From positions 162,014-226,013 of the forward strand of contig JACWEJ010000001.1 in NCBI GenBank assembly GCA_014653545.1: a stretch of 64,000 bases of DNA, in the 5' to 3' direction. The translations under genes and the position numbers were made by a program. Positions 1 through 64,000 of the stretch are shown here, piece after piece. The notes under the pieces are model-generated. The model was not told the origin of the DNA and did not search any database. It worked only from the letters and a program-made list of their open reading frames with translations. Position 1 is the stretch's first letter; each line of letters opens with the position of its first letter. This DNA is from Pelagibacterales bacterium SAG-MED41 (lineage in GTDB: Bacteria > Pseudomonadota > Alphaproteobacteria > Pelagibacterales > Pelagibacteraceae).

Positions 1-35
1 AATATTTAAGATTATATACTAGAAATATAACGTTT

Positions 36-350
36 ATGGAAAAAAAATTAAATTTTACTAGTCAAGCTTTAAATCAAATAAATAAGATAACTATAGGTGA
101 TGATAAAAAATTTTTTAGGATCACAGTTCAAGGTGGCGGTTGTTCGGGTTTTAAATATAATTTTGGTTTTGATTCTAAGACAAACGATGATGATGTAATT
201 TTTGATAAAGCAATTATAGATAAATCTTCTCTTGAAATTATTTCAGGTTCAGAAGTTGATTTTAAAAGAGAAATGATCGGAGAGTCATTTGTTATTAATA
301 ATCCTAAAGCAACCGCTTCTTGTGGGTGTGGATTATCTTTTTCTGTTTAA
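36..350 (+). CDS. erpA: Iron-sulfur cluster insertion protein, ErpA/IscA (HesB) family
   Basis: A-type carrier that passes Fe-S clusters from the assembly scaffold to apo-enzymes in the cytoplasm. The 104-residue length is typical. The three conserved cysteines are visible: C36 in GGGCSGF and C96/C98 in the C-terminal SCGCG motif. The ATG at 36 starts directly at the family's usual N-terminus. The stop overlaps the xthA start by 1 bp (TAATG), so the two are probably co-transcribed. IscA, ErpA and SufA cannot be separated securely from sequence alone; the xthA neighbour favours ErpA, since the erpA-xthA pairing is common in alphaproteobacteria. The promoter region is cut by the window edge. 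Confidence 0.9.
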   Translation: MEKKLNFTSQALNQINKITIGDDKKFFRITVQGGGCSGFKYNFGFDSKTNDDDVIFDKAIIDKSSLEIISGSEVDFKREMIGESFVINNPKATASCGCGLSFSV

Positions 351-1129
351 TGAAAATTATCTCCTGGAACGTTAATTCAGTAAGAGCTAGATTAGAAAAT
401 ATCAAAAATTATATAAAAGACTCTTCACCGGATGTTCTATTGTTACAAGAAATTAAGACTCAAAATGAAAATTTCCCATCGGATGAATTCAAAAATTTAG
501 GCTATATTTCACATATCTTTGGGCAAAAAAGTTATAATGGCGTGGCAATTGTTTCAAAGTATAAATTAGATAAAGTGCAAACTGATTTTATCAAAGATGA
601 TTTAAAACAATCTCGGATAATTACAGGAGAATTAAAGATTAATTCTAAAAAAAAAATAGAATTAATAAATATTTATGTTCCTAATGGAAATCCAGTTGAC
701 ACAGAAAAATATGAATATAAAAAAAACTGGCTTAAAAAATTCATAAATAGTGTAAAAAAAAGAATTATTAAAAATCCAAACTTATTAATTGCAGGAGATT
801 TTAATATAATACCGGAGGAAGTAGATGTTCACGATTTTAAACGATACGAAAATGATGCCTTAGGAAGACTGGAAATAAGAAAAAAATTTAGAGAGTTAAT
901 CAATTTGGGTTTTAAAGATACATATAGATTAATTAATAAAAGAAGACAAGAATATACCTTTTGGGATTATTTTGCAGGATCTTGGCAGAAAAATTACGGA
1001 ATGAGAATTGATCACTTTTTATTATCAAATAGTTTAGTAGAGAATGTTAAGGCAATTAACATAAATAAGAAACCTAGATCTAAATTAAAACCTTCGGATC
1101 ATACACCTATAGAATTAATAATTAATTAG
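350..1129 (+). CDS. xthA: Exodeoxyribonuclease III
   Basis: AP endonuclease/3'-5' exonuclease of base-excision repair, in the endonuclease-exonuclease-phosphatase fold. Visible motifs are the N-terminal ISWNVNSVRAR, the metal-binding Glu of LLQEIKTQ (about residue 34), GDFNI in the middle and the C-terminal SDHTPI with the catalytic His. I chose the ATG at 350, giving 259 residues and the classical MKI-SWNVNS start. An in-frame ATG at 320 would add ten hydrophobic residues encoded inside erpA and is not credible. The 3' end overlaps convergent manC by 8 bp. Confidence 0.95.
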   Translation: MKIISWNVNSVRARLENIKNYIKDSSPDVLLLQEIKTQNENFPSDEFKNLGYISHIFGQKSYNGVAIVSKYKLDKVQTDFIKDDLKQSRIITGELKINSKKKIELINIYVPNGNPVDTEKYEYKKNWLKKFINSVKKRIIKNPNLLIAGDFNIIPEEVDVHDFKRYENDALGRLEIRKKFRELINLGFKDTYRLINKRRQEYTFWDYFAGSWQKNYGMRIDHFLLSNSLVENVKAININKKPRSKLKPSDHTPIELIIN

Positions 1130-2327
1130 CTCTTCCGTATACATCTTGGTATCTAATTATATCAGTCTCTTTTAAAATAGATCCAATTTGAGCTTCAATG
1201 ATTTTAACAGTTTTTTTCCCAGGATTTTCAATACGGTGTATTGAACCTAGAGGTATATAAATGTTTTCACCTGGTTTTAAATTGAACTTTTTTTTATTTA
1301 GCGTAATTTTAGGTTTACCTTGAGTAACAAGCCAATGTTCAGATCGATGAAAATGTTTTTGAAGGCTTAATATACCCTTTGATTTTACAGATATTTCTTT
1401 TATTAAAAAATTCCTACCGCTATATAAATTTGTATAATTACCCCAAGGCCTAAAGAAAATATTTTTTTTCTTCTTATATTTATTTTTAAGTTTGCTGTAA
1501 ATTTTACAGATTTCTTTCCAACTACCCAGATCAGACCATGGAATATTAAGTTTAATTGCATTGATGTTATTTGATTTTTCTAAAATGGCATAGTCAAAGG
1601 ATATAGTCTTACTTTTCTTGAAATCTTGTTTATTAAGATAGTAAACATTGTTCTTATATTTAGATTTAGAAACAGCTTCTAAGCAACTTTTATAAGTGGA
1701 ATTTTGGTATTTTTTAAAATTATTAATAATAGAAATTTTTCTTAGAAAAAACATACCAGAATTCCAATAGGCCTTTTTTTTAATTATTTTCTCAGCTTTA
1801 TATATATTTGGTTTTTCTATAAATTTTGTAACTTTATAAAATTTCTTTTTCCCTTTCTTTGATAAAAAGTATCCAAACTCACTTGAGGGGGTTAAAGGTT
1901 TAATGCCGAAAATAAAAATATTACTTTCATCTAAATATTTTTCATGAATCTTTATTGATTTATAAAATTGATTAATCTTATCAATAAAATGATCTGAGGA
2001 TAAGAAAACTAATGGTTGATCATAAGGTATATCTTTTATTAAGACGCTTGATAAAATAGCTGGAGCTGTATTCTTTTTAATTGGCTCAAGTATGATTTTA
2101 AATTTTTTAATCTTTTTTTCTTTTAGATGTTTTTTAACCTCCTTTAAATACTTTTTATTAGTACTAATAACAGGGCTATCAAACAATGGACTCTTAATTC
2201 TCTCTAACGTTTTCCCAAATAAGGTCCAGTTTCCAAAGTTTATAAATTGTTTGGCTTGATGATACTTTTGATTTGGCCAAAGTCTTGTCCCGGAGCCACC
2301 ACATAAAATGACTGGTCTTATTTTCAT
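1122..2327 (-). CDS. manC: Mannose-1-phosphate guanylyltransferase / mannose-6-phosphate isomerase
   Basis: Makes GDP-mannose for surface polysaccharide. The N-terminal nucleotidyltransferase domain shows the GGSGTRLWP signature (residues 10-18), and EKP occurs in FIEKPNIYKAEKI. The C-terminal cupin-type isomerase domain is recognisable from HRSEHWLVTQGKPKITLN and the IPLGSIHRIENPG stretch. At 401 residues it is shorter than the usual 460-480, consistent with trimming rather than truncation because both domain signatures are present. It overlaps ilvD upstream by 1 bp and convergent xthA by 8 bp. Whether the isomerase half is active cannot be judged from sequence. Confidence 0.88.
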   Translation of the reverse strand: MKIRPVILCGGSGTRLWPNQKYHQAKQFINFGNWTLFGKTLERIKSPLFDSPVISTNKKYLKEVKKHLKEKKIKKFKIILEPIKKNTAPAILSSVLIKDIPYDQPLVFLSSDHFIDKINQFYKSIKIHEKYLDESNIFIFGIKPLTPSSEFGYFLSKKGKKKFYKVTKFIEKPNIYKAEKIIKKKAYWNSGMFFLRKISIINNFKKYQNSTYKSCLEAVSKSKYKNNVYYLNKQDFKKSKTISFDYAILEKSNNINAIKLNIPWSDLGSWKEICKIYSKLKNKYKKKKNIFFRPWGNYTNLYSGRNFLIKEISVKSKGILSLQKHFHRSEHWLVTQGKPKITLNKKKFNLKPGENIYIPLGSIHRIENPGKKTVKIIEAQIGSILKETDIIRYQDVYGRAN

Positions 2328-4045
2328 TAAATTTTTGAGTATTCTTTAACTTCTTTTTTTTTGCCAGGATGTGTTGGTGCGCCTAAGTACGCTGGGCCAA
2401 CAGTTTGAGCATATTTCCATATTGTTCCAGATCCAAAACTTGATTTTTTTTCTTTCCATTTCTTTCTTCTAGATTTTAGTTGGGTGCTAGTTAATCTGAC
2501 GTTAATAGTTCCTTTTTTTGCATCGATATCTATAATATCACCATTCTTTAATAGTGCTATTGGTCCACCAACAGCTGCTTCTGGTCCTACATGACCAACA
2601 CAAAAACCTCTCGTAGCTCCAGAGAATCTTCCATCAGTAATTAAAGCAACTTTTTCTCCCTTTCCTTGCCCATAAATCGCTCCAGTAGTTGAAAGCATTT
2701 CTCGCATACCAGGGCCTCCCTTAGGGCCTTCATATCTAATTATTATGATATCACCATCCTTGTATTTCTTTGTTTGAACAGCATTCATAGCATCTTCTTC
2801 ATTGTCAAAACATCTTGCTTTACCAGTAAATTGTAATTTCTTTAATCCTGCAATTTTTACAATCGCACCTTCCGGAGCGAGATTACCCTTTAAACCGACA
2901 ACTCCCCCATCTGGAGAAAGTGGATTGTTATACTCTCTTAAAACTTTTTGATTTGTATTAAATTTAATATTTTTTAAATTTTCTTTCATTGTTTTGCCGG
3001 TTACAGTAATGCATTCACCGTGGATGTAACCACCTTCAAACAAAGTTTTTAACAACATAGGTACGCCACCGGCTTCCCACATATCTTTTGCTACGTATTT
3101 TCCTCCTGGCTTTAAATCAGCTAGATAAGGAGTTTTTTTAAAAATTTTTGCAACGTCCATTAAATCAAATTTTATTCCTGTCTCATTAGCCAATGCAGGA
3201 AGGTGAAGAGCTGCGTTTGTCGATCCACCAGTAGCCGCTACAATTGTAGCTGCATTTTCCAAAGCTTTTTTTGTAACAATATCTCTAGGTTTAATATTTT
3301 TATCTAATAAGTTCATGACTGTTTTACCACTCTCAAAAGCGTATTTATCTCTCTCTTCATATGGAGCAGGAGTCCCAGCCGAGTAAGGCAAAGCAAGACC
3401 AATTGCTTCAGATACGCAAGCCATGGTATTTGCGGTAAACTGACCTCCGCAAGCTCCAGCACTTGGGCAAGCAACTAATTCTAATTGTCTTAATTCCTCT
3501 GATGACATTGACCCAGAAGAATGTTTACCTACAGCTTCGAATACATCAACGACAGTTACATCTTTTCCTCTAAATCTTCCTGGTAAAATTGAGCCACCAT
3601 AGATAAAAACACTTGGTACATTAAGTCTTAACATTGACATCATCAAACCTGGTAAAGATTTATCACATCCTGCAATTCCAACTAAAGCATCATAACAATG
3701 ACCTCTAACTGTTAGTTCAGCTGAATCTGCAATAATTTCTCTTGAAATTAAAGAAGATTTCATTCCTTCATGACCCATAGCTATTCCATCTGTAACGGTA
3801 ATTGTACAAAATTCTCTTGGCGTACCTCCTGATTGTTTTACACCTTTCTTTACTGATTGAGCTTGTCTCATTAATGCTGTGTTGCAAGGTGCTGCTTCGT
3901 TCCATGTAGAAACAACACCAACAAATGGTTTGGCAACATCTTGTTCTGTTTCACCCATGGCATAATAAAAAGATCTATGAGGTGCTCTATCAGGGCCTAA
4001 AGAAGTATGACGACTTGGTAATTTTTTTTTATTATATTTTGTCAT
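2327..4045 (-). CDS. ilvD: Dihydroxy-acid dehydratase
   Basis: Fe-S dehydratase that converts dihydroxy-isovalerate and dihydroxy-methylvalerate to the 2-keto acids of valine and isoleucine synthesis. The 572 residues match the family. Visible are the cysteine-containing [11 protein letters not shown] and [18 protein letters not shown] motifs (cluster ligands), the [12 protein letters not shown] stretch and the C-terminal [11 protein letters not shown] signature. The Fe-S cofactor links it to the erpA-like carrier nearby. It ends in a 1-bp overlap with manC. Its start lies directly next to the stop of valS, so valS-ilvD-manC looks like one transcript. Confidence 0.96.
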
Positions 4046-6691
4046 TTAATTTATACTCGATACAATACTTCTTAATTTATTATCTTCAACTGTTAATTCC
4101 TTCAGCAATTTTTTATCATTTTGAACTATGTCTTTTGGAGCATTTCTTAAATAGGCTTTGTTATTTAATTTATTTTTAAGAGAATTTATTTGCTTATCTA
4201 ACTTATCAATTTTTACAGTGATTCTTTCCTTTTGAGAAATTAGATCTATATCTTCATTAAATTTTAAAGATATTTTTTCATTCATTGATAATATTTGAAC
4301 AGTATTGTTATCAGATATTTTAAACTTAGATATATCATTAATTCTTCCAACTTGTTTGGATAATTTAAAATTCCTTTTTAATATGGATTCCAATTTTGAA
4401 GATTTTTCATTAAAAAAAACATCACAATATAATTTGGGTGTAATTTTTAATTCTGCTTTTGTAGATCGGATGCTAGAGATAAATTCGATTAGCCTATTTA
4501 TGCTATCATGATTTTTATTAAATTTAGTGATAGGTTTATATTTTGGCCATTGCGATAAAATTAAATTTGTTTTAAAGATTTTCTTATAATTATTCTTAGC
4601 CCAAACTGACTCTGTGAAAAAAGGCATGAAAGGATGTAGCATCTTTAGTATATTCGCCATAATAAAAGAAGCAAATAGTTTTGACTCACTTAATTCTGTG
4701 TTTTGTTTAGAATTTAAAATAGGCTTTAGAAATTCTAAATACCAATCACAATAAGAATGCCAAACAAACTTGTAAATATGCTTTGCTGCCTCATCAAACC
4801 TAAATTTCTCAAGATTTTTCGCAACCAAATTTTGTGTTTCAATATATTCATTATAAAGCCATTGATTTATTGGTAATTTAATAGACTTGGGATTAATATT
4901 CTTTTTCAACTTACATTTATTAAGGTTTAAAAAGTTATTGGCACTCCATATTTTTGTTATGAAATTTCTATTTCCTGTAACTCTGTCCTTAGAAAGCTTT
5001 ACATCTCTCCCTGGTGAAGCCATAGAAATTAATGTAAATCTCAAACTATCAGCTCCATATTCTTTAATTAATTCTAACGGGTCAATTACATTGCCTTTTG
5101 ATTTAGACATTTTTTGACCTTTTTCATCCCTTACCAAAGCATGTACATATACTTTATTAAAAGGAGTATTTTTATTAAAATAGTTACCCATCATAAGCAT
5201 ACGCGCTACCCAAAAAAATATAATATCAAATCCAGTCACAAGAACAGATGTGGGATAAAATTTAGATAGCTCTCTAGTTTTTTTAGGCCATCCTAAAGTT
5301 GCAAACGGCCAGAGAGCAGAAGAAAACCAAGTATCTAAAACATCAGTTTCTTGTCTTAAATCAAATTTTTTCTTATTTTTTTTCTTAGCTAACTTAAGTG
5401 CTTCTGGTTTATTTTCAGCAACAAAAATATTATTATAATTGTCATACCATGCTGGTATTCTATGTCCCCACCAAATTTGACGGGAGATACACCAAGGTTC
5501 AATTTTTTTCATCCATTGAAAAAAAATTTTTGTCCAATTATTAGGATAGAAAGTTGTTTTTCCTTCACTAACAATTTTAATAGGTTTTTTTGCCAACTTT
5601 TTTGCATCAACAAACCACTGTTCAGTAAGCAAAGGCTCAATAATAGTATTTGATCTATCGCCATATGGAACTTTATTTTTAATAGATTCAATTTTTGAAA
5701 GATAACCCTTTTCTTTCAATTTTTTAATTAATAATTTTCTTGCATCAAATCTATCTAGTCCAATAAATTCTTCAATACCATTTTTATTTATAGAGCCATT
5801 TTTTTCAAAAATATTTATTATCATCAGATTGTTTCTTTTGCCTACATCATAATCGTTAAAATCATGTGCAGGTGTAATTTTAACTGCTCCAGATCCTTGT
5901 TCTGGATCAGCATAATGATCAGTTATAATTTTTATATTTCTATTAACTAATGGAATAACAACATTTCTTCCAATTAATGATTTATATCTTTCATCCTTTG
6001 GATTAACAGCAATTGCTGTATCACCCATCATGGTTTCAGGTCTTGTAGTTGCTATTGTTATTTTTTTATCAGAATTTTCAATAGGATAATCAATATAGTA
6101 TAATTGAGACTGAACATCTCTTTGATCTACCTCTAAATCAGATATAGCGGTTTTTAATTGCGTATCCCAATTTACGAGTTTTTTATCCTTATAAATTAAT
6201 TTATTATTGTAAAGATTAACAAAAACTTTTATTACAGCTTTTGATAAATCTTTGTCCATTGTAAATCTAATTCTTGACCAATCACATGAACAACCAAGTT
6301 TTTTAAGTTGATCAATTATAATACCGCCTGACTCGTCTTTCCAACTCCAAATCCGTTTGATAAATGATTCTCTTCCTAACTTATTTTTATCTAAATTTTC
6401 CTTAATTAAATTTTGTTCAACAATGGCTTGGGTTGCTATGCCAGCATGATCCGTTCCTGGTTGCCAAAGAGTTTCAAAACCTTTCATTCTTTTGAACCTG
6501 ACTATAACATCTTGAATACTATTATTTAAAGCGTGTCCCATATGTAGCCTTCCTGTTATATTTGGAGGAGGTATTACAACTGAAAATTTTTTATTTAATT
6601 TACCTTTCTTGGGTTTAAAAAAATTATTTTTAATCCAATAATCTGAGATTTTTTTTTCTTCTACAGTGTGGTTATATTTCTTAAATTCCAT
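4046..6691 (-). CDS. valS: Valyl-tRNA synthetase
   Basis: Class I aminoacyl-tRNA synthetase of 881 residues. The HIGH motif is HMGH (residues 50-53, inside PPPNITGRLHMGH). The KMSKS motif is present as GQKMSKSKGNVIDP around residue 530. The editing domain carries TTRPETMMGDTAIAVNP, typical of ValRS, and the C-terminus has the charged coiled-coil arm found in bacterial ValRS. The gene heads a probable valS-ilvD-manC unit. 114 bp separate its start from the tRNA-Cys gene transcribed the other way. Confidence 0.97.
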   Translation of the reverse strand: MEFKKYNHTVEEKKISDYWIKNNFFKPKKGKLNKKFSVVIPPPNITGRLHMGHALNNSIQDVIVRFKRMKGFETLWQPGTDHAGIATQAIVEQNLIKENLDKNKLGRESFIKRIWSWKDESGGIIIDQLKKLGCSCDWSRIRFTMDKDLSKAVIKVFVNLYNNKLIYKDKKLVNWDTQLKTAISDLEVDQRDVQSQLYYIDYPIENSDKKITIATTRPETMMGDTAIAVNPKDERYKSLIGRNVVIPLVNRNIKIITDHYADPEQGSGAVKITPAHDFNDYDVGKRNNLMIINIFEKNGSINKNGIEEFIGLDRFDARKLLIKKLKEKGYLSKIESIKNKVPYGDRSNTIIEPLLTEQWFVDAKKLAKKPIKIVSEGKTTFYPNNWTKIFFQWMKKIEPWCISRQIWWGHRIPAWYDNYNNIFVAENKPEALKLAKKKNKKKFDLRQETDVLDTWFSSALWPFATLGWPKKTRELSKFYPTSVLVTGFDIIFFWVARMLMMGNYFNKNTPFNKVYVHALVRDEKGQKMSKSKGNVIDPLELIKEYGADSLRFTLISMASPGRDVKLSKDRVTGNRNFITKIWSANNFLNLNKCKLKKNINPKSIKLPINQWLYNEYIETQNLVAKNLEKFRFDEAAKHIYKFVWHSYCDWYLEFLKPILNSKQNTELSESKLFASFIMANILKMLHPFMPFFTESVWAKNNYKKIFKTNLILSQWPKYKPITKFNKNHDSINRLIEFISSIRSTKAELKITPKLYCDVFFNEKSSKLESILKRNFKLSKQVGRINDISKFKISDNNTVQILSMNEKISLKFNEDIDLISQKERITVKIDKLDKQINSLKNKLNNKAYLRNAPKDIVQNDKKLLKELTVEDNKLRSIVSSIN

Positions 6692-6805
6692 ATTTTCTGA
6701 TTAATGTTTAATTTACTTTATATCAATAAGGCTACAACCCTAAATAGTTAGATTTTTCTTTATTAAAATAAGTAAATGCTTTAATAGATTATTATTATCT
6801 AAATT

Positions 6806-6879
6806 GGCCACGTGGCGGAATGGTTACGCAGAGGATTGCAAATCCTTTTATCCCAGTTCGATTCTGGGCGTGGCCTCCA
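6806..6879 (+). tRNA. tRNA-Cys (anticodon GCA)
   Basis: Complete cloverleaf of 74 nt. The acceptor stem GGCCACG pairs with CGTGGCC, the anticodon loop around GATTGCAAATC has anticodon GCA, the T-arm CCCAG-TTCGATT-CTGGG is intact, the discriminator is U and CCA is encoded. Positions 6835-6879 recur in imperfect form at 11977-12021, making this the likely attachment site of the accessory island that follows. Confidence 0.96.
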
Positions 6880-6957
6880 GAGATAATCGTTGATAAATAA
6901 CACTTTGGAGTCAAAATCACTTCGACTCAAATTGAACATAAACTTTAAATGTACACC

Positions 6958-6977
6958 AAGGACTGGTCTAGGGACTG
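6958..6977 (+). repeat. 20-bp direct repeat, left copy
   Basis: The 20-mer aaggactggtctagggactg occurs here and again, identical, at 11832-11851. It holds two GGACTG-type half-units (ggactg-gtcta-gggactg). Its GC-rich composition contrasts with the AT-rich surroundings. It lies 78 bp inside the tRNA-Cys edge of the island and may be a recombinase binding site or an internal att remnant. Confidence 0.8.
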
Positions 6978-7102
6978 TAATCCAATTTTGTTCCATTTAT
7001 TACTTCATAATAAGAAAACTGGCTAATCTAACGCCCCTACTTACTATCTTACTTTTCAAAATTTATATTGCTTACAACCTTGGAAAAATGATAGCTTTTT
7101 TT

Positions 7103-7318
7103 ATGACTAAAAATATTAAGGCATCAATTTTTTTTGCAGCATTCGTATTGACAATTTTGCTTACGTACTTAATTAAACCTGCATACGCTGTAACGTGTTT
7201 TAAAAAAGGAGAGTACACTTCTGGATTCAACAAAATTTGTATATATAATTGTTTAGGTTCTGATAAAGCGATAACAATTAAAAACACACAGCTTTGTCCA
7301 TTAAGTATACAAGATTAA
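7103..7318 (+). CDS. Small exported cysteine-containing protein, function unknown
   Basis: I do not recognise this protein. The ATG at 7103 gives 71 residues: a short charged start (MTKNIK), a hydrophobic stretch (ASIFFAAFVLTILLTYLI) and a plausible signal-peptidase site after PAYA. The mature peptide is about 42 residues with four cysteines (VTC, KIC, YNC, QLC), suggesting two disulfides in the periplasm. An ATG at 7088 (MIAFF) is an alternative start. Reading the frame open back to 6890 would include the tRNA-proximal repeat and is unlikely. It is the first gene after the island's left repeat and the only plus-strand gene in the island. Confidence 0.55.
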   Translation: MTKNIKASIFFAAFVLTILLTYLIKPAYAVTCFKKGEYTSGFNKICIYNCLGSDKAITIKNTQLCPLSIQD

Positions 7319-7386
7319 ACATACTAGGTTCAAGGCAACTGGCAAAGTCCTCTTTGTTTAATGAAAACTAACTGGCCTAATCATAA

Positions 7387-8454
7387 TTAACAATCTCCAG
7401 GAACTTGGGGGTGACTTAAAAATTTTTTACTTAGATAGATCATACCATCATAATCTCGAATTCTTTTATAATTTTCTATAGCATCAAGGTAACTACTGAA
7501 ATGTTGAAGCGAATACTTTACATAACATCTGGCAACTCTTTGACGTAATTTTGTTGCTTCAACGTACATTTCTTGTATCCTTCGTTCTTCAGCTTTTCTT
7601 TGATTTTCTTCCATCTCTCTTTCAATTTCTTGTTTTGCTAATTCTTTATTATCGTCCCAAAATCTTTGTGATTTTCCTTCTGCGTCATAATAAAGACCTT
7701 TGCCATGAGGCTGCCAATTTTTAATCTCTCCTTGATACGTTTGCCCATCATCTTTTGTTATTAAACCTTTTTCTAAAGTCCAACTTGTCCAATTACCTTC
7801 ATACGATATATTGTGTTTGGTGAAAATAATTTTCCCTTTTCCATTTGGAGTATCGTTTTTAAATTTTGCTTTAAGTATATATGGAGTGTTTGAGTTATTT
7901 TCAGTAAAAACTCCGTCTCCATGATATTGAAAATTTGAATTAAATCCACCTTCATATTTATAATTAACAATACCCTTGCTATAAGTTTTTATTCCTTTTT
8001 TTATTTTACCTTGATTAAATTTTCCTGAAAATTTTGTTGAATCTGTATCTTTATAATCTTTAAATGTAAGTTCACCGTAGCCATGCTCCAAACCCTCTTT
8101 CCAACCACCTATATATATAAAAGCAGGTGTAGTTAAAGTACCTTGACCATGATAATAATCATTTTTAAAATTTCCCTCGTACTCTTCATCGTCCCAATCG
8201 GGTGAATTAAAAGAGTAAAATTTCGCTTTTCCATAACCGTGTGACAAACCCGGTTGTTTACCGAATTCACCTTCATAATCTGATAAATATTTTAAACCAT
8301 CTTCTTCTTCATATTGTTTGCCTATATATTTACCATAGCAATTAGTATAATTCTCGTGGTCTTCGCCTTCGCAAGGAGGTAAATTACTATTTGCAGACAA
8401 GTTATAGTTATTTAAAAAAAATAAAGATAAAAATAATAATAATACTTTTTTCAT
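7387..8454 (-). CDS. Exported MORN-repeat protein
   Basis: 355 residues with an N-terminal signal peptide (MKKVLLLFLSLFFLNNYNLSA). About eight MORN-type repeats follow, such as YEGEFGKQPGLSHGYGKA, YEGNFKNDYYHGQGTL, YIGGWKEGLEHGYGEL and YQGEIKNWQPHGKGLY, covering roughly residues 60-260. The C-terminus is a charged helical region (EIEREMEENQRKAEERRIQEMYVEATKLRQRV). MORN repeats usually bind membranes, lipid or protein partners; no enzymatic motif is seen. It is the last gene of the minus-strand island cluster, 3 bp after the preceding small gene. The periplasmic location is inferred from the signal peptide. Confidence 0.75.
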   Translation of the reverse strand: MKKVLLLFLSLFFLNNYNLSANSNLPPCEGEDHENYTNCYGKYIGKQYEEEDGLKYLSDYEGEFGKQPGLSHGYGKAKFYSFNSPDWDDEEYEGNFKNDYYHGQGTLTTPAFIYIGGWKEGLEHGYGELTFKDYKDTDSTKFSGKFNQGKIKKGIKTYSKGIVNYKYEGGFNSNFQYHGDGVFTENNSNTPYILKAKFKNDTPNGKGKIIFTKHNISYEGNWTSWTLEKGLITKDDGQTYQGEIKNWQPHGKGLYYDAEGKSQRFWDDNKELAKQEIEREMEENQRKAEERRIQEMYVEATKLRQRVARCYVKYSLQHFSSYLDAIENYKRIRDYDGMIYLSKKFLSHPQVPGDC

Positions 8455-8457
8455 TGT

Positions 8458-8760
8458 TCATCTTAATAAAAATTGTGGACATTGCAAATGTGGGGCCACA
8501 GGCATTTCTTCTCCGTTTTCATACTGACAATGTCTTAAAACAGTATTAAATTCTCGATTATAATAAACTGGATCCCCTGTTAAATAAACTTTATTAACCG
8601 TAGTTTTTTTTGATCCTGATCCACTTCCATTATCGTCACCACTAGAACACCAAGCGAGTATAAAAAAAAGTCCAAAAAGGTACAAAAAAATTTTACCCAT
8701 GCTCCAGGGTTTGCTTTTGTTGAGAGGTAGTTTTAATTTAGTTTTTCTTTTTTTTGCCAT
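8458..8760 (-). CDS. Small membrane-anchored protein, unknown
   Basis: I do not recognise this 100-residue protein. It has a strongly basic N-terminus (MAKKRKTKLKLPLNKSKPW), one transmembrane segment (MGKIFLYLFGLFFILAWC) and a Gly/Ser linker (SSGDDNGSGSGS). A short outer domain follows with two cysteines (RHCQYENGEEMPVAPHLQCPQF). The basic flank predicts the N-terminus inside and the C-terminal domain in the periplasm. It sits 3 bp upstream of the MORN gene in the same direction, so the two are probably translated from one message. Confidence 0.5.
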   Translation of the reverse strand: MAKKRKTKLKLPLNKSKPWSMGKIFLYLFGLFFILAWCSSGDDNGSGSGSKKTTVNKVYLTGDPVYYNREFNTVLRHCQYENGEEMPVAPHLQCPQFLLR

Positions 8761-8806
8761 AAATTATCTTATTAAAGGACTTTCTTTTTTTCAATAATTT
8801 TATATC

Positions 8807-9457
8807 TTAATTTTGCTCTAATATTTTACATGGATTAGAATACCAGCCAGAAACTAGTCTGCCATCTCCCAACATCCAAAGTTCATCGTTTTTAAAATAA
8901 GGTTCGCTAGCAGTTTTAATATTTTCCATTACAATTTTTTTTCCCCAGCTCAAAATTTTTCTGTTTTGAATTGATTTTTGTGGAAATTGTTCCACCCAAA
9001 CCTCGGACCTTGCATTCATTTTCTGTTTATCTAGATACCAATAGCTATACATCTGGCCATAGCTACCACCATCTCCACCACAATCATACTCTATGTAAGA
9101 AAATTTACTATAATTTTTAGCAGTTAAATCTTTACCGAAACTAAAAATAAAATATACTCCAATTAAAATTCCTACTATTGGCAGTAGCGCTTTCTTTGGG
9201 TTTTTTTTCCAATCCTTCTCAATTTTTTTTAATTTAACATCCCAGTCTTTATTCAAATTTTTCATTTTCTTATCCCACGCTTTATTATTAAATTTTTTAT
9301 CTATTTTTGAACTGAAAAGATCGATTTTTTTAACTAGTGCATAAGTAATTAAAGATATCCAAATAATAAGAAGCGTTGGTTCAATTATTGAAGTGATAAC
9401 AATAATTAACCAAGATAATGTTTTTTTCTTTTGATAAAAGTCAAAAATTTGTTTCAT
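8807..9457 (-). CDS. Membrane protein with Lys/Trp-rich helical linker, unknown
   Basis: 216 residues, not recognised. One or two hydrophobic segments lie near the N-terminus (LSWLIIVITSIIEPTLLIIWISLITYALV). A charged segment with recurring WDxKxK/KDW units comes next (NNKAWDKKMKNLNKDWDVKLKKIEKDW), then another membrane span (ALLPIVGILIGVYFIFSFG). The C-terminal domain of about 80 residues is aromatic-rich (GGDGGSYGQMYSYWYLDKQ; MLGDGRLVSGWYSNPCKILEQN). It belongs to the minus-strand island cluster, 46 bp before the next small gene and 6 bp after the preceding lipoprotein gene. Confidence 0.5.
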   Translation of the reverse strand: MKQIFDFYQKKKTLSWLIIVITSIIEPTLLIIWISLITYALVKKIDLFSSKIDKKFNNKAWDKKMKNLNKDWDVKLKKIEKDWKKNPKKALLPIVGILIGVYFIFSFGKDLTAKNYSKFSYIEYDCGGDGGSYGQMYSYWYLDKQKMNARSEVWVEQFPQKSIQNRKILSWGKKIVMENIKTASEPYFKNDELWMLGDGRLVSGWYSNPCKILEQN

Positions 9458-9463
9458 GCTATA

Positions 9464-9754
9464 TTAATCTTTAATAAAAATATAATTTTCGTTTAAATAA
9501 TCGCATTTGTAAACTTTATTTTTATATTTTATTTTATTTTTAAAAGTGTGGTATTGAATTTCCTGACAATTCTTAAAGAATTTAGGGTGTCTTTTCTTAG
9601 TAATTTTCCATGTTTTTTCTTCATCGCATATTAAAATTTCTTTTTTTTCGTCTTGAAATTGACATGCTTCATCTAATTTAACTTTAACCTGATTTTTAGA
9701 ACAAGAAATAATGAAAAGGAATACTATTAAAAGTATATTTTTATACTCGATCAA
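9464..9754 (-). CDS. Small putative lipoprotein, unknown
   Basis: The frame is open from an ATG at 9787 (107 residues), but that start would overlap the preceding lipoprotein gene by 47 bp. A TTG at 9754 gives MIEYKNILLIVFLFIISCSKNQ, a compact lipoprotein signal with the lipobox Cys in IISC and only a 14-bp overlap, so I prefer it. The mature part is about 78 residues, has several cysteines (ACQF, ICDE, NCQE, KCDY) and ends in NYIFIKD. No family recognised; it is probably a lipidated envelope protein. Confidence 0.5.
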   Translation of the reverse strand: MIEYKNILLIVFLFIISCSKNQVKVKLDEACQFQDEKKEILICDEEKTWKITKKRHPKFFKNCQEIQYHTFKNKIKYKNKVYKCDYLNENYIFIKD

Positions 9755-10205
9755 GAGAATTAAATAAATCTTTTTTATTAAATTCAATTAATAAAAAAAC
9801 TTTGTATCCTTTTTTTGTTTTGTAAATTTTCTTTTTAGAAGTTTTGTATTCAGTAATGTCATAATCTTTAATTGCCTGAATTATTTTTTCCTCATAATTA
9901 ACACTTATTTCAGATGTGGATGAAGAATTTTTTTTATTTTGTTTATCAGCTAAATAACTTTCTTTCACAGCATTAATGTTACTTTTAATCTTAAAAAGAG
10001 CATCTCCGACAGCTAAAACTTCCGCTTTTCTCATTGCAATTTCTAAATTCTCAGAATCGCTTTGCGATTTTCCAAAAAATTTAAATTTACTCTCAGAGTC
10101 TTTTACGTACCATTTAGGAATTTCATTTTTGTAATTTTTAACTTTATAGTTCCCAGTGCATGAGACCAAAATTAAGCTTAGAATAACTAAAAAGATTTTT
10201 TTCAT
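9741..10205 (-). CDS. Putative lipoprotein, LPP20-like
   Basis: 154 residues with a clear lipoprotein signal (MKKIFLVILSLILVSCTGNY, lipid-modified Cys at about residue 16). The mature start IPKWYVKDSESKFKFFGKSQ followed by a helix of A..KAEVLAVGDALFKIK resembles the LPP20/LPP-repeat lipoprotein pattern: PxWY, then G.S.S....A...A...A. Assignment is by motif shape only. The C-terminus contains YEEKIIQAIKDY and KKGYKVFLLIEFNKKDL. It belongs to the island lipoprotein cluster. Outer- or inner-membrane anchoring cannot be told. Confidence 0.6.
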   Translation of the reverse strand: MKKIFLVILSLILVSCTGNYKVKNYKNEIPKWYVKDSESKFKFFGKSQSDSENLEIAMRKAEVLAVGDALFKIKSNINAVKESYLADKQNKKNSSSTSEISVNYEEKIIQAIKDYDITEYKTSKKKIYKTKKGYKVFLLIEFNKKDLFNSLDRV

Positions 10206-10223
10206 TAATTTAAATTAAGCTAT

Positions 10224-10703
10224 TTACTTAAAAAAATCATCAATAAAAACCCACTTACCGTTTTCAAAATTAAAACATGCGGTTTTAGTATTAATTTTAC
10301 TAGTTTCTTTAACTAGATTATTATTAACACCATAAGGGGAATAATTTCTTTTTTTTCCAATTTGTTGAATCCAGGTTCTACACAAATTATCTTTTTTAAA
10401 AGAAGATTTTACTATTCTTACTTTTCCAAAATAATTATCATAATCCCACAGAAAATTTTTTCCATTATTTGAGTCTGACAATGCCGATATAACGGCTCCG
10501 TTATGTAACTTAATTCCTTTTTTTGGAATTGAAAAATATAATTTAACTAAACTATCATGAATTACATCAATCAACATACCTTCCATATTACTTTCAGGGT
10601 TTGTAATTATTGGTTTATTTGTAAATTCAGAAATACTTTGATTTTTACTTGATTGACAGTTTGTCAGTAAAAAAATGGATATGAAGAGTAATCTAATAAA
10701 CAT
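10224..10703 (-). CDS. Putative lipoprotein with 17-kDa-antigen-like C-terminus
   Basis: 159 residues; lipoprotein signal MFIRLLFISIFLLTNCQSS with the lipobox Cys in LTNC. The C-terminal part has CRTWIQQIG...YSPYG...TACFNFENGKWVF. It resembles the CREY-type ending (paired Cys, aromatic G-K-W) of Rickettsia 17-kDa surface antigen lipoproteins, but this is a weak pattern-level match. It overlaps the preceding lipoprotein gene by 11 bp. The function is unknown; outer-membrane anchoring is likely. Confidence 0.55.
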   Translation of the reverse strand: MFIRLLFISIFLLTNCQSSKNQSISEFTNKPIITNPESNMEGMLIDVIHDSLVKLYFSIPKKGIKLHNGAVISALSDSNNGKNFLWDYDNYFGKVRIVKSSFKKDNLCRTWIQQIGKKRNYSPYGVNNNLVKETSKINTKTACFNFENGKWVFIDDFFK

Positions 10704-11010
10704 AAACTATCGTTTCTCCATCTATTGTACAAATGATTGGTGCTTTTAAACCATCTATTTTTTTTGAAGACTTTCTGCATTTTTCTTGATCAAATCCTAA
10801 AACAGGGAAATTAAACGAGTAACCGTTTTTGCATATAACTTTTTCTGTAAAAATTTTTTTATTCAAATCCCAATTTGATTTTAAAATACATTCTGTCTTT
10901 TCTATTTTTTGAAGTGAGTTATCCAATTTTAAAGTTTTAGTGTTTGGCGAACAACTAAATACAAAAATTAATAAAACAAGATAAAATCTATTTGAAAAAT
11001 CTGTAATCAT
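10693..11010 (-). CDS. Small putative lipoprotein, unknown
   Basis: Starting at the ATG at 11010 (MITDFSNRFYLVLLIFVFSCSPN) gives about 105 residues with a lipobox Cys in FVFSC. An ATG at 11028 would extend the overlap with the upstream gene and add MQVGIF without benefit. The mature part is short with four cysteines (TECILK, VICKNG, EKCRKS, IICTID), giving two possible disulfides. It ends TIDGETIVYVY. Not recognised. Tightly overlapped at both ends with other small lipoprotein genes of the island. Confidence 0.5.
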   Translation of the reverse strand: MITDFSNRFYLVLLIFVFSCSPNTKTLKLDNSLQKIEKTECILKSNWDLNKKIFTEKVICKNGYSFNFPVLGFDQEKCRKSSKKIDGLKAPIICTIDGETIVYVY

Positions 11011-11548
11011 AAAAATACCAACCTGCAAACACTAAATGTGGAGGAATTGGAAAACCATTGCTATCATCAAAAACACCCCATCCAAGTGCACTGGGACAAG
11101 CTAAAAATTTATAATCCCATATTTCTTCATTTTTAATTAATCTTGAGGAATATTCTCTACAACCTCGAAATCCTCCGCTTATTGAAACTGAATTACCTCT
11201 AGTATCGTAAATAGTTTTTAAAATTTTAATCTTTCCGCTAGTTTTATTTCTATCATTAGCCCAACTTAAGATGTCGCCATCATTTTGATTATAAAGAGCA
11301 TTAATTAATATTTTAGTATGTGAACATCTATCTTCAATTTTGAATTCAGATGAAATGGCTTGAGCAGCATATTTTTTTGCCCATGCAATTAAATGAATTT
11401 GTGTTGAATGTTTTGCATCTAATGATCGATAATTTATAGAAGGCGCTAAGCATGCGTATTTATAGGACTCTCTCAGAGAACTTGTTTCTCCAGTTAGTAA
11501 ACAAGAATTTAGAAAAAAAAATAAAAATAGCAAAAAAAATATTCTCAT
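10988..11548 (-). CDS. Putative lipoprotein, unknown (CREY-motif C-terminus)
   Basis: 186 residues; signal MRIFFLLFLFFFLNSCLLTG with lipobox Cys in LNSC. The middle holds a basic helix (HLIAWAKKYAAQAISSEF). The latter half contains GCREYSSRLIKNEEIWDYKFLACPSALGWGVFD, in which the CREY motif and second Cys resemble those of the island lipoprotein at 10224-10703. It ends with aromatic residues (FAGWYFYDYRFFK). It overlaps the preceding small gene by 4 bp (ATGA-type), so translational coupling is likely. No enzymatic function is suggested. Confidence 0.55.
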   Translation of the reverse strand: MRIFFLLFLFFFLNSCLLTGETSSLRESYKYACLAPSINYRSLDAKHSTQIHLIAWAKKYAAQAISSEFKIEDRCSHTKILINALYNQNDGDILSWANDRNKTSGKIKILKTIYDTRGNSVSISGGFRGCREYSSRLIKNEEIWDYKFLACPSALGWGVFDDSNGFPIPPHLVFAGWYFYDYRFFK

Positions 11549-11787
11549 TTAAACTCTTTAAAGTTTTTTCCCAATTTAAAATTATGCTCTAATATTTTGT
11601 ATTTAAGATTGTTAAATATATTGCAATTTCTATAACTTCCATCAATTTGCTTTATTTTGCATTCACTCATATGAACAGCAAATCTATACTCTTTTGAATT
11701 AAGCCAAGTTTCTAAATTATCTTCTGCTTTAAGATTGTTTATTACGAAAAAAAATATAATAAATATAAATACTTTGTTTTTTGACAT
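11545..11787 (-). CDS. Small exported protein, unknown
   Basis: 80 residues with a signal peptide (MSKNKVFIFIIFFFVINNLKA, cleavage probably after KAE/LKA). The mature peptide is about 60 residues and includes WLNSKEYRFAVHMSECKIKQ and a second Cys in YRNCNIF. It is the first gene of the six-gene minus-strand lipoprotein run of the island. The right copy of the 20-bp repeat (11832-11851) begins 44 bp upstream of its start, in the likely promoter region. Not recognised. Confidence 0.45.
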   Translation of the reverse strand: MSKNKVFIFIIFFFVINNLKAEDNLETWLNSKEYRFAVHMSECKIKQIDGSYRNCNIFNNLKYKILEHNFKLGKNFKEFK

Positions 11788-11831
11788 TTGATCTCAAAAT
11801 AAATTTAATGTATTTAGGTTATTATATCTTT

Positions 11832-11851
11832 AAGGACTGGTCTAGGGACTG
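11832..11851 (+). repeat. 20-bp direct repeat, right copy
   Basis: Identical to 6958-6977 (aaggactggtctagggactg), 4874 bp downstream in the same orientation. It lies 125 bp inside the right-hand tRNA-Cys fragment and just upstream of the first gene of the island's lipoprotein run. Confidence 0.8.
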
Positions 11852-11976
11852 GTTTATCAAAATTATTTTTTAAATTATATAGTAGCAATTTTAAGTTGTA
11901 TGTAAAATATGAATGATTTCATTGTTTTAAGAGTATGTGAGAGTACCAAAGAGAACGGATATTGTGAATCCAGAAT

Positions 11977-12021
11977 ATTGCAAATCCTTTTATTCCAGTT
12001 CGATTCTGGACGTGGCCTCCA
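11977..12021 (+). repeat. tRNA-Cys 3' fragment (putative attachment-site copy)
   Basis: 45 nt matching 43 of 45 positions of tRNA-Cys from the anticodon arm to the encoded CCA. The two differences (C to T at 11994, G to A at 12010) are partners in the T-stem, so pairing is preserved. There is no 5' half (no D-arm or 5' acceptor strand), so it is not a functional tRNA. It marks the right edge of the 6.8-12.0 kb island. Confidence 0.85.
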
Positions 12022-12068
12022 ATAAATAAGTTGTTTTATTTTACTAAAAAAAGTATGTTGCTTTTCAT

Positions 12069-12144
12069 TCCTCGGTAGCTCAGTTGGTAGAGCAGTTGAC
12101 TGTTAATCAATTGGTCGCAGGTTCGAGTCCTGCCCGAGGAGCCA
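12069..12144 (+). tRNA. tRNA-Asn (anticodon GTT)
   Basis: 76-nt cloverleaf. The acceptor stem TCCTCGG pairs with CCGAGGA, the D-arm is GCTCAGTTGGTAGAGC, the anticodon stem-loop TTGACTGTTAATCAA carries anticodon GTT, the T-arm is GCAGG-TTCGAGT-CCTGC, the discriminator is G and CCA is encoded. It lies 47 bp after the tRNA-Cys fragment. Confidence 0.97.
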
Positions 12145-12145
12145 A

Positions 12146-12511
12146 TTATCCAACTTTTTCAAATTTAGTAGTATTATTTAAAATTTGTAAAATTTTGTCC
12201 TTTTGTATTTTTGATAATGATGCAAACGTTCTGCTTAGAAAGGAGTAGTTTAAATCATCATTTGTTTCGTTACCAGGGCGCATATCTTTAAATTCTTTGA
12301 AATCTTCAAAAAAATAAATAATCGGAACTTTTAAAAATTGCGATAATTGCATTAATCTGTTTGAGCTTACCCCGTTTGTGCCTTTTTCGTATTTTTGAAT
12401 TTGTTGAAATGTTACATTTATAGCTTGAGCCACTTTAGTTTGAGTGAGACCTAAAGAAAGTCTTCTCATACGTAATTTTTTACCAAGATGAATATTGAAA
12501 TTTTCTTCCAT
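12146..12511 (-). CDS. XRE-family helix-turn-helix regulator
   Basis: 121 residues. An HTH_3 domain occupies about residues 9-65: LGKKLRMRRLSLGLTQTKVAQAINVTFQQIQKYEKGTNGVSSNRLMQLSQFLKVP. This sequence style, with FQQxQKYEKG and VPIxYFFED, matches a conserved alphaproteobacterial group of about 120-140-residue XRE regulators. The C-terminal 50 residues have no recognised effector domain. It ends 1 bp from the encoded CCA of tRNA-Asn, convergent to it. A role specific to the adjacent island is possible but not shown. Confidence 0.85.
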   Translation of the reverse strand: MEENFNIHLGKKLRMRRLSLGLTQTKVAQAINVTFQQIQKYEKGTNGVSSNRLMQLSQFLKVPIIYFFEDFKEFKDMRPGNETNDDLNYSFLSRTFASLSKIQKDKILQILNNTTKFEKVG

Positions 12512-12653
12512 TTGAACTCCCTTTTTTTATTAAATTAATCTCATAATGAACATTTTAGCAATACATAAAAAAAATTAATTTTTACAAAAAAAAAGACAAA
12601 ATATATGATTTTCCTATTGACTTATGGGGTAATTTCCTTGACTGAAAAAACTA

Positions 12654-13337
12654 CTATTTAACTTTTTGAACTCTATATTCCCAATATCCTGTTTTTTCAA
12701 ACGCCGCTTTTACCCAAAGATATGTATCTTCTTCATACCAAATGTCTGTATTTAATTTTTTGCTATCAGGAAGTGTCTCATCAGAAGATTTGAAATTAAA
12801 ATGTAAAGTTTTATATGTTTTGTCTCCAATTTTTACCTCTTCTTTTCCCAAAAATGTTACTGTTTGTTCAATTATCCTTCCAGAAATTCCGCTAATCTGG
12901 GCTTTAGCTTTAATAATCTCATGATTCCACCAAGTACCTACTATAAAATCTTTACTTGCCTTACCTTTATAGGAAGATCCATCAATAATTAAATCCTTAT
13001 CATTTGTATCGACCTCGATATTTACATATCTATCTTTTTTATTTTGTTTTGTTTTTGAAAAATAGCTTTTAAAAATACCTTTCACGTAATTTTCTTCACT
13101 TTTTGCAAAATATTTATATAGATCAACCCCAAGCTTTGTAATTTTAAAACTTACTTCACTTTTAATCAAAAGATCCTCTCCATTTCTATTGAATTCATAT
13201 TTATGGTAACCAATAGATTTATTATTTCTAAATAATTCATATTCTAAGTAGTTGTAATCTTTATAATGCTCAACGTGACTGAAAGACTCGACATAGAATA
13301 GTAAGAAAATTGCAATTGAAAATATAATTTTTTTCAT
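12654..13337 (-). CDS. Exported DUF6134-like protein
   Basis: From the ATG at 13337 the product is 227 residues with a signal peptide (MKKIIFSIAIFLLFYVESFS). The body is beta-rich: LEYELFRNNKSIGYHKYEF, then FKITKLGVDLYKYFAKSEENY, WNHEI, and a C-terminal TDIWYEEDTYLWVKAAFEKTGYWEYRV. This resembles the DUF6134/DUF3108-type periplasmic proteins; function unknown. An upstream ATG at 13376 would overlap cysK and lose the signal peptide, so it is rejected. Its start is only 12 bp from the divergent cysK start. Confidence 0.65.
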   Translation of the reverse strand: MKKIIFSIAIFLLFYVESFSHVEHYKDYNYLEYELFRNNKSIGYHKYEFNRNGEDLLIKSEVSFKITKLGVDLYKYFAKSEENYVKGIFKSYFSKTKQNKKDRYVNIEVDTNDKDLIIDGSSYKGKASKDFIVGTWWNHEIIKAKAQISGISGRIIEQTVTFLGKEEVKIGDKTYKTLHFNFKSSDETLPDSKKLNTDIWYEEDTYLWVKAAFEKTGYWEYRVQKVK

Positions 13338-13349
13338 ATATTTAATGAT

Positions 13350-14345
13350 ATGGATACCAATACAGTTATATCTCAAATTGGAAATACACCATTAGTTAGA
13401 TTAAAACAAGCCTCTGAATTAACAGGTTGTCACATTTATGGAAAGGCAGAATATTTTAATCCTGGAGAGTCTGTCAAAGATAGAGCTGCTCTATTTATAG
13501 TTCAAGATGCAATTAAACGAAAATTAATTTCTAAAGGGGGGACTATAGTTGAAGGCACCGCTGGTAATACAGGAATAGGCTTAGCTGTTGTTTGTAAAGA
13601 GTATGATTTGAAACTTAAAATTGTAATCCCAAACACTCAATCTATCGAGAAAAAAGAAACTTTAAAAAAACTGGGTGCAGAACTTATTGAAGTTGATGCT
13701 GTTCCATATTCAAACCCTAAAAATTATATTAAACAATCTAAACAAATTGCAGAAGATTTAAACAAAAGTAGTTCAAGTGGAGTTTATTGGGCTAATCAGT
13801 TTGATAATGTTATTAATACAGAAGCACACATTCAAACAACTGCAGAAGAAATTTGGAACCAAACAGCAGGTGCTATTAATGGATTTACTTGTGCTGTAGG
13901 AACAGGTGGTACTCTAGCTGGTGTTTCAATTGGTTTAAAAAATAAAAATAAAGATATAAAAATTGCCTTATCTGACCCGATGGGATCATCTCTTTATTCC
14001 CATATTAAAAACAATAAACTTGAGAGTAAAGGTAGCTCAATAACTGAAGGAATTGGCACAGGGCGAATAACTCAAAATTTTGATAAAGCTTTAGTTGATG
14101 ACGCTTTTCAAACAGATGATTCTGAAGCTTTAAATTTAGTTTATGATTTAATTGAAAAGCAAAAAATAGTTTTAGGAGGGTCCTCAGGTATAAATATTGC
14201 TGGAGCAATTAAACTTGCTAAAAAAATGGGCCCAGGAAATACAATTGTAACAATACTTTGCGATCATGGTAAAAGATACGCTAGTAAAATTTTTAATAAG
14301 GATTTTTTAAAAAGTAAAAACTTACCAATTCCCAAATGGTTATAG
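13350..14345 (+). CDS. cysK: Cysteine synthase A (O-acetylserine sulfhydrylase)
   Basis: PLP-dependent fold-type II enzyme of 331 residues that makes cysteine from O-acetylserine and sulfide. Visible are the N-terminal IGNTPLVRL, the PLP-binding Lys in ESVKDRAA (about K43), the PLP-phosphate loop [11 protein letters not shown] and GTGGTLAG. The distal [11 protein letters not shown] (about 275) is typical. The longer, divergent middle fits the CysK/CBS-like branch, so substrate is only inferred. The leader is very short: 12 bp to the divergent gene, with a TATAAT at 13323-13328 as a possible -10. The 3' end overlaps the transporter ATPase gene by 6 bp. Confidence 0.88.
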
Positions 14346-15071
14346 AATTTGGCTTAAGAAAAGTTTAGTCCGCTCTGATTTAGGATTATTAAAAAAATCT
14401 TCTGTTTTAGCTTTTTCTACAATTCGTCCTTCATCCATGAAAATCATGTTATCGGCAACTTCTTTAGCAAATCCCATTTCATGTGTAACAACAATCATGG
14501 TCATACCGCCTTTTGCTAAATCTACCATTGCGTCTAAAACTTCTTTAATCATTTCAGGATCTAGTGCAGAAGTAGGTTCGTCAAAAAGCATAATCTTTGG
14601 TTCCATGCATAAAGCTCTAGCTAATGCTGCACGCTGTTGTTGGCCTCCCGATAATTGCCCAGGAAATTTTAAAGCTTGATCATCAATTTGAACTCTTTTT
14701 AAATTTTCCATTGCAATTTCTTCTGCTTGTTTTTTTGTAAGTTTTTTAACCCAAATAGGTGCGAGTGTGCAATTATCTAGAATTGATAAGTGTGGAAATA
14801 AATTAAATTGTTGAAACACCATTCCAACCTCAGCTCTAATTTTTTCGATATCTTTTGTTTTTTCAGAAATTTCATTACCGTCTACAACTATGTGACCTTC
14901 TTGGTGTTCTTCAAGTCTATTAATACATCTGATTAATGTTGATTTACCAGATCCAGATGGACCACAAATAACAATTTTTTCCTGTTGGTTCACTTCAAGA
15001 TTAACGTCTTTTAATGCTTGAAATTTATCAAACCATTTATTCACATTTTTTAGCTCGATTATTTTGCTCAT
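14340..15071 (-). CDS. aapP: General amino-acid ABC transporter, ATP-binding protein (AapP/YhdZ type)
   Basis: 243-residue ATPase. Walker A is [13 protein letters not shown] (about 37-49), the Q-loop region is [11 protein letters not shown], the signature [15 protein letters not shown], Walker [15 protein letters not shown] and the H-loop VVTHEMGFA. This pattern is typical of polar amino-acid importers. Last gene of the aapJ-Q-M-P operon, one base after aapM. It drives uptake of a broad set of L-amino acids in the homologous Aap system; the substrate range here is inferred. Confidence 0.93.
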
Positions 15072-15072
15072 T

Positions 15073-16326
15073 TTATCTCTCGGTGCTTAATTTTTTTTCC
15101 AATCTTTGACTATACCTACTCATAGCATAACAAATCACCCAAAAAACTAAACCTGCAAAAACGTAACCCTCAATTGCCATTCCTAACCACTTTGGATTAG
15201 TTTTTGCTAAACCTATCATACCAGCTAATTCTAGCAACCCCACAACGAAGATTAAAGGCGTATCTTTTACTAATGCTAAGAAGGTATTAGCGATACCTGG
15301 AATAACTAATTTTAAAGCTTGAGGCAAAATAACTAATAAATGTAATCTCCAATATCCCATCCCTAAAGATTTAGCAGCATCATATTGACCTCTCGGAAGC
15401 GCTTGGAGACCACCTCTAATAACTTCAGCCATATATGCAGCTTCAAATAAAGTAATAGCTATAACAACTCTCATTAATTTATCCATGTACGTTCCATCTG
15501 GTAAAAACATTGGAAACATTACAGCTGACATAAATAAAACTGTTATCAACGGAACACCTCTCCAAATTTCAATAAAACCAATAGATGAATATTTTATAGC
15601 TGGAAGTTCCGATCTTCTTCCTAGAGCTAAAAACATACCAATAGGAAAACATAAGATTAATGCAAAAGCAGAGACTATTAAAGTAAGCGAAAGTCCGCCC
15701 CAAGCTCCAGTTTCTATCCACTTTAATCCAAATATACCACCTGAAATTAATTTAATTCCGATAATTGGATAGATAAAAAGCATAAATAAAATTATGTACT
15801 TTTTATATTTTGGAGGAACAAAAAAAGCAGCCCCAATTAAAACAAATAAAATAAAAAAAGCTGTATTTATTCTCCATTGCTCTGGATTAGGATACATTCC
15901 ATACATAAATCTTTTAAACCAAACTTTAACAAAAACCCAACAAGCTCCACCACTTGTGCAGTCCTCTTTAGCTGAACCTACAAAATCAGCATCAAAAATT
16001 AACCAATTTAATAAAGGCGGAGTGTATTTAAAAAATATAAATATTATTAATAAAGTAAGAACTGCATTAAATGTTGTGGAATTTACATTCTTGTTAAAAT
16101 TATCCAAAATTCTAATACCACTGTATTCAATTCTGATGAAATACAAGCCTAAAGCACCTGCTATTAGTGGAAAAAAATAACTCAAGCTATTTGGTAGAAA
16201 TCCAGTTAGATTTGTATTTAGGAACGTATTCCCAAAAAAATCAATAAAAGCCAGGGCAATTATAGGCAACCCAATACTTAAAGAAGTGTTTAAATTATCA
16301 CGGTTTGGTTTATAAATTCGTATCAT
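15073..16326 (-). CDS. aapM: General amino-acid ABC transporter permease (AapM/YhdY type)
   Basis: 417 residues with multiple membrane spans. The N-terminal half has several hydrophobic segments and a periplasmic stretch with paired Cys ([19 protein letters not shown]) characteristic of AapM. The C-terminal transport domain carries the EAA loop ([26 protein letters not shown]) that contacts the ATPase. It pairs with AapQ to form the channel. Located between aapQ and aapP with 1-2 bp gaps, so translation is coupled. Confidence 0.92.
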
Positions 16327-16328
16327 TA

Positions 16329-17504
16329 TTATTTTTCCTTAATAGCCATTTTTTTATTGTACGAATTCATTAACACAGAGATTGTTAAACTTAAAAATAA
16401 GTATGTGCCCATCGTAATTGATATAATTTCAATTGCCCTACCTGTTTGCATTAAAGCTGTGCCAGCAAAGACTAAAACGATATCTGGATAGGCAATGGCG
16501 GCCGCTAAAGAGGAATTTTTTGTCAAATTTAAATATTGATTTGTAGTTGGTGGAATAATAATTCTAAGCGCCTGAGGCATTACAACTAGTTTTAAAATTT
16601 GTCCTCTAGTTAGACCAATGCTTGCTGCAGCTTCTTTCTGCCCTTTTCCCACTCCTTCAATACCAGCTCTAACATTTTCGGCTACGAATGTAGCAGTGTA
16701 CATTGATAAAGCCAAAGCTAATGATATTAGTTCAGGTATTATGCTCACACCGCCTTTAAAATTATAAACTGTATCTGAAAGTTGGTTTAGTTCTGGATAC
16801 TGAAAATTTAAAGAAACACCGCCTACTAAAAAAGTAATCATAGGTAAGATTATTATTATCCCTAGAGAAATAAATCCTGCCGGTACATGTTTGCCAATTT
16901 CTTCTCTTTGTTTTTTTGCATAATTAAAAACATAAAATATTGCAAAAATTGAAACTACAACTGACGATAAAAAAATTGAAAAATTGGTCCATATAAATTT
17001 TGGAACATACCAACCTTTAATTGTGAGATATGAAATATCACTAAAACTAATAGCATTTTCCGGTAATGGTAATAATCTTAATGCTCCGTAATACCAAAAG
17101 AAAATTTGTAGTAATAAGGGTATATTTCTAAAAATTTCTACATACCATTCTGCTGCTTTTGCAATTAAATAATTTTGGGATAAACGACCAATTCCTATTG
17201 TTACACCTAATACAGTACAAAGAATTATTCCAATTATTGAAACTAAAAGAGTATTAAGTAGCCCAACTAAAAAAGCTCTGCCGTAAGAATATGAGCCATC
17301 ATAATCAATCATTGAAAAAGTAATATCAAAAGAAGCTTCTTGACTTAAAAAACCATATCCAAAAGATATACCTCTATTTCCCATATTAATTTGTGCGTTG
17401 TAAGAAAAATAAGCAATAACAAAAATTATAAAGGAAATTGTTAATACTTGAGGTATGAGTCGCTTTTTGTTTTTTAAATCTATTTTAAAATTTTTTAAAT
17501 TCAT
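16329..17504 (-). CDS. aapQ: General amino-acid ABC transporter permease (AapQ/YhdX type)
   Basis: 391-residue inner-membrane permease. The N-terminal span is VLTISFIIFVIAYFSYN, and the conserved SYGRAFLVGLLNTLLVSIIGIILCTVLG opens the transport domain. The EAA loop is ENVRAGIEGVGKGQKEAAASIGLTRGQ. Partner of AapM. It follows aapJ after a strong hairpin (17521-17550), which probably lowers permease expression relative to the binding protein. Confidence 0.92.
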   Translation of the reverse strand: MNLKNFKIDLKNKKRLIPQVLTISFIIFVIAYFSYNAQINMGNRGISFGYGFLSQEASFDITFSMIDYDGSYSYGRAFLVGLLNTLLVSIIGIILCTVLGVTIGIGRLSQNYLIAKAAEWYVEIFRNIPLLLQIFFWYYGALRLLPLPENAISFSDISYLTIKGWYVPKFIWTNFSIFLSSVVVSIFAIFYVFNYAKKQREEIGKHVPAGFISLGIIIILPMITFLVGGVSLNFQYPELNQLSDTVYNFKGGVSIIPELISLALALSMYTATFVAENVRAGIEGVGKGQKEAAASIGLTRGQILKLVVMPQALRIIIPPTTNQYLNLTKNSSLAAAIAYPDIVLVFAGTALMQTGRAIEIISITMGTYLFLSLTISVLMNSYNKKMAIKEK

Positions 17505-17520
17505 TAAAATGGAGAGTAAA

Positions 17521-17550
17521 AAAAAGGGCCAGATAAATCCAGCCCTTTTT
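17521..17550 (-). terminator. Hairpin between aapJ and aapQ
   Basis: On the minus strand, AAAAAGGGCTGG and CTGGCCCTTTTT can pair as a 12-bp stem (two G-U pairs) around a 6-nt ATTTAT loop, followed by more T residues. This is a rho-independent terminator or 3'-end stabilising hairpin placed after the binding-protein gene. Confidence 0.85.
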
Positions 17551-17563
17551 ATTTTATTAGCAA

Positions 17564-18610
17564 TTATCTCGCAGGTGGTACGTAAAGAATTCCACCCTTA
17601 GTCCATAATTGATTAGGACCTCTATTAGGTAGAATACCTGTGTCAGCTATGTGTTTTTTATAGCTTTCACCATAGTTTCCAACTTGCTCAATAATTCTTA
17701 AGCTCCATTCGTTGTCTAAACCGAATGCTGCACCTAATTCTCCCTCAGAACCAACTAATCTCTTGATAGCTGGGTTTTCAGAATCTTTTAGGCTAGAAGC
17801 ATTAGATGAATTAATACCATACTCTTCTGCTTCGATCATAGTATTTAAAGACCATCTTACGATATCTTCCCATACTGCATCCCCTTGTCTTACAACAGGA
17901 CCTAATGGTTCTTTAGAGATCGTTTCAGGTAATACTTTGTGCTCGTCTGGGTTTGACATTTTTGTTCTTTGTGCCGCTAATCCAGATTTGTCAGTTGTGT
18001 AAGTATCACATCTTCCTGCATCATAAGCTTGTACTACTTCATCTGCTTTTTCGAAAGCAATTGGTTCGTAACTTATGTTTTTAGAATTAAAGAAGTCTCT
18101 CATGTTTAACTCGGTCGTCGTACCTGTGTTTGTACAAGCAGAAATACCGTTTTTGAAATCACTCACAGAATTAATTCCGGAATTTTTTCTTACCATGAAA
18201 CCTTGACCATCATAAAAGTTTACACCAACAAAAGTTAAACCAATGTCAGCATCTCTTGATAATGTCCAAGTTGTGTTACGTGCAAGCACATCTATTTCAC
18301 CTGATGTTAAAGCCGTAAATCTTTCTTTGGCACTTAACGGAGTGTATTTTACTTTGTCAGCATCACCTAATACGGCAGCTGCAACAGCTCTACATACATC
18401 CACGTCAATACCAGTCCAGTTTCCAGACGCATCAGCATTTGAAAAACCAGGTAGTCCTTGTGAAACACCACATTTCACAAAACCAGCTTTTTTAGTATTT
18501 TCTAAAGTTTTAGATTTTTTTGAACCTGCTCCTCCTCCACTTTGGCCGCAAGCGACTAAAAGTAAAGATGCAAACCCAACTAAAATCCAAGTCTTGATTG
18601 ATTTGATCAT
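17564..18610 (-). CDS. aapJ: General amino-acid ABC transporter substrate-binding lipoprotein (AapJ/YhdW type)
   Basis: From the ATG at 18610 the product is 348 residues. A lipoprotein signal (MIKSIKTWILVGFASLLLVACGQ) anchors it to the membrane. The SBP_bac_3 fold begins at GFVKCGVSQGLPGFSNADASGNWTGIDVDVCRAVAAA. AapJ-type markers include NTTWTLSRDADIGLTFVGVNFYDGQGF and the C-terminal LPNRGPNQLWTKGGILYVPP. The start is supported by a good ribosome site (AAAGAGGAT) about 10 nt upstream. A longer frame back to 18670 runs through the leader dyads and is rejected. Homologues in SAR11 (YhdW) are abundant periplasmic proteins. Confidence 0.94.
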   Translation of the reverse strand: MIKSIKTWILVGFASLLLVACGQSGGGAGSKKSKTLENTKKAGFVKCGVSQGLPGFSNADASGNWTGIDVDVCRAVAAAVLGDADKVKYTPLSAKERFTALTSGEIDVLARNTTWTLSRDADIGLTFVGVNFYDGQGFMVRKNSGINSVSDFKNGISACTNTGTTTELNMRDFFNSKNISYEPIAFEKADEVVQAYDAGRCDTYTTDKSGLAAQRTKMSNPDEHKVLPETISKEPLGPVVRQGDAVWEDIVRWSLNTMIEAEEYGINSSNASSLKDSENPAIKRLVGSEGELGAAFGLDNEWSLRIIEQVGNYGESYKKHIADTGILPNRGPNQLWTKGGILYVPPAR

Positions 18611-18636
18611 ATTAATGATATCCTCTTTAGTTTTAT

Positions 18637-18670
18637 TATTGTTAACAATATTTTCGAAACGAAGTTTCAA
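18637..18670 (-). promoter_or_regulatory. Dyad-rich leader of aapJ (candidate operator/promoter)
   Basis: A perfect 14-bp palindrome TATTGTTAACAATA lies at 18637-18650. A second inverted repeat GAAAC-GAA-GTTTC lies at 18656-18668. On the minus strand TTGAAA (18670-18665) could be a -35 element, with the first palindrome covering the -10 region. Two adjacent dyads directly upstream of the ribosome site suggest repressor or activator binding. The regulator is unknown. Confidence 0.45.
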
Positions 18671-18733
18671 AACATTTTTAGTATGATCTTTTTTATATTG
18701 AAATTCAATTATGCATTATTTGATAGTGAATAA

Positions 18734-18765
18734 ATGTAGATAAAGTTATAAAATTTTATCTACAT
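18734..18765 (-). terminator. Perfect 11-bp inverted repeat downstream of zapE
   Basis: ATGTAGATAAA and TTTATCTACAT are exact inverted copies around a 10-nt loop, 24 nt past the zapE stop. The stem is AT-rich and no clear T-run follows on the minus strand, so it may be an mRNA-end hairpin or an operator for aapJ rather than a classical terminator. Confidence 0.5.
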
Positions 18766-18788
18766 ATATAAAAACACAACTCAGATTA

Positions 18789-19826
18789 TCAAGTTTTTTT
18801 GGTCAGTTCTATTAACCTACTAATAGTTCTTTTAAAAGTTTGTACATGTTTTCTAGAGGATCCTAAATTATTTAGATCACTTTCTAATGATAGAGATAAA
18901 ATAATTTTTTTTTCATAGAGAATATCAATTAAGGTAATAAATCTTAGTTGTTGATTGGAATTATCATCGTTAAAAATAGGTATTTCTTCAATAAAAATGT
19001 GATCACTTATATTTGAAATATTGATATAATCTTCTGCACCTATATTTTTGTCACATAAATCACTAAATTTAAATCTTAAGATACCATCGTAAAAGTTACT
19101 AATTATAAAATCTCTTCCTTTAGTATTAATCTTCTTTATTTCTTTTTTTTTATCTCTAGTAAGTTCTCGAAAATTTTTATTAATCATAAATAACGTACTT
19201 TCATTAAGTGGAAAATATAATCTTTGTTCTTCATTAAAATCTTTTAAACGGTAATCATCTTTTAATGATAATTCTTTTTGAATCGAGTAATTTTTGATGA
19301 TCGATATAAATGGTAAGAATTGTTCCCGTTGTAAACCATCCTTATAAAGATCGCTTAATTTCGTATTAGTAGTGATTATAATCTTAATATTTTCAGAGAA
19401 AATAATTTCAAATAGTTTACCTAAGATCATTGCATCAACAATATTGGTCACTTGAAATTCATCTAAATAAATTAGTTCATATTGTTTTTTAAGATCTTTT
19501 ACGAAAGAACGTATCGAATTATCATCTTCTTTGTCATGTCTAAAGTCATGAAAATTGATCATGAACTCATTAAAATGTAATCTAAGTTTATTTATCTTTA
19601 ATTGATCATAAAAAAAATTAAGAATCATGGTTTTGCCTACACCCACATTTCCATGCAAATAAAAACAAAGCTTATCTTTGTTTTTAAAAAAATTATCAAA
19701 AAAAGTTTTTCTTGGATTTATAAATTTATACAATAAGTTAATAACTTCAATTTGATGTTTGTTATTTTCAAATGAGTTTTTTTTACAAAATTCTTTAAAT
19801 GAATTTTGTAATTTTATTTTGGACAT
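18789..19826 (-). CDS. zapE: AFG1/ZapE-family ATPase
   Basis: 345-residue P-loop ATPase. Walker A is LHGNVGVGKTMILNFFYD (about 53-70). The family-typical LHFNEFMINFHDFRH follows, and Walker B is LIYLDEFQVTNIVDAMILGKLF. FITLIDILYEKKIILSLS near the C-terminus is also family-like. In bacteria ZapE associates with FtsZ at the constricting septum; mitochondrial AFG1 acts in protein quality control. The function here is inferred from family. It is separated from the next minus-strand gene upstream by no gap (start at 19826, next stop at 19827). Confidence 0.9.
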   Translation of the reverse strand: MSKIKLQNSFKEFCKKNSFENNKHQIEVINLLYKFINPRKTFFDNFFKNKDKLCFYLHGNVGVGKTMILNFFYDQLKINKLRLHFNEFMINFHDFRHDKEDDNSIRSFVKDLKKQYELIYLDEFQVTNIVDAMILGKLFEIIFSENIKIIITTNTKLSDLYKDGLQREQFLPFISIIKNYSIQKELSLKDDYRLKDFNEEQRLYFPLNESTLFMINKNFRELTRDKKKEIKKINTKGRDFIISNFYDGILRFKFSDLCDKNIGAEDYINISNISDHIFIEEIPIFNDDNSNQQLRFITLIDILYEKKIILSLSLESDLNNLGSSRKHVQTFKRTISRLIELTKKT

Positions 19827-20894
19827 TTATTTGATGTTATCTAATACAGCTTTTGCACACTTAGAGGTATTGCTGCTACCTTGAAGATCTTTAGTCCTAT
19901 TTTCTTTAACTGACAAAGTTTTCTCTATTGAAGTCACAATTGTTTTAGCAGCTTCTTTTTCACCAAGATGATCTAACATTAATGCTCCTGACCATATTTG
20001 GCCAATTGGATTGGCAATCCCCTTTCCAGCAATATCTGGTGCAGAACCATGTACTGGTTCAAATAGAGACGGATATTTATTTTCTGGATTAATGTTCCCT
20101 GAAGGAGCTATACCTATTGTGCCCGTACAAGCAGGACCTAGATCAGATAAAATATCTCCAAACAAATTTGATGCCACAACTACGTCAAACCACTCCGGAG
20201 TTAAAACGAATCTTGCCGTTAAAATATCTATATGAAATTGATCTGTTTTGATTTCAGGATAATTTTTCTTAATCTTATTAAATCTTTCATCCCAAAAAGG
20301 CATTGTAATTGAAATACCATTTGATTTGGTTGCGTTAGTTACTTTTTTTCTACCTTTTAATTTAGCTAATTCAAAGGCATATTTTTGTACTCTATCGACA
20401 CCATGACTTGACATAATTGTTTCTTGAATAGCAATCTCTCTATCAGTGTCTTTATACATTCGTCCTCCAACCGAAGAATATTCTCCTTCTGTATTTTCTC
20501 TAACGATTAGCATGTCTATATCCCCTGGTTTCTTATTGGCTAAAGGAGAGGGAACACCGTCAAATAACTTTACTGGTCTTAAATTTATATATTGATCAAA
20601 TTCTCTTCTAAATTTTAATAAAGATCCCCATAAGCTAATATGATCTGGAACTTTATCTGGATCACCAACTGCACCAAAATAAATAGCGTCATGTGAACCA
20701 ATTTTATTTTTCCAATCATCTGGAAGCATTTTTCCATTTTTTTGATAGTAATCACATGATGCAAAATCAAACTCATCAAATTGAATATGAAATTGATGTT
20801 TCTTAGCTGTCTCTTTTAAAATTTTTAAACTTTCTGGAAGGACTTCCTTACCTATTCCGTCACCTGCTATTGATGCTATTTTATAACTTTTCAT
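19827..20894 (-). CDS. Tartrate/D-malate dehydrogenase-like beta-decarboxylating dehydrogenase
   Basis: 355-residue member of the isocitrate/isopropylmalate dehydrogenase family. It has IAGDGIGKEVLPE at the start, the active-site stretch LLKFRREFDQYINLRPVKLF, IVRENTEGEYSSVGGR and the C-terminal FEPVHGSAPDIAGKGIANPIG. LWGSLLKFRREFDQY and the length match tartrate dehydrogenase/D-malate dehydrogenase (TtuC/DmlA) better than LeuB. The exact substrate (tartrate, D-malate or 3-isopropylmalate) cannot be fixed. No leuCD partner is adjacent, which also argues against LeuB. Confidence 0.8.
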   Translation of the reverse strand: MKSYKIASIAGDGIGKEVLPESLKILKETAKKHQFHIQFDEFDFASCDYYQKNGKMLPDDWKNKIGSHDAIYFGAVGDPDKVPDHISLWGSLLKFRREFDQYINLRPVKLFDGVPSPLANKKPGDIDMLIVRENTEGEYSSVGGRMYKDTDREIAIQETIMSSHGVDRVQKYAFELAKLKGRKKVTNATKSNGISITMPFWDERFNKIKKNYPEIKTDQFHIDILTARFVLTPEWFDVVVASNLFGDILSDLGPACTGTIGIAPSGNINPENKYPSLFEPVHGSAPDIAGKGIANPIGQIWSGALMLDHLGEKEAAKTIVTSIEKTLSVKENRTKDLQGSSNTSKCAKAVLDNIK

Positions 20895-20895
20895 C

Positions 20896-21897
20896 TTATC
20901 TAATTTTTCTCTCCCAAATTATACAACTTTTTACGATTTTACTAAGATTGTCAAATTTTGGCCTCCATTTAACAAAGTTTTTCAATTTTTTATTAGAAGC
21001 AATAATTTTAATTAAATCGTCTTTTCTTCTTTTAGTAAAAATAATATTAACTTTTTTTGAAGATTGCTTCTTGAATTCTTTTGCTACCTCTAAAACTGAG
21101 ATCCCTTTATTATAACCGCAATTCAATATTTTTGAAATTTTTAGCTTATTAATTTTTTCTAAAATTAAATAATGAATTTGCGCTATATCAGAAACGTGTA
21201 TAAAATCTCTAATACATGATCCGTCCTTAGTTTTATAATCAGATCCGTAAATCTTTAATTTTGGCCTTTTTTTCATGATCTCACTTGAAAAATTCTTAAA
21301 TAAATGATCGCTTTTTTTATTTATTAAACCTATTTTTCCAGATGGGCTTGCGCCAGCAATATTAAAATATCTCAATATTCCGTAATTTATCTTATTTTTC
21401 TTTGCAAAATTTATAATCAAATTTTCTGCTTTTATTTTAGTTTTTCCATAAACACTTTTAGGTTTTATCATTGAATTTTCTGAAACTTTATATTGGCCTT
21501 CTTTATAAATTGCTGCAGTTGATGAAAAAATAAAATTTTTTACCGTAGAGTTTTTACATGCCTCCATTAATTTTTTCGTTCCTAAAACATTATTCTTATA
21601 ATATTTTTTTGGTTTTTTTTGCCCTTCACCAATAATTAAATGGGCTGCTAAATGTATAATCGAGTCAATTTTATATTTTTCAATTATTTTTTTTATTCCA
21701 TGCTTATTAGCAATATCTAATTTGAAGAATTTTGCTTTTTTATTGATTAATTTTTTATGACCCGTAGATAAATTGTCAACCAGGAATACTTTTTTATTTT
21801 TTTTTAAAAGTGTTTCTGTAACATGAGAGCCAATATATCCAGCGCCTCCTGTGATTAGAACATTTTTAACTATTTTATTGTTGGAATTATTGTTCAT
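20896..21897 (-). CDS. galE: UDP-glucose 4-epimerase
   Basis: 333-residue extended SDR. The Rossmann motif is VLITGGAGYIGSHVTETLL, then DNLSTG, and HLAAHLIIGEGQKKPKKYYKNNVLGT is present. The catalytic Ser lies in FSSTAAIY and the YxxxK motif is SVYGKTK. Also RYFNIAGASPSGKIG and RDFIHVSDIAQIH near the C-terminus. It interconverts UDP-glucose and UDP-galactose for envelope polysaccharide. Four bp downstream of its start codon (in sequence) lies the tRNA-Arg gene on the same strand, so its promoter may be shared with or overlap the tRNA region. Confidence 0.9.
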   Translation of the reverse strand: MNNNSNNKIVKNVLITGGAGYIGSHVTETLLKKNKKVFLVDNLSTGHKKLINKKAKFFKLDIANKHGIKKIIEKYKIDSIIHLAAHLIIGEGQKKPKKYYKNNVLGTKKLMEACKNSTVKNFIFSSTAAIYKEGQYKVSENSMIKPKSVYGKTKIKAENLIINFAKKNKINYGILRYFNIAGASPSGKIGLINKKSDHLFKNFSSEIMKKRPKLKIYGSDYKTKDGSCIRDFIHVSDIAQIHYLILEKINKLKISKILNCGYNKGISVLEVAKEFKKQSSKKVNIIFTKRRKDDLIKIIASNKKLKNFVKWRPKFDNLSKIVKSCIIWERKIR

Positions 21898-21901
21898 ATG
21901 T

Positions 21902-21978
21902 TGGCGCGCTCTGGAGGATTCGAACCTCCGACCCTCGGTTTAGAAAACCGATGCTCTATCCAGCTGAGCTAAGAGCGC
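21902..21978 (-). tRNA. tRNA-Arg (anticodon TCT)
   Basis: 77-nt cloverleaf on the minus strand. The acceptor stem starts GCGCTCT and ends AGAGCGC, the D-arm is GCTCAGCTGGATAGAGC, the anticodon loop around GGTTTTCTAAACC carries TCT, the T-arm is GGAGG-TTCGAAT-CCTCC, and discriminator G plus encoded CCA are present. It reads AGA/AGG arginine codons, the AGA codon being dominant in AT-rich genomes. Confidence 0.96.
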
Positions 21979-22005
21979 AACTTGCTTAATATATATTGAA
22001 TTATA

Positions 22006-22185
22006 TCATTTTTTATTAGCTGGTCTAAGATAATTTTCAGCTTGTTGAATTAATTCCTCAGTGTCTAATGGTATACTATCTTCTTTTGAAAGCTTTGTGT
22101 TTTAAACCACTTCTTGATCTTTATCTAATATTAAAACTTCTTTATCCTTTTTTCTATTTTCGCTTAGAAGGTCAATTTCTTCCAT
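22006..22185 (-). pseudogene. Short reading frame interrupted by one in-frame stop
   Basis: Reading the minus strand from ATG at 22185 gives 27 codons (MEEIDLLSENRKK... to DQEVV), a TAA, then 31 more codons in the same frame (NTKLSKEDS...LRPANKK) ending at a TGA at 22006-22008. Both halves look protein-like: charged, with TEELIQQAENYL helical in character. A single base change or a sequencing error would join them into a 59-residue protein. No ribosome site is obvious. It fills the interval between tRNA-Arg and the iron permease gene; not recognised. Confidence 0.35.
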
Positions 22186-22250
22186 TGTTTAAAAATATCA
22201 TTTAAATCTGTAGAATCTGCAATGATCCGTCAATAGTGTATTTTAATTGA

Positions 22251-22889
22251 TTAAGCTTTTAAAGCTTCTAAGCCTTCTTGAACTTCGTGAACACCTTCAA
22301 ATGCAAAGTAAACTGCAATTGCAAACAACATTATGCTAGAAACTCTAAAGAAAGTCCCTATAGGAATGATTCTCGTAATTTTTCCCATTCCAAAATAAAT
22401 AACGATCAACGCTACAAGTCCGCCTATACCACCAATAATTGCAGGTACTGTATTATAAACTCCTGTGCTGAATAATGCTGCGTAAAATAGAACTATCTCA
22501 AAACCTTCTCTCACAATTGCTAAAAATACTGTAAAAGATAACGCAAAAGTTTTTCCTGAAGTAATTGCTTCGTCTACTTTATTTTCTAGTTCTTTTTTTG
22601 CTGTATGACAGAAGAAAGCAACATAAGTTAACATTCCAGCTGCGATAAGCATCACACTACCTTCAAATAATTCTTCATGCGCTCCTGTTAAACCTACAAT
22701 CTGTTTAAATCCTACTGCGATCAATAAAGAGACTAATACGCCTGCCCCCATTCCCCAGAACACTGCTGGTCTTTTGTGTCTTGCTTTAACCTTGTCTAAA
22801 TACATAAAGACAAGCATAGCTATTAGCATTGCTTCAAAACCTTCTCTTAGAAGGATGATGAATGAGCTTATTAAAGGCGTTAGTTCCAT
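22251..22889 (-). CDS. FTR1-family iron permease
   Basis: 212-residue polytopic membrane protein with the two REGFE motifs (LLREGFEAMLIAMLVF near residue 16 and AIVREGFEIVLFYAAL in the middle) that bind iron in Ftr1/EfeU permeases. About seven membrane spans are visible. No EfeO/EfeB or multicopper oxidase partner gene is adjacent, so the iron species and oxidation partner are unknown. Two Fur-type boxes lie just upstream, implying induction under iron limitation. Confidence 0.9.
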   Translation of the reverse strand: MELTPLISSFIILLREGFEAMLIAMLVFMYLDKVKARHKRPAVFWGMGAGVLVSLLIAVGFKQIVGLTGAHEELFEGSVMLIAAGMLTYVAFFCHTAKKELENKVDEAITSGKTFALSFTVFLAIVREGFEIVLFYAALFSTGVYNTVPAIIGGIGGLVALIVIYFGMGKITRIIPIGTFFRVSSIMLFAIAVYFAFEGVHEVQEGLEALKA

Positions 22890-22908
22890 AACTAATAGCG
22901 CTTGTATT

Positions 22909-22927
22909 GATAATTATTCTCATTGTC
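22909..22927 (-). promoter_or_regulatory. Candidate Fur box 1 upstream of iron permease
   Basis: gataattattctcattgtc matches the classical 19-bp Fur consensus (GATAATGATAATCATTATC) at 15 of 19 positions, 20-38 bp upstream of the permease ATG (22889). Its position at the promoter fits iron repression. Which Fur-like protein acts is not known. Confidence 0.65.
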
Positions 22928-22936
22928 AATGAAATT

Positions 22937-22955
22937 GATAATGATTATCATTTGC
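22937..22955 (-). promoter_or_regulatory. Candidate Fur box 2 upstream of iron permease
   Basis: gataatgattatcatttgc matches the Fur consensus at 16 of 19 positions, including the symmetric core ATAATGATTATCAT. It starts 28 bp from box 1, consistent with tandem dimer binding. Confidence 0.75.
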
Positions 22956-23026
22956 GCAATTGACGCACCTAAAAGTGGTTATATCCTGCAAGTTGCATAC
23001 GATTAAGAAATAGGTTTTAATGAACA

Positions 23027-23242
23027 GTGCTTCAAATAAATCCAAAAAAATTCAAAGCAATAAAAAACAAAACTATTCCTAGTCCTCTACGACCTAAGTT
23101 TAGAAAAAAAGCTCAAGCTAATATTTACTTCCTTGCTCAAAGAAAAGTGAGCAGTGAAAAGAAAAGTAGATTATTAAAAAATATTAGATTATTTAGTGCA
23201 ATCTCTATTGTGTTAATTACCGGCTATTTTTTAACTAATTAA
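23027..23242 (+). CDS. Small basic protein with C-terminal membrane anchor, unknown
   Basis: 71 codons from a GTG at 23027. The N-terminal 50 residues are strongly basic (KKFKAIKNK...RPKFRKKAQANIYFLAQRKVSSEKKSRLLKN), followed by one hydrophobic segment (FSAISIVLITGYFL) and a short TN tail. It would be tail-anchored with the basic part inside. An ATG at 23021 opens only a 21-codon frame in another phase. It overlaps the hydratase gene convergently by 8 bp, like other real gene ends in this window. Not recognised; start and coding status are uncertain. Confidence 0.4.
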   Translation: MLQINPKKFKAIKNKTIPSPLRPKFRKKAQANIYFLAQRKVSSEKKSRLLKNIRLFSAISIVLITGYFLTN

Positions 23243-24008
23243 TCTTAGTTGAAACTGATCCAATTTTATTAATAACTCCTTTATAAATACCTTTACCTAA
23301 AATAGGTACAACACCGACAGAAGATCCAGTAAAAACATAAAAATCTTTATTAAGTTTAATTTTATCTATTTGTAATTTTCTAAGGACGAATCTTAAAGAG
23401 TTCATTGGGTCTATATAAACTGTGTTTGTGTTCCCATTAACAACTTGATTAATTTTTTTATTAGCAATGGCTGTTTTTAAATTTTTAACGTTTTGATTTG
23501 AAAATTTTTTCTTCGGACCTAAAATAAATTTTATATTTGCACCAAAGTCAGAACAAAGATCACCTAAACTTTTAATACCTTTCTTTTTCTGTCTATAACC
23601 AACAACTTCAATACAAGGTAAAATATACGTTATAAATTTTTTAATATTTTTTTTTGTCACTTTTGTTTTGGAATTAAAAAAATTTTTTTTAATCAAGTAA
23701 CAAACTTCTAATTCTATACCCATTGTAAATTTATTAATTTTTACCCCTTTTTTATTTTTTAATACATTATGCTTATAAACTGTCGCATAAAATGGTTCTT
23801 TCTCATTTAATTTTTTTAATACTGGAATACCAGTTCCAGCTGCTTTGAAACCGCTAATTGGTTTATTAATTTTACTTTCACATAATTTTCTAAATTTTTG
23901 AGCGTTAGAAATTTTTTTAGTGAATTTTTTGGGCAAGGGAGAAATAATTTTATTTTTTAAAAAAGCGTTGACAATTCTATCTGCATATTTATTTAAATTT
24001 TTATCCAT
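23235..24008 (-). CDS. 2-keto-4-pentenoate hydratase/FAH-superfamily protein
   Basis: 257 residues resembling the MhpD/DmpE/DmpH hydratase-decarboxylase family: ISGFKAAGTG near residue 50, the metal-site region MGIELEVCYLI, PCIEVVGYR, GDLCSDFGANIKFILG and the C-terminal FTGSSVGVVPILG. These enzymes act on 2-hydroxy-dienoates from aromatic meta-cleavage, but no dioxygenase or aldolase gene lies nearby. The true substrate may be another 2-keto acid. It lies 2 bp downstream of pfk on the same strand and is therefore likely co-transcribed with a glycolytic gene. Confidence 0.75.
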   Translation of the reverse strand: MDKNLNKYADRIVNAFLKNKIISPLPKKFTKKISNAQKFRKLCESKINKPISGFKAAGTGIPVLKKLNEKEPFYATVYKHNVLKNKKGVKINKFTMGIELEVCYLIKKNFFNSKTKVTKKNIKKFITYILPCIEVVGYRQKKKGIKSLGDLCSDFGANIKFILGPKKKFSNQNVKNLKTAIANKKINQVVNGNTNTVYIDPMNSLRFVLRKLQIDKIKLNKDFYVFTGSSVGVVPILGKGIYKGVINKIGSVSTKIN

Positions 24009-24010
24009 AA

Positions 24011-25099
24011 TTAAATGTCATCTCCAATATAAATATCTAAAGATAAAGCAGTTTCTACTAAAGAATCTTTTCTTTCAACATTTTTATATGTTCTAATACC
24101 CTCATCAATAGGCACATCTACGACTTTTCTATCTCTCCAAGCAACCATTCGGTCAAATCTTTCTTGGTTTAATAAATCTACGGCATAAACACCAAAAGCG
24201 CTTGCTAAAATTCTATCACTTGCAGTTGGTGGTGCACCTCTCTGAACATGTCCTAAAGATGTAACTCTACATTCGACATCTGTTTTTTTCATTAATTCTT
24301 GCGCTATATAATCGCCAATACCACCTAATCGTTTTTCTCCATCCATGTATTTGTGTAAAACTGTACTGCCATCTTCTTTTTTGACAGCTTCTGCAACAAT
24401 AATTAGAGAATGCTGTATGTCATATTTTTTCATTGAATTTAGTTTTTTTATAATTCCATCTATAGAATATTTTATTTCTGGAATTAAAATAATATCAGCG
24501 CCGCCTGCTATACCGGCATTTAAAGCTATATGACCTGCATCTCTTCCCATTACTTCTAAAATCATTGATCTTCTGTGGCTAGCAGCTGTTGATTGAAGAT
24601 TATCTAATGCTTGCGTTGCAACGTCTACAGCTGTGTGAAAACCAATGGAACTCTCAGTTGCTCCAACATCATTATCTATAGTTTTTGGAATAGCTACTAT
24701 TTTCATCTTACCAGCTTTAGCCAGTTTCTTTAAAATTTGCATACTACCGTCTCCACCAATAATAATGAGACCATCTAATTTCATTTGATGATAACCTTCG
24801 ATTATCTCTTTTGATCTATCTAGATATTTTCCATTTTTAATAGGAAATTTAAAAGGATTTCCCTTATTTGTTGATCCTAAAAAAGTACCTCCTTGTCTTA
24901 GAAGATATCCTCCGAAAGTTTTATGGTTTAATTCAACGGCTGCAACAGGTCTTTGCATGAAACCTGCTGTTCCATCTTTTATACCGAAAACATCCATATT
25001 ATATTTATTTTTTGCTCTATAGAAGATAGATCTAATTGCAGCATTAAGTCCTCCACAATCACCACCACTTGTTAAAATTCCAATTTTTTTATTAACCAT
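24011..25099 (-). CDS. pfkA: 6-phosphofructokinase (PfkA family; phosphoryl donor uncertain)
   Basis: 362 residues with GGDCGGLNAAIRSIFYRA at the N-terminus, the donor loop IIGGDGSMQIL, the catalytic PKTIDNDVGATESSIGFHTA and MEVMGRDAGHIAL-like EVMGRDAGHIA. GGDGS (Gly at the ATP-type position) is combined with Lys in PKTIDND, where classical ATP enzymes have Gly. This mixture is typical of the group whose members use either ATP or pyrophosphate, so the donor cannot be read off. The gene is divergent from pyk over a 65-bp gap, suggesting joint control. Confidence 0.88.
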   Translation of the reverse strand: MVNKKIGILTSGGDCGGLNAAIRSIFYRAKNKYNMDVFGIKDGTAGFMQRPVAAVELNHKTFGGYLLRQGGTFLGSTNKGNPFKFPIKNGKYLDRSKEIIEGYHQMKLDGLIIIGGDGSMQILKKLAKAGKMKIVAIPKTIDNDVGATESSIGFHTAVDVATQALDNLQSTAASHRRSMILEVMGRDAGHIALNAGIAGGADIILIPEIKYSIDGIIKKLNSMKKYDIQHSLIIVAEAVKKEDGSTVLHKYMDGEKRLGGIGDYIAQELMKKTDVECRVTSLGHVQRGAPPTASDRILASAFGVYAVDLLNQERFDRMVAWRDRKVVDVPIDEGIRTYKNVERKDSLVETALSLDIYIGDDI

Positions 25100-25164
25100 T
25101 AAATTTAAATTTTCTTTAATATTCTTTTTTGAGATAAGAAATGTTATAACATAAAAATTTCTTG

Positions 25165-26577
25165 ATGGAAAAAAAAGCCAAAATCATAGCAACTTTAGGG
25201 CCAGCCATTTACAGTGATATTAAACTGAAACAGCTTGTAAATCTTGGTGTAGACGCTTTTAGAATTAACTTTAGTCATAATACTGATGGGATAAATAAAA
25301 TTATTGCCAAAATTAGAAGAATTGAAAAATCCTCAAATAAAAAAATAGCTTTAATAGCAGATTTACAAGGTGTGAAACTTCGTGTTGGCAAAATTAAGAA
25401 AGACAATCAACGAATTAAATATAATCAAAAATATATCTTTGATACTAAAAAAGAAATTGGTGACCATTCAAGAATAAATTTTCCTTATCCAAAAATTCTT
25501 AAAAGATTAAAAAAAGGAAACAAAATATTAATAGATGACGGAAAATTCACTTTTGTAGTAACTAACAAAAAAGGATTGGTCGTTACGACTATTTGTAAAA
25601 GCCAGAATTGCTATATGCAAAGTAATAAAAGTATTCATATACCAAATTTTGATATTACTTTTAATAAATTAACATCGAAAGATAAAAAAGATATTAAAAC
25701 AGCTACTAAGCTTGGCTGTAATTGGATTGCTCTTTCTTATCTTCAAAACGAAAAACTTATCCTAGAAACTAGAAAATTAATTAAAAAAGATATAGGTATT
25801 ATTTCAAAAATAGAAAATAGACATGCTTTAAAAAATATAATTAAAATTATAAAAGCAACCGACTCCATAATGATTGCCAGAGGAGATTTAGCAATTGATA
25901 TTGGACATAGCGAAGTTCCTAAAGTTCAATTAAGCTTAATTAAAAAATGTTCTCAATTTTCTAAATCGGTAATTGTTGCTACACAAATGCTAGAGAGTAT
26001 GATTGAAAATAATACTGCCACAAGAGCTGAAATAAATGATATTGCCACAGCAATCTTTCAAGGAGCAGACACTGTGATGTTATCTGCTGAAGCAGCAATT
26101 GGTAAATTTCCAACTCAAGCGGTTTCTACTATGACGCAAACTATTCTTTCAACTGAAAAATACAAAAGACAACATATTGAAGATTTTAAAAATTCAATTA
26201 TTTCAAACAAAGACCCAGTAAAATCTATTTTACTTTCAGTAAAAGATATTGCTTACAACCCTGATGTAAAAGCTATTATTGTTTTTTCAAATTCTGGTAA
26301 ATCTGCAAAATTAGTTTCTGCAATGCGTCCCGCTGCTAAAATTGTTACTATATCTCCTAACGTAAATGTTTGTAGACAGGTTTCTTTATTGTGGGGAGTT
26401 CAGTCAATAAACAGTCGTGATGCAAATGGTTGGAAAGATATGATGTCAATATCAAGAGAAATAATTAAAAGGTTAAAATTCGTTAATAAAAATGATTTCG
26501 TTGTTATTACTGCTGGTTTGCCATTCGGAAAAGCTGGAATGACAAATATGATTAGGCTTTATAAAGTTGGAACGTAA
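25165..26577 (+). CDS. pyk: Pyruvate kinase
   Basis: 470 residues from ATG at 25165; the frame also opens at a TTG one codon earlier, which is less likely. Key motifs are KIIATLGPAIYSD, the substrate-binding region INFSHNTDG, the catalytic Lys in ISKIENRHAL, the metal-binding Glu/Asp of MIARGDLAIDI and VATQMLESMIEN. The C-terminal allosteric domain follows (IIVFSNSGKSAKLVSAMRP). It makes pyruvate and ATP from phosphoenolpyruvate. The stop overlaps the next small gene by 1 bp. Confidence 0.94.
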   Translation: MEKKAKIIATLGPAIYSDIKLKQLVNLGVDAFRINFSHNTDGINKIIAKIRRIEKSSNKKIALIADLQGVKLRVGKIKKDNQRIKYNQKYIFDTKKEIGDHSRINFPYPKILKRLKKGNKILIDDGKFTFVVTNKKGLVVTTICKSQNCYMQSNKSIHIPNFDITFNKLTSKDKKDIKTATKLGCNWIALSYLQNEKLILETRKLIKKDIGIISKIENRHALKNIIKIIKATDSIMIARGDLAIDIGHSEVPKVQLSLIKKCSQFSKSVIVATQMLESMIENNTATRAEINDIATAIFQGADTVMLSAEAAIGKFPTQAVSTMTQTILSTEKYKRQHIEDFKNSIISNKDPVKSILLSVKDIAYNPDVKAIIVFSNSGKSAKLVSAMRPAAKIVTISPNVNVCRQVSLLWGVQSINSRDANGWKDMMSISREIIKRLKFVNKNDFVVITAGLPFGKAGMTNMIRLYKVGT

Positions 26578-26744
26578 TGGAAAATTATAGTATTGATGAA
26601 ATTTTATTGGCAGTAGAGGAAATCCAGAACAGAAAAAAAGATATTAAAAATATGAAATCTATAACTAAATCATTTAAAAAGGATTATTCTGATGTTCCTA
26701 AACATACTTTAAAATTAATTGAAGAAGCTGAAGAAACTAAATAA
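26577..26744 (+). CDS. 55-residue acidic/basic helical protein coupled to pyk
   Basis: ATG at 26577 overlaps the pyk stop (TAATG), the same coupling used by many true pairs in this window. The product (MENYSIDEILLAVEEIQNRKK ... LKLIEEAEETK) is 55 residues, all helix-forming, with no membrane span or signal. No known domain. It ends 8 bp inside the convergent gap gene. It may be a small regulator or partner of pyruvate kinase, but that is only suggested by position. Confidence 0.6.
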   Translation: MENYSIDEILLAVEEIQNRKKDIKNMKSITKSFKKDYSDVPKHTLKLIEEAEETK

Positions 26745-27741
26745 GATTGGCAATTTGAATTGCAGTATCACACATTCTATTAGAAAAACCCCATTCATTA
26801 TCATACCAAGATAACACCCTGCTAAATTTACCTTTGATTACTTGTGTTTGGGTTAAATCAAATATTGAACTGTGAGGATTATGATTAAAATCTTTAGAAA
26901 CTAGTGGAGATGAATTTGTTGCAAGTATACCTTTTAAAGATCCATTAGAAGCTTTACTCATAGCATCATTAATACTTTCACTCGTTACTTCTTTATTAGG
27001 TACAAATGTTAAATCTATAAGTGAAACGTTTGGAGTTGGGACTCTAATTGCAGTTCCGTCTAATTTACCTTTAAGACTTGGTAAAACCAAACTCATAGCC
27101 TTGGCTGCACCTGTTGACGTAGGTATCATCGCATCACCTGAGGCTCTCGCTCTTCTTAAGTCTTTATGTAAAGTATCTAACAATTTTTGATCACCAGTAT
27201 AACTATGAATAGTGGTCATGTAACCATACTCAATTCCAAAAGTATTTTCCAATACCATTGCAACTGGAGCTAAGCAGTTTGTGGTACAAGACCCGTTAGA
27301 TATAATATTGTGGTCTTTTTTTAAATCTTTGCTGTTAACACCTTGAACAACTGTAAAATCAACCTCTTTTGCTGGTGCTGAAATAATTACTTTTTTTGCT
27401 CCAGCTTCTATATGTTTACCTGCAGAAGCTTTATCTAAGAAAAAACCTGTGCATTCTAAAACTACATCTGCACCAATTTTTCCCCAAGGTAATTTGGTGG
27501 GATCTTTTTCTGCAAATACTTTTATATTTTGGTCGCCTATTTGAAATCCATCGCTTGATGTTTTAACATCGTGATTTAAAGTTCCATGTGTACTGTCAAA
27601 TTTAATTAAATGAGCGTTCGCTTCAATTGAGCCTAGATCATTTATTCCTACAACTTGGATTTTTCCTTTATAATTTTCTAAAAGTGCTCTTAAAATTAAT
27701 CTACCAATTCTACCAAATCCATTTATTCCAACTTTAACCAT
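26737..27741 (-). CDS. gap: Glyceraldehyde-3-phosphate dehydrogenase
   Basis: 334 residues: NAD-binding VGINGFGRIGRLILRAL, the catalytic Cys in SNGSCTTNCLAPVAMVL (about 150-165), the TGAAKAMSLVLPSLKGKLDG stretch and the C-terminal SWYDNEWGFSNRM. Converts glyceraldehyde-3-phosphate to 1,3-bisphosphoglycerate. It lies 5 bp after glpU at the end of the glycerol transport operon. With no pgk next to it, this placement couples it to glycerol use. The 3' end overlaps the 55-residue gene by 8 bp. Confidence 0.96.
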   Translation of the reverse strand: MVKVGINGFGRIGRLILRALLENYKGKIQVVGINDLGSIEANAHLIKFDSTHGTLNHDVKTSSDGFQIGDQNIKVFAEKDPTKLPWGKIGADVVLECTGFFLDKASAGKHIEAGAKKVIISAPAKEVDFTVVQGVNSKDLKKDHNIISNGSCTTNCLAPVAMVLENTFGIEYGYMTTIHSYTGDQKLLDTLHKDLRRARASGDAMIPTSTGAAKAMSLVLPSLKGKLDGTAIRVPTPNVSLIDLTFVPNKEVTSESINDAMSKASNGSLKGILATNSSPLVSKDFNHNPHSSIFDLTQTQVIKGKFSRVLSWYDNEWGFSNRMCDTAIQIANLI

Positions 27742-27746
27742 ATATT

Positions 27747-28103
27747 TTATACGTATTTAAATACTAGTACGAAATAAGCAACACAAATAATTGTTGCTAT
27801 CCACAGTAAACTACCAACTAGGCCTAACCAAGCTAAGTGGATGAATGCACTCCCTAGCAAAGATACAAAAAGTCTATCGCCTCTAGTTGTATCTAATCCT
27901 AAAATTCCCCTCCTTGGAGACCCACCAGGAACTTTTTTTTCCCAGAAGTACATCACTGTGATACAGACTGCTATAAAAATAAAAAAACTTGCCGTGGGCC
28001 ACGTCCAAGCCATCCATGTTATAAAATCAAAATCAAAGAGTCCTTTTTCTTTAGGCTGACCAACAGTTGACCAGCTAGATGCGTGTAGATTTGTAAAAAT
28101 CAT
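27747..28103 (-). CDS. glpU: GlpU-type small membrane protein (DUF2160) of the glycerol ABC operon
   Basis: 118 residues with three membrane segments (FDFITWMAWTWPTASFFIFIAVCITVMYFW; LFVSLLGSAFIHLAWLGLVGSLLWIATIICVAYFVL). The EKKVPGGSPRRGILGLDTTRGDRLF loop is typical of DUF2160 proteins. In rhizobia this gene (glpU) belongs to the glpVSTPQU glycerol transporter cluster; its precise role in transport is unclear. It overlaps glpQ by 4 bp. Confidence 0.8.
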   Translation of the reverse strand: MIFTNLHASSWSTVGQPKEKGLFDFDFITWMAWTWPTASFFIFIAVCITVMYFWEKKVPGGSPRRGILGLDTTRGDRLFVSLLGSAFIHLAWLGLVGSLLWIATIICVAYFVLVFKYV

Positions 28104-28900
28104 ACTCTCCCCATTGCAAATCCTTTGGCTATGTAATTTCTTACAAAGTAAATTACCACTGCACCTGGAATAATTGTCAAACTACCTGCTGCTGCTAATA
28201 AACCTAATTCATATCCTGATGTGCTCGAGGTTCTTGTCATTATTGCTGCGATAGGTTTAGCAATAGTTGCAGTAAGAGTTTTTGCTAATAGCAATTCAAC
28301 CCAAGAAAACATAAAACAGAAAAACATAGTAATACCTATTCCTGCAGCTATTGTAGGAATAAAAATCTTAAAGAAAAACCTACCAAAAGAGTAACCATCA
28401 ACATATGCGGTTTCATCTAATTCTTTTGGAACAGCTGACATAAATCCTTCTAATATCCAAACGGCTAAAGGAATATTAAAAAGGCAATGAGATAAAGCTA
28501 TTGCTATATGTGTATCAAATAAGTTTACAGATGAATAAAACTGGAAAAATGGTAATGCAAAAACAGCAGGTGGTGCCATTCTATTAGTAAGTAACCAAAA
28601 GAATAAATGTTTATCTCCTAAAAATTTATATCTTGAAAAAGCGTAAGCTGCCGGAAGTGCTGCAGATACAGAAATTATAGTGTTAAAAACAGTATAAGTA
28701 ATAGAGTTTACATAACCCATGTACCAAGTGCTATCGGTAAAAATTGTTACATAATTTTCTAAAGTGAAATCTTTTGGCCATAGTGAATAAACATTAATAA
28801 TTTCTGTTGTTGTCTTGAAGGACATGTTTAGCAACCAATAAATTGGTAGCATCAAAAATATTATATAGATTGTAGGTACTAACCATTTAATTTTTTTCAT
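28100..28900 (-). CDS. glpQ: Glycerol ABC transporter permease (GlpQ type)
   Basis: 266-residue inner-membrane permease of the MalG type: six spans, conserved LFWLLTNRMAPPAVFALPFFQFY and the EAA-like loop LEGFMSAVPKELDETAYVDGYSFGRFF that docks on the ATPases. Named for the rhizobial glycerol transporter genes of the same order; it is not the phosphodiesterase GlpQ. It overlaps its partner permease gene by 4 bp. Confidence 0.85.
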   Translation of the reverse strand: MKKIKWLVPTIYIIFLMLPIYWLLNMSFKTTTEIINVYSLWPKDFTLENYVTIFTDSTWYMGYVNSITYTVFNTIISVSAALPAAYAFSRYKFLGDKHLFFWLLTNRMAPPAVFALPFFQFYSSVNLFDTHIAIALSHCLFNIPLAVWILEGFMSAVPKELDETAYVDGYSFGRFFFKIFIPTIAAGIGITMFFCFMFSWVELLLAKTLTATIAKPIAAIMTRTSSTSGYELGLLAAAGSLTIIPGAVVIYFVRNYIAKGFAMGRV

Positions 28901-29763
28901 GTTCGAGCCTCATCTTTCATCATTAAGCTATAAAAAATCCAACATATTAGTAAAACAATTAAAAAATAAATTAGTGACATCGCTGCTGCAGGACCAAGAT
29001 CGAATTGCCCTAAGGCCATTTTTACTAAATCTAAAGATAGAAAGTTTGTTGCATTACCAGGTCCCCCACCAGTCAAAACAAAAGGTTCAGTATAAATCAT
29101 GAAACTATCCATAAATCTTAAAAGTATTGCTAAAGTTAAAACTTTTTTCATTTTGGGAAGCTCTATGTATCTAAATATATCCCATCTACTAGCACCATCA
29201 ATTTCAGCTGCTTGATAATAAGCCGGTTGTATTGAATTCAAACCGGCATAAGATAAAAGCACTACTAAGGAAGTCCAATGCCAAACATCCATTAATATTG
29301 TCGTAAACCAAGCATCCCCACTTTGTTGTGTAAAGTTATAATCAAATCCAATCGAATTTAAGGAATTACCCAAAAAACCAATATCTGGGAGTGCAAAAAT
29401 ATTCCACATTGCTCCAACTACATTCCAGGGAATTAGTAATGGCATTGACATCAATATTAAACAGACTGGAACACCCCAACCTTTTTTAGGCATAGTCAAT
29501 GCAATAAATATACCTAGAGGAAGCTGAATTAACAAAATTATAAAAGTAAATATAGCTTGCCTTCCTAAAGATGCATGAAATCTCTCAGAATGCAGAATTT
29601 CTTTAAACCATCTAGTTCCTTCCCATGCAAAAACATTGCTTCCAAATGTTTCCTGAAATGAATAATTTACAACTGTCATCAATGGAACCGCTGCATTAAA
29701 CGCAACGAGAACAAAAACAGGAATAACAAAATACCAAGCTTTTTGATTAAATGTTTTATTCAT
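28897..29763 (-). CDS. glpP: Glycerol ABC transporter permease (GlpP type)
   Basis: 288-residue MalF-type permease: an N-terminal span (AWYFVIPVFVLVAFNAAVPLMTVV), the transport domain with FIILLIQLPLGIFIALTMP and the EAA loop SIQPAYYQAAEIDGASRWDIFRYIELP, then TGGGPGNATNFLSLDLVK. It forms the channel with the adjacent permease. Overlaps glpT by 1 bp (TAATG-type), so the operon is translationally coupled. Confidence 0.86.
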   Translation of the reverse strand: MNKTFNQKAWYFVIPVFVLVAFNAAVPLMTVVNYSFQETFGSNVFAWEGTRWFKEILHSERFHASLGRQAIFTFIILLIQLPLGIFIALTMPKKGWGVPVCLILMSMPLLIPWNVVGAMWNIFALPDIGFLGNSLNSIGFDYNFTQQSGDAWFTTILMDVWHWTSLVVLLSYAGLNSIQPAYYQAAEIDGASRWDIFRYIELPKMKKVLTLAILLRFMDSFMIYTEPFVLTGGGPGNATNFLSLDLVKMALGQFDLGPAAAMSLIYFLIVLLICWIFYSLMMKDEART

Positions 29764-30827
29764 TATTCAATTATCCAGTTATCTCCATATGCATATGTAT
29801 ATTTTTGATCAAAAGAAATATGTGCGCTACCAGTTGGTATTTCAGTAGAAGCACTAGCCAAGATTTTAATATTACCACTTTTGCATTCAGTATCGATTAC
29901 TTTATGTCTACCTGTATCACTAACTCTTTTAATCTTTACTTGAATTCCGTCATTTGAAAAATTAATAAATTCTGGTCTTATACCTACCTGAGTCTTGCTA
30001 AAGTTTGTTTTTTTAATGCTGGTATTTGTGGGTAATATTTTTCCCTCAAAATTTATTTGTCCGTTCTTAATTTCACAAGGAAGAATATTCATTCCTGGTG
30101 AACCTATAAAATGACCTACAAACGTATGTTTTGGTTTTTCGAATAATTCTACGGGTGTTCCTGTCTGAACAATTTGCCCTTCATGCATCACAACAACTTG
30201 ATCCGCGAATGTTAATGCTTCTATTTGATCGTGGGTTACATAAATCATAGTACGATTAATTTTTTGATGTAATTCTTTTAATTTTGATCTTAAAACCCAT
30301 TTCAAATGTGGATCAATTACTGTTAAAGGTTCGTCAAACATAATTACATTTACATCTGATCTAACAAGTCCTCGTCCAAGAGAAATTTTTTGTTTTCCAT
30401 CTGCTGTCAATCCAGATGCTCTATTATTTAATGTGGAGCTTAGTTCTAACATTTCAGCAATTTCTTTAACCTTACTGTCGATTTCAGTATCTGATAAACC
30501 TCTATTTTTTAAAGGAAATGCTAAATTATCATAAACAGTCATAGTGTCATAAATTACCGGGAACTGAAAAATTTGTGCAATATCTCTTTCAACTGGATTA
30601 AGTGTTGTTACGTCTTTATCATCAAATAATATTTCGCCTTCAGTTGGTTTTAATAAACCAGAGATAATATTTAATAACGTTGTTTTTCCACAACCTGAAG
30701 GTCCTAATAATGCATAAGCTCCTCCATCTTTCCAATCAATATCAACTCCTCTAAGAGCCCAGTCGGCATCATTATTTTGATTGGTTAAATAACTATGACT
30801 TAGTTTTTTTAAAGTAATTTTAGCCAT
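29763..30827 (-). CDS. glpT: Glycerol ABC transporter ATP-binding protein (GlpT type)
   Basis: 354 residues. Walker A is LLGPSGCGKTTLLNIISG, Walker B NVIMFDEPLTVIDPHLK and the H-loop IYVTHDQIEALTFADQ. The signature region is SGLTADGKQKISLGRGL: the usual LSGGQ is changed to LTADGKQ, as in the degenerate partner of heterodimeric ABC ATPases. A C-terminal MalK/TOBE-like domain follows (VGIRPEFINF). Two non-identical ATPases working together is the known layout of the rhizobial glycerol importer. This ATPase is not the antiporter GlpT. Confidence 0.85.
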   Translation of the reverse strand: MAKITLKKLSHSYLTNQNNDADWALRGVDIDWKDGGAYALLGPSGCGKTTLLNIISGLLKPTEGEILFDDKDVTTLNPVERDIAQIFQFPVIYDTMTVYDNLAFPLKNRGLSDTEIDSKVKEIAEMLELSSTLNNRASGLTADGKQKISLGRGLVRSDVNVIMFDEPLTVIDPHLKWVLRSKLKELHQKINRTMIYVTHDQIEALTFADQVVVMHEGQIVQTGTPVELFEKPKHTFVGHFIGSPGMNILPCEIKNGQINFEGKILPTNTSIKKTNFSKTQVGIRPEFINFSNDGIQVKIKRVSDTGRHKVIDTECKSGNIKILASASTEIPTGSAHISFDQKYTYAYGDNWIIE

Positions 30828-31884
30828 GATTTACCAATCTATTGTTTTGATCAAAATATAAAAATTCATCTACATTCATATGTAACTTCGTATCCTCACC
30901 AATATTTCTTTGTTGGATACCATTTGATAAAGAAACCCAATTTAAATTTCCATTAGTAAAATGAATTAAACTCTCTGATCCAGAAAGTTCAGAAATTAAA
31001 ACTTTACCATTAATTTCAACTGAATTACTTCCCTCTTTATAAGTCGTTATATTGTGAGGTCTTATACCAATTTTATAATTTCCATCTTTTATATTTACAC
31101 TTGATGTCCACTGGACGTTATTGTCAGCTAATTTAAACTTATCTCCTGACTTAGTAATTTCAGCAATATTCATCGGAGGATCGCTAAATACTTTGGCAGA
31201 CGTTAAATTTTCAGGTTTATTATAAACATCTAGAGTATTTCCATACTGAACTACATTTCCCTCTAATAATGTTGCAGTATTACCACCTATCATAAGTGCA
31301 TCTAAAGGTTCTGTTGTAGCGTATACAACAATACAATCTCTGTCTTCAAATAGTTTAGGTAATTCTTCTCTAAGTTCCTCACGAAGCTTGAAATCTAAAT
31401 TAGCTAAAGGCTCATCTAATAATATCAGATCAGAGTCTTTGACTAAAGCTCTAGCTAAGGCAGTTCTTTGTTGCTGTCCTCCAGATAATTCGTCCGGTTT
31501 TTTATTAAGCATTGCAGATAATTTTAAAAGCTCTGCAACTTTCCCTACTCTTTGTTTAATTTCATCAGAATTAATTCCTGTAATTTTTAAAGGTGATGCA
31601 ATATTATCAAAAACAGTAAAATTAGGATAATTAATAAATTGCTGGTAAACCATAGAGCAATTTCTTTTTTGAACTTCTTTACCAGTCACATTTTCTCCGT
31701 TAAACCAAATTTCTCCTGAAGTTGGTTTATCTAAACCGGCCATAATTTGCATTAATGTTGTTTTACCAGCTAAAGTAGATCCTAATAAAACATTAATAGT
31801 ATTTTTTTCTAATTTTAAATTTGTAGAATATATATGAGTTTCAATTCCAACTTTTTTTTCAACTTCTTTTAATTCTAAACTCAT
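30820..31884 (-). CDS. glpS: Glycerol ABC transporter ATP-binding protein (GlpS type)
   Basis: 354 residues. Here the signature is canonical ([15 protein letters not shown]) and Walker B is LILLDEPLANLD. The Walker A stretch LGSTLAGKTTLMQIM departs from GPSGSGKST (Ser-Thr-Leu-Ala before GKTT), and the H-loop reads VVYATTEPLDALM, lacking the usual His. Its complementary partner has the opposite defects, suggesting one composite active site. C-terminal TOBE-like region (IGIRPHNITTY). It overlaps glpT by 8 bp. Confidence 0.85.
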   Translation of the reverse strand: MSLELKEVEKKVGIETHIYSTNLKLEKNTINVLLGSTLAGKTTLMQIMAGLDKPTSGEIWFNGENVTGKEVQKRNCSMVYQQFINYPNFTVFDNIASPLKITGINSDEIKQRVGKVAELLKLSAMLNKKPDELSGGQQQRTALARALVKDSDLILLDEPLANLDFKLREELREELPKLFEDRDCIVVYATTEPLDALMIGGNTATLLEGNVVQYGNTLDVYNKPENLTSAKVFSDPPMNIAEITKSGDKFKLADNNVQWTSSVNIKDGNYKIGIRPHNITTYKEGSNSVEINGKVLISELSGSESLIHFTNGNLNWVSLSNGIQQRNIGEDTKLHMNVDEFLYFDQNNRLVNHG

Positions 31885-31904
31885 ATTTGTAATTTGGTTT
31901 TAAA

Positions 31905-31931
31905 AAAAGGGGGCAAAAATTGCCCCCTTTT
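31905..31931 (-). terminator. Hairpin between glpV and glpS
   Basis: Perfect 12-bp stem AAAAGGGGGCAA/TTGCCCCCTTTT with a 3-nt loop, followed on the minus strand by further T residues. It lies 20 bp after the glpV stop and upstream of glpS, the same position as the aapJ-aapQ hairpin. Confidence 0.9.
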
Positions 31932-31951
31932 AAGATTTAGATTAACCTAAG

Positions 31952-33682
31952 TTATTTCCAAGCGTCTTTAAATGCTACGGTTTTTCCTTGAGGTTTCTCA
32001 TTAACTTTAGCTTTTGGCGAACCTTTTTGATTTAACCAATAAGAAGCTTCTCTTGGTTTATTAAGTCTAGGTCCACATCCACCGTAAGCGTTACTACCTT
32101 TATCAGCAGCTTCCATACGAGACATAACTAAGTCCATCTCATCTGCAAGACGATCCATAGTTTGTTGTGGAGTAAATGTGCCAGAGTTAACTTCTCCGAT
32201 ATGCTGCCACCATAATTGTGCTAGCTTCGGATAATCTGGAACGTTGACACCTGTTGGTGACCAAACATTTCTGTTTTTTGATCTGTAGAACTCTACAAGA
32301 CCACCAAGTTCAGGCGCTCTCTTTGTAAAGTGTTTGTGATTAATAGTACTTTTTCTCACAAATGTTATACCAACATCAGCTTTTTTAAGAGATACTGTTT
32401 TTGAAACAGCAAATTGAGCGTACAACCATGCAGCTTTTCTTCTCTCAACGTCAGTAGACTTAAATAAAGTCCATGATCCAACGTCTTGATAACCAAGCTT
32501 CATACCTTGTTCCCAATAAGGTCCTTTTGGTGAAGGTCCCATTCTCCATAATGGCATACCGTTTGCATCAACAACTTTATTGTTAGGATCTTTTCCTACT
32601 AAAGATGCTGTGAAAGCCGTGTACCAGAAAATTTGCTGAGCAACGTTTCCTGAAGATAGTGATGGTAGAGACTGATAAAAGTCCATAGCCGCAGCACCTG
32701 GAGGTGCATACTGTCTTAACCACTCATCCCATTTTCTAATTGCGTATACAGCAGCAGGGCCGTTTGTAGCTCCACCTCTTGATACGTTAGCACCTACTGG
32801 GTTACAAGAACCAGGCTCCATTCGAATTCCCCACTCATCTACTGGAACTCCGTTTGGTAATCCTTTACTTCCTGCGCCAGCCATTGACAACCACGCATCA
32901 GTCATTCTCCATCCTAAGTCTGGAGCTCTTTTACCGTAGTCCATGTGACCATATATTCTTACGCCATCGATTTCTTTAACATCTTCTGAAAAGAATTTAG
33001 CTATATCTTCATAAGCGGACCAGTTTACTGGAACACCTAAATCATAACCATATTTTTTCTTAAATGCTTTTTGGATTTCAGGTCTATCAAACCAATCTTT
33101 TCTAAACCAATAAAGGTTAGCAAATTGTTGGTCTGGTAGTTGATAAAGATTTCCATCAGGACCCGTAGTAAATTGAAGTCCTATGAAGTCATCTAAATCC
33201 AACATTGGATTAGTGACAGCTTTACCTTCGCCTTTCATCCAGTCAGTTAAATTTACAGCTTGTTGCATACGCGCGTGCGTACCAATTAAGTCTGAGTCAT
33301 TTACATACGCATCGTAAATACTTACGTTCGTTTGCATTTGAGTTTGTACAGCCATTACTACATCACCTTCACCAATAATTTGGTGTTGGACTTTGATGCC
33401 TGTTATCTCTTCAAACGCTTTTGTAAGAACCTTAGATTCATACACGTGAGTAGGTATTCCTTCAGATACAACTTTTAAAGACATTCCTTTGAATGGCTTA
33501 GCAGCATCGTGGAACCATTGTAGTTCTTTCTCTCTATCTTTTGCTGATAGAACTGAAAGACTAAATTCCCCATTTGACCATTTCTTAATTGCAGCTGAAT
33601 GACCGTCTGCAAATGCGTTAGAAATAGTTACGATTGAAAATGAAACAGCAACAGCAAAAATAGTTTTTAATGTTTTAATCAT
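31952..33682 (-). CDS. glpV: Glycerol ABC transporter substrate-binding protein (GlpV type)
   Basis: 576 residues from ATG at 33682, longer than most binding proteins and typical of the GlpV type. Signal peptide MIKTLKTIFAVAVSFSIVTISNAFADG. The mature part begins IKKWSNGEFSLSVLSAKDREKELQWF. Features include KPFKGMSLKVVSEGIPTHVYESKVL, and many Trp/Tyr residues in the C-terminal half. An upstream in-frame ATG at 33694 is rejected: its GGGGGA codons form a ribosome site directly before the 33682 ATG. Glycerol as substrate is inferred from the operon (glpK plus two ATPases plus DUF2160). Confidence 0.87.
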   Translation of the reverse strand: MIKTLKTIFAVAVSFSIVTISNAFADGHSAAIKKWSNGEFSLSVLSAKDREKELQWFHDAAKPFKGMSLKVVSEGIPTHVYESKVLTKAFEEITGIKVQHQIIGEGDVVMAVQTQMQTNVSIYDAYVNDSDLIGTHARMQQAVNLTDWMKGEGKAVTNPMLDLDDFIGLQFTTGPDGNLYQLPDQQFANLYWFRKDWFDRPEIQKAFKKKYGYDLGVPVNWSAYEDIAKFFSEDVKEIDGVRIYGHMDYGKRAPDLGWRMTDAWLSMAGAGSKGLPNGVPVDEWGIRMEPGSCNPVGANVSRGGATNGPAAVYAIRKWDEWLRQYAPPGAAAMDFYQSLPSLSSGNVAQQIFWYTAFTASLVGKDPNNKVVDANGMPLWRMGPSPKGPYWEQGMKLGYQDVGSWTLFKSTDVERRKAAWLYAQFAVSKTVSLKKADVGITFVRKSTINHKHFTKRAPELGGLVEFYRSKNRNVWSPTGVNVPDYPKLAQLWWQHIGEVNSGTFTPQQTMDRLADEMDLVMSRMEAADKGSNAYGGCGPRLNKPREASYWLNQKGSPKAKVNEKPQGKTVAFKDAWK

Positions 33683-33745
33683 TATTTCCCCCATTTAATT
33701 GTTATTGTTTTCTAGAAGAATTATTGAAACAAAAAAAACTCAAAA

Positions 33746-33772
33746 TGTACAGAGATTTATAATTCTCATACA
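33746..33772. promoter_or_regulatory. Inverted repeat in the glpK-glpV interval (candidate operator)
   Basis: TGTA-ca-GAGA, 8 nt, TCTC-a-TACA form a near-symmetric dyad (8 paired positions in two blocks) 64-90 bp upstream of the glpV start. It contains a TATAAT-like core on the plus strand and ATTATAAA on the minus strand. It may bind a regulator of glycerol uptake or mark a separate glpV promoter. The regulator is unknown. Confidence 0.35.
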
Positions 33773-33785
33773 ACTAAGGGATGTA

Positions 33786-35267
33786 TTAATTTATTAAAGT
33801 TCTTTTAATAGCTTTGATCCATCCGTCTAGAAGGGCTGATCTTAATTTTCTGCTCATCTTAGGAGAAAACTTTTTATCTAATTGCCAATTTCTGGAAATA
33901 TCTTTTAATGATTTATAAACACCAATGTGTAATCCAGCCATGAATGCTGCACCTAAAGCTGTAGTTTCTTGTACTTTTGGTCTTAATACTTTTACGTTAA
34001 CAACATCAGATAAAAATTGAGAAAACCAATTATTCATAACCATCCCTCCATCAACTTTCACAATTTTTGGTCTTAAACCATCATGTTTCATAGCTTGAAA
34101 TAAATCATGAGTTTGATAAGCGACAGCTTCGATTGTGGCTCTTACTATTTCTTTTGGACTTGTGTCTCTTGTAATTCCACTCAAAACTCCTCTAGAATTT
34201 GCATCCCAGTAAGGAGCTCCGAGACCTGTAAATGCTGGTACTAAGTAAATATCATTATTGCTTTTAAGAGATTTTATTATTTTTTCAGTTTCTGATGCTT
34301 TGTTGAAAAATTTCATTCTATCTCTTAACCACTGTACTCCTGCCCCAGCAATAAAAATTGATCCTTCCATTGCATAAGTTGTCTTGCCATTAATTCTATA
34401 TGCGATAGTTGTTAGTAATCTATTCTTTGAATAAATTTTTTTACTCCCTGTGTTTAATAAAACGAAGGCTCCTGTTCCATATGTGCTTTTAAGAGAACCA
34501 GGTTCAAAACAACATTGACCAATTGTTGCAGCTTGTTGATCTCCAACTACACCGTTTATTGGAATAGATTTACCAGTTATTGAAGAATGCGTTTGACCAA
34601 AATCATCTGCGCAGTCTTTAACCTCTGGTAAGATATGTTTTTTAATTTTTAAAAGATTTAAAATTGTATCATCCCATTTATTAGAAGATATATTATAAAT
34701 CATTGTTCTACTTGCATTAGTAGCGTCTGTTGCGTGAACTTTACCCTTAGTAAATCTCCATATTAAAAAGCTATCAATAGTTCCAAAAAGTAATTGATTA
34801 CTGTTCATTAATTTTTTTGCTTTAGGCACGTTATCCAAAATCCATTTGATTTTTGTACCTGAAAAATATGAGTCTATTAAAAGACCAGTCTTGTTAAAGA
34901 TCATCGTATCCTTATTTTGTTTTCTCAATTTCGCACAAAATTCTTCTTGTCTTCTATCTTGCCATACAATTGCATTGTAAACTGCTTTACCTGTTTTCTT
35001 ATCCCATAAGACAGTTGTTTCTCTTTGATTGGTAATTCCAATATTTAAAATTTCTCCCCTAAGTTTATTAGCTTTTTGAATTACGTCTTTTAAAGTTTTT
35101 ACAGTAGTTCTCCAAATTTCTTCGGGATTATGTTCTACCCAACCACTTTTGGGGAAGTATTGTGTAAATTCTTTTTGAGAAGAGAAAACTGGCTTACCTT
35201 TTAAATCAAAAAGAATAGATCTATTCGAAGTAGTTCCGGCATCTATAGATATGATAAATTTCCTCAT
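33786..35267 (-). CDS. glpK: Glycerol kinase
   Basis: 493-residue FGGY-family kinase that phosphorylates glycerol with ATP. N-terminal ATP motif SIDAGTTSNRSILFD, then the ITNQRETTVLWDKKTG and IVWQDRR motifs of glycerol kinases. YGTGAFVLLNTG and the second FGGY signature near VDGGMVMNNWFSQFLSD also fit. It lies upstream of the glycerol transporter genes on the same strand, with a 103-bp gap that holds a dyad. Confidence 0.96.
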   Translation of the reverse strand: MRKFIISIDAGTTSNRSILFDLKGKPVFSSQKEFTQYFPKSGWVEHNPEEIWRTTVKTLKDVIQKANKLRGEILNIGITNQRETTVLWDKKTGKAVYNAIVWQDRRQEEFCAKLRKQNKDTMIFNKTGLLIDSYFSGTKIKWILDNVPKAKKLMNSNQLLFGTIDSFLIWRFTKGKVHATDATNASRTMIYNISSNKWDDTILNLLKIKKHILPEVKDCADDFGQTHSSITGKSIPINGVVGDQQAATIGQCCFEPGSLKSTYGTGAFVLLNTGSKKIYSKNRLLTTIAYRINGKTTYAMEGSIFIAGAGVQWLRDRMKFFNKASETEKIIKSLKSNNDIYLVPAFTGLGAPYWDANSRGVLSGITRDTSPKEIVRATIEAVAYQTHDLFQAMKHDGLRPKIVKVDGGMVMNNWFSQFLSDVVNVKVLRPKVQETTALGAAFMAGLHIGVYKSLKDISRNWQLDKKFSPKMSRKLRSALLDGWIKAIKRTLIN

Positions 35268-35268
35268 A

Positions 35269-35460
35269 TTACTTCTTTAAAATTTTTTTTTTTTCTTTTT
35301 CATATTCATATCCACTTATCGCTCCAGACTTATAAAGATCCTGTAAAGTTTTAAGTTGATCAGAAATAGCAGTAGTTTCTTTTGAATCTTGTCTATCATT
35401 AGCGTAAGAAAAAGTAGATATTAGGATATTTAATATTAAAATTATAAGAAACTTTTTCAT
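35269..35460 (-). CDS. Small exported SHOCT-domain protein
   Basis: 63 residues: a signal peptide (MKKFLIILILNILISTFSYA) and a mature part that is almost entirely a SHOCT module (QLKTLQDLYKSGAISGYEYEKEKKKILKK, matching the LxxLxxLxxxGxITxxEFExxKxxLL pattern). SHOCT units are short oligomerisation or processing modules. It overlaps gpsA by 4 bp and is followed one base later by glpK, so all three are probably on one message. Function unknown. Confidence 0.75.
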   Translation of the reverse strand: MKKFLIILILNILISTFSYANDRQDSKETTAISDQLKTLQDLYKSGAISGYEYEKEKKKILKK

Positions 35461-36503
35461 CTAAATAACTCCCAATTAAGATCAAGTTTTTTGTCTTCTA
35501 CAATGGCATCAATCATGGCAAGCATTAATGGTAATTTTTTTTTATCAAAATCCTCATTTACTTTTTTTGCGATTTCTTTGGCCAGATCTGCTCCTTCGAC
35601 TGTTACTTTTTCCATTTTTGTTTTCTTTGCCTCTGAGAAAGTTAAGCCTTCTCCAATATAAGATCCCATTTTTGCATTTCTACCTCCACCTGAACTTACA
35701 TAAAGGTCCCCTAACCCTGCTAAACCTTTAACAGTTTCTTTTTTACCATGTAAATGCTCAACAAAGATTTCCATTTCGTGTATTGACTGTTTTATTAATG
35801 CTGATGCAGTATTCAAATAATTCTTTTCTCTAACATCATTTGAAACATTTTGACTGCACAAACCCTTTGCAGCACCAACAGCCATAGAAAAGATATTTTT
35901 AATAGCAGCAGAAACCTCGACTCCATTTAAATCATCTGAGTGAGATGTATGATAATAATTAGTGTTTAACATATCTGCAATTTTCTTTGCAGTTTGAATG
36001 TCCTTATTTGCTATAACAACACTACTGTGAACTCTATTTGCTAATCCAGTGGCTAAACAAGGTCCACCCACTGCTGATATAATTGTTTCTTTTATTCCTC
36101 TATCCTCTAATAGTCTTTCAAGTTTATCTACTAACAACTCATATTTATTATTGTAAATACTTAAACCTTTTGTAAGCATCAATAATTTAGGTATTGCGGT
36201 GTCCTTATATAATTTACTCAACTGATCAGAAACCCATTCTATGCCTTTAGAGCTAATACCAAGAACAATTAAATCTACATTTGATTTTAATAATTCTTCA
36301 AATTTATCAAATTTAAGTATTTTTACTTCTTGAGGTATTTGAGTATTCAAGCCGGGATGTAAATTATTGTTGTTTTTTAATTGCTCAATAAAATCATTCT
36401 CCAAATGAGTACCAACAATATTAACATCATGATTATTATCCAAACAGGGCAAAGCAAAAGCAGATCCCATCGCGCCTGCGCCAATAATTACAATTTTAGC
36501 CAT
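35457..36503 (-). CDS. gpsA: Glycerol-3-phosphate dehydrogenase [NAD(P)+]
   Basis: 348 residues: IIGAGAMGSAFALPCLDNNHDVNIVGTH at the N-terminus, LTKGLS and GGPCLATGLANRVHSSVV in the middle, then the catalytic Lys region VSAAIKNIFSMAVGAAKGL and the GLAGLGDLYVSSGGGRNAKMG. It normally makes glycerol-3-phosphate from dihydroxyacetone phosphate for lipids; the reaction is reversible. Immediately upstream of glpK, with no glpD in the window, it may also oxidise the product of GlpK. Overlaps trkH by 1 bp. Confidence 0.94.
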   Translation of the reverse strand: MAKIVIIGAGAMGSAFALPCLDNNHDVNIVGTHLENDFIEQLKNNNNLHPGLNTQIPQEVKILKFDKFEELLKSNVDLIVLGISSKGIEWVSDQLSKLYKDTAIPKLLMLTKGLSIYNNKYELLVDKLERLLEDRGIKETIISAVGGPCLATGLANRVHSSVVIANKDIQTAKKIADMLNTNYYHTSHSDDLNGVEVSAAIKNIFSMAVGAAKGLCSQNVSNDVREKNYLNTASALIKQSIHEMEIFVEHLHGKKETVKGLAGLGDLYVSSGGGRNAKMGSYIGEGLTFSEAKKTKMEKVTVEGADLAKEIAKKVNEDFDKKKLPLMLAMIDAIVEDKKLDLNWELFR

Positions 36504-37915
36504 TAATTTTTAAACAAAATTTTTTTGAAAATTAAAAAAATTGATATTAGCTCAATTTTACCGATTATCATAAACAAAATTAAACTGATTTTTGAGGATG
36601 TTAATAGGTTGGAAAAGTTTATATTCCTCATATCAAACATTTCTGAATTAACTGTATTAGTTAAAGTTAATATTGATAATTTAAAAGATTTTTCAAACCC
36701 AATATTATCTATTACTAGTAAACTTGATAAAATAAAAAGACTTAAGAAAAAAGAGATAAATATAAGAAAAGATATTTTTACATTTTCATCAGTAATTTTT
36801 TTATCTGAATTAAAGATAGTTTTATTTATTACACTATTCGGGCTTATAAGTTTGATAATTTCTAATGAGGTAATTTTTAATAAAATATAAAATCTTGTTA
36901 GTTTTATTCCAGACGTATTAGATATTAGTGATCCACCTATAATCGTAATTAATAAAAAATATAGACTTAAACTATTATCTGATTTTACTAAAGTTAATCC
37001 TGAATTTGCTAAACTACTTATTATACTAATAGCTATATCTAAACCTGCATAATCATTAAAATAAATTAATATAAAAAATATAATAGATATAGCAATCAAG
37101 TACATATCTTCCTTGTGATCCTTAATTAAAACTTTTTTATTAAACATGTTAAAAAGTAAATAAAAATTAAGCAAAGATATAAATAGTGAAAAAATAAAAA
37201 TTATTTTTTGAAAATTTGTTGATATTATTTTGCTGATATTATCTGTAGGTATAAAACCACCGCTTGAAATTAAGGTCATGCTCATATTAAGTGAATTAAA
37301 TAATCTTAGTCCTGAAAAGCTTAATAAAGTTAAAATAATTATACTCAATGCAGAATAAATAATAAATATTTTTAAAATATTATCCTTAATATTTTCTTTA
37401 GATTTGAAATTATTATCTCCAGCGAAAGTTAAGTTAGTCATTTTATAATTAAATGATTTATTTGAAAAAATTATAATTAAGATGATTAAAAAAAATAAAC
37501 CTCCTATCCATTGGGATGAAGACCTCCAAAGAATTAATGTAGGATCTAAATATTTTATATTTTTAAAAATTGAAAAGCCTGTTCCAGTTAATCCTGATAC
37601 GGACTCAAAAAGTGAATTTATAAATGTCACTTGATAATTGCTTAAATAAAAAGGAATAGCTATTAATACTGATGTCAAAAGATATGTGATGAAGATCAAA
37701 ATCAATTGTTCAATAAAATCTATCTTTTTTTTTGTATTTTTACCGTAGTACAAAAGACCTGTTCCAACAATTAATGAAATTAAAAAAGTGGTAAAATAAG
37801 TATCTATACTTAAAAAATAATCAAAATACGATGCATATAAGATATTAATGAAAGCTAGAAAACTTATAGGAAAGCAGAATAAGCTCAGATAAAAGCTAAT
37901 ACCTTTAAAATTCAT
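36503..37915 (-). CDS. trkH: Potassium uptake protein TrkH-type
   Basis: 470-residue membrane protein with about ten hydrophobic segments. The pore-region motif is SVSGLTGTGFSIF, with further selectivity-filter-like glycines in SLISSGGFIPTDN, SLANSGLTLV and LTNTVNS. Together with the adjacent trkA it makes the Trk-type K+ uptake system. It is smaller and more divergent than enterobacterial TrkH. It sits 5 bp after trkA on the minus strand. Confidence 0.85.
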   Translation of the reverse strand: MNFKGISFYLSLFCFPISFLAFINILYASYFDYFLSIDTYFTTFLISLIVGTGLLYYGKNTKKKIDFIEQLILIFITYLLTSVLIAIPFYLSNYQVTFINSLFESVSGLTGTGFSIFKNIKYLDPTLILWRSSSQWIGGLFFLIILIIIFSNKSFNYKMTNLTFAGDNNFKSKENIKDNILKIFIIYSALSIIILTLLSFSGLRLFNSLNMSMTLISSGGFIPTDNISKIISTNFQKIIFIFSLFISLLNFYLLFNMFNKKVLIKDHKEDMYLIAISIIFFILIYFNDYAGLDIAISIISSLANSGLTLVKSDNSLSLYFLLITIIGGSLISNTSGIKLTRFYILLKITSLEIIKLISPNSVINKTIFNSDKKITDENVKISFLIFISFFLSLFILSSLLVIDNIGFEKSFKLSILTLTNTVNSEMFDMRNINFSNLLTSSKISLILFMIIGKIELISIFLIFKKILFKN

Positions 37916-37920
37916 TAATA

Positions 37921-39294
37921 TTAAATTGAGCCAACGCTAAAAATGCTCTCTACTGCTTTAAGCTCTTCCCTTTTTGCTAGGAATACAACAAGATCATCTT
38001 TTTCGAAAATAAAGTTAGATTTTGGAATTATTACTTTATCTTTCCTGATAATTGCACCAATTCTTATATCTTCAGGCAAATTTGAGTCTCGTATTTGTTT
38101 GTTTACTAATTCTGATTTTTCAGAAATTTTTGCTTCTATAAATTCATATTCACCGTCTAAGAGAGAATAAACTGTACCGATTGAGCCTCTGTGAACATGT
38201 TCCATGATTCTAGAAACTGTTGTCATACGAGGGTCAACTAAATCATCAATATTAAGAGAATCTTGCAAAAGGCTATAATTAGTTTTGTTTACAATTGCTA
38301 TGGTCCTTTTTTTAAGACCTGTTTTCTCTGCCAATACGCAGGCCATCATATTATTTTCATCGTCATTAGTTAAAGCTAAAACTGTTTCAGATCCCTCTAA
38401 ATTTGCCTCTTTTAAAATTTCTTCGTCTAAGGCATCACCATTAATAACTATTGATGAAGATAATTCATTAGCAATTTCTTCTGCTCTTTGTTTATTTTTT
38501 TCAATTATTTTAACTCTTACATCCTCAAAATTTTCCTCTAACATTTTAGCAAGTTGTAATCCAATATTTCCACCACCGATAATTAAAACATTTTTTGCAA
38601 TTTTTTCCTCATGTCCAAAGGCTTTTAATATTGGATTAAGTTGATCACTGCTTATAACAACATAAATATTATCATCCTCAAGCATTTGATCATCTTTTTT
38701 AAGGTAAATAAATTTTTCTTTTCTTAAAGCTCCTAAGATATTTGCTTTAAAATCTGGAAATTTTTCAGTCAATTTTTTTAAAGGAATGTTTTTAATAGGA
38801 CAATTATTTTCAATTGATATTTCTAACATTTTCACCTTATTTTTTCCAAATGGTACATTGTCTAGAGCTCCTGGTGCTTCCAGTCTTCTGTACAAAGATT
38901 TAGCAACTTCTAGCTCTGGCGAAATGATTACGTCTATAGGAATATTTGATTTGTTATATAATTTACCCCATTTGCCTTCTAAAAAATCTTTAGTTCTAAT
39001 ACGAGCAATTTTTTTTGAAACATTAAATAAAGAACTAGCTAATTGGCATACTATCATATTTGTTTCATCGTTTCTGGTAACCGCAATAATCATATCTGCT
39101 TTTTCAGCTCCTGCATTTTCTAAAACAGATGGCAATGAAGCTCTACCTACAACACCCTTAACATCTTGGGCATCATTAATTTTTTTGATATCCTCAGATG
39201 ATTGATCGATTACTGTAACAGAATGGCCTTGAGCTGATAATTGTTTACTTATGGAAAAACCTACCTTTCCGGCTCCACATATAATTATATTCAT
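37921..39294 (-). CDS. trkA: Trk system NAD-binding regulator TrkA
   Basis: 457 residues with two RCK (TrkA-N/TrkA-C) repeats: MNIIICGAGKVGFSISKQLSAQGHSVTVIDQ and NVLIIGGGNIGLQLAKMLEENFEDVRVKIIEK are the two Rossmann motifs, each followed by a TrkA-C domain (the second near GSIGTVYSLLDGEYEFIEAKI). Cytoplasmic ring regulator of the TrkH channel. Gene order ntrY-ntrX-trkA-trkH is conserved in many alphaproteobacteria. Confidence 0.95.
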   Translation of the reverse strand: MNIIICGAGKVGFSISKQLSAQGHSVTVIDQSSEDIKKINDAQDVKGVVGRASLPSVLENAGAEKADMIIAVTRNDETNMIVCQLASSLFNVSKKIARIRTKDFLEGKWGKLYNKSNIPIDVIISPELEVAKSLYRRLEAPGALDNVPFGKNKVKMLEISIENNCPIKNIPLKKLTEKFPDFKANILGALRKEKFIYLKKDDQMLEDDNIYVVISSDQLNPILKAFGHEEKIAKNVLIIGGGNIGLQLAKMLEENFEDVRVKIIEKNKQRAEEIANELSSSIVINGDALDEEILKEANLEGSETVLALTNDDENNMMACVLAEKTGLKKRTIAIVNKTNYSLLQDSLNIDDLVDPRMTTVSRIMEHVHRGSIGTVYSLLDGEYEFIEAKISEKSELVNKQIRDSNLPEDIRIGAIIRKDKVIIPKSNFIFEKDDLVVFLAKREELKAVESIFSVGSI

Positions 39295-39297
39295 TTT

Positions 39298-40665
39298 TTA
39301 ATTAATTCCTTTAATCCCTAAAGATTTTAATTTTCTATGTAAGGCAGATCTTTCCATGCCAATAAAGTCTGCAGTTTTTGAAATATTTCCATGATGTTTT
39401 TTAAGTTGATTTGTAAGATATTCTTTTTCAAAGTGCTCTCTCGCTTCTTTTAATGGAGATTGAAATGATTGTTCTAAGATGTTCATATTATCTTGAATTT
39501 TTGATGAAGGATTTAAAATATCATCAATAACTTGGTTTATTTTTTCCTTACTTTCATTTGAAGATAAAATGGTAATTCTTTCTACTAAATTCCTCAATTC
39601 TCTAACGTTACCGGGCCAACTATAAGTATATAAACTATCATTTTTCATATCTATATCAGGTTTTTGAACTCCATTTATTTCAGAAAGTTTAGTTTTGAAG
39701 TAATCTATTAATAGAGGTACATCCTCGGTTCTTGAAGACAAAGAGGGTAAATCAATCGGCATTACATTTAGCCGATGATAAAGATCCTCTCTAAATTTAT
39801 TTTCTTTAACTAAATCACTTAGGTTTTTAGAAGTTGAGGATATAAGTCTAATATTAACATTTATATCTTTTGATCCATTTGATCGTTTAAATTTTTGATC
39901 AATTAAAACTCTTAGAACATTTGCTTGAGTTTCGTATGGTATTTCTGAAACTTCATCAATTAACAGAGTTCCTTTGTTAGCTCGCTCTAATGCTCCGAAA
40001 GAAATATTTCCATCCTCAAATTCTTCACCAAATAGTTCTTTTTCATAAGTTTTCTCTTTTAATAAAGCTGCATTTATAATAACAAAAGGTTCTTTAGATC
40101 TTGTTGAATTTTTATGAATTTTTCTAGCGACTAATTCTTTTCCAGAGCCAGTAGGACCTGAAATTAATATTCTACTTTCCGATGTTGATAGTTTATCTAT
40201 AATTTTCTTTATTTTAGTAATTGTAGGACTTTTTCCTATAAGTTCAAAAGAATGGAAAAGTTTATTTTCAATTATATCTTTTTCTTTTTTAAGAGAAGCT
40301 GACTCTAAAGCTCTATTTACATAATTTAATATTTTTTCTTTAGAGAAAGGTTTTTCAATAAATTCATATGCTCCCAGTCTTATAGCTTCCACAGCGATTT
40401 GAACTGTTGCATGACCAGAAATCATTATGACTGGTGTAAGCTTATTTCTTTTGTTAATCATTTTTAAAAGATCAATTCCATCTTTGTCAGGTTTATCTAG
40501 TTTTATGTCAATAATTGCTAGATCAGGTAATCGATTGTTAATCTCTAATACTGCTTGATTATAATTCGCAGCAGAACGAACTTTAAAATTTTGTTCCTCT
40601 AGAATATTACAAATTAAAAATCTTATATCTGGGTTATCGTCGATTACTAATATTTCTTTAAACAT
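39298..40665 (-). CDS. ntrX: NtrX response regulator lacking a GAFTGA loop
   Basis: 455 residues: receiver domain with acidic pocket EILVIDDNPD and phospho-Asp in LAIIDIKLD (about D55). The AAA+ domain has Walker A SGPTGSGKELVARKIH and Walker B GTLLIDEVSEIP. A C-terminal Fis-type helix-turn-helix is visible (NISKTADFIGMERSALHRKLKSLG). Where sigma54 activators have GAFTGA, this protein reads ELFGEEFEDGNISFGALERA, with the loop missing. It is therefore unlikely to activate sigma54 polymerase. Overlaps ntrY by 8 bp. Confidence 0.94.
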   Translation of the reverse strand: MFKEILVIDDNPDIRFLICNILEEQNFKVRSAANYNQAVLEINNRLPDLAIIDIKLDKPDKDGIDLLKMINKRNKLTPVIMISGHATVQIAVEAIRLGAYEFIEKPFSKEKILNYVNRALESASLKKEKDIIENKLFHSFELIGKSPTITKIKKIIDKLSTSESRILISGPTGSGKELVARKIHKNSTRSKEPFVIINAALLKEKTYEKELFGEEFEDGNISFGALERANKGTLLIDEVSEIPYETQANVLRVLIDQKFKRSNGSKDINVNIRLISSTSKNLSDLVKENKFREDLYHRLNVMPIDLPSLSSRTEDVPLLIDYFKTKLSEINGVQKPDIDMKNDSLYTYSWPGNVRELRNLVERITILSSNESKEKINQVIDDILNPSSKIQDNMNILEQSFQSPLKEAREHFEKEYLTNQLKKHHGNISKTADFIGMERSALHRKLKSLGIKGIN

Positions 40666-42436
40666 ATTTAGGTAAGGTAATTGTTACCAGAGCACCGCTT
40701 TTACCTTTTTGATTTTTTATAGAAAAATTCCCTGAGTGCTCATTAATAATCTTGGTAACAATAGGTAAACCAAGCCCGGTTCCTGTTTTTTTTGTTGTAA
40801 AGTAAGGTGTCATAGCTTTTCTAGTATCTGTAATACCTACGCCATTGTCAGTAATATTAATGACTATATAGTCATTATTATCATTTATTTCTATGTCAAT
40901 ATTTCCTTTAAAATTAGGGTCTTTTTGCAATTTTTCAAAAAATGACTCTTCTGAATTTTTAATTAAATTGATAAATGCTCTGTTTAACTGATCTTCATCA
41001 CCATTAATAAAAAGATTTTTAGTTCTAATTAATAAGTTAATAGAATTTTTAGATGTAAGTTTAATAAAATCTAATGCTTTATTTATTAATTGAGTAATAT
41101 CAACTTTTTTTAAAATAGGTCTTGGCATCCTAGCAAAATTTGAAAATTCATTTACTAATTTTTCGATATCTTTAATTTGTCTATTAATAGTTTCTAAATA
41201 TTTTTCAAAATCCTTTCCTTCATTAATTAATTTGTCTTTATATTTTTCCCTAAGGCTATCAATTGATAATTGAATAGGTGTTAAAGGATTTTTAATTTCA
41301 TGGGCTAATTTTCTTGCAACACTTTCCCAAGCTTCGTATCTTTCTGTAACGAGTAGTTTGTCTTGTTGTTCTTTTAACCTTTCTATCATTAAATTAAAGT
41401 TTTTATTAAGTTGTTTAAATTCTTCATCTGTCTCAACGTCCGGTACTTTTACATCAAGCGCACCTTTACTTATTGAGTCAGATGCACTGATCAAATTAAT
41501 TATGGGTTTTGTAAGTCTAGATGCAAAGGTTATAGCTATTGAAGTAGATAAAAATAATAATAAAGTAACTACAATAATATAAATAATAGCAAAAGTTACT
41601 TTAATACCTGTTTGGCTATTTTCTACTGAATAATAAAAGCTTACAGCTTGCTCTGTTTCATTCAAATACCTCAGAATTTCTGGGTCAATATTTCTTGAAA
41701 TATATAAATAAGTATCAACTAAAGATGATAATTTAGTCATCACAGTAGTTTTGTTTTCCAAACTGTCGGTGATAAAAACTGGTTTTCCTTCAATAGCTTG
41801 ATCATAATCTTCATCAGCAGGTACAACAAGTTCTTCAGTGATATCTCTTACATCAGACAATATAATATTTCCTAAACTATCTATTAAATATATATCGTCA
41901 ATTTTTCTGAGAATTTTTTCTGACCTCATGATCTGTTTAAACCGTTTAGGATTAGAATAATAAAAACCTGAAGCACGGTTTAAACCAACACTCATTAAAA
42001 TAACATCGGATAAAACATTTTCTTTACTTTCCTCTAAATAATTTTTTGCAACATCAAAAGAATTATTTACTGCTTTTGTTATTTGTTTATCAAAGTAATT
42101 TTGGACTCCGAAATTAAAAATAAATAACGAAAAGATGGCAACAATTAAAGAAGGGATAACAGTAAATAATGAAAAAACAGAAATATATTTTAAGTTAGTT
42201 TGCGCTCCTTTTTTATTTTTTTTTCCGGTATAATAAAATCTATAAAAATTTTTGAAAATTAAGGTAAAAAAAAGAAGTAATAAAAAAATATCTATAATTA
42301 ATAAGTTTTGTAAATTTCGGTCAGTCAGAGCAACAAAACCCTCGTTAATAAATGTCAAAAAGGTAATGATCCCCATAAAAATACATAAAAATGAGGATAA
42401 AATAATCCAATTAAAATTTTTAATTATCTTAAACAT
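40658..42436 (-). CDS. ntrY: NtrY sensor histidine kinase
   Basis: 592 residues with N-terminal membrane spans and a periplasmic sensor region (about residues 100-280). HAMP domain after FAIIYIIVVTLLLFLSTSIAITF (SRLTKPIINLISASDSI). H-box ARKLAHEIKNPLTPIQLSID with the phospho-His, N-box NSEESFFEK, and ATP motifs ITDNGVGI and GTGLGLPIV. Partner of NtrX. The signal is thought to concern nitrogen or redox state in alphaproteobacteria, but is not fixed here. Confidence 0.94.
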   Translation of the reverse strand: MFKIIKNFNWIILSSFLCIFMGIITFLTFINEGFVALTDRNLQNLLIIDIFLLLLFFTLIFKNFYRFYYTGKKNKKGAQTNLKYISVFSLFTVIPSLIVAIFSLFIFNFGVQNYFDKQITKAVNNSFDVAKNYLEESKENVLSDVILMSVGLNRASGFYYSNPKRFKQIMRSEKILRKIDDIYLIDSLGNIILSDVRDITEELVVPADEDYDQAIEGKPVFITDSLENKTTVMTKLSSLVDTYLYISRNIDPEILRYLNETEQAVSFYYSVENSQTGIKVTFAIIYIIVVTLLLFLSTSIAITFASRLTKPIINLISASDSISKGALDVKVPDVETDEEFKQLNKNFNLMIERLKEQQDKLLVTERYEAWESVARKLAHEIKNPLTPIQLSIDSLREKYKDKLINEGKDFEKYLETINRQIKDIEKLVNEFSNFARMPRPILKKVDITQLINKALDFIKLTSKNSINLLIRTKNLFINGDEDQLNRAFINLIKNSEESFFEKLQKDPNFKGNIDIEINDNNDYIVINITDNGVGITDTRKAMTPYFTTKKTGTGLGLPIVTKIINEHSGNFSIKNQKGKSGALVTITLPKYV

Positions 42437-42484
42437 CTTAAATAACCATTAATTATCTATATAAATATAATATAAGTTAATACC

Positions 42485-43630
42485 ATGAGTTTTTGTTTAA
42501 TTATTCTTGCTGGAGGAAATAGTCATAGATTTAGGTCTAATATTGGCAAACCTTACCAAAAAATAGCTGGCAAATCACTAATTGAGATAATAGTAAAAAA
42601 GGCTCTTAAATTTAAACAAATAAAAAAAATTATCGTTGTTTATAATAGAAGAGATTTAAAACGCGTCAAATTACTTAGGCTTAAAAATATTAAACTTATA
42701 GCTGGTGGTAAAAGCAGGCAGCAATCAACTTTCAATGCATTAAATTACATGAAAAAGCAGAATAATATATCAAAAGTTTTAATTCATGATGCTGCGAGAC
42801 CAAATTTTTCTACGAAATTATTAGGTTCTATTATAAAAAATATGAAAAATGCAAGAGCGGTTGTGCCTAAAATAAAAATTCAAGATGCCGTAAAACAAAT
42901 AATAGATTCTAGTAAAAATGAATATATTTTGGGAAAAAAAAGAAATAATTTATTTTTAACTCAGACACCACAAGGATTTAAATTAAAAGAAATTTTTGAA
43001 TTACATAAATCGAATTATTTAAAATATAAAGATGATGATATTTCTTTATATATGGATTTAAATAATGTTAAGTTTATTGAAGGAGAAAAAAATAATTTCA
43101 AAATAACAGATCAATCAGACTTAGAAAATCTCAAGGGTATTTATAAATCTAGACTTAATGTCGGCATTGGATTTGACGTTCATAGACTTGTTCCAAAAAG
43201 AAAACTTTTTTTAGGCGGTTTAGTAATTAAATCGAAATTAGGTACTTTAGGACATTCTGATGGAGATCCCGTATTACATTCAATTACTGATGCTATCCTG
43301 GGGGCAGTTAAAATGGGTGATATTGGACAAATGTTTTCAGATAAAAATAAAAGATTTAAAAATATTAGATCCACTATCTTACTGAGAAAAGTTGTAGAAC
43401 AATTAAAATTAAAAGGATATTTTATAAACAATATTGATATAAATATTATCACTCAAACCCCTAAGATTAAAAATTATAAAAATAAAATAATAGATAATAT
43501 TGCTAAGCTTTGCGAAATCGACAAGAGTCAAATAAATATAAAAGGTAAAACAACAGAAAAACTTGGAGTAATTGGAAAAGAAAAAGCAATTGCCTGTGAA
43601 ACAATTGCTTCAGTAATTAAGTATGATTAA
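42485..43630 (+). CDS. ispDF: Bifunctional IspD/IspF (MEP-pathway fusion)
   Basis: 381 residues: the N-terminal CDP-ME synthase half starts IILAGGNSHRFRSNIGKPYQKI and contains KVLIHDAARPN. The C-terminal MECDP synthase half starts NVGIGFDVHRLV (about residue 223) and has LGHSDGDPVLHSITDAILGA, the zinc-binding region. It carries out the third and fifth steps of isoprenoid precursor synthesis. The fusion is common in alphaproteobacteria. It shares 8 bp with pgpA downstream and has 48 bp to the divergent ntrY. Confidence 0.95.
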   Translation: MSFCLIILAGGNSHRFRSNIGKPYQKIAGKSLIEIIVKKALKFKQIKKIIVVYNRRDLKRVKLLRLKNIKLIAGGKSRQQSTFNALNYMKKQNNISKVLIHDAARPNFSTKLLGSIIKNMKNARAVVPKIKIQDAVKQIIDSSKNEYILGKKRNNLFLTQTPQGFKLKEIFELHKSNYLKYKDDDISLYMDLNNVKFIEGEKNNFKITDQSDLENLKGIYKSRLNVGIGFDVHRLVPKRKLFLGGLVIKSKLGTLGHSDGDPVLHSITDAILGAVKMGDIGQMFSDKNKRFKNIRSTILLRKVVEQLKLKGYFINNIDINIITQTPKIKNYKNKIIDNIAKLCEIDKSQINIKGKTTEKLGVIGKEKAIACETIASVIKYD

Positions 43631-44126
43631 AACTTTTAACTACTTATTTGTTACCTGTTTTGGAATTGGGTCATTTAGATACGCACCAGGAACAATTGCT
43701 TCATTAATAACAACTATTTTCCTATTCAGTTTATTTTATGTAATAGACTTAGCGAATAACACAATCTTATTAATTCTTTTATTGGTATTTATTTATTCAT
43801 TTTATGCTGTATCCCAATATATAAAACACAATGAAAACAAAGATCCCAAAGAAGTTGTAGTAGATGAGTTTATTGGTCAATCTATTCCGATTTACCTTTA
43901 TGAAATATCACATAGCACTGCGAAAGAACCACAAGAAGCAGTATTATTTTACTTATACATTTTTATCTTGTTTAGATATTTTGATATTAAAAAACCTTTT
44001 CCAGTTAGTTATTTTGATAAAAATTTTAAAAATAGTTTTGGTGTTATATTAGATGATGTTGTTGCAGGTCTATATGTTGTTCTTACACTTATAATTTTTA
44101 TGATAATTAAAGCAAAATTTTTCTAA
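43623..44126 (+). CDS. pgpA: Phosphatidylglycerophosphatase A
   Basis: 167 residues, integral membrane; GIGSFRYAPGTIASL at the N-terminus matches the PgpA G-x-x-P-x-A-PGT signature. KEVVVDEFIGQSIPIYL (about 82-98) holds the catalytic acidic residues, and the FRYFDIKKPFPVSYFDK and GVILDDVVAGLYV regions are also family-typical. Removes phosphate from PGP to give phosphatidylglycerol. Overlaps ispDF by 8 bp and pncC by 1 bp. Confidence 0.9.
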   Translation: MIKTFNYLFVTCFGIGSFRYAPGTIASLITTIFLFSLFYVIDLANNTILLILLLVFIYSFYAVSQYIKHNENKDPKEVVVDEFIGQSIPIYLYEISHSTAKEPQEAVLFYLYIFILFRYFDIKKPFPVSYFDKNFKNSFGVILDDVVAGLYVVLTLIIFMIIKAKFF

Positions 44127-44602
44127 TGAGTTTGAACCAAAAAATAGTTTCATTATTAAAAAGAAAAAAACTAAAGGTTGCAGTTGCAGAGTCATGTACA
44201 GGTGGGATGTTATCAAGTGCAATTACTTCAGTGAGTGGATCGTCTAAAGTATTTACGATGGGGTTAGTCACTTACTCAAATCAAGCCAAAACACACATAT
44301 TAAAAGTTCCTCAAAAAATAATAAATAAATATGGAGCAGTAAGTGTTCAATGTTGTTTGGTTATGGTTAATAAACTAAGTAAAATTAGTAAATCAAAAGT
44401 CTGTATTTCAATAACAGGAATAGCTGGTCCTAGGGGTGGATCTAAACAAAAACCAGTTGGTTTAGTTTATATAGGGATAAGAATTGAAAAAAAGGTTGTC
44501 ATTAATAAATGTAATTTTAAAAATAAAGGTAGGGCTTATATTCAAAAACAAACCGTAAAAAAATCCCTCAATTTGTTATCAAAGTTAATTAATTCTAATT
44601 AA
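44126..44602 (+). CDS. pncC: CinA C-terminal family protein (NMN amidohydrolase, PncC)
   Basis: 158 residues, the stand-alone C-terminal CinA domain: KVAVAESCTGGMLSSAITSVSGSSKVF near the N-terminus holds the catalytic Ser, and VCISITGIAGPRGGSKQKPVGLVYI is the matching downstream motif. Such proteins deamidate nicotinamide mononucleotide in NAD recycling. It overlaps pgpA by 1 bp. The CinA N-terminal MoaB-like domain is absent, as in PncC. Confidence 0.88.
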   Translation: MSLNQKIVSLLKRKKLKVAVAESCTGGMLSSAITSVSGSSKVFTMGLVTYSNQAKTHILKVPQKIINKYGAVSVQCCLVMVNKLSKISKSKVCISITGIAGPRGGSKQKPVGLVYIGIRIEKKVVINKCNFKNKGRAYIQKQTVKKSLNLLSKLINSN

Positions 44603-44631
44603 ATCTCACAACCTAAGGTTTACTCAAAAAA

Positions 44632-44660
44632 TTGAAAAAAGTTAAGATCGAGTCTATAAG
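44632..44660 (+). promoter_or_regulatory. Sigma70-type promoter of the autotransporter gene
   Basis: TTGAAA (44632-44637), a 17-bp spacer and TATAAG (44655-44660) form a near-consensus promoter. The predicted transcript would start about 15-20 nt before the ATG at 44682. It is among the clearest promoters in the window. Confidence 0.7.
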
Positions 44661-44681
44661 TTTTTATCATATAAATTTACT

Positions 44682-46823
44682 ATGAAAAAAAAAATTAAAA
44701 ATTTTTTAAAGAAGTTAATTATTATCTTTAAAATTAACATACTAATTTTTGCTTCTTACACATCATCAGCAAATGCTGCAGTGCCTGTTTTTGTTGATAC
44801 TTTTGATTTAACAGGACAGACTGAAGCGCCTGGTCAATTAGTTTTTAATAATGATGGAACAAAAATGTTTATTGTTGGCTATAATGTCAAAAAAGTTTTT
44901 GAATACGCATTGTCAACAGCATATGATGTTTCAACGGCCTCGATTACAGCTAATTACAGTGTATCAGCAAAAGAAACTGCACTTAATGCTGTAGCTTTTA
45001 ATCCTGATGGGACTAAAATGTTTATTACAGGTTCTGCCTCTGATCAAATACATCAATACAGTCTCAGTACAGGTTTTGATTTATCGTCAACAGTAACATT
45101 TGTTAAATCTAGTGTTTCTATTACTACTCAAGAAGGAAATCCTGAAGTCATTTTATTTAATGATGATGGTACGAAAATTTATATAACTGGAAGAGTTTCT
45201 GATGCTGTTCATGAATACGATTTAGGATCTGCGTACGATGTAGGGTCATTAACATTAGTGACAAGTTTTTCAATGAGTAGTGAGACAAACATTACTGAAG
45301 GAATGTCTTTTAACGATGACGGTACAAAATTATTCATGAATGACTTGCAATTTGATAAAGTTTTTCAATATTCTTTATCAACAGCTTACTCATTTGAATC
45401 TACGGTTACATTAGAAGGTAGTTTTAGTATAGCGGATCAAGAAAGCCATTCGCAATACGTAGCTTTCAACAATGATGGAACTAAAATGTACATTGTTGGG
45501 AATAACGGAGATGATATTACTGAATATTCTCTAAGCTGCGCATTCCATATATTAACCACTGCTTGCAGTTCTTCCTCATCAAGTTCATCAACTTCTGATC
45601 CGACGTCTGATAGTGATGTTGTTGGATCTATAAAAACTAGTACTAAATTATCAAAGAATATTATTACTCATTCTATTAATTCAATTTCGAATCGATTAAG
45701 TTTTATAAGAAATAATAAATCTAATGAAAATTTATCTAATCAAAATATAAATTTAGATTTTGGAAATCCTATATTTGCATCTATGTATGATGCATCACCT
45801 ATCTCGAAAAAAATAAACGATTCTTTTTCAAAAAATAAGCTACCCGATGGATGGTCGATGTGGAATGAAGGAACAATCAGTCTAAGTAAAATATTAGATG
45901 ACAGTACTAAAAAAGATATTTTATCAAACAGATTTACTATCGGGTTTGACAAAAAAATAAATGAGAACGAGATAAATGGATTTGCTTTTCAAGTAGGTCA
46001 TAGCGATATAGAAGTTGGAAAAAATGGTACTGGATCTGACAGTTTAAATTATAATTTTTCAATTTATAGAACTAGGCCATTAGAAAACAATAACTATATT
46101 GAGAGTCTTTTTGGTATTGGATTAATTAAAAATGATCTAACAAGAGTTGATGGAAGCAATGTTCTTTCGGGAAATAGAAATGATAAACAATTATTTGGAT
46201 CAGTAAATTTAAATAAACCAGTTAAAAAAAACAATTATACTCTAACCCCCTCAGCTAAAATAGATTTTGGTTATACATTTTTAGATAGCTTTTCAGAAGA
46301 AGGTACTAATGCATTGAGATTTTCTAGCCAAGAAATAGAAACGGGGATAGCTTCTTTAGGCTTAAAGTTTGATGGATTGACCAATTTCAATAATAGTAAA
46401 ATCAAACCTTTTGGATCATTAGAGTATGGATATGATTTTACAGAAATATCGACAGCAAGATTAAGTTACATTTCCGATACAAGTACTTCTTATTCTTATA
46501 ATCAAAATGATAATTCAAATCATGTATTTACCTCAAAGATAGGTTTTGACTATTCTTTTAAAAACAACCTAAATATTTTTAGTAATTACAATAGATCACA
46601 AAGAAGTTCCTCAAATCATACTGATTCAGTAAATCTTTCGCTTAACTTTAAGTCAAAACGAGAAACAGAATATGCTATGTCACTTGGCGGATCTGAGGAC
46701 TTGTCTGGTGGTTTTAATGTTGCAAAAAATATAAACGGATTTGATCTTAAATTTAATGTAGATCAATCTTTTGAGAACACTTCTAATAAAAACGCACTCG
46801 TTTCTTTATCTACTAAATATTAA
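44682..46823 (+). CDS. Autotransporter with beta-propeller passenger
   Basis: 713 residues. Signal peptide MKKKIKNFLKKLIIIFKINILIFASYTSSANA, then five repeats of about 50 residues (to about residue 287) with the core F-N-D-D-G-T-K-M-F-I-x-G, each followed by V-x-E-Y-x-L-S-T-A-Y-x, resembling WD/YVTN-like beta-propeller blades. A Ser-rich linker (SSSSSSTSDPTSDSD) precedes a helical segment. The last 280 residues have the alternating beta-strand pattern of an autotransporter barrel and end LVSLSTKY. The passenger would be outside the cell. The target and whether it is cleaved are unknown. Confidence 0.75.
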   Translation: MKKKIKNFLKKLIIIFKINILIFASYTSSANAAVPVFVDTFDLTGQTEAPGQLVFNNDGTKMFIVGYNVKKVFEYALSTAYDVSTASITANYSVSAKETALNAVAFNPDGTKMFITGSASDQIHQYSLSTGFDLSSTVTFVKSSVSITTQEGNPEVILFNDDGTKIYITGRVSDAVHEYDLGSAYDVGSLTLVTSFSMSSETNITEGMSFNDDGTKLFMNDLQFDKVFQYSLSTAYSFESTVTLEGSFSIADQESHSQYVAFNNDGTKMYIVGNNGDDITEYSLSCAFHILTTACSSSSSSSSTSDPTSDSDVVGSIKTSTKLSKNIITHSINSISNRLSFIRNNKSNENLSNQNINLDFGNPIFASMYDASPISKKINDSFSKNKLPDGWSMWNEGTISLSKILDDSTKKDILSNRFTIGFDKKINENEINGFAFQVGHSDIEVGKNGTGSDSLNYNFSIYRTRPLENNNYIESLFGIGLIKNDLTRVDGSNVLSGNRNDKQLFGSVNLNKPVKKNNYTLTPSAKIDFGYTFLDSFSEEGTNALRFSSQEIETGIASLGLKFDGLTNFNNSKIKPFGSLEYGYDFTEISTARLSYISDTSTSYSYNQNDNSNHVFTSKIGFDYSFKNNLNIFSNYNRSQRSSSNHTDSVNLSLNFKSKRETEYAMSLGGSEDLSGGFNVAKNINGFDLKFNVDQSFENTSNKNALVSLSTKY

Positions 46824-47131
46824 ACAGGATAGCTGAATTGAGGACTTACAATAAAGTCCAATAAGTGAGCAGCAAAACTATTTAATAATAAAAAAATTCC
46901 AAAGGCAATTAAGTAAAGAATAAAAACTAAAAAATTTCTTGTTCTTTTCCTTTTTAAAAGTTCTTTATCTTCCGGTTCCCAATCTTTATTTGTTGACTTG
47001 AAATCATAAGAAAACATCCAATATGTTTGGTCATTTTCATTTGGATCCCCGGTTCTGATTCTTTTTATATTTGAGGCAAGAAGTTTAAAACATAATATTA
47101 GCAATATCAGGAAAAAAGAGACTGTTAACAT
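46820..47131 (-). CDS. Small two-span membrane protein, unknown
   Basis: 103 residues with an N-terminal hydrophobic segment ([19 protein letters not shown]), a charged middle (NIKRIRTGDPNENDQTYWMFSYDFKSTNKDWEPEDKELLKRKRTR) and a second span (NFLVFILYLIAFGIFLLLNSF). Not recognised. It follows ratA with a 1-bp overlap and overlaps the convergent autotransporter gene by 4 bp, both consistent with a real gene. It is likely an inner-membrane protein with the charged middle in the cytoplasm. Confidence 0.6.
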   Translation of the reverse strand: MLTVSFFLILLILCFKLLASNIKRIRTGDPNENDQTYWMFSYDFKSTNKDWEPEDKELLKRKRTRNFLVFILYLIAFGIFLLLNSFAAHLLDFIVSPQFSYPV

Positions 47132-47574
47132 TACTTATATAGCTTGATCGCTCTTTCCTCGAAAGCCTTTGCTATTTTATTCAAACCAAGTTCAAATGAT
47201 TTTTTCATTATTGCATTAAGAATTGGATTTTTTAATTCGAAATCAATATAAAATTCTAATTGGGTATTGTTATTAATTTCTTTAAATTTCCATTCATTCT
47301 TAAGATATTTTAACGGTCCGTCTAAATTAGTCACAACTATTTTATTTGAATCTCTATGGTAAGAGACATGGCTAGAAAATGTTTCATTTAATATACTTTT
47401 ACCTACTTTTAAATCTCCATTAAAAGTAATTAAATCTGAGCTTACATTTTTTTCAAAAACTTTTCCTTCGATACACCAAGGTACAAATTCAGGATATTTT
47501 TCAATATCGAGAACCATTTCGACTGCTTGATCTTTTTTACAGGGAATTATCTTTTTTAATGATGCGGATGACAT
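47131..47574 (-). CDS. ratA: RatA/COQ10-family START-domain protein
   Basis: 147 residues with the SRPBCC/START-like fold: [34 protein letters not shown] at the N-terminus, then the beta-rich middle and [24 protein letters not shown] as the C-terminal helix. Homologues bind ubiquinone-type lipids (COQ10) or were called the RatA ribosome-association toxin; for alphaproteobacteria the lipid-binding role is more likely. It overlaps lipA by 19 bp, so the two are on one message. Confidence 0.82.
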
Positions 47575-48500
47575 TCAAGCTGCTTATTTCTTGCATCCTG
47601 TAGCTTTTTAAAATCATCATCAGCGTGGTAAGAGGATCTAGTTAAAGGTGATGAAGAAACTAATAAAAATCCTTTATTTTTTGCAATACTTTCAAATTCT
47701 TGAAATTCGTCCGGATGATAATAACGATTTAATGGATGATGTTTTGCTGATGGCTGCAAGTACTGACCTATTGTTATAAAATCAACTTCTGCCGATCTTA
47801 AATCGTCCATAACCTGAATAACTTCCTCTTTTGTTTCACCAAGTCCAACCATAATTCCAGATTTAGTAAAAACTTTTTTATTAAATTCTTTTGCTTTTTT
47901 TAGCAATTCTAGAGATGCAAAATAACGCGCACCTGGCCTTACCTTGGTATATAATCGAGGTACAGTTTCAATATTGTGATTAAAAACATCTAAATCAGCA
48001 GTTAAAATTTTTTTATAAGCATCTCCTTTTCTTAAAAAATCTGGTGTTAAAACTTCAATTGATGTTTCCGGATTTTTTTCTCTGGTAGCTTTTACAACTT
48101 TATAAAAATGTTCAGATCCTCCATCTTCAAGATCATCTCTATCAACTGATGTAATGACAACATGTTTTAAATTTAAATTTTTAACTGCATTAGATATTTT
48201 CAAAGGCTCAAAAACATCAAGTTCAACTGGTTTTCCTGTTTTAACATCACAAAAAGCGCATGCTCTAGTACAAGTATCTCCCATGATCATAAAAGTTGCA
48301 TGCTTTTTACTCCAGCATTCAGTTATATTCGGGCAGTTTGCTTCTTGGCAAACAGTAACTAGATTATTTTGATTAACAACTTTTTTTGTTTCAAAGAAAA
48401 CCTGAGAATCGACAATCTTAGATCTTATCCAACTGGGTTTTTTTTTTATTGGATTAATTGGTTTATTTACTTTTTCTGGGTGTCTAACTTTTTCACTCAT
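47556..48500 (-). CDS. lipA: Lipoyl synthase
   Basis: 314 residues, radical SAM enzyme that adds sulfur to octanoyl-lipoyl domains. The auxiliary cluster motif [24 protein letters not shown] is at about 52-75, and the radical-SAM CxxxCxxC is in [13 protein letters not shown]. The C-terminal RSSYHADD is the family signature. It overlaps ftsB upstream by 4 bp and ratA downstream by 19 bp. Fe-S cluster supply links it to the erpA-like gene. Confidence 0.96.
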
Positions 48501-48790
48501 TTTAATTTAATAATTATTTCATCCTCTTTAACGTAATTGAATTTTTGTCTATATAAAATGTCTAAATAATCTGGATCATTTTTATTTATTAATGAAATTT
48601 TATGATCTAAATCTTTTAATTCTGCCGTTAATTTTTTATCTTTTTCTATTAATTCCTCATATGTATTTTTCTTATCAAAATAAGAAATTAAACCCCTTTC
48701 TCCACCAATAAGATTTATTCCAATATAAAGTGTAAAAAAAATATTAAATAAAAGAAATTTTCTTTTTTTTAAACTCTCAATAAGTTTCAT
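48497..48790 (-). CDS. ftsB: FtsB/DivIC-family septum protein
   Basis: 97 residues: short basic cytoplasmic part, one membrane span ([18 protein letters not shown]), the [39 protein letters not shown] coiled coil, and a periplasmic tail. This is the usual FtsB shape, with a family-typical ERGL after the span. It bridges FtsL and FtsQ at the division site. Located between eno and lipA, the usual alphaproteobacterial neighbourhood; overlaps lipA by 4 bp. Confidence 0.8.
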
Positions 48791-48793
48791 TAA

Positions 48794-50050
48794 CTAGATT
48801 CTAGCCATTTTGGCTTCATTTCCAAGTTCTTCTTCGACGCGCAATAATCTATTATATTTCGCTACTCTTTCAGATCTAGCTAGAGAACCTGTTTTAATTT
48901 GAGAAGACATTGTAGCCACTGCCAAATCAGCTATAAATGTATCTTCTGTGTCTCCCGATCTATGTGAAATAATTGTGTTAAAATTTGCTTTTTTAGCCAT
49001 AGAAATAACTTCTAAAGTCTCTGACAAAGTTCCGATTTGATTTGGTTTTACCAAAATACTGTTTGCTGATTTTTCTTTAATACCTCTCTCTAAGCGCTTT
49101 GTATTGGTTACAAATAAATCATCTCCTACAATTTGCACTTTACTCCCTATTGCTTTAGTAATTTTTTTCCAAGACTCCCAATCTTCTTCAGCAAATGGAT
49201 CTTCGATAGATTTAATAGGATAATTTGAAATAAGTTTTTCATAATAACTAATAACTTCTTCAACATTTGTAAAATTTTTAGACTGAATACAATATTCGCC
49301 TTTATCATTAATTAATTCATTAGCAGCAACGTCTAAACAAATAACAATATCATTTCCTGGTTTAAGTTTTGATTTTTCTATTGCTTGCACAATCAAATCT
49401 AAAGCTTCTTCATTAGTGTTTATAGAAGGTGCAAACCCTCCTTCATCACCTACATTTGTAAGCATATTTTTTGATTGTAATAGTTTTTTTAGATTTTGAA
49501 TTACAAGAAAACATTTTTCTACAGCATCCATAAAATATTTTGCAGAGTCCGGTCTAATCATAAATTCTTGAATATTTAAATCGTTATCAGCATGAGCCCC
49601 GCCATTTATAATATTCATTAGAGGTATAGGTAAAGAATAAGACTGGCCTAAGTTTTTAAATAAAGATTTTTTTTTAGATAAAGCTGAACATTTAGCATTA
49701 GCTAAAGATACTGCTAACGTAGCATTTGCACCAAGATTTGTTTTGTTTTCGCTACCATCAAGTTCTAATAAATTTTTATCAATTATTTCTTGTTTGTCCG
49801 AGTCTAAATCTTTTAATTTAATTGATATTTTATTATTAATATTTTCAACAGCATTATTAACACTTTTTCCTAAAAATTTTTTTTGATCTTTGTCTCTTAA
49901 TTCATGAGCTTCAAATGCACCTGTTGATGCTCCTGACGGAGAAATTGCTGTTGAAGATATTCCGTTATCTAGAAAAACTTCTGCTTCGACAGTTGGATTT
50001 CCTCTACTGTCAAAAACTTGTCGGCCTTTAACGTTTTTGATTTTTGCCAT
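48794..50050 (-). CDS. eno: Enolase
   Basis: 418 residues: VKGRQVFDSRGNPTVEAEV, catalytic-loop SPSGASTGAFEAHELRD, metal ligands in VCLDVAANE/SIEDPFAEEDW/QIVGDDLFVTN, and the signature LVKPNQIGTLSETLE followed by ISHRSGDTEDTFIADLAVA. Converts 2-phosphoglycerate to phosphoenolpyruvate for the Pyk also encoded here. It follows kdsA by 5 bp. Confidence 0.97.
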   Translation of the reverse strand: MAKIKNVKGRQVFDSRGNPTVEAEVFLDNGISSTAISPSGASTGAFEAHELRDKDQKKFLGKSVNNAVENINNKISIKLKDLDSDKQEIIDKNLLELDGSENKTNLGANATLAVSLANAKCSALSKKKSLFKNLGQSYSLPIPLMNIINGGAHADNDLNIQEFMIRPDSAKYFMDAVEKCFLVIQNLKKLLQSKNMLTNVGDEGGFAPSINTNEEALDLIVQAIEKSKLKPGNDIVICLDVAANELINDKGEYCIQSKNFTNVEEVISYYEKLISNYPIKSIEDPFAEEDWESWKKITKAIGSKVQIVGDDLFVTNTKRLERGIKEKSANSILVKPNQIGTLSETLEVISMAKKANFNTIISHRSGDTEDTFIADLAVATMSSQIKTGSLARSERVAKYNRLLRVEEELGNEAKMARI

Positions 50051-50055
50051 TCTTT

Positions 50056-50876
50056 TTATTTAACTAATTTATCAATTTCAGTTAATTTTTTTAATAAAGT
50101 CTTTACTTCATTTAATGGCACCATATTTGGACCATCTGATGGCGCATTGTCAGGATCTTCATGAGTTTCCATGAAAATTGCTCCTACTCCAACTGCTATT
50201 GCTGCTCTTGCTAGATAAGGAACAAACTCTCTTTGTCCTCCACTCTTTTCTCCCATACCACCAGGTTGTTGAACAGAATGGGTAGCATCAAATACTATTG
50301 GAAATCCAAACTTAGACATAATTGGTAAGGCTCTCATATCTGAGACAAGTGTGTTGTAACCAAAGCTAGCTCCTCTTTCTGTAATCAAAATATTTTTATT
50401 TCCTGAGTCTTCAATTTTTTTGATTACGTTAGCCATATCCCATGGAGCCAAGAATTGTCCTTTTTTTACATTAATTATTTTTCCAGTTTTTGCAGCTGCG
50501 ATTAATAAATCAGTTTGACGGCACAAGAATGCTGGGATTTGTAAAATATCAACATGATTAGAAACTAATGAACACTGCTCTGCTGTATGAACATCAGTAA
50601 GAATGGGTAAGCCAACTTCATTTCTAATTTTATCAAAAATTGGAAGAGATTTTTCTAAACCCATGCCTCTCTTCCCTTTTAGGCTTGTTCTATTAGCTTT
50701 ATCAAATGAAGTTTTGTAAATTAAATTGATTTTTAATTCACTTGTGATTTTTTTAAGTTCTGTAGATATTTTTAAAGCATGATCTTCGTTTTCTAATTGG
50801 CAAGGCCCAGCAATTAAAGTGAAGGGCTTGTCGTTAGCTATTTCAAAATTAGAGCATTTTACTTTATGATTTGGCA

Positions 50877-50877
<1 letters not shown>
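50056..50877 (-). CDS. kdsA: 3-deoxy-D-manno-octulosonate 8-phosphate synthase
   Basis: 273 residues: [20 protein letters not shown] at the N-terminus, [53 protein letters not shown] and [13 protein letters not shown], all hallmark stretches of KdsA. Makes KDO-8-phosphate from arabinose-5-phosphate and phosphoenolpyruvate for lipopolysaccharide. Overlaps pyrG by 1 bp. Confidence 0.96.
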
Positions 50878-52508
<1,631 letters not shown>

Positions 52509-52543
52509 TTATACTTTAAAAGTTAAGAATTACAAAGTCTTAA

Positions 52544-52849
52544 TTACTTAGACTGAGGTATTTGTGGAAGATTTGAATTTTCTTCTTCTTCTTTCTCTTT
52601 TTCAAGAACCGACTGTGTTTCACGAAATTCATCTCTTGAAATAGCAACAATTGCTATACTGCAGATTATAAATAAAGCAGCTACGATAGAAGTAAATTTG
52701 GTTAAAAAACTTCCCATAGATCTTGCTGACGTGAAATTATCTTGTGAAACACCAAGACCTAAGGCACCGCCCTCTGATCTTTGTAATAAAATTACTATCA
52801 CTAAGATTATTGCTAAAGCTATGTTAACAAATATTAGTAAACTTTCCAT
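52544..52849 (-). CDS. secG: Protein-export membrane protein SecG
   Basis: 101 residues: two membrane spans (LLIFVNIALAIILVIVILL; SIVAALFIICSIAIVAIS) separated by QRSEGGALGLGVSQDNFTSARS, the conserved SecG loop. The tail is acidic (KEKEEEENSNLPQIPQSK). Auxiliary subunit of the SecYEG translocon. It starts 5 bp after tpiA ends; tpiA-secG-pyrG is the standard alphaproteobacterial order. Confidence 0.92.
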   Translation of the reverse strand: MESLLIFVNIALAIILVIVILLQRSEGGALGLGVSQDNFTSARSMGSFLTKFTSIVAALFIICSIAIVAISRDEFRETQSVLEKEKEEEENSNLPQIPQSK

Positions 52850-52854
52850 GAGGC

Positions 52855-53598
52855 TTATCTATAGTAATTCTTTATTATATCAATAAATTTCTTAGGAGAT
52901 TTTGAGGCTCCACCGATTAAAAAACCATCGATTTCTCTAATTTCTTTGAACATTTCAACATTGCTTCCATCTACAGAACCGCCATAGAGAACAGCTGGAC
53001 TTTTTTTTTTAAAAATACTCTTAAGAACCTTCTTAATATGAATGGTTGTTTTTTTTAATTCACTTGCAGTTGGAATTTTTCCAGTACCAATTGACCAAAT
53101 GGGTTCATAAGCTACAAATATATTATTTTTATTAAAGTTTTTTTCCAATACTTTGATTAATTGTTTTTTTAAAACACTTAATGTTTTTTTATTTTTTTTT
53201 TCGGATTTATTTTCACCGATACAAAAAACTACTTTTAAATTATTTTTAAGAGCAAATTTAACTTTATCTTTAAGCATTGAGTCAATATCCCCTTCTACAC
53301 GATTATCTGAATGCCCAACTAGAGTATACTGGGCACCAACACTTCTTAACATGTAGGGGCTTACGGCTGCTGTATTCGATGAGAACTGTTCTTTTTGATA
53401 GCAATTTTGTGAACCAATTAAAATTCTCTTATTTTTGAAATATTTAGCGTAACTTTCAATCAGAGTATATGGTGGTGTTATAATAACTCTGTATTTGTTT
53501 CTATTTTTATCTTTCGAGTGAAATGAATTAATTTTATTAAGTATATTGATAGATTTTGGAACACCAAACATTTTCCAATTTCCAATAAAATATCTCAT
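52855..53598 (-). CDS. tpiA: Triosephosphate isomerase
   Basis: 247 residues: GNWKMFG at the N-terminus with the catalytic Lys, the catalytic His in LVGHSDNRV (usual SERR replaced by SDNR) and catalytic Glu in FVAYEPIWSIGTGKIPT; VLYGGSVDGSNV near the end. Links dihydroxyacetone phosphate from glycerol to Gap. Shares a 63-bp divergent promoter region with the ppiD-like gene. Confidence 0.93.
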   Translation of the reverse strand: MRYFIGNWKMFGVPKSINILNKINSFHSKDKNRNKYRVIITPPYTLIESYAKYFKNKRILIGSQNCYQKEQFSSNTAAVSPYMLRSVGAQYTLVGHSDNRVEGDIDSMLKDKVKFALKNNLKVVFCIGENKSEKKNKKTLSVLKKQLIKVLEKNFNKNNIFVAYEPIWSIGTGKIPTASELKKTTIHIKKVLKSIFKKKSPAVLYGGSVDGSNVEMFKEIREIDGFLIGGASKSPKKFIDIIKNYYR

Positions 53599-53661
53599 AA
53601 TTTGCCTTAGTTTAGAATTTAATCTATAGGTGTATAATTTTGAACTTATTAAATTAATATA

Positions 53662-55119
53662 ATGGCAACATCAATAGGTAAATTATCAAAGTCTTTTTTT
53701 ATTAAACTCCTTGTGGGGATTATCATTCTTCCGTTTGTTTTTTGGGGCATGGGTGATGTTTTTAGAGGTGGAAATCAAAACGTAATAGCAACAATTGACT
53801 CCAAAAAAGTTAGTACTCAAGAATTTATAAATTACGTTAATCGATTAAACCTAAATGAAGATCAAATTAAAAATTTATCAAAAACAGATTTAATTGAGCA
53901 AATTTTATCAGAATATATTGGAAGAAAAGTTATGACATTTGAGATTGAAAAACTTGGCATTGTAGTTAGTGACAGCGCACTAAGAGATATAATTAAAAAT
54001 GATAAATTGTTTTTTAAAAATGGAAAATTTTCTAGAACAGAGTACGAAAAATTTTTAATTAAAAGTGGTGTAACCGCTCCGCAATTTGAGGCTAATATAG
54101 TTGAGCAAGAAAAAAGAAGGCAATTTCTAAGTTCACTAGCTGGAGGTATTGTTGTTCCACAAATGTTGGTAGAAAAAGAGTATAGAAAAGAAAATCAAAC
54201 AAAAACTATCCAATATATTGATTTAGATAGATATCATTCAAAAAATAAACCTTCACCTGAAAGTTTGAAAGAACTGTACGAGAGAAATAAAAATATATTT
54301 TTTGTCGAGTTAAAATCAATACGATATGCAGAAATTAAGCCAGAATTAATTAGTGGAAATTCAGAATATGACAAGAGTTTCTTTAAGCGGTTAGATCTTA
54401 TAGAAAATAATGCTTTAGATGGTCAAAATTTCGATGAAATAATTAAGACAAACAATTTAAAAATTATTGAATTTAATAAAATCAATGCAAATAAAGAAGA
54501 TGAATCTAAAAATAAAATTAAAAATTTACCTGATAAAATTTTTAAAAAGATTTTCAATATTAAAAATATACAATCTCCCGAAGTTATAAATATAGACGGT
54601 AAATATTATTTAGCTGAAATTAAAAACGAGCAAAGAAGAAATAGACCAATGGACGACCCTGAAGTTTTAGAGGCATTAAATGCTCAGCTAGATTTTAAAG
54701 CAAAAATAGATAATAACACATCTTTAACTAAAGATATTAGTTTAGGAGCATTTGACAACGACAATTTTAAAAAATTTGCTGATGATAATGGCCTTGTTGT
54801 TAAAGATTATAAAATTTCTAATCTTAAACAAAATGATGTTTTTACAGATGGATTAATTAAGAGAATTTTTTTAACAAACGATGGTGAAATAAATTTAATA
54901 ACAAATAATACACTTACAAAAAGTTTTCTGATTTCTACTAAAAAAACTGAATACAAAAATTTAAATAAAGATAGTAATGAATTCGAGAAATACGAAGCCA
55001 AGGCACGTTTAAATTTGATTAACAAAATATACCATACGTATGATGAGAGTGTTAATCAAAAATATAAAGTAGAGTTAAATCAGAGATCTATCGACCGTGT
55101 AAAAAATTCATTTCAATGA
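53662..55119 (+). CDS. PpiD/SurA-N-like membrane-anchored periplasmic chaperone
   Basis: 485 residues: short cytoplasmic N-terminus, one span (FFIKLLVGIIILPFVFWGMG) and a SurA-N-like helical domain beginning NVIATIDSKKVSTQEFINYVNRLNL. SurA-N spacing continues to about residue 150. Residues 200-320 lack the recognisable parvulin GG-LG signature, so prolyl isomerase activity is doubtful; a chaperone role for outer-membrane proteins is inferred. Shorter than typical PpiD (about 620). It overlaps trpE by 4 bp, so the trp genes are probably read from this promoter. Confidence 0.8.
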   Translation: MATSIGKLSKSFFIKLLVGIIILPFVFWGMGDVFRGGNQNVIATIDSKKVSTQEFINYVNRLNLNEDQIKNLSKTDLIEQILSEYIGRKVMTFEIEKLGIVVSDSALRDIIKNDKLFFKNGKFSRTEYEKFLIKSGVTAPQFEANIVEQEKRRQFLSSLAGGIVVPQMLVEKEYRKENQTKTIQYIDLDRYHSKNKPSPESLKELYERNKNIFFVELKSIRYAEIKPELISGNSEYDKSFFKRLDLIENNALDGQNFDEIIKTNNLKIIEFNKINANKEDESKNKIKNLPDKIFKKIFNIKNIQSPEVINIDGKYYLAEIKNEQRRNRPMDDPEVLEALNAQLDFKAKIDNNTSLTKDISLGAFDNDNFKKFADDNGLVVKDYKISNLKQNDVFTDGLIKRIFLTNDGEINLITNNTLTKSFLISTKKTEYKNLNKDSNEFEKYEAKARLNLINKIYHTYDESVNQKYKVELNQRSIDRVKNSFQ

Positions 55120-56573
55120 AAATTAATATAAGTTTTAAAGAATTTAAAAAAAATCATTCTATAAAAAAGCATCAAATTTTATTTAGAACGAGATCATGCA
55201 AACAATATTATAAAGTAGAAAATCTTTTTAAGTTTCTTCTAGCAGAAAAAAATAGCTTTATTTTTGAGTCAGTTGAAAAAGGCACTATTAAAGGTCGATA
55301 TACTATTATTGGGTTAAACCCTGATAAAATTTGGGACATTAATAACAATATAATTACACTAAATAGTTCTGGCAAGAAAAGTAAGATTAAATCAGAACCA
55401 CTTAAATATATTAACAAACTAATTAAAGAATTTAATATGAAAATTCCCAAACAGTTACCTTCAATGGCCTCGATGCTTGTGGGGTATTTTTCTTATGATG
55501 TAATTCGTTATATAGAGAAAATTCCAAATAGATGTAAAGACGATTTAAATATTCCTGACGTAAGATTGTCTCGACCTAAAAATCTAGTTATTTACGACAA
55601 TTTAAAAAAGAAAATTTTTTACATAGAAAATGCTTATGCAGATTCTAAAATAAGAAATTATAAAGAGGAATATGACTCGATAAATAAGAAATTCGATTTA
55701 TACGAAGACTTTGAAAATATAAAACTACCTGAGCAATTTACGTTTAAACCTAACAAAAATTTAATCAAATCAAATACGACTAAAGAGAAATTCAAATCTT
55801 TAGTCAAAAAAGCAAAAACATACATTGAAAAAGGAGATATTTTTCAAGTTGTCTTAAGCCAAAGATTTGAAAGAAAAATAAATAAAAGGCCGATCGAAAT
55901 TTATAATCACCTTAGAAAATCTAATCCTTCGCCTTTCATGTTTTATTTTAATTATAAAGACTTTAATATTTTAGGAAGTAGCCCAGAAATATTAGTTAGG
56001 CTCAGAAAAGGAGAAATAACGATTAGGCCTATCGCAGGCACAAGACCTAGAGGAAAAAATCATAAAGAAGATAAGAAATATGCGTTAGATCTTTTAAAAG
56101 ATAAGAAAGAATTAGCTGAACACTTGATGTTATTAGATTTAGGAAGAAATGATGTCAGCAAAGTATCTAAAGTAAATTCTGTAAAAGTTACCGAAAAATT
56201 CAAAGTGGAGAAATATTCTCACGTTATGCATATTGTTTCGAATGTAATAGGTAAGTTTAATAACCAGTTTTCTTTATTTGAAACCCTTCTATCAGGTTTT
56301 CCAGCAGGAACGGTAAGCGGTGCACCTAAAATAAGAGCAATGGAAATAATTGACGAACTTGAGAAAAATAAAAGGAAATTGTATGCAGGAGGAATCGGTT
56401 ATTTTACGCCAAACGGTGAATTCGATACCTGTATAGCTTTAAGAACTGCTTTAATTAAAAATGATAAATTTTATGTACAAGCTGGAGCTGGTGTTGTTGC
56501 TGATAGTAAGCCTGAGAAAGAATATGTAGAAACAGTAAATAAAGCTAAAGCACTAATGAGCGCGGTAGATTAA
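55116..56573 (+). CDS. trpE: Anthranilate synthase component I
   Basis: 485 residues; the C-terminal chorismate-binding domain shows GDIFQVVLSQRF, NPSPFMFYFNYKDFNILGSSPEILVR, RPIAGTRPRGK, LLDLGRNDVSKV, and FPAGTVSGAPKIRAMEIIDELE. The N-terminal part has the usual weakly conserved domain. It makes anthranilate from chorismate with TrpG. The start overlaps the upstream gene by 4 bp, so there is no room for a leader-peptide attenuator. The trpG start follows the stop directly. Confidence 0.96.
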   Translation: MKINISFKEFKKNHSIKKHQILFRTRSCKQYYKVENLFKFLLAEKNSFIFESVEKGTIKGRYTIIGLNPDKIWDINNNIITLNSSGKKSKIKSEPLKYINKLIKEFNMKIPKQLPSMASMLVGYFSYDVIRYIEKIPNRCKDDLNIPDVRLSRPKNLVIYDNLKKKIFYIENAYADSKIRNYKEEYDSINKKFDLYEDFENIKLPEQFTFKPNKNLIKSNTTKEKFKSLVKKAKTYIEKGDIFQVVLSQRFERKINKRPIEIYNHLRKSNPSPFMFYFNYKDFNILGSSPEILVRLRKGEITIRPIAGTRPRGKNHKEDKKYALDLLKDKKELAEHLMLLDLGRNDVSKVSKVNSVKVTEKFKVEKYSHVMHIVSNVIGKFNNQFSLFETLLSGFPAGTVSGAPKIRAMEIIDELEKNKRKLYAGGIGYFTPNGEFDTCIALRTALIKNDKFYVQAGAGVVADSKPEKEYVETVNKAKALMSAVD

Positions 56574-57140
56574 ATGAAAATTTTATTGATAGATAATTAC
56601 GATAGTTTTACTTATAATTTATTTCATTATATCTCTAATTTTAAAAAGAATGTTGATGTCATTAGAAATGATAAAATTGACGGTAAAACAATTATAAGAA
56701 AAAAATATGATAAGATTGTTATCTCACCAGGACCTGGAAACCCTGATCAAGCTGGAAACTGTTTAAAAATTGTAAAAGAAATTCATAAAAGAATACCTAT
56801 TCTTGGAGTTTGTTTAGGTCATCAAATTATTGGCCAAGTATTTGGTGGAAAAGTAGTTCAAGCAAAAAATTTAATGCATGGAAAAACAAGTAAAATTAAA
56901 CATCAAAAAAAAGGTTTATTTAAAAAAATTAAAAATAATTTTGAAGCCACTAGGTATCATAGCCTGGTTGTAGATAGGAAAAACTTTCCAAAAGATCTAA
57001 TAATTACCGCGGAAACTCAAAATAGAACCGTAATGGGATTAATGCACAAAAACTACAATATTCATGGGTTTCAGTTTCATCCTGAGAGTATAAGTACTAA
57101 AGTAGGTATGAAATTAATTAAAAATTTTATAGCTAGTTAA
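56574..57140 (+). CDS. trpG: Anthranilate synthase component II (glutamine amidotransferase)
   Basis: 188 residues, class-I glutaminase: LLIDNYDSFTYNLFHYI, VISPGPGNPDQAG, nucleophile Cys in ILGVCLGHQIIGQVFGG, and GFQFHPESIS with the catalytic His-Glu. Supplies ammonia to TrpE; it could also serve PabB (paralogue pabA), as in many bacteria with one TrpG. Directly abuts trpE and is followed by trpD with a one-base gap. Confidence 0.96.
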   Translation: MKILLIDNYDSFTYNLFHYISNFKKNVDVIRNDKIDGKTIIRKKYDKIVISPGPGNPDQAGNCLKIVKEIHKRIPILGVCLGHQIIGQVFGGKVVQAKNLMHGKTSKIKHQKKGLFKKIKNNFEATRYHSLVVDRKNFPKDLIITAETQNRTVMGLMHKNYNIHGFQFHPESISTKVGMKLIKNFIAS

Positions 57141-57141
57141 C

Positions 57142-58137
57142 ATGACTGAAATCGTAAAAAACCTACAAAAAGGTCAAAATCTCTCATTTGAAGAGAGTAA
57201 ATCACTTTTTTCAGATTTAATGGAAGGAAAGTATGAAGAAAATAAAATAATAGAAATATTAGAAGCTTTTATCAAGAAAGGTGAAACTAAAGACGAATTA
57301 GCTGGTGGTATATTTGTTTTAAGAGAAAAGGCTAATAAAGTTAAGGCTGATCCTGAAACAATAGATACGTGCGGAACTGGTGGAGATGGACAGAATTCAT
57401 TAAATATTTCTACAGCGGCAGCAATTGTTTTAGCTAGCATGGGAGTTAAAGTTGCTAAACATGGTAATAAAGCGGTTTCTTCAAATTGTGGTTCAGCAGA
57501 TGTTTTAGAGGCACTCAGGATAAATATTAATTTAAAACCCGACGAGGCAGAAGAAAATATAAAAAAATTTAACTTTGCATTTATGTTCGCACCAAATTAC
57601 CACTCAGCAATGAAGTATGTTGGTCCGGCTAGGAAGAAAATGGGTAAAAAAACTATTTTTAACTTAATTGGTCCTTTAAGTAGTCCAGCTCAGGTTAAGA
57701 GACAAGTTATAGGAGTGTTCGATAAAAAGTGGATGAAGCCTTTTGCAGAAGCATTAAAAGAAAATGAAGTTATACATGCATACATTGTTCATAGCGATGA
57801 TGGTATGGATGAAATTTCACCCTTTGCAAAAACAAATATTGTTGAGTTAAAGGACGGTTATATAAGTGAATTTACTATCGATCCAAAAGATCTTGGAATA
57901 AATTCTAATCATAAAGAAAATTTAAAAGGAAAAAACGCAGAGTTTAATGCTGAGAAAATTTTAGAAATTTACAAGGGCAAAAATAACGAATTTTCTCAAT
58001 CTGTTGCGTTAAACGTAGCTGCAGGATTAATCGTAGCGGGCAAAGATAGTGATTTTAGAAATGCTTTTAACAAAGCTACAAAACATTTAAATTCTGGAAA
58101 TGTATTTCAGCACTTAGTGAAGATACAATCTGCCTGA
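57142..58137 (+). CDS. trpD: Anthranilate phosphoribosyltransferase
   Basis: 331 residues: DTCGTGGDGQNSLNISTAAAIVLASMG (PRPP loop), KHGNKAVSSNCGSADVLEALRI, FAPNYHSAMKYVGPARKKMGKKTIFNLIGPLSSPA and HSDDGMDEIS. Adds phosphoribosyl to anthranilate. The start is one base after trpG and the stop overlaps trpC by 1 bp (TGATG). Confidence 0.96.
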   Translation: MTEIVKNLQKGQNLSFEESKSLFSDLMEGKYEENKIIEILEAFIKKGETKDELAGGIFVLREKANKVKADPETIDTCGTGGDGQNSLNISTAAAIVLASMGVKVAKHGNKAVSSNCGSADVLEALRININLKPDEAEENIKKFNFAFMFAPNYHSAMKYVGPARKKMGKKTIFNLIGPLSSPAQVKRQVIGVFDKKWMKPFAEALKENEVIHAYIVHSDDGMDEISPFAKTNIVELKDGYISEFTIDPKDLGINSNHKENLKGKNAEFNAEKILEIYKGKNNEFSQSVALNVAAGLIVAGKDSDFRNAFNKATKHLNSGNVFQHLVKIQSA

Positions 58138-58931
58138 TGACAAATATTTTAGAAAAAATTGTACAAGATAAAAAAGAGTCTTTAATAGAAATTAAAAAAG
58201 CAAATTCTTTAGATGTTCTTGAAAATAAGATTAAAACTCTAAATAATTTTTTTGATTTTAAACAAGCTATAACTAAAAATAAAAATGTTTCTCTTATAAC
58301 CGAAATTAAAAAAGCTAGCCCATCAGCTGGTGTTTTAGTTAAAGATTTTAATCACATCAACATAGCAAAAATGTACAAAGATAATGGTGCAACTTGTCTA
58401 TCCGTTCTCACAGAAGAAAAACACTTTTTTGGTAAACTTGATTACATAAAAGATATAAAAGACAAGTTCAAAATTCCTGTTCTAGCTAAAGATTTTTTTA
58501 TTGATCCTTATCAAATTGCATTATCAAAAAGTTTTGGTTGTGATTGTGTGCTTCTAATTATTGCAGCACTCGATCAAAAACAAGCTGACGAGATCTATGC
58601 AGAGGCTCTAAAACATAATCTCTCGGTTATAGTAGAAGTTCACGATCATAAAGAAGCTGAAAAAGCTTTAAAATATGAGGAAGCTTTAATAGGAATAAAT
58701 AATAGAAATTTAAAAACTTTAGATATTTCAATTAATAATACGATTTCAATTTTTGAAATTTTGAAAAACCACAAAGGTCCTCTCATCTCAGAAAGTGGAA
58801 TAAAAGATGAAAATGATGCTAAATATATTTATGAAAAATCTGGTATAAAAAACTTTCTTATTGGTGAATCACTTTTAAAGTCTGACAATCCAGCAGCTTT
58901 AATGAAAAAATTTACTCAAATAATTCAGTAA
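58137..58931 (+). CDS. trpC: Indole-3-glycerol phosphate synthase
   Basis: 264 residues, TIM barrel: SLITEIKKASPSAGVL, LSVLTEEKHFFG, VLAKDFFIDPYQI, LLIIAALDQ, VEVHDHKEA, GINNRNLKT, and SESGI near the C-terminus. Closes the indole ring. Last of the trpEGDC run; trpF, trpB and trpA are not in this window. Confidence 0.96.
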   Translation: MTNILEKIVQDKKESLIEIKKANSLDVLENKIKTLNNFFDFKQAITKNKNVSLITEIKKASPSAGVLVKDFNHINIAKMYKDNGATCLSVLTEEKHFFGKLDYIKDIKDKFKIPVLAKDFFIDPYQIALSKSFGCDCVLLIIAALDQKQADEIYAEALKHNLSVIVEVHDHKEAEKALKYEEALIGINNRNLKTLDISINNTISIFEILKNHKGPLISESGIKDENDAKYIYEKSGIKNFLIGESLLKSDNPAALMKKFTQIIQ

Positions 58932-58964
58932 AATAGACCTTTATTTCACATTGTAATTTAAATA

Positions 58965-58979
58965 GAACTTTTATAGAAC
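58965..58979. promoter_or_regulatory. LexA operator 1 (GAAC-N7-GAAC)
   Basis: GAAC-TTTTATA-GAAC is an exact match to the alphaproteobacterial SOS box (GTTC-N7-GTTC on the other strand), 23 bp before the lexA start, consistent with autoregulation. Confidence 0.9.
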
Positions 58980-58985
58980 ATAGAT

Positions 58986-59000
58986 GTACGAGGTTTGTTC
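58986..59000. promoter_or_regulatory. LexA operator 2 (GTAC-N7-GTTC, one mismatch)
   Basis: A second SOS-like box in opposite reading lies between the first box and the start codon. Its spacer includes the GAGG ribosome site (58990-58993) for the ATG at 59002, so LexA binding here would cover the translation start region on DNA. Confidence 0.6.
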
Positions 59001-59001
59001 T

Positions 59002-59679
59002 ATGCTTACAAAAAAACAAAAAAACTTATTAGTATTTATCAATAAGAAGATCAGATCTTCTGGAATTTCTCCCTCTTACGAAGAAATGAAGAATTCACTC
59101 AACCTTAAGTCGAAATCTGGTATTCATAGATTAATCTCTGCTTTAGAAGAGAGAGGTTTTGTAAAACGATTAGCACATAAAGCTAGAGCATTAGAAGTTG
59201 TAAAACTTCCTGAAAACGCAAGTGCAAACGATATTTTTAACTCTTTTACTCCTAGCGTTATTAAAGGTGGTCTAGATAAAAACGAAGAGACAAAATCAAC
59301 AGATGTTTCAGTATTAGGAAGTATTGCAGCCGGAACACCAATTGAAGCTATACAACAAGAAGTTGATAGAGTTGCCTTACCCGAGGACTTGCAAAACAAT
59401 GGTGAGCACTATGGATTAAAAGTAAAGGGTGACTCGATGATTGATGCGGGGATTAACGATGGTGATACAGTAATTGTTAAAAAAACTTCAAATGTTGACA
59501 GTGGTCAAATAGCAGTAGTTTTAATTGACGATCAAGAGGCAACATTAAAAAGAGTAAGAAAAAAAGGTAATACAATTGCTTTAGAAGCGGCAAACAGAAA
59601 CTACGGTACTAAAATTTACGCTGCTAATAGAATAAAAATTCAAGGCAAGCTAGTTTCTTTATATAGAAACTTCCACTAA
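59002..59679 (+). CDS. lexA: SOS repressor LexA
   Basis: 225 residues from ATG at 59002, which gives the canonical MLTKKQKNLLVFI start and has a GAGG site 8 nt upstream. The frame opens six codons earlier (58984), inside the operators, and is rejected. N-terminal winged HTH (SPSYEEMKNSLNLKSKSGIHRLISALEERGF), cleavage site SIAAGTPIEA, catalytic Ser in GDSMIDAGINDGD and Lys in ATLKRVRKKG. Regulates DNA-repair genes on RecA activation. Confidence 0.96.
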   Translation: MLTKKQKNLLVFINKKIRSSGISPSYEEMKNSLNLKSKSGIHRLISALEERGFVKRLAHKARALEVVKLPENASANDIFNSFTPSVIKGGLDKNEETKSTDVSVLGSIAAGTPIEAIQQEVDRVALPEDLQNNGEHYGLKVKGDSMIDAGINDGDTVIVKKTSNVDSGQIAVVLIDDQEATLKRVRKKGNTIALEAANRNYGTKIYAANRIKIQGKLVSLYRNFH

Positions 59680-59698
59680 AATAGTCTAATAAATTTAA

Positions 59699-61087
59699 AT
59701 GTCTTTTAATTGTAGGTTTGCGCCCTCTCCTACTGGGCCTCTTCATATTGGCGGTGTTCGAACAGCATTATTTAATTGGCTTTTAGCTAAAAAGAATAAA
59801 GGAAAATATTTCCTTAGAATTGAAGATACTGATAGAGAACGATCAAAAGATGAGTTTAAAAATCAAATTATTTCTTCTTTGGCTTGGTTAGGTTTAGAGC
59901 ATGATGGATCTGAATATATCCAATCAAAAAATATAGATAAACATGTGGCTGTAGCTGAAGAACTTATTAAAAAAGGTTTTGCTTATCCTTGTTATTGCTC
60001 TGAAGAAGAAATTAATGAACAGAAAGCAAAATGCAAAAAACAAGGTATGCCTTATGTCTATAATAGAAAATGGAGAGATGCAAAGGATCTTGAAATACCA
60101 AAAGATGTTAAACCGGTTATAAGATTTAAAAGTAAAATTTCAGGCAATACAATCATAAAAGATTTGGTTCAAGGTGAAAGAAATATTTCTAATTCAACTA
60201 TTGAAGATTTTGTAATTTTAAGAAAAGATAAATCTCCTACTTATCAATTATCAGCAACAGTAGATGATCATGAGATGAAAATTACCCATGTAATTAGAGG
60301 GGATGACCATATGATCAATTCATTTAAACAAAAACAAATCTACGATGCTATGGGCTGGGCAGTCCCTCACTTTGCACATATACCTTTAATTCATAGTGAA
60401 CAAGGTAAAAAGTTATCAAAAAGAGATAATGCTTCTACTTTAGAAGATTATATAAAAATTGGTATTATTTCTGATGCTTTAAGAAACTATCTTTTAAGAC
60501 TAGGCTGGTCTTATAAAGATAAAGAAATTTTTACTAAACAAGAGAGTGTCGACCTATTTGATCTAAGTGGTGTTGGTAAATCGCCCTCTAAGCTAGATAT
60601 GGCAAGGATATTATCTATCAATGAAACTTATATAAAAACTATAGATGAAAAGGAATTATTCAAATTTTTTCAAGAATATATATCTAAATATAAATCTTCA
60701 ATTGATGGGAAAAAAGAATCTGCTCTAATTAAGTCTATGGGTTTCCTTAAAAATAAAGCTAAAACATTAGAAGATATTTGGAACAATGCTCAATATATTA
60801 TTAAAGATGAAATTGAGATTGGGGTAGATGATAAAAAACTTCTAGATGATTTATCAAAAACCATCATAAAAGAATTTATTAATGAGTATGAAAAAGTAAG
60901 CTCTTTATCTAGAGAAACTTTAGAACCAGTCATTAAATCGCTTATTGAAAAACACAAAACAAACTTTAAAGGTGTAGGTCAACCTCTAAGAATAGCTCTA
61001 GTAGGATCAAGATTTGGTCCAGGTCTATATGATGTAATTTTATCGTTAAATAAAGCTGAAGTGATTAAAAGATTAAAACAAATTTAA
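59699..61087 (+). CDS. gltX: Glutamyl-tRNA synthetase
   Basis: 462 residues: HIGH-type motif FAPSPTGPLHIGGVRTALFNW near the start, YCSEEEI (the zinc-site region is reduced to C-Y-C), HVIRGDDHMINSFKQ, and the KMSKS-type GKKLSKRDNA. Charges tRNA-Glu. Its stop overlaps the following nuclease gene by 1 bp. lexA-gltX synteny is common in alphaproteobacteria. Confidence 0.95.
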   Translation: MSFNCRFAPSPTGPLHIGGVRTALFNWLLAKKNKGKYFLRIEDTDRERSKDEFKNQIISSLAWLGLEHDGSEYIQSKNIDKHVAVAEELIKKGFAYPCYCSEEEINEQKAKCKKQGMPYVYNRKWRDAKDLEIPKDVKPVIRFKSKISGNTIIKDLVQGERNISNSTIEDFVILRKDKSPTYQLSATVDDHEMKITHVIRGDDHMINSFKQKQIYDAMGWAVPHFAHIPLIHSEQGKKLSKRDNASTLEDYIKIGIISDALRNYLLRLGWSYKDKEIFTKQESVDLFDLSGVGKSPSKLDMARILSINETYIKTIDEKELFKFFQEYISKYKSSIDGKKESALIKSMGFLKNKAKTLEDIWNNAQYIIKDEIEIGVDDKKLLDDLSKTIIKEFINEYEKVSSLSRETLEPVIKSLIEKHKTNFKGVGQPLRIALVGSRFGPGLYDVILSLNKAEVIKRLKQI

Positions 61088-61860
61088 TGAAAGACGCTAC
61101 ATCTTTCAGAACAAGAAAATCATCAATTTACGATAAAAAATCTAATACACCTTTTAAAATAAGTAGATCTAAATTTTTTAATTTTCTGAGTTGTAAAAGA
61201 TGTTTTTATTTAGACCGTGTAAAAGGTTTAAAAGAACCTTCTATGCCTGGTTGGGCACTTAACATTGCAGTGGATGAATTATTAAAAAAAGAATTTGATT
61301 TGTATAGAAAGAAACAAAAACCTCACCCTATAATGGTAAAACATAAATTAAATTTTGTACCTTTCCACCACAAAGATTTAGATACATGGAGAAATTCTTT
61401 AAGAGGTGGGATTTCTTATTTAGATGAAAAAACTAATTTTATTATTCATGGAGGCATTGATGATATTTGGTTTGATTTAAATGAAAAAAAATTGGTTGTT
61501 GTAGATTATAAAGCTCAATCATCAACTTATCCTGTCACAGTTTCTTCTTATCTCGATGCTGAATGGCATTTAAGTTATAAATTACAAATGGATATCTATG
61601 TTCATATTTTAAGAAAAATGAACTTTGAAGTTTCAGATCGAACTTTTTTTTATGTTTGTAATGGTGAAAAAACTAATGACAAATTCGATAACAAAATAGA
61701 TTTTAAAATTACTTTAATACCTTATCGTGTAGATACATCTTGGATTGAAGAAAAATTAATTGAAATGAAAGAAGTTTTAAATTTAGATGAACCTCCAGGA
61801 ATTGAAAAGAAGTGTGAAAAATGTGCTTATTTAAGTGGTGGTAAAAATTTTTTTAAATAA
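61087..61860 (+). CDS. RecB/Cas4-like PD-(D/E)XK nuclease
   Basis: 257 residues with the nuclease motif II/III arrangement GGIDDIWFD (D) and LVVVDYKAQ (D-x-K), then QMDIYVHIL as a Q-x-x-x-Y motif. Cysteines are grouped as FLSCKRCFYLDRV near the N-terminus and KKCEKCAYL at the C-terminus, the pattern of an iron-sulfur-cluster nuclease (Cas4/AddB-like). There is no CRISPR array or cas gene in the window, so it acts outside CRISPR, perhaps in repair. It is coupled to gltX by a 1-bp overlap and ends next to the convergent gene. Confidence 0.8.
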   Translation: MKDATSFRTRKSSIYDKKSNTPFKISRSKFFNFLSCKRCFYLDRVKGLKEPSMPGWALNIAVDELLKKEFDLYRKKQKPHPIMVKHKLNFVPFHHKDLDTWRNSLRGGISYLDEKTNFIIHGGIDDIWFDLNEKKLVVVDYKAQSSTYPVTVSSYLDAEWHLSYKLQMDIYVHILRKMNFEVSDRTFFYVCNGEKTNDKFDNKIDFKITLIPYRVDTSWIEEKLIEMKEVLNLDEPPGIEKKCEKCAYLSGGKNFFK

Positions 61861-62541
61861 TTATCTATTGTTATTTTCATCATCATTATTTGATGATTGA
61901 TCTGTATTTTCTGTCTGAGTTTCTTCTTGAGTAGTCTCCGATTGAGTTTCTTCTTGTGTTGTTTGTTCAGGCTCTGGCTCTGGTTCTGATGGAGTTTCTT
62001 CTTGAGTTGGTTCTACTTGTGGATCAGGTGTTGGTTCTTCTCGAGGCTGTGATCTAGCAATATCGGCTGCGCTTTGTGCTTCTGGCTCTCTTCTCATGAA
62101 GAAATATATTCCCGCTGCAATTACTGCAATAGCCCCTAAGATATAAAGAATAATATTTAACATACTAATTCCTTTTTCTTCTTCAGCTGCTTCTGTAGTT
62201 TCTTCAGCTACTGGCGTTACTTCTTCTTCCTCAGGTTTTGCGTCTTGTTCCTGAGTTGGTTCGGCACTAACTTCTTCTTTAGGCTCTTCTGGTTTTGTTT
62301 CAGGTTCTGGCTCTGGTTCTGGCTCTTTTACAGGTTCAGGAGTTGGTTCAGGTTCTTTAGCTGGCTCTGGTTCCGGTTCAGGTTCTTTTACAGGTTCTGG
62401 TTCCGGTTTAGCCTCAATCACTGGTGTTGTAACTTGTGTTTCAGGAGCTTTTGCAACTGTTTCTGGATCTTTAGGTTTAGGATTAATCACACCTGTGGCT
62501 GCAACGATAACACTGATAATTACTACGGTTATTAAATCCAT
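61861..62541 (-). CDS. Pro/Glu-rich membrane protein of low complexity
   Basis: 226 residues. An N-terminal hydrophobic segment ([16 protein letters not shown]) is followed by EPEPEPxxEP-type repeats (about residues 30-95), an acidic Glu/Thr region, a second span ([23 protein letters not shown], about 127-149) and a Gln/Glu/Thr-rich tail. Not a known enzyme; the proline-glutamate spacer recalls TonB-like periplasm-spanning proteins, but no TonB C-terminal domain is present. The exact protein and DNA repeats make this site prone to length variation. Confidence 0.65.
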
Positions 62542-62657
62542 TAGATGAATTTAAACTTAAAATATTTAAATACAGCAATTAAGATGAACAAATTGGGTGC
62601 TAGCTGTGTACAAAAAAGCGATAATTATATGAGATTTTTAATTTAGATAAATTAACT

Positions 62658-63116
62658 TTACTCAGGTTTGAAGATTAAACAAAGTCCATTACTACAAAAT
62701 CTTTTACCTGATTCTTTAGGGCCATCATTAAAAACGTGTCCATGATGTGCTCCACACTTAGCGCAATGATACTCAACCCTTTCCATTCCAAAACTATAAT
62801 CAATTTTAGTTTTAAAAGCCCCCGGTAAGGCCTCTGAAAAAGATGGCCAACCGGTTCCACTATCAAATTTAGCTGTTGAAGCGAATAATTTATTCCCACA
62901 GTTAGCACAGTGGTAAAAACCTTTTCTTTTCTCTTTTAAAAGATCGCTTGTGTAAGGTCTTTCAGTACCCTCGTTAAACATGATATCTTTTTGTTTTTTA
63001 GATAAATTCGGATTGATTGCCTTTTTAGCTGATGCAACTAAAAAGCTAGTAGGAAATATAGAAGAAATTAATGAAAATGCTAATAATTTAATAAATTTTC
63101 TTTTGAATAAACGCAT
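62658..63116 (-). CDS. msrB: Exported peptide methionine-R-sulfoxide reductase
   Basis: 152 residues. A signal peptide (MRLFKRKFIKLLAFSLISSIFPTSFLVASA) precedes the MsrB domain: zinc-binding HCANCGNKLF and HCAKCGAHHGHVFNDGP, DSGTGWPSF, and the catalytic Cys in KRFCSNGLCLIF (followed by a second Cys where Ser or Ala is usual). It would reduce oxidised methionine in periplasmic proteins. The N-terminus resembles a Sec-type rather than a perfect twin-arginine signal (KRK instead of RR). No msrA is adjacent. Confidence 0.92.
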   Translation of the reverse strand: MRLFKRKFIKLLAFSLISSIFPTSFLVASAKKAINPNLSKKQKDIMFNEGTERPYTSDLLKEKRKGFYHCANCGNKLFASTAKFDSGTGWPSFSEALPGAFKTKIDYSFGMERVEYHCAKCGAHHGHVFNDGPKESGKRFCSNGLCLIFKPE

Positions 63117-63138
63117 ATTTATTTATTATAGTAATTTA

Positions 63139-63261
63139 ATGAAAACAATTTTTTTATTTTTTTTAACCATTTATATTGCATATTACCTTTTTCGTCCTGT
63201 GACAAAAAAAGAGATAAAGAAATTTAACGATCCAGATAACTGGTCAAACATGGGTTTTTAA
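63139..63261 (+). CDS. 40-residue membrane peptide, unknown
   Basis: ATG at 63139 gives MKTIFLFFLTIYIAYYLFRP followed by a charged tail (VTKKEIKKFNDPDNWSNMGF). One membrane span, C-terminus inside. The frame remains open further upstream, through the divergent msrB, but the signal-like start and position support 63139. It overlaps the convergent SDR gene by 18 bp. Not recognised; coding is plausible but unproven. Confidence 0.45.
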   Translation: MKTIFLFFLTIYIAYYLFRPVTKKEIKKFNDPDNWSNMGF

Positions 63262-63999
63262 TTGCTTAATTTTCCCACCATCAATTGTAATATTATTAAA
63301 ATTTAAATTTGAACTTCTTATTAAACTATAAACTAACTTTGCAACTTCCTCTGGTTTAGTAGGTCTTTTAATTTTATCAACTTTACATCTCTGTTTTAAA
63401 ATTTGTTTTACACTTTTTTTAAAAATTTTGGAATCTGTCTCTAGGAGTTTTTTTAGCCTACTTGTTAATGTCATACCTGGGTGAATTATTGATACTGATA
63501 CTTTATCAATTTTACCTTGCATTGCTAATGCTCTAGAAAAGTTGTTTAGTGCAGAGTTTACTGCACCTCCAATCATAAACGTGTGGGATGGATTTCTAGC
63601 TGCTCCTCCACCTATATTTATTACTTTTCCTTTATTTCTTCTTAAAGTTTTCCAAAAGTTTCTGCTTAATCTCACAGCTGCTTTAAATTTAAGATTAAAA
63701 CCGTCATCCCAAACATTATCTTTAAGCTTTAAAAAACTACCGCCTTTAGTAGCTCCAGCTACATTAATTAGATAATTTAATTTTTTAATTTTTGCTCCAA
63801 TAGAGTTGCATGCAGATAATGAGCGTAAGTCTTTTGAAATTATTATTGAATTTTTAGGAAATTTTAAACTAGTTTGAATTTTTTTTAATTTAACTTTTGA
63901 TCTTGCAACCAAAATAACTTTAATCTTTTTTTGATTTAATTCTTGAGCTATAGCTGAACCTATTCCTTGGCTTGCTCCTGTGATCAAAGCTATCTTCAT
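63244..63999 (-). CDS. Short-chain dehydrogenase/reductase
   Basis: 251 residues: classical SDR with TGASQGIGSAIAQEL (cofactor site, residues 7-21), NVAGATKGG (NNAG-type) and GGGAARNPSHTFMIGGAVNSALNNFSRALAMQ. The usual Tyr-x3-Lys is replaced around MIGGAVNSAL (no Tyr or Lys at the expected position), so catalysis may differ or be lost. The C-terminal VYSLIRSSNLNFNNITIDGGK is typical. The start ATG at 63999 is the last complete codon of the window. Substrate unknown. Confidence 0.8.
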   Translation of the reverse strand: MKIALITGASQGIGSAIAQELNQKKIKVILVARSKVKLKKIQTSLKFPKNSIIISKDLRSLSACNSIGAKIKKLNYLINVAGATKGGSFLKLKDNVWDDGFNLKFKAAVRLSRNFWKTLRRNKGKVINIGGGAARNPSHTFMIGGAVNSALNNFSRALAMQGKIDKVSVSIIHPGMTLTSRLKKLLETDSKIFKKSVKQILKQRCKVDKIKRPTKPEEVAKLVYSLIRSSNLNFNNITIDGGKIKQLKTHV

Positions 64000-64000
64000 T

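Follow-up and report, generated by a model that had tools for sequence, protein, structure and literature searches.

Cis-mobilizable elements (CIMEs) are understood as decayed ICEs or IMEs that move by accretion with a neighboring element (PMC5704250). Together with the Dehalococcoides ssrA islands that lack an integration module (PMC3146451), they share with the SAR11 cassettes described here attL and attR ends, the absence of an integrase, the carriage of cargo, and a tRNA or tmRNA target. Hitcher elements such as MITEs and CALINs (PMC11389934) are likewise defined by their recognition ends and moved by an enzyme encoded elsewhere, and tycheposons (PMC10872708) likewise carry cargo and sit at tRNA genes, in marine bacteria with streamlined genomes.

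The SAR11 cassettes differ from each of these systems. In contrast to CIMEs, they were found singly, with intact arm sites and recurring with unrelated cargo, and no tandem autonomous element was seen. Their recombinase would belong to the tyrosine class, in contrast to DsiB, the serine enzyme of the Dehalococcoides islands. While CALINs have integron attC sites and integron integrases, the SAR11 ends consist of a tRNA half-site with direct-repeat arms, and while MITEs are about 300 nt long and hold no coding genes, the SAR11 cassettes carry kilobases of cargo. Tycheposons, as described, have a tyrosine recombinase and range from 4 to 200 kb, whereas the cassette reported here is bordered by a tRNA gene but encodes no such enzyme. 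The SAR11 cassettes are best read as CIME-like or hitcher-like elements.

An insertion at tRNA-Cys

The window, meaning the whole 64,000-nt stretch of DNA that was analyzed, comes from Pelagibacterales bacterium SAG-MED41 (JACWEJ010000001.1, positions 162,014 to 226,013, forward strand), the genome of which (G000) is 60% complete. ARAGORN identified a tRNA-Cys (GCA) at 6806 to 6879, the restored target gene, and a tRNA-Asn at 12069 to 12144, both on the plus strand. As the preliminary description had claimed, a 45-nt 3' part of tRNA-Cys (6835 to 6879) recurs at 11977 to 12021 with two mismatches; the full repeat is 51 nt long (6829 to 6879 versus 11971 to 12021), with 47 of 51 positions identical. 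Because the right copy is a tRNA 3' half that lies 47 nt from tRNA-Asn, exactly as in genomes with an empty site, chance does not account for the match. The 47-nt spacer and tRNA-Asn (12022 to 12144, plus strand) are host flank outside the element and match the empty-site relatives. The empty site itself (tRNA-Cys, 45 to 52 nt, and tRNA-Asn) was found in 69 of the 82 same-genus genomes that had a tRNA-Cys match.

The two mismatches of the repeat make up one compensatory pair in the T-stem, and both mismatch bases are the native tRNA-Cys bases of the nearest downstream-flank relatives, whose sites are empty. This correspondence indicates that the right copy is the displaced end of the host gene and that the element supplied a new 3' half. 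Over its 45 nt, the displaced end (attR, 11977 to 12021, plus strand) is identical to the native tRNA-Cys of G185 and G337, the relatives nearest in the downstream flank, and of G271. By allele comparison, the host contributed the 5' part of the intact tRNA-Cys and the element the 3' half, anticodon loop onward (attL). The CCCAG/CTGGG T-stem of this element-borne half sets it apart from the displaced copy as well as from the relatives nearest in the downstream flank. Since the U-A and C-G alleles are mixed in the wider clade, the argument for polarity rests on the nearest relatives.

The preliminary description had proposed a tRNA-targeted island, to be given up if all relatives carried the same cargo at the same place or if none had an empty site. 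The empty site was present in many genomes, the nearest relatives lacked the cargo there, and the allele swap independently indicates both integration and its polarity; the proposal stands, and integration at tRNA-Cys is strongly supported by these sequence comparisons. The locus has the intact tRNA gene, the displaced 3' fragment, and the empty site in relatives of an integrase-encoding tRNA island, but it has no site-specific integrase of its own inside. The earlier remark that no recombinase is visible in the interval was confirmed: the whole 60%-complete genome gave one PF00589 match, outside the window. The interval also contained no satellite replication, regulation, or packaging genes of the kind that mark PICI and PICMI satellites, and no recognizable phage structural or replication genes that would mark a prophage remnant, its PHROG matches being weak or of unknown function.

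Conserved end modules with tandem repeats

Inside each end of the element lies a tandem direct repeat, GGACTGGT, with a period of 11 to 12 nt. An exact 20-nt repeat, AAGGACTGGTCTAGGGACTG, overlooked in the preliminary description, occurs at 6958 to 6977 and 11832 to 11851; both copies are at the element ends, and the sequence is absent elsewhere in the genome. The putative left arm-type site (6958 to 6977, plus strand) comprises GGACTGGT at 6960 to 6967 and GGACTG at 6972 to 6977, with a period of 12 nt. The putative right arm-type site (11832 to 11853, plus strand) holds GGACTGGT twice (11834 to 11841 and 11846 to 11853), and its first 20 nt equal the left site. The left end module, which forms the rest of attL (6880 to 6990, plus strand), contains the inverted repeat TTTGGAGTC...GACTCAAA and is near-identical to the element in G356 over its initial ∼60 nt and unrelated beyond. 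The element-derived left half of attR (11951 to 11976, plus strand), GAGAACGGATATTGTGAATCCAGAAT, is conserved in the elements of G340, G018, and G356.

Between elements, conservation extends over ∼60 to 100 nt at the left end and 180 nt at the right end and then drops to background, with unrelated cargo inside. The arm pattern was found in six genomes of the genus and lay beside tRNA-Cys in all six. Core half-sites with tandem arm repeats on both sides, similarly spaced in independent elements, correspond to the layout of a heterobivalent attachment site. From this repeat layout we infer that the tandem repeats are putative integrase arm-type sites and that the ends form a putative heterobivalent attachment site for a tyrosine recombinase. 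The arm-site reading is supported by independent SAR11 integrases (about 315 to 346 aa), most of which have tandem repeats with an 11-nt period beside the start codon.

A family of cassettes with exchanged cargo

Other SAR11 genomes have this end module around unrelated cargo: a Type I restriction system, a TerB/nuclease/membrane gene set, and, in the G340 cassette, a distant copy of the window's lipoprotein block. Besides class A, there is a second arm class (class B, CTCGTGCNAGT), which was first recognized at single ends in G141 and G318; a DUF4379-nuclease cassette in another genus is bounded by it. In G056, the class B arm pattern matched at just two sites, one within each end. Both ends were resolved in at least five elements (G000, G340, G356, G018, and G056), which measure 1.9 to 5.6 kb, and no recombinase was found in these five cassettes seen whole. 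Both arm sites are intact and similarly spaced in all five; in G018, the left arm fits the exact pattern and the right arm has one changed base. Insertions at this site in G120, G217, G225, G331, G314, and G197 were excluded from the family, being without arm sites; those visible on the right side also had no 3' copy.

The preliminary description had left a choice between a satellite moved in trans and a frozen remnant. Frozen remnants would arise if an autonomous phage, ICE, or IME, once integrated, shed its integrase and its genes for transfer and its useful cargo was retained. No mobility was seen, the displaced tRNA copies in G340 and G356 show incipient decay, and CIMEs by definition have lost their integration genes and kept attL and attR (PMC5704250); the interval too has attL and attR and no integration or transfer genes. 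We nevertheless consider this origin unlikely, because the elements resolved at both ends, five at least, are compact and integrase-less with intact, similarly spaced arms, no autonomous sibling with class A or class B arms was found among the genomes searched, and no phage genes are left in the window's island. Pfam and PHROG searches of the interval gave no transfer remnants. Movement in trans is favored instead, on the basis of the element family, its intact and conserved ends, its varied cargo, and the absence of an integrase.

The ends of the family are built as modules: one left-end subtype is common to G000 and G356, another to G340, G018, and G285, and in G318 an outer end resembling class A is combined with arms of class B. 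This modularity, and a much higher similarity to G185 in the right flank than in the left, would fit a single ancient integration followed by replacement of the cargo through homologous recombination at conserved flanks and ends, with movement now by recombination of flanking DNA alone. Such a history seems quite improbable, because the allele junction in the window falls precisely at the core, the ends occur in two genera with mostly empty surrounding sites, and arm spacing is conserved although homology-based replacement does not need it.

Proposed mechanism and source of the integrase

The interval is probably an integrative but non-autonomous cassette, about 5.1 kb long, that was inserted by an integrase acting in trans. 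A tyrosine recombinase would join the attachment site of the cassette to the host tRNA-Cys, with the crossover within or just 3' of the anticodon loop; the tRNA would be rebuilt with the element-borne 3' half, and the host's own 3' half would be displaced to the far end. The sole mobility part of the cassette would be an end module of ∼300 nt, with a core half-site and a tandem-repeat arm-type site on each side. Because the cassette encodes no integrase, integration and any excision would require one in trans, most likely from a phage or a different mobile element in transit through the cell, and the family may still be mobile today. From one SAR11 cell to another, this module carries differing cargo, phage defense systems included, and here it carries a MORN protein and a set of envelope lipoproteins.

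A resident enzyme was considered as the mover, since G000 and the 98%-complete G018 each yielded a single PF00589 protein, the one tyrosine recombinase (304 to 325 aa) of these SAR11 genomes, which in G018 lies at a different locus from the cassette. That it acts in trans on the cassettes is hardly credible, because Pfam shows just a SAM-like and a catalytic domain, one host enzyme would need to serve two arm classes, and related recombinases also occur in many (uncounted) cassette-free genomes.

For a helper passing through the cell, phages with the same target, tRNA-Cys, were compared. HTVC022P-type prophages (PMC12753301) and T7-like phages from IMG/VR both have this target, and the latter have the core TATTGCAAATCC and the restored tRNA-Cys 3' half in common with the cassettes. 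In contrast to the cassettes, both groups encode their own integrase of 281 to 290 aa and have an attP without class A or class B arms. HTVC022P-type pelagiphages were rejected as direct helpers: their attP, besides being armless, matches tRNA-Cys nt 5 to 41, in the 5' half, opposite to the half used by the cassettes. The IMG/VR phages were rejected as well: in 35 related loci, no arms of class A or class B lay close to attP. Positions 8946 to 9015 of HTVC019P were rejected as an attP, because they make up a complete tRNA-Cys-like gene whose acceptor stem is compensated.

The class A attR motif was not found in viral contigs, nor were class B arms in IMG/VR. Broad IMG/VR scans for class A arm patterns returned apparent chance matches, mostly in GC-rich contigs, the later matches not being individually inspected. 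Joining both ends predicts a circular attP junction that runs through the right arm, GAGAACGG...AATATTGCAAATCC, the tRNA-Cys 3' half, and the left arm; our searches turned up neither an excised circle nor an attP junction nor an active integrase. Candidate tandem-repeat motifs that would mark a helper integrase are AGGGACTGGT or CTCGTGCNAGT.

Cargo genes

The cargo agrees with the earlier account of a MORN protein and small exported, lipoprotein, or membrane ORFs, of which there are eight, plus one small ORF on the plus strand. The latter (7067 to 7318, 83 aa) has a signal-like N terminus and a weak match to phrog_4641, of unknown function. The others are on the minus strand, beginning with the exported MORN-repeat protein (7387 to 8454, 355 aa; Pfam). 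A small membrane-anchored ORF (8458 to 8760, 100 aa) had no match in family searches, and a membrane ORF (8807 to 9457, 216 aa) had no significant one. Next come a lipoprotein-like ORF (9464 to 9787, 107 aa), homologous at 31% to an 89-aa protein of the G340 cassette, an LPP20-like lipoprotein (9741 to 10205, 154 aa), with 44% identity to copies in the G340 cassette and genus-g2 chromosomes, and a lipoprotein-like ORF (10224 to 10703, 159 aa), at about 41% to its G340 cassette copy. A small exported ORF (10693 to 11028, 111 aa) corresponds in position to a 103-aa gene of the G340 block, with no significant BLAST match to that block. The last two are a lipoprotein ORF (10988 to 11548, 186 aa) and a small exported ORF (11545 to 11787, 80 aa), at 52% and about 36%, respectively, to their copies in the G340 cassette. 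The G340 copy of the 186-aa lipoprotein weakly resembles the 17-kDa surface antigen family.

MORN was the sole confident Pfam match in the interval, and Pfam, PHROGs, PADLOC, and NCBIfam together gave nothing for the cargo beyond MORN and weak LPP20 and 17-kDa-antigen hints. Two AlphaFold models had low confidence (pLDDT 68 and 58), a single Foldseek search was uninformative, and the one cargo protein sought in viral contigs had no homologue there. Between the G340 cassette and genus-g2 chromosomes, the six-gene block has 82 to 95% amino acid identity, with 53 to 85% for the flank genes; judged by these identities, the block has crossed genera. That the cargo serves to change the cell surface is our guess, and a doubtful one.

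Implications for SAR11

SAR11 bacteria are among the most abundant in the ocean, and their genomes are highly streamlined, with few recognizable mobile elements. We suggest, tentatively, that SAR11 might hold a pool of integrase-less cassettes, each with a module of ∼300 nt in one of at least two arm classes, that share one tRNA-Cys slot, depend on transient phage or element integrases, and carry interchangeable defense and surface genes, much like an integron with no resident integrase. If this is true, the cassette family explains how defense and surface genes circulate in SAR11 without genomic integrase genes. The cassettes would bring restriction systems, nucleases, and envelope proteins on one shared attachment module. 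The precise end motifs would make the family searchable in reads, and the helper integrase would become a concrete target.

Borders of the island and polarity of the insertion

The island lies between an intact tRNA-Cys gene (6806-6879) and tRNA-Asn (12069-12144). As the preliminary description had stated, the 3' part of tRNA-Cys is repeated at its far end, with two mismatches over 45 nt; sequence comparison within the window placed this second copy at 11971-12021, with 47 of 51 identities. The copy ends 47 nt before tRNA-Asn, as at empty sites. Between the two copies were one small ORF on the plus strand and nine on the minus strand, among which MORN repeats were the only cargo feature recognized with confidence. 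An empty site had been anticipated in related genomes, and it proved to be the commonest state: among 121 genomes of the same genus, 82 had a tRNA-Cys match, and in the table of those matches tRNA-Asn started 45 to 52 nt past tRNA-Cys in 69 of the 82.

The mismatches between the two copies are T-stem partners (C-G on the left, U-A on the right). The copies are different alleles, so the polarity of the insertion can be read. The right copy is identical to the 45-nt 3' ends of tRNA-Cys in three genomes (G185, G337, and G271) whose native gene has the U-A allele. Two of these, G185 and G337, have an empty site, are 97.8% identical to the window over core and spacer, and group with it in a quick tree of two downstream host genes (SH-aLRT, 94 and 96); the position of the window was less precise in a tree of the upstream valS. 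Because these nearest relatives carry the U-A allele at an empty site, the right copy is the displaced end of the host tRNA-Cys gene, and the element brought the 3' half of the present one, with the caveat that the two alleles are mixed across the wider clade.

A shared attachment module with variable cargo

An exact 20-mer, AAGGACTGGTCTAGGGACTG, occurs in the same orientation within both ends of the island, 78 nt in from the left and about 125 nt in from the right, and nowhere else in the genome of the window, even allowing three mismatches. It consists of GGACTGGT twice in tandem, with a period of 11 to 12 nt. The gapped form of this motif (class A) was found in 6 of 169 genus genomes, each time adjoining tRNA-Cys, and these genomes form one cassette family. 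Several cassette-bearing genomes come from Pelagibacteraceae and were assembled from single cells or as MAGs. The cargo comprises a distantly related version of the window's lipoprotein block with a 606-aa membrane protein in G340 (the part seen in G345 is of the same kind), a two-gene Type I restriction-modification system in G356, and SNase and TerB together with two proteins of membrane or coiled-coil type in G018 (98% complete), with part of this last set seen in G285. The left ends could be aligned over their first ∼60 to 100 nt and the right ends over ∼180 nt, beyond which identity was at background. One old integration followed by replacement through homologous recombination is a rather improbable mechanism. 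None of the cassettes seen whole contained an integrase gene. That they are frozen remnants of once autonomous elements, one of two options left by the preliminary description, seems unlikely; the other, a satellite moved in trans, was best supported. Just inside the left end, an inverted repeat (TTTGGAGTC...GACTCAAA, 6905-6931), common to the G356 and G318 elements, is a possible accessory-protein site.

A left end in G318 and a right end in G141 had the same outer architecture but tandem repeats of CTCGTGCNAGT (class B). When 202 family genomes were searched, the only one besides G141 with this pattern was G056, which belongs to a different genus. It has exactly two occurrences, and they sit inside the opposite ends of a 1.9-kb cassette at tRNA-Cys, a predictive check on the second arm class. 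The single large gene of that cassette encodes five DUF4379 zinc fingers and has a weak REase_MTES_1575 match. The G318 left end (L226, contig C48) may come from another lineage, since this genome is flagged as 7% contaminated and six differences, which G259 also has, separate its tRNA-Cys from the genus consensus.

Other insertions were present at this hotspot. An 11-kb island in G197 (L225; tRNA-Cys, 1009-1082, to tRNA-Asn, 12097) lacks arm motifs; by eye, it encodes TerB-like, caspase-like, and trypsin-like proteins along with a membrane protein paralogous to the 588-aa one of G018, a possible immunity system. Insertions of ∼50 nt to 2.2 kb between the two tRNA genes in G120 (L055), G217 (L057), G225 (L037), G331 (L034), and G314 (L038) had neither arm motifs nor a 3' copy. 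In G058 (L059) and G229 (L088), insertions lie between tRNA-Asn and the neighboring HTH gene, and the hotspot therefore reaches past the tRNA-Cys site.

Candidate recombinases and phages

Integrases of ∼315 to 346 aa with a distinct N-terminal region were found in 11 of 297 SAR11 family genomes, a count that leaves out two longer, 464-aa frames. Several adjoin tRNA-Met, tRNA-Arg, or tRNA-Ser, and most have an 11-nt-period tandem repeat beside the start codon, the sequence of which differs from element to element (L323 to L326 and L329 to L332). Because the cassette repeats share this architecture, we read them as arm sites that, by analogy, would bind an integrase. The start-codon repeats offer a way to locate the arm sites of each element.

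The analysis turned up no integrase that serves the cassettes. The reported lack of a recombinase in the island was borne out: PF00589 gave a single hit each in the genomes of the window and G018, at a locus other than the cassette. In the G018 tyrosine recombinase, Pfam detected SAM-like and catalytic domains only, and we consider it highly improbable that such a resident enzyme, acting in trans, is the mover. Each well-covered genome examined had one non-element tyrosine recombinase of 304 to 325 aa (L252, 1456-2370; L253, 1135-2088). In the window's genome and in G056 (L256), it adjoins apparent glycan or sugar-transfer genes and recalls the integrase that has been reported from hypervariable region 2 of SAR11 (PMC2217521).

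Pelagiphage integration at tRNA-Cys has been reported (PMC12753301). In HTVC022P-type phages (HTVC022P, L227; HTVC201P, L228; HTVC021P, L229), attP lies just past the integrase gene and matches tRNA-Cys nt 5 to 41, the 5' half, whereas the cassettes use the 3' half; cassette arms were absent from these attP regions. T7-like IMG/VR contigs have a 3'-half attP (L235, 10770-10820, reading orientation) adjoining a 281-aa integrase and share the core TATTGCAAATCC with the cassettes. Cassette arms were absent from this attP as well, and these phages are the nearest candidate helpers. An apparent right end of a related prophage lies next to tRNA-Asn (L233, 4987-5034, reading orientation). One anticodon core is reached from opposite sides, by pelagiphages through the 5' half and by IMG/VR phages and cassettes through the 3' half.

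Nature of the element and its cargo

The window element is probably a non-autonomous cassette with a ∼300-nt attachment module, which would be the substrate of a tyrosine recombinase provided in trans. Functionally it is similar to CIMEs (PMC5704250) and to ssrA islands without an integration module (PMC3146451), and, more broadly, it resembles hitcher elements, MITEs and CALINs among them (PMC11389934). Tycheposons (PMC10872708) and integrase-bearing islands differ in being defined by a recombinase. We found no prior description of this family in the literature searched, of which coverage was partial.

The G340 block also occurs, at 82 to 95% amino acid identity, in three genomes of genus g2, where a six-gene lipoprotein block and a 617- to 624-aa protein occupy a single chromosomal locus away from tRNA genes (L314, 10249-14554; L316, 8360-12644; L315, 2928-7233). 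Flank genes of the two genera were 53% (exported protein), 67% (valS), 70% (HTH), and 85% (ABC ATPase) identical, and the cargo has thus moved between genera. The block in the window, at mostly 31 to 52% identity, is older. In the window's cargo, the exported lipoproteins and the MORN protein suggest a putative change at the cell envelope, and the company of restriction and nuclease cassettes suggests that this cargo may serve in phage defense.
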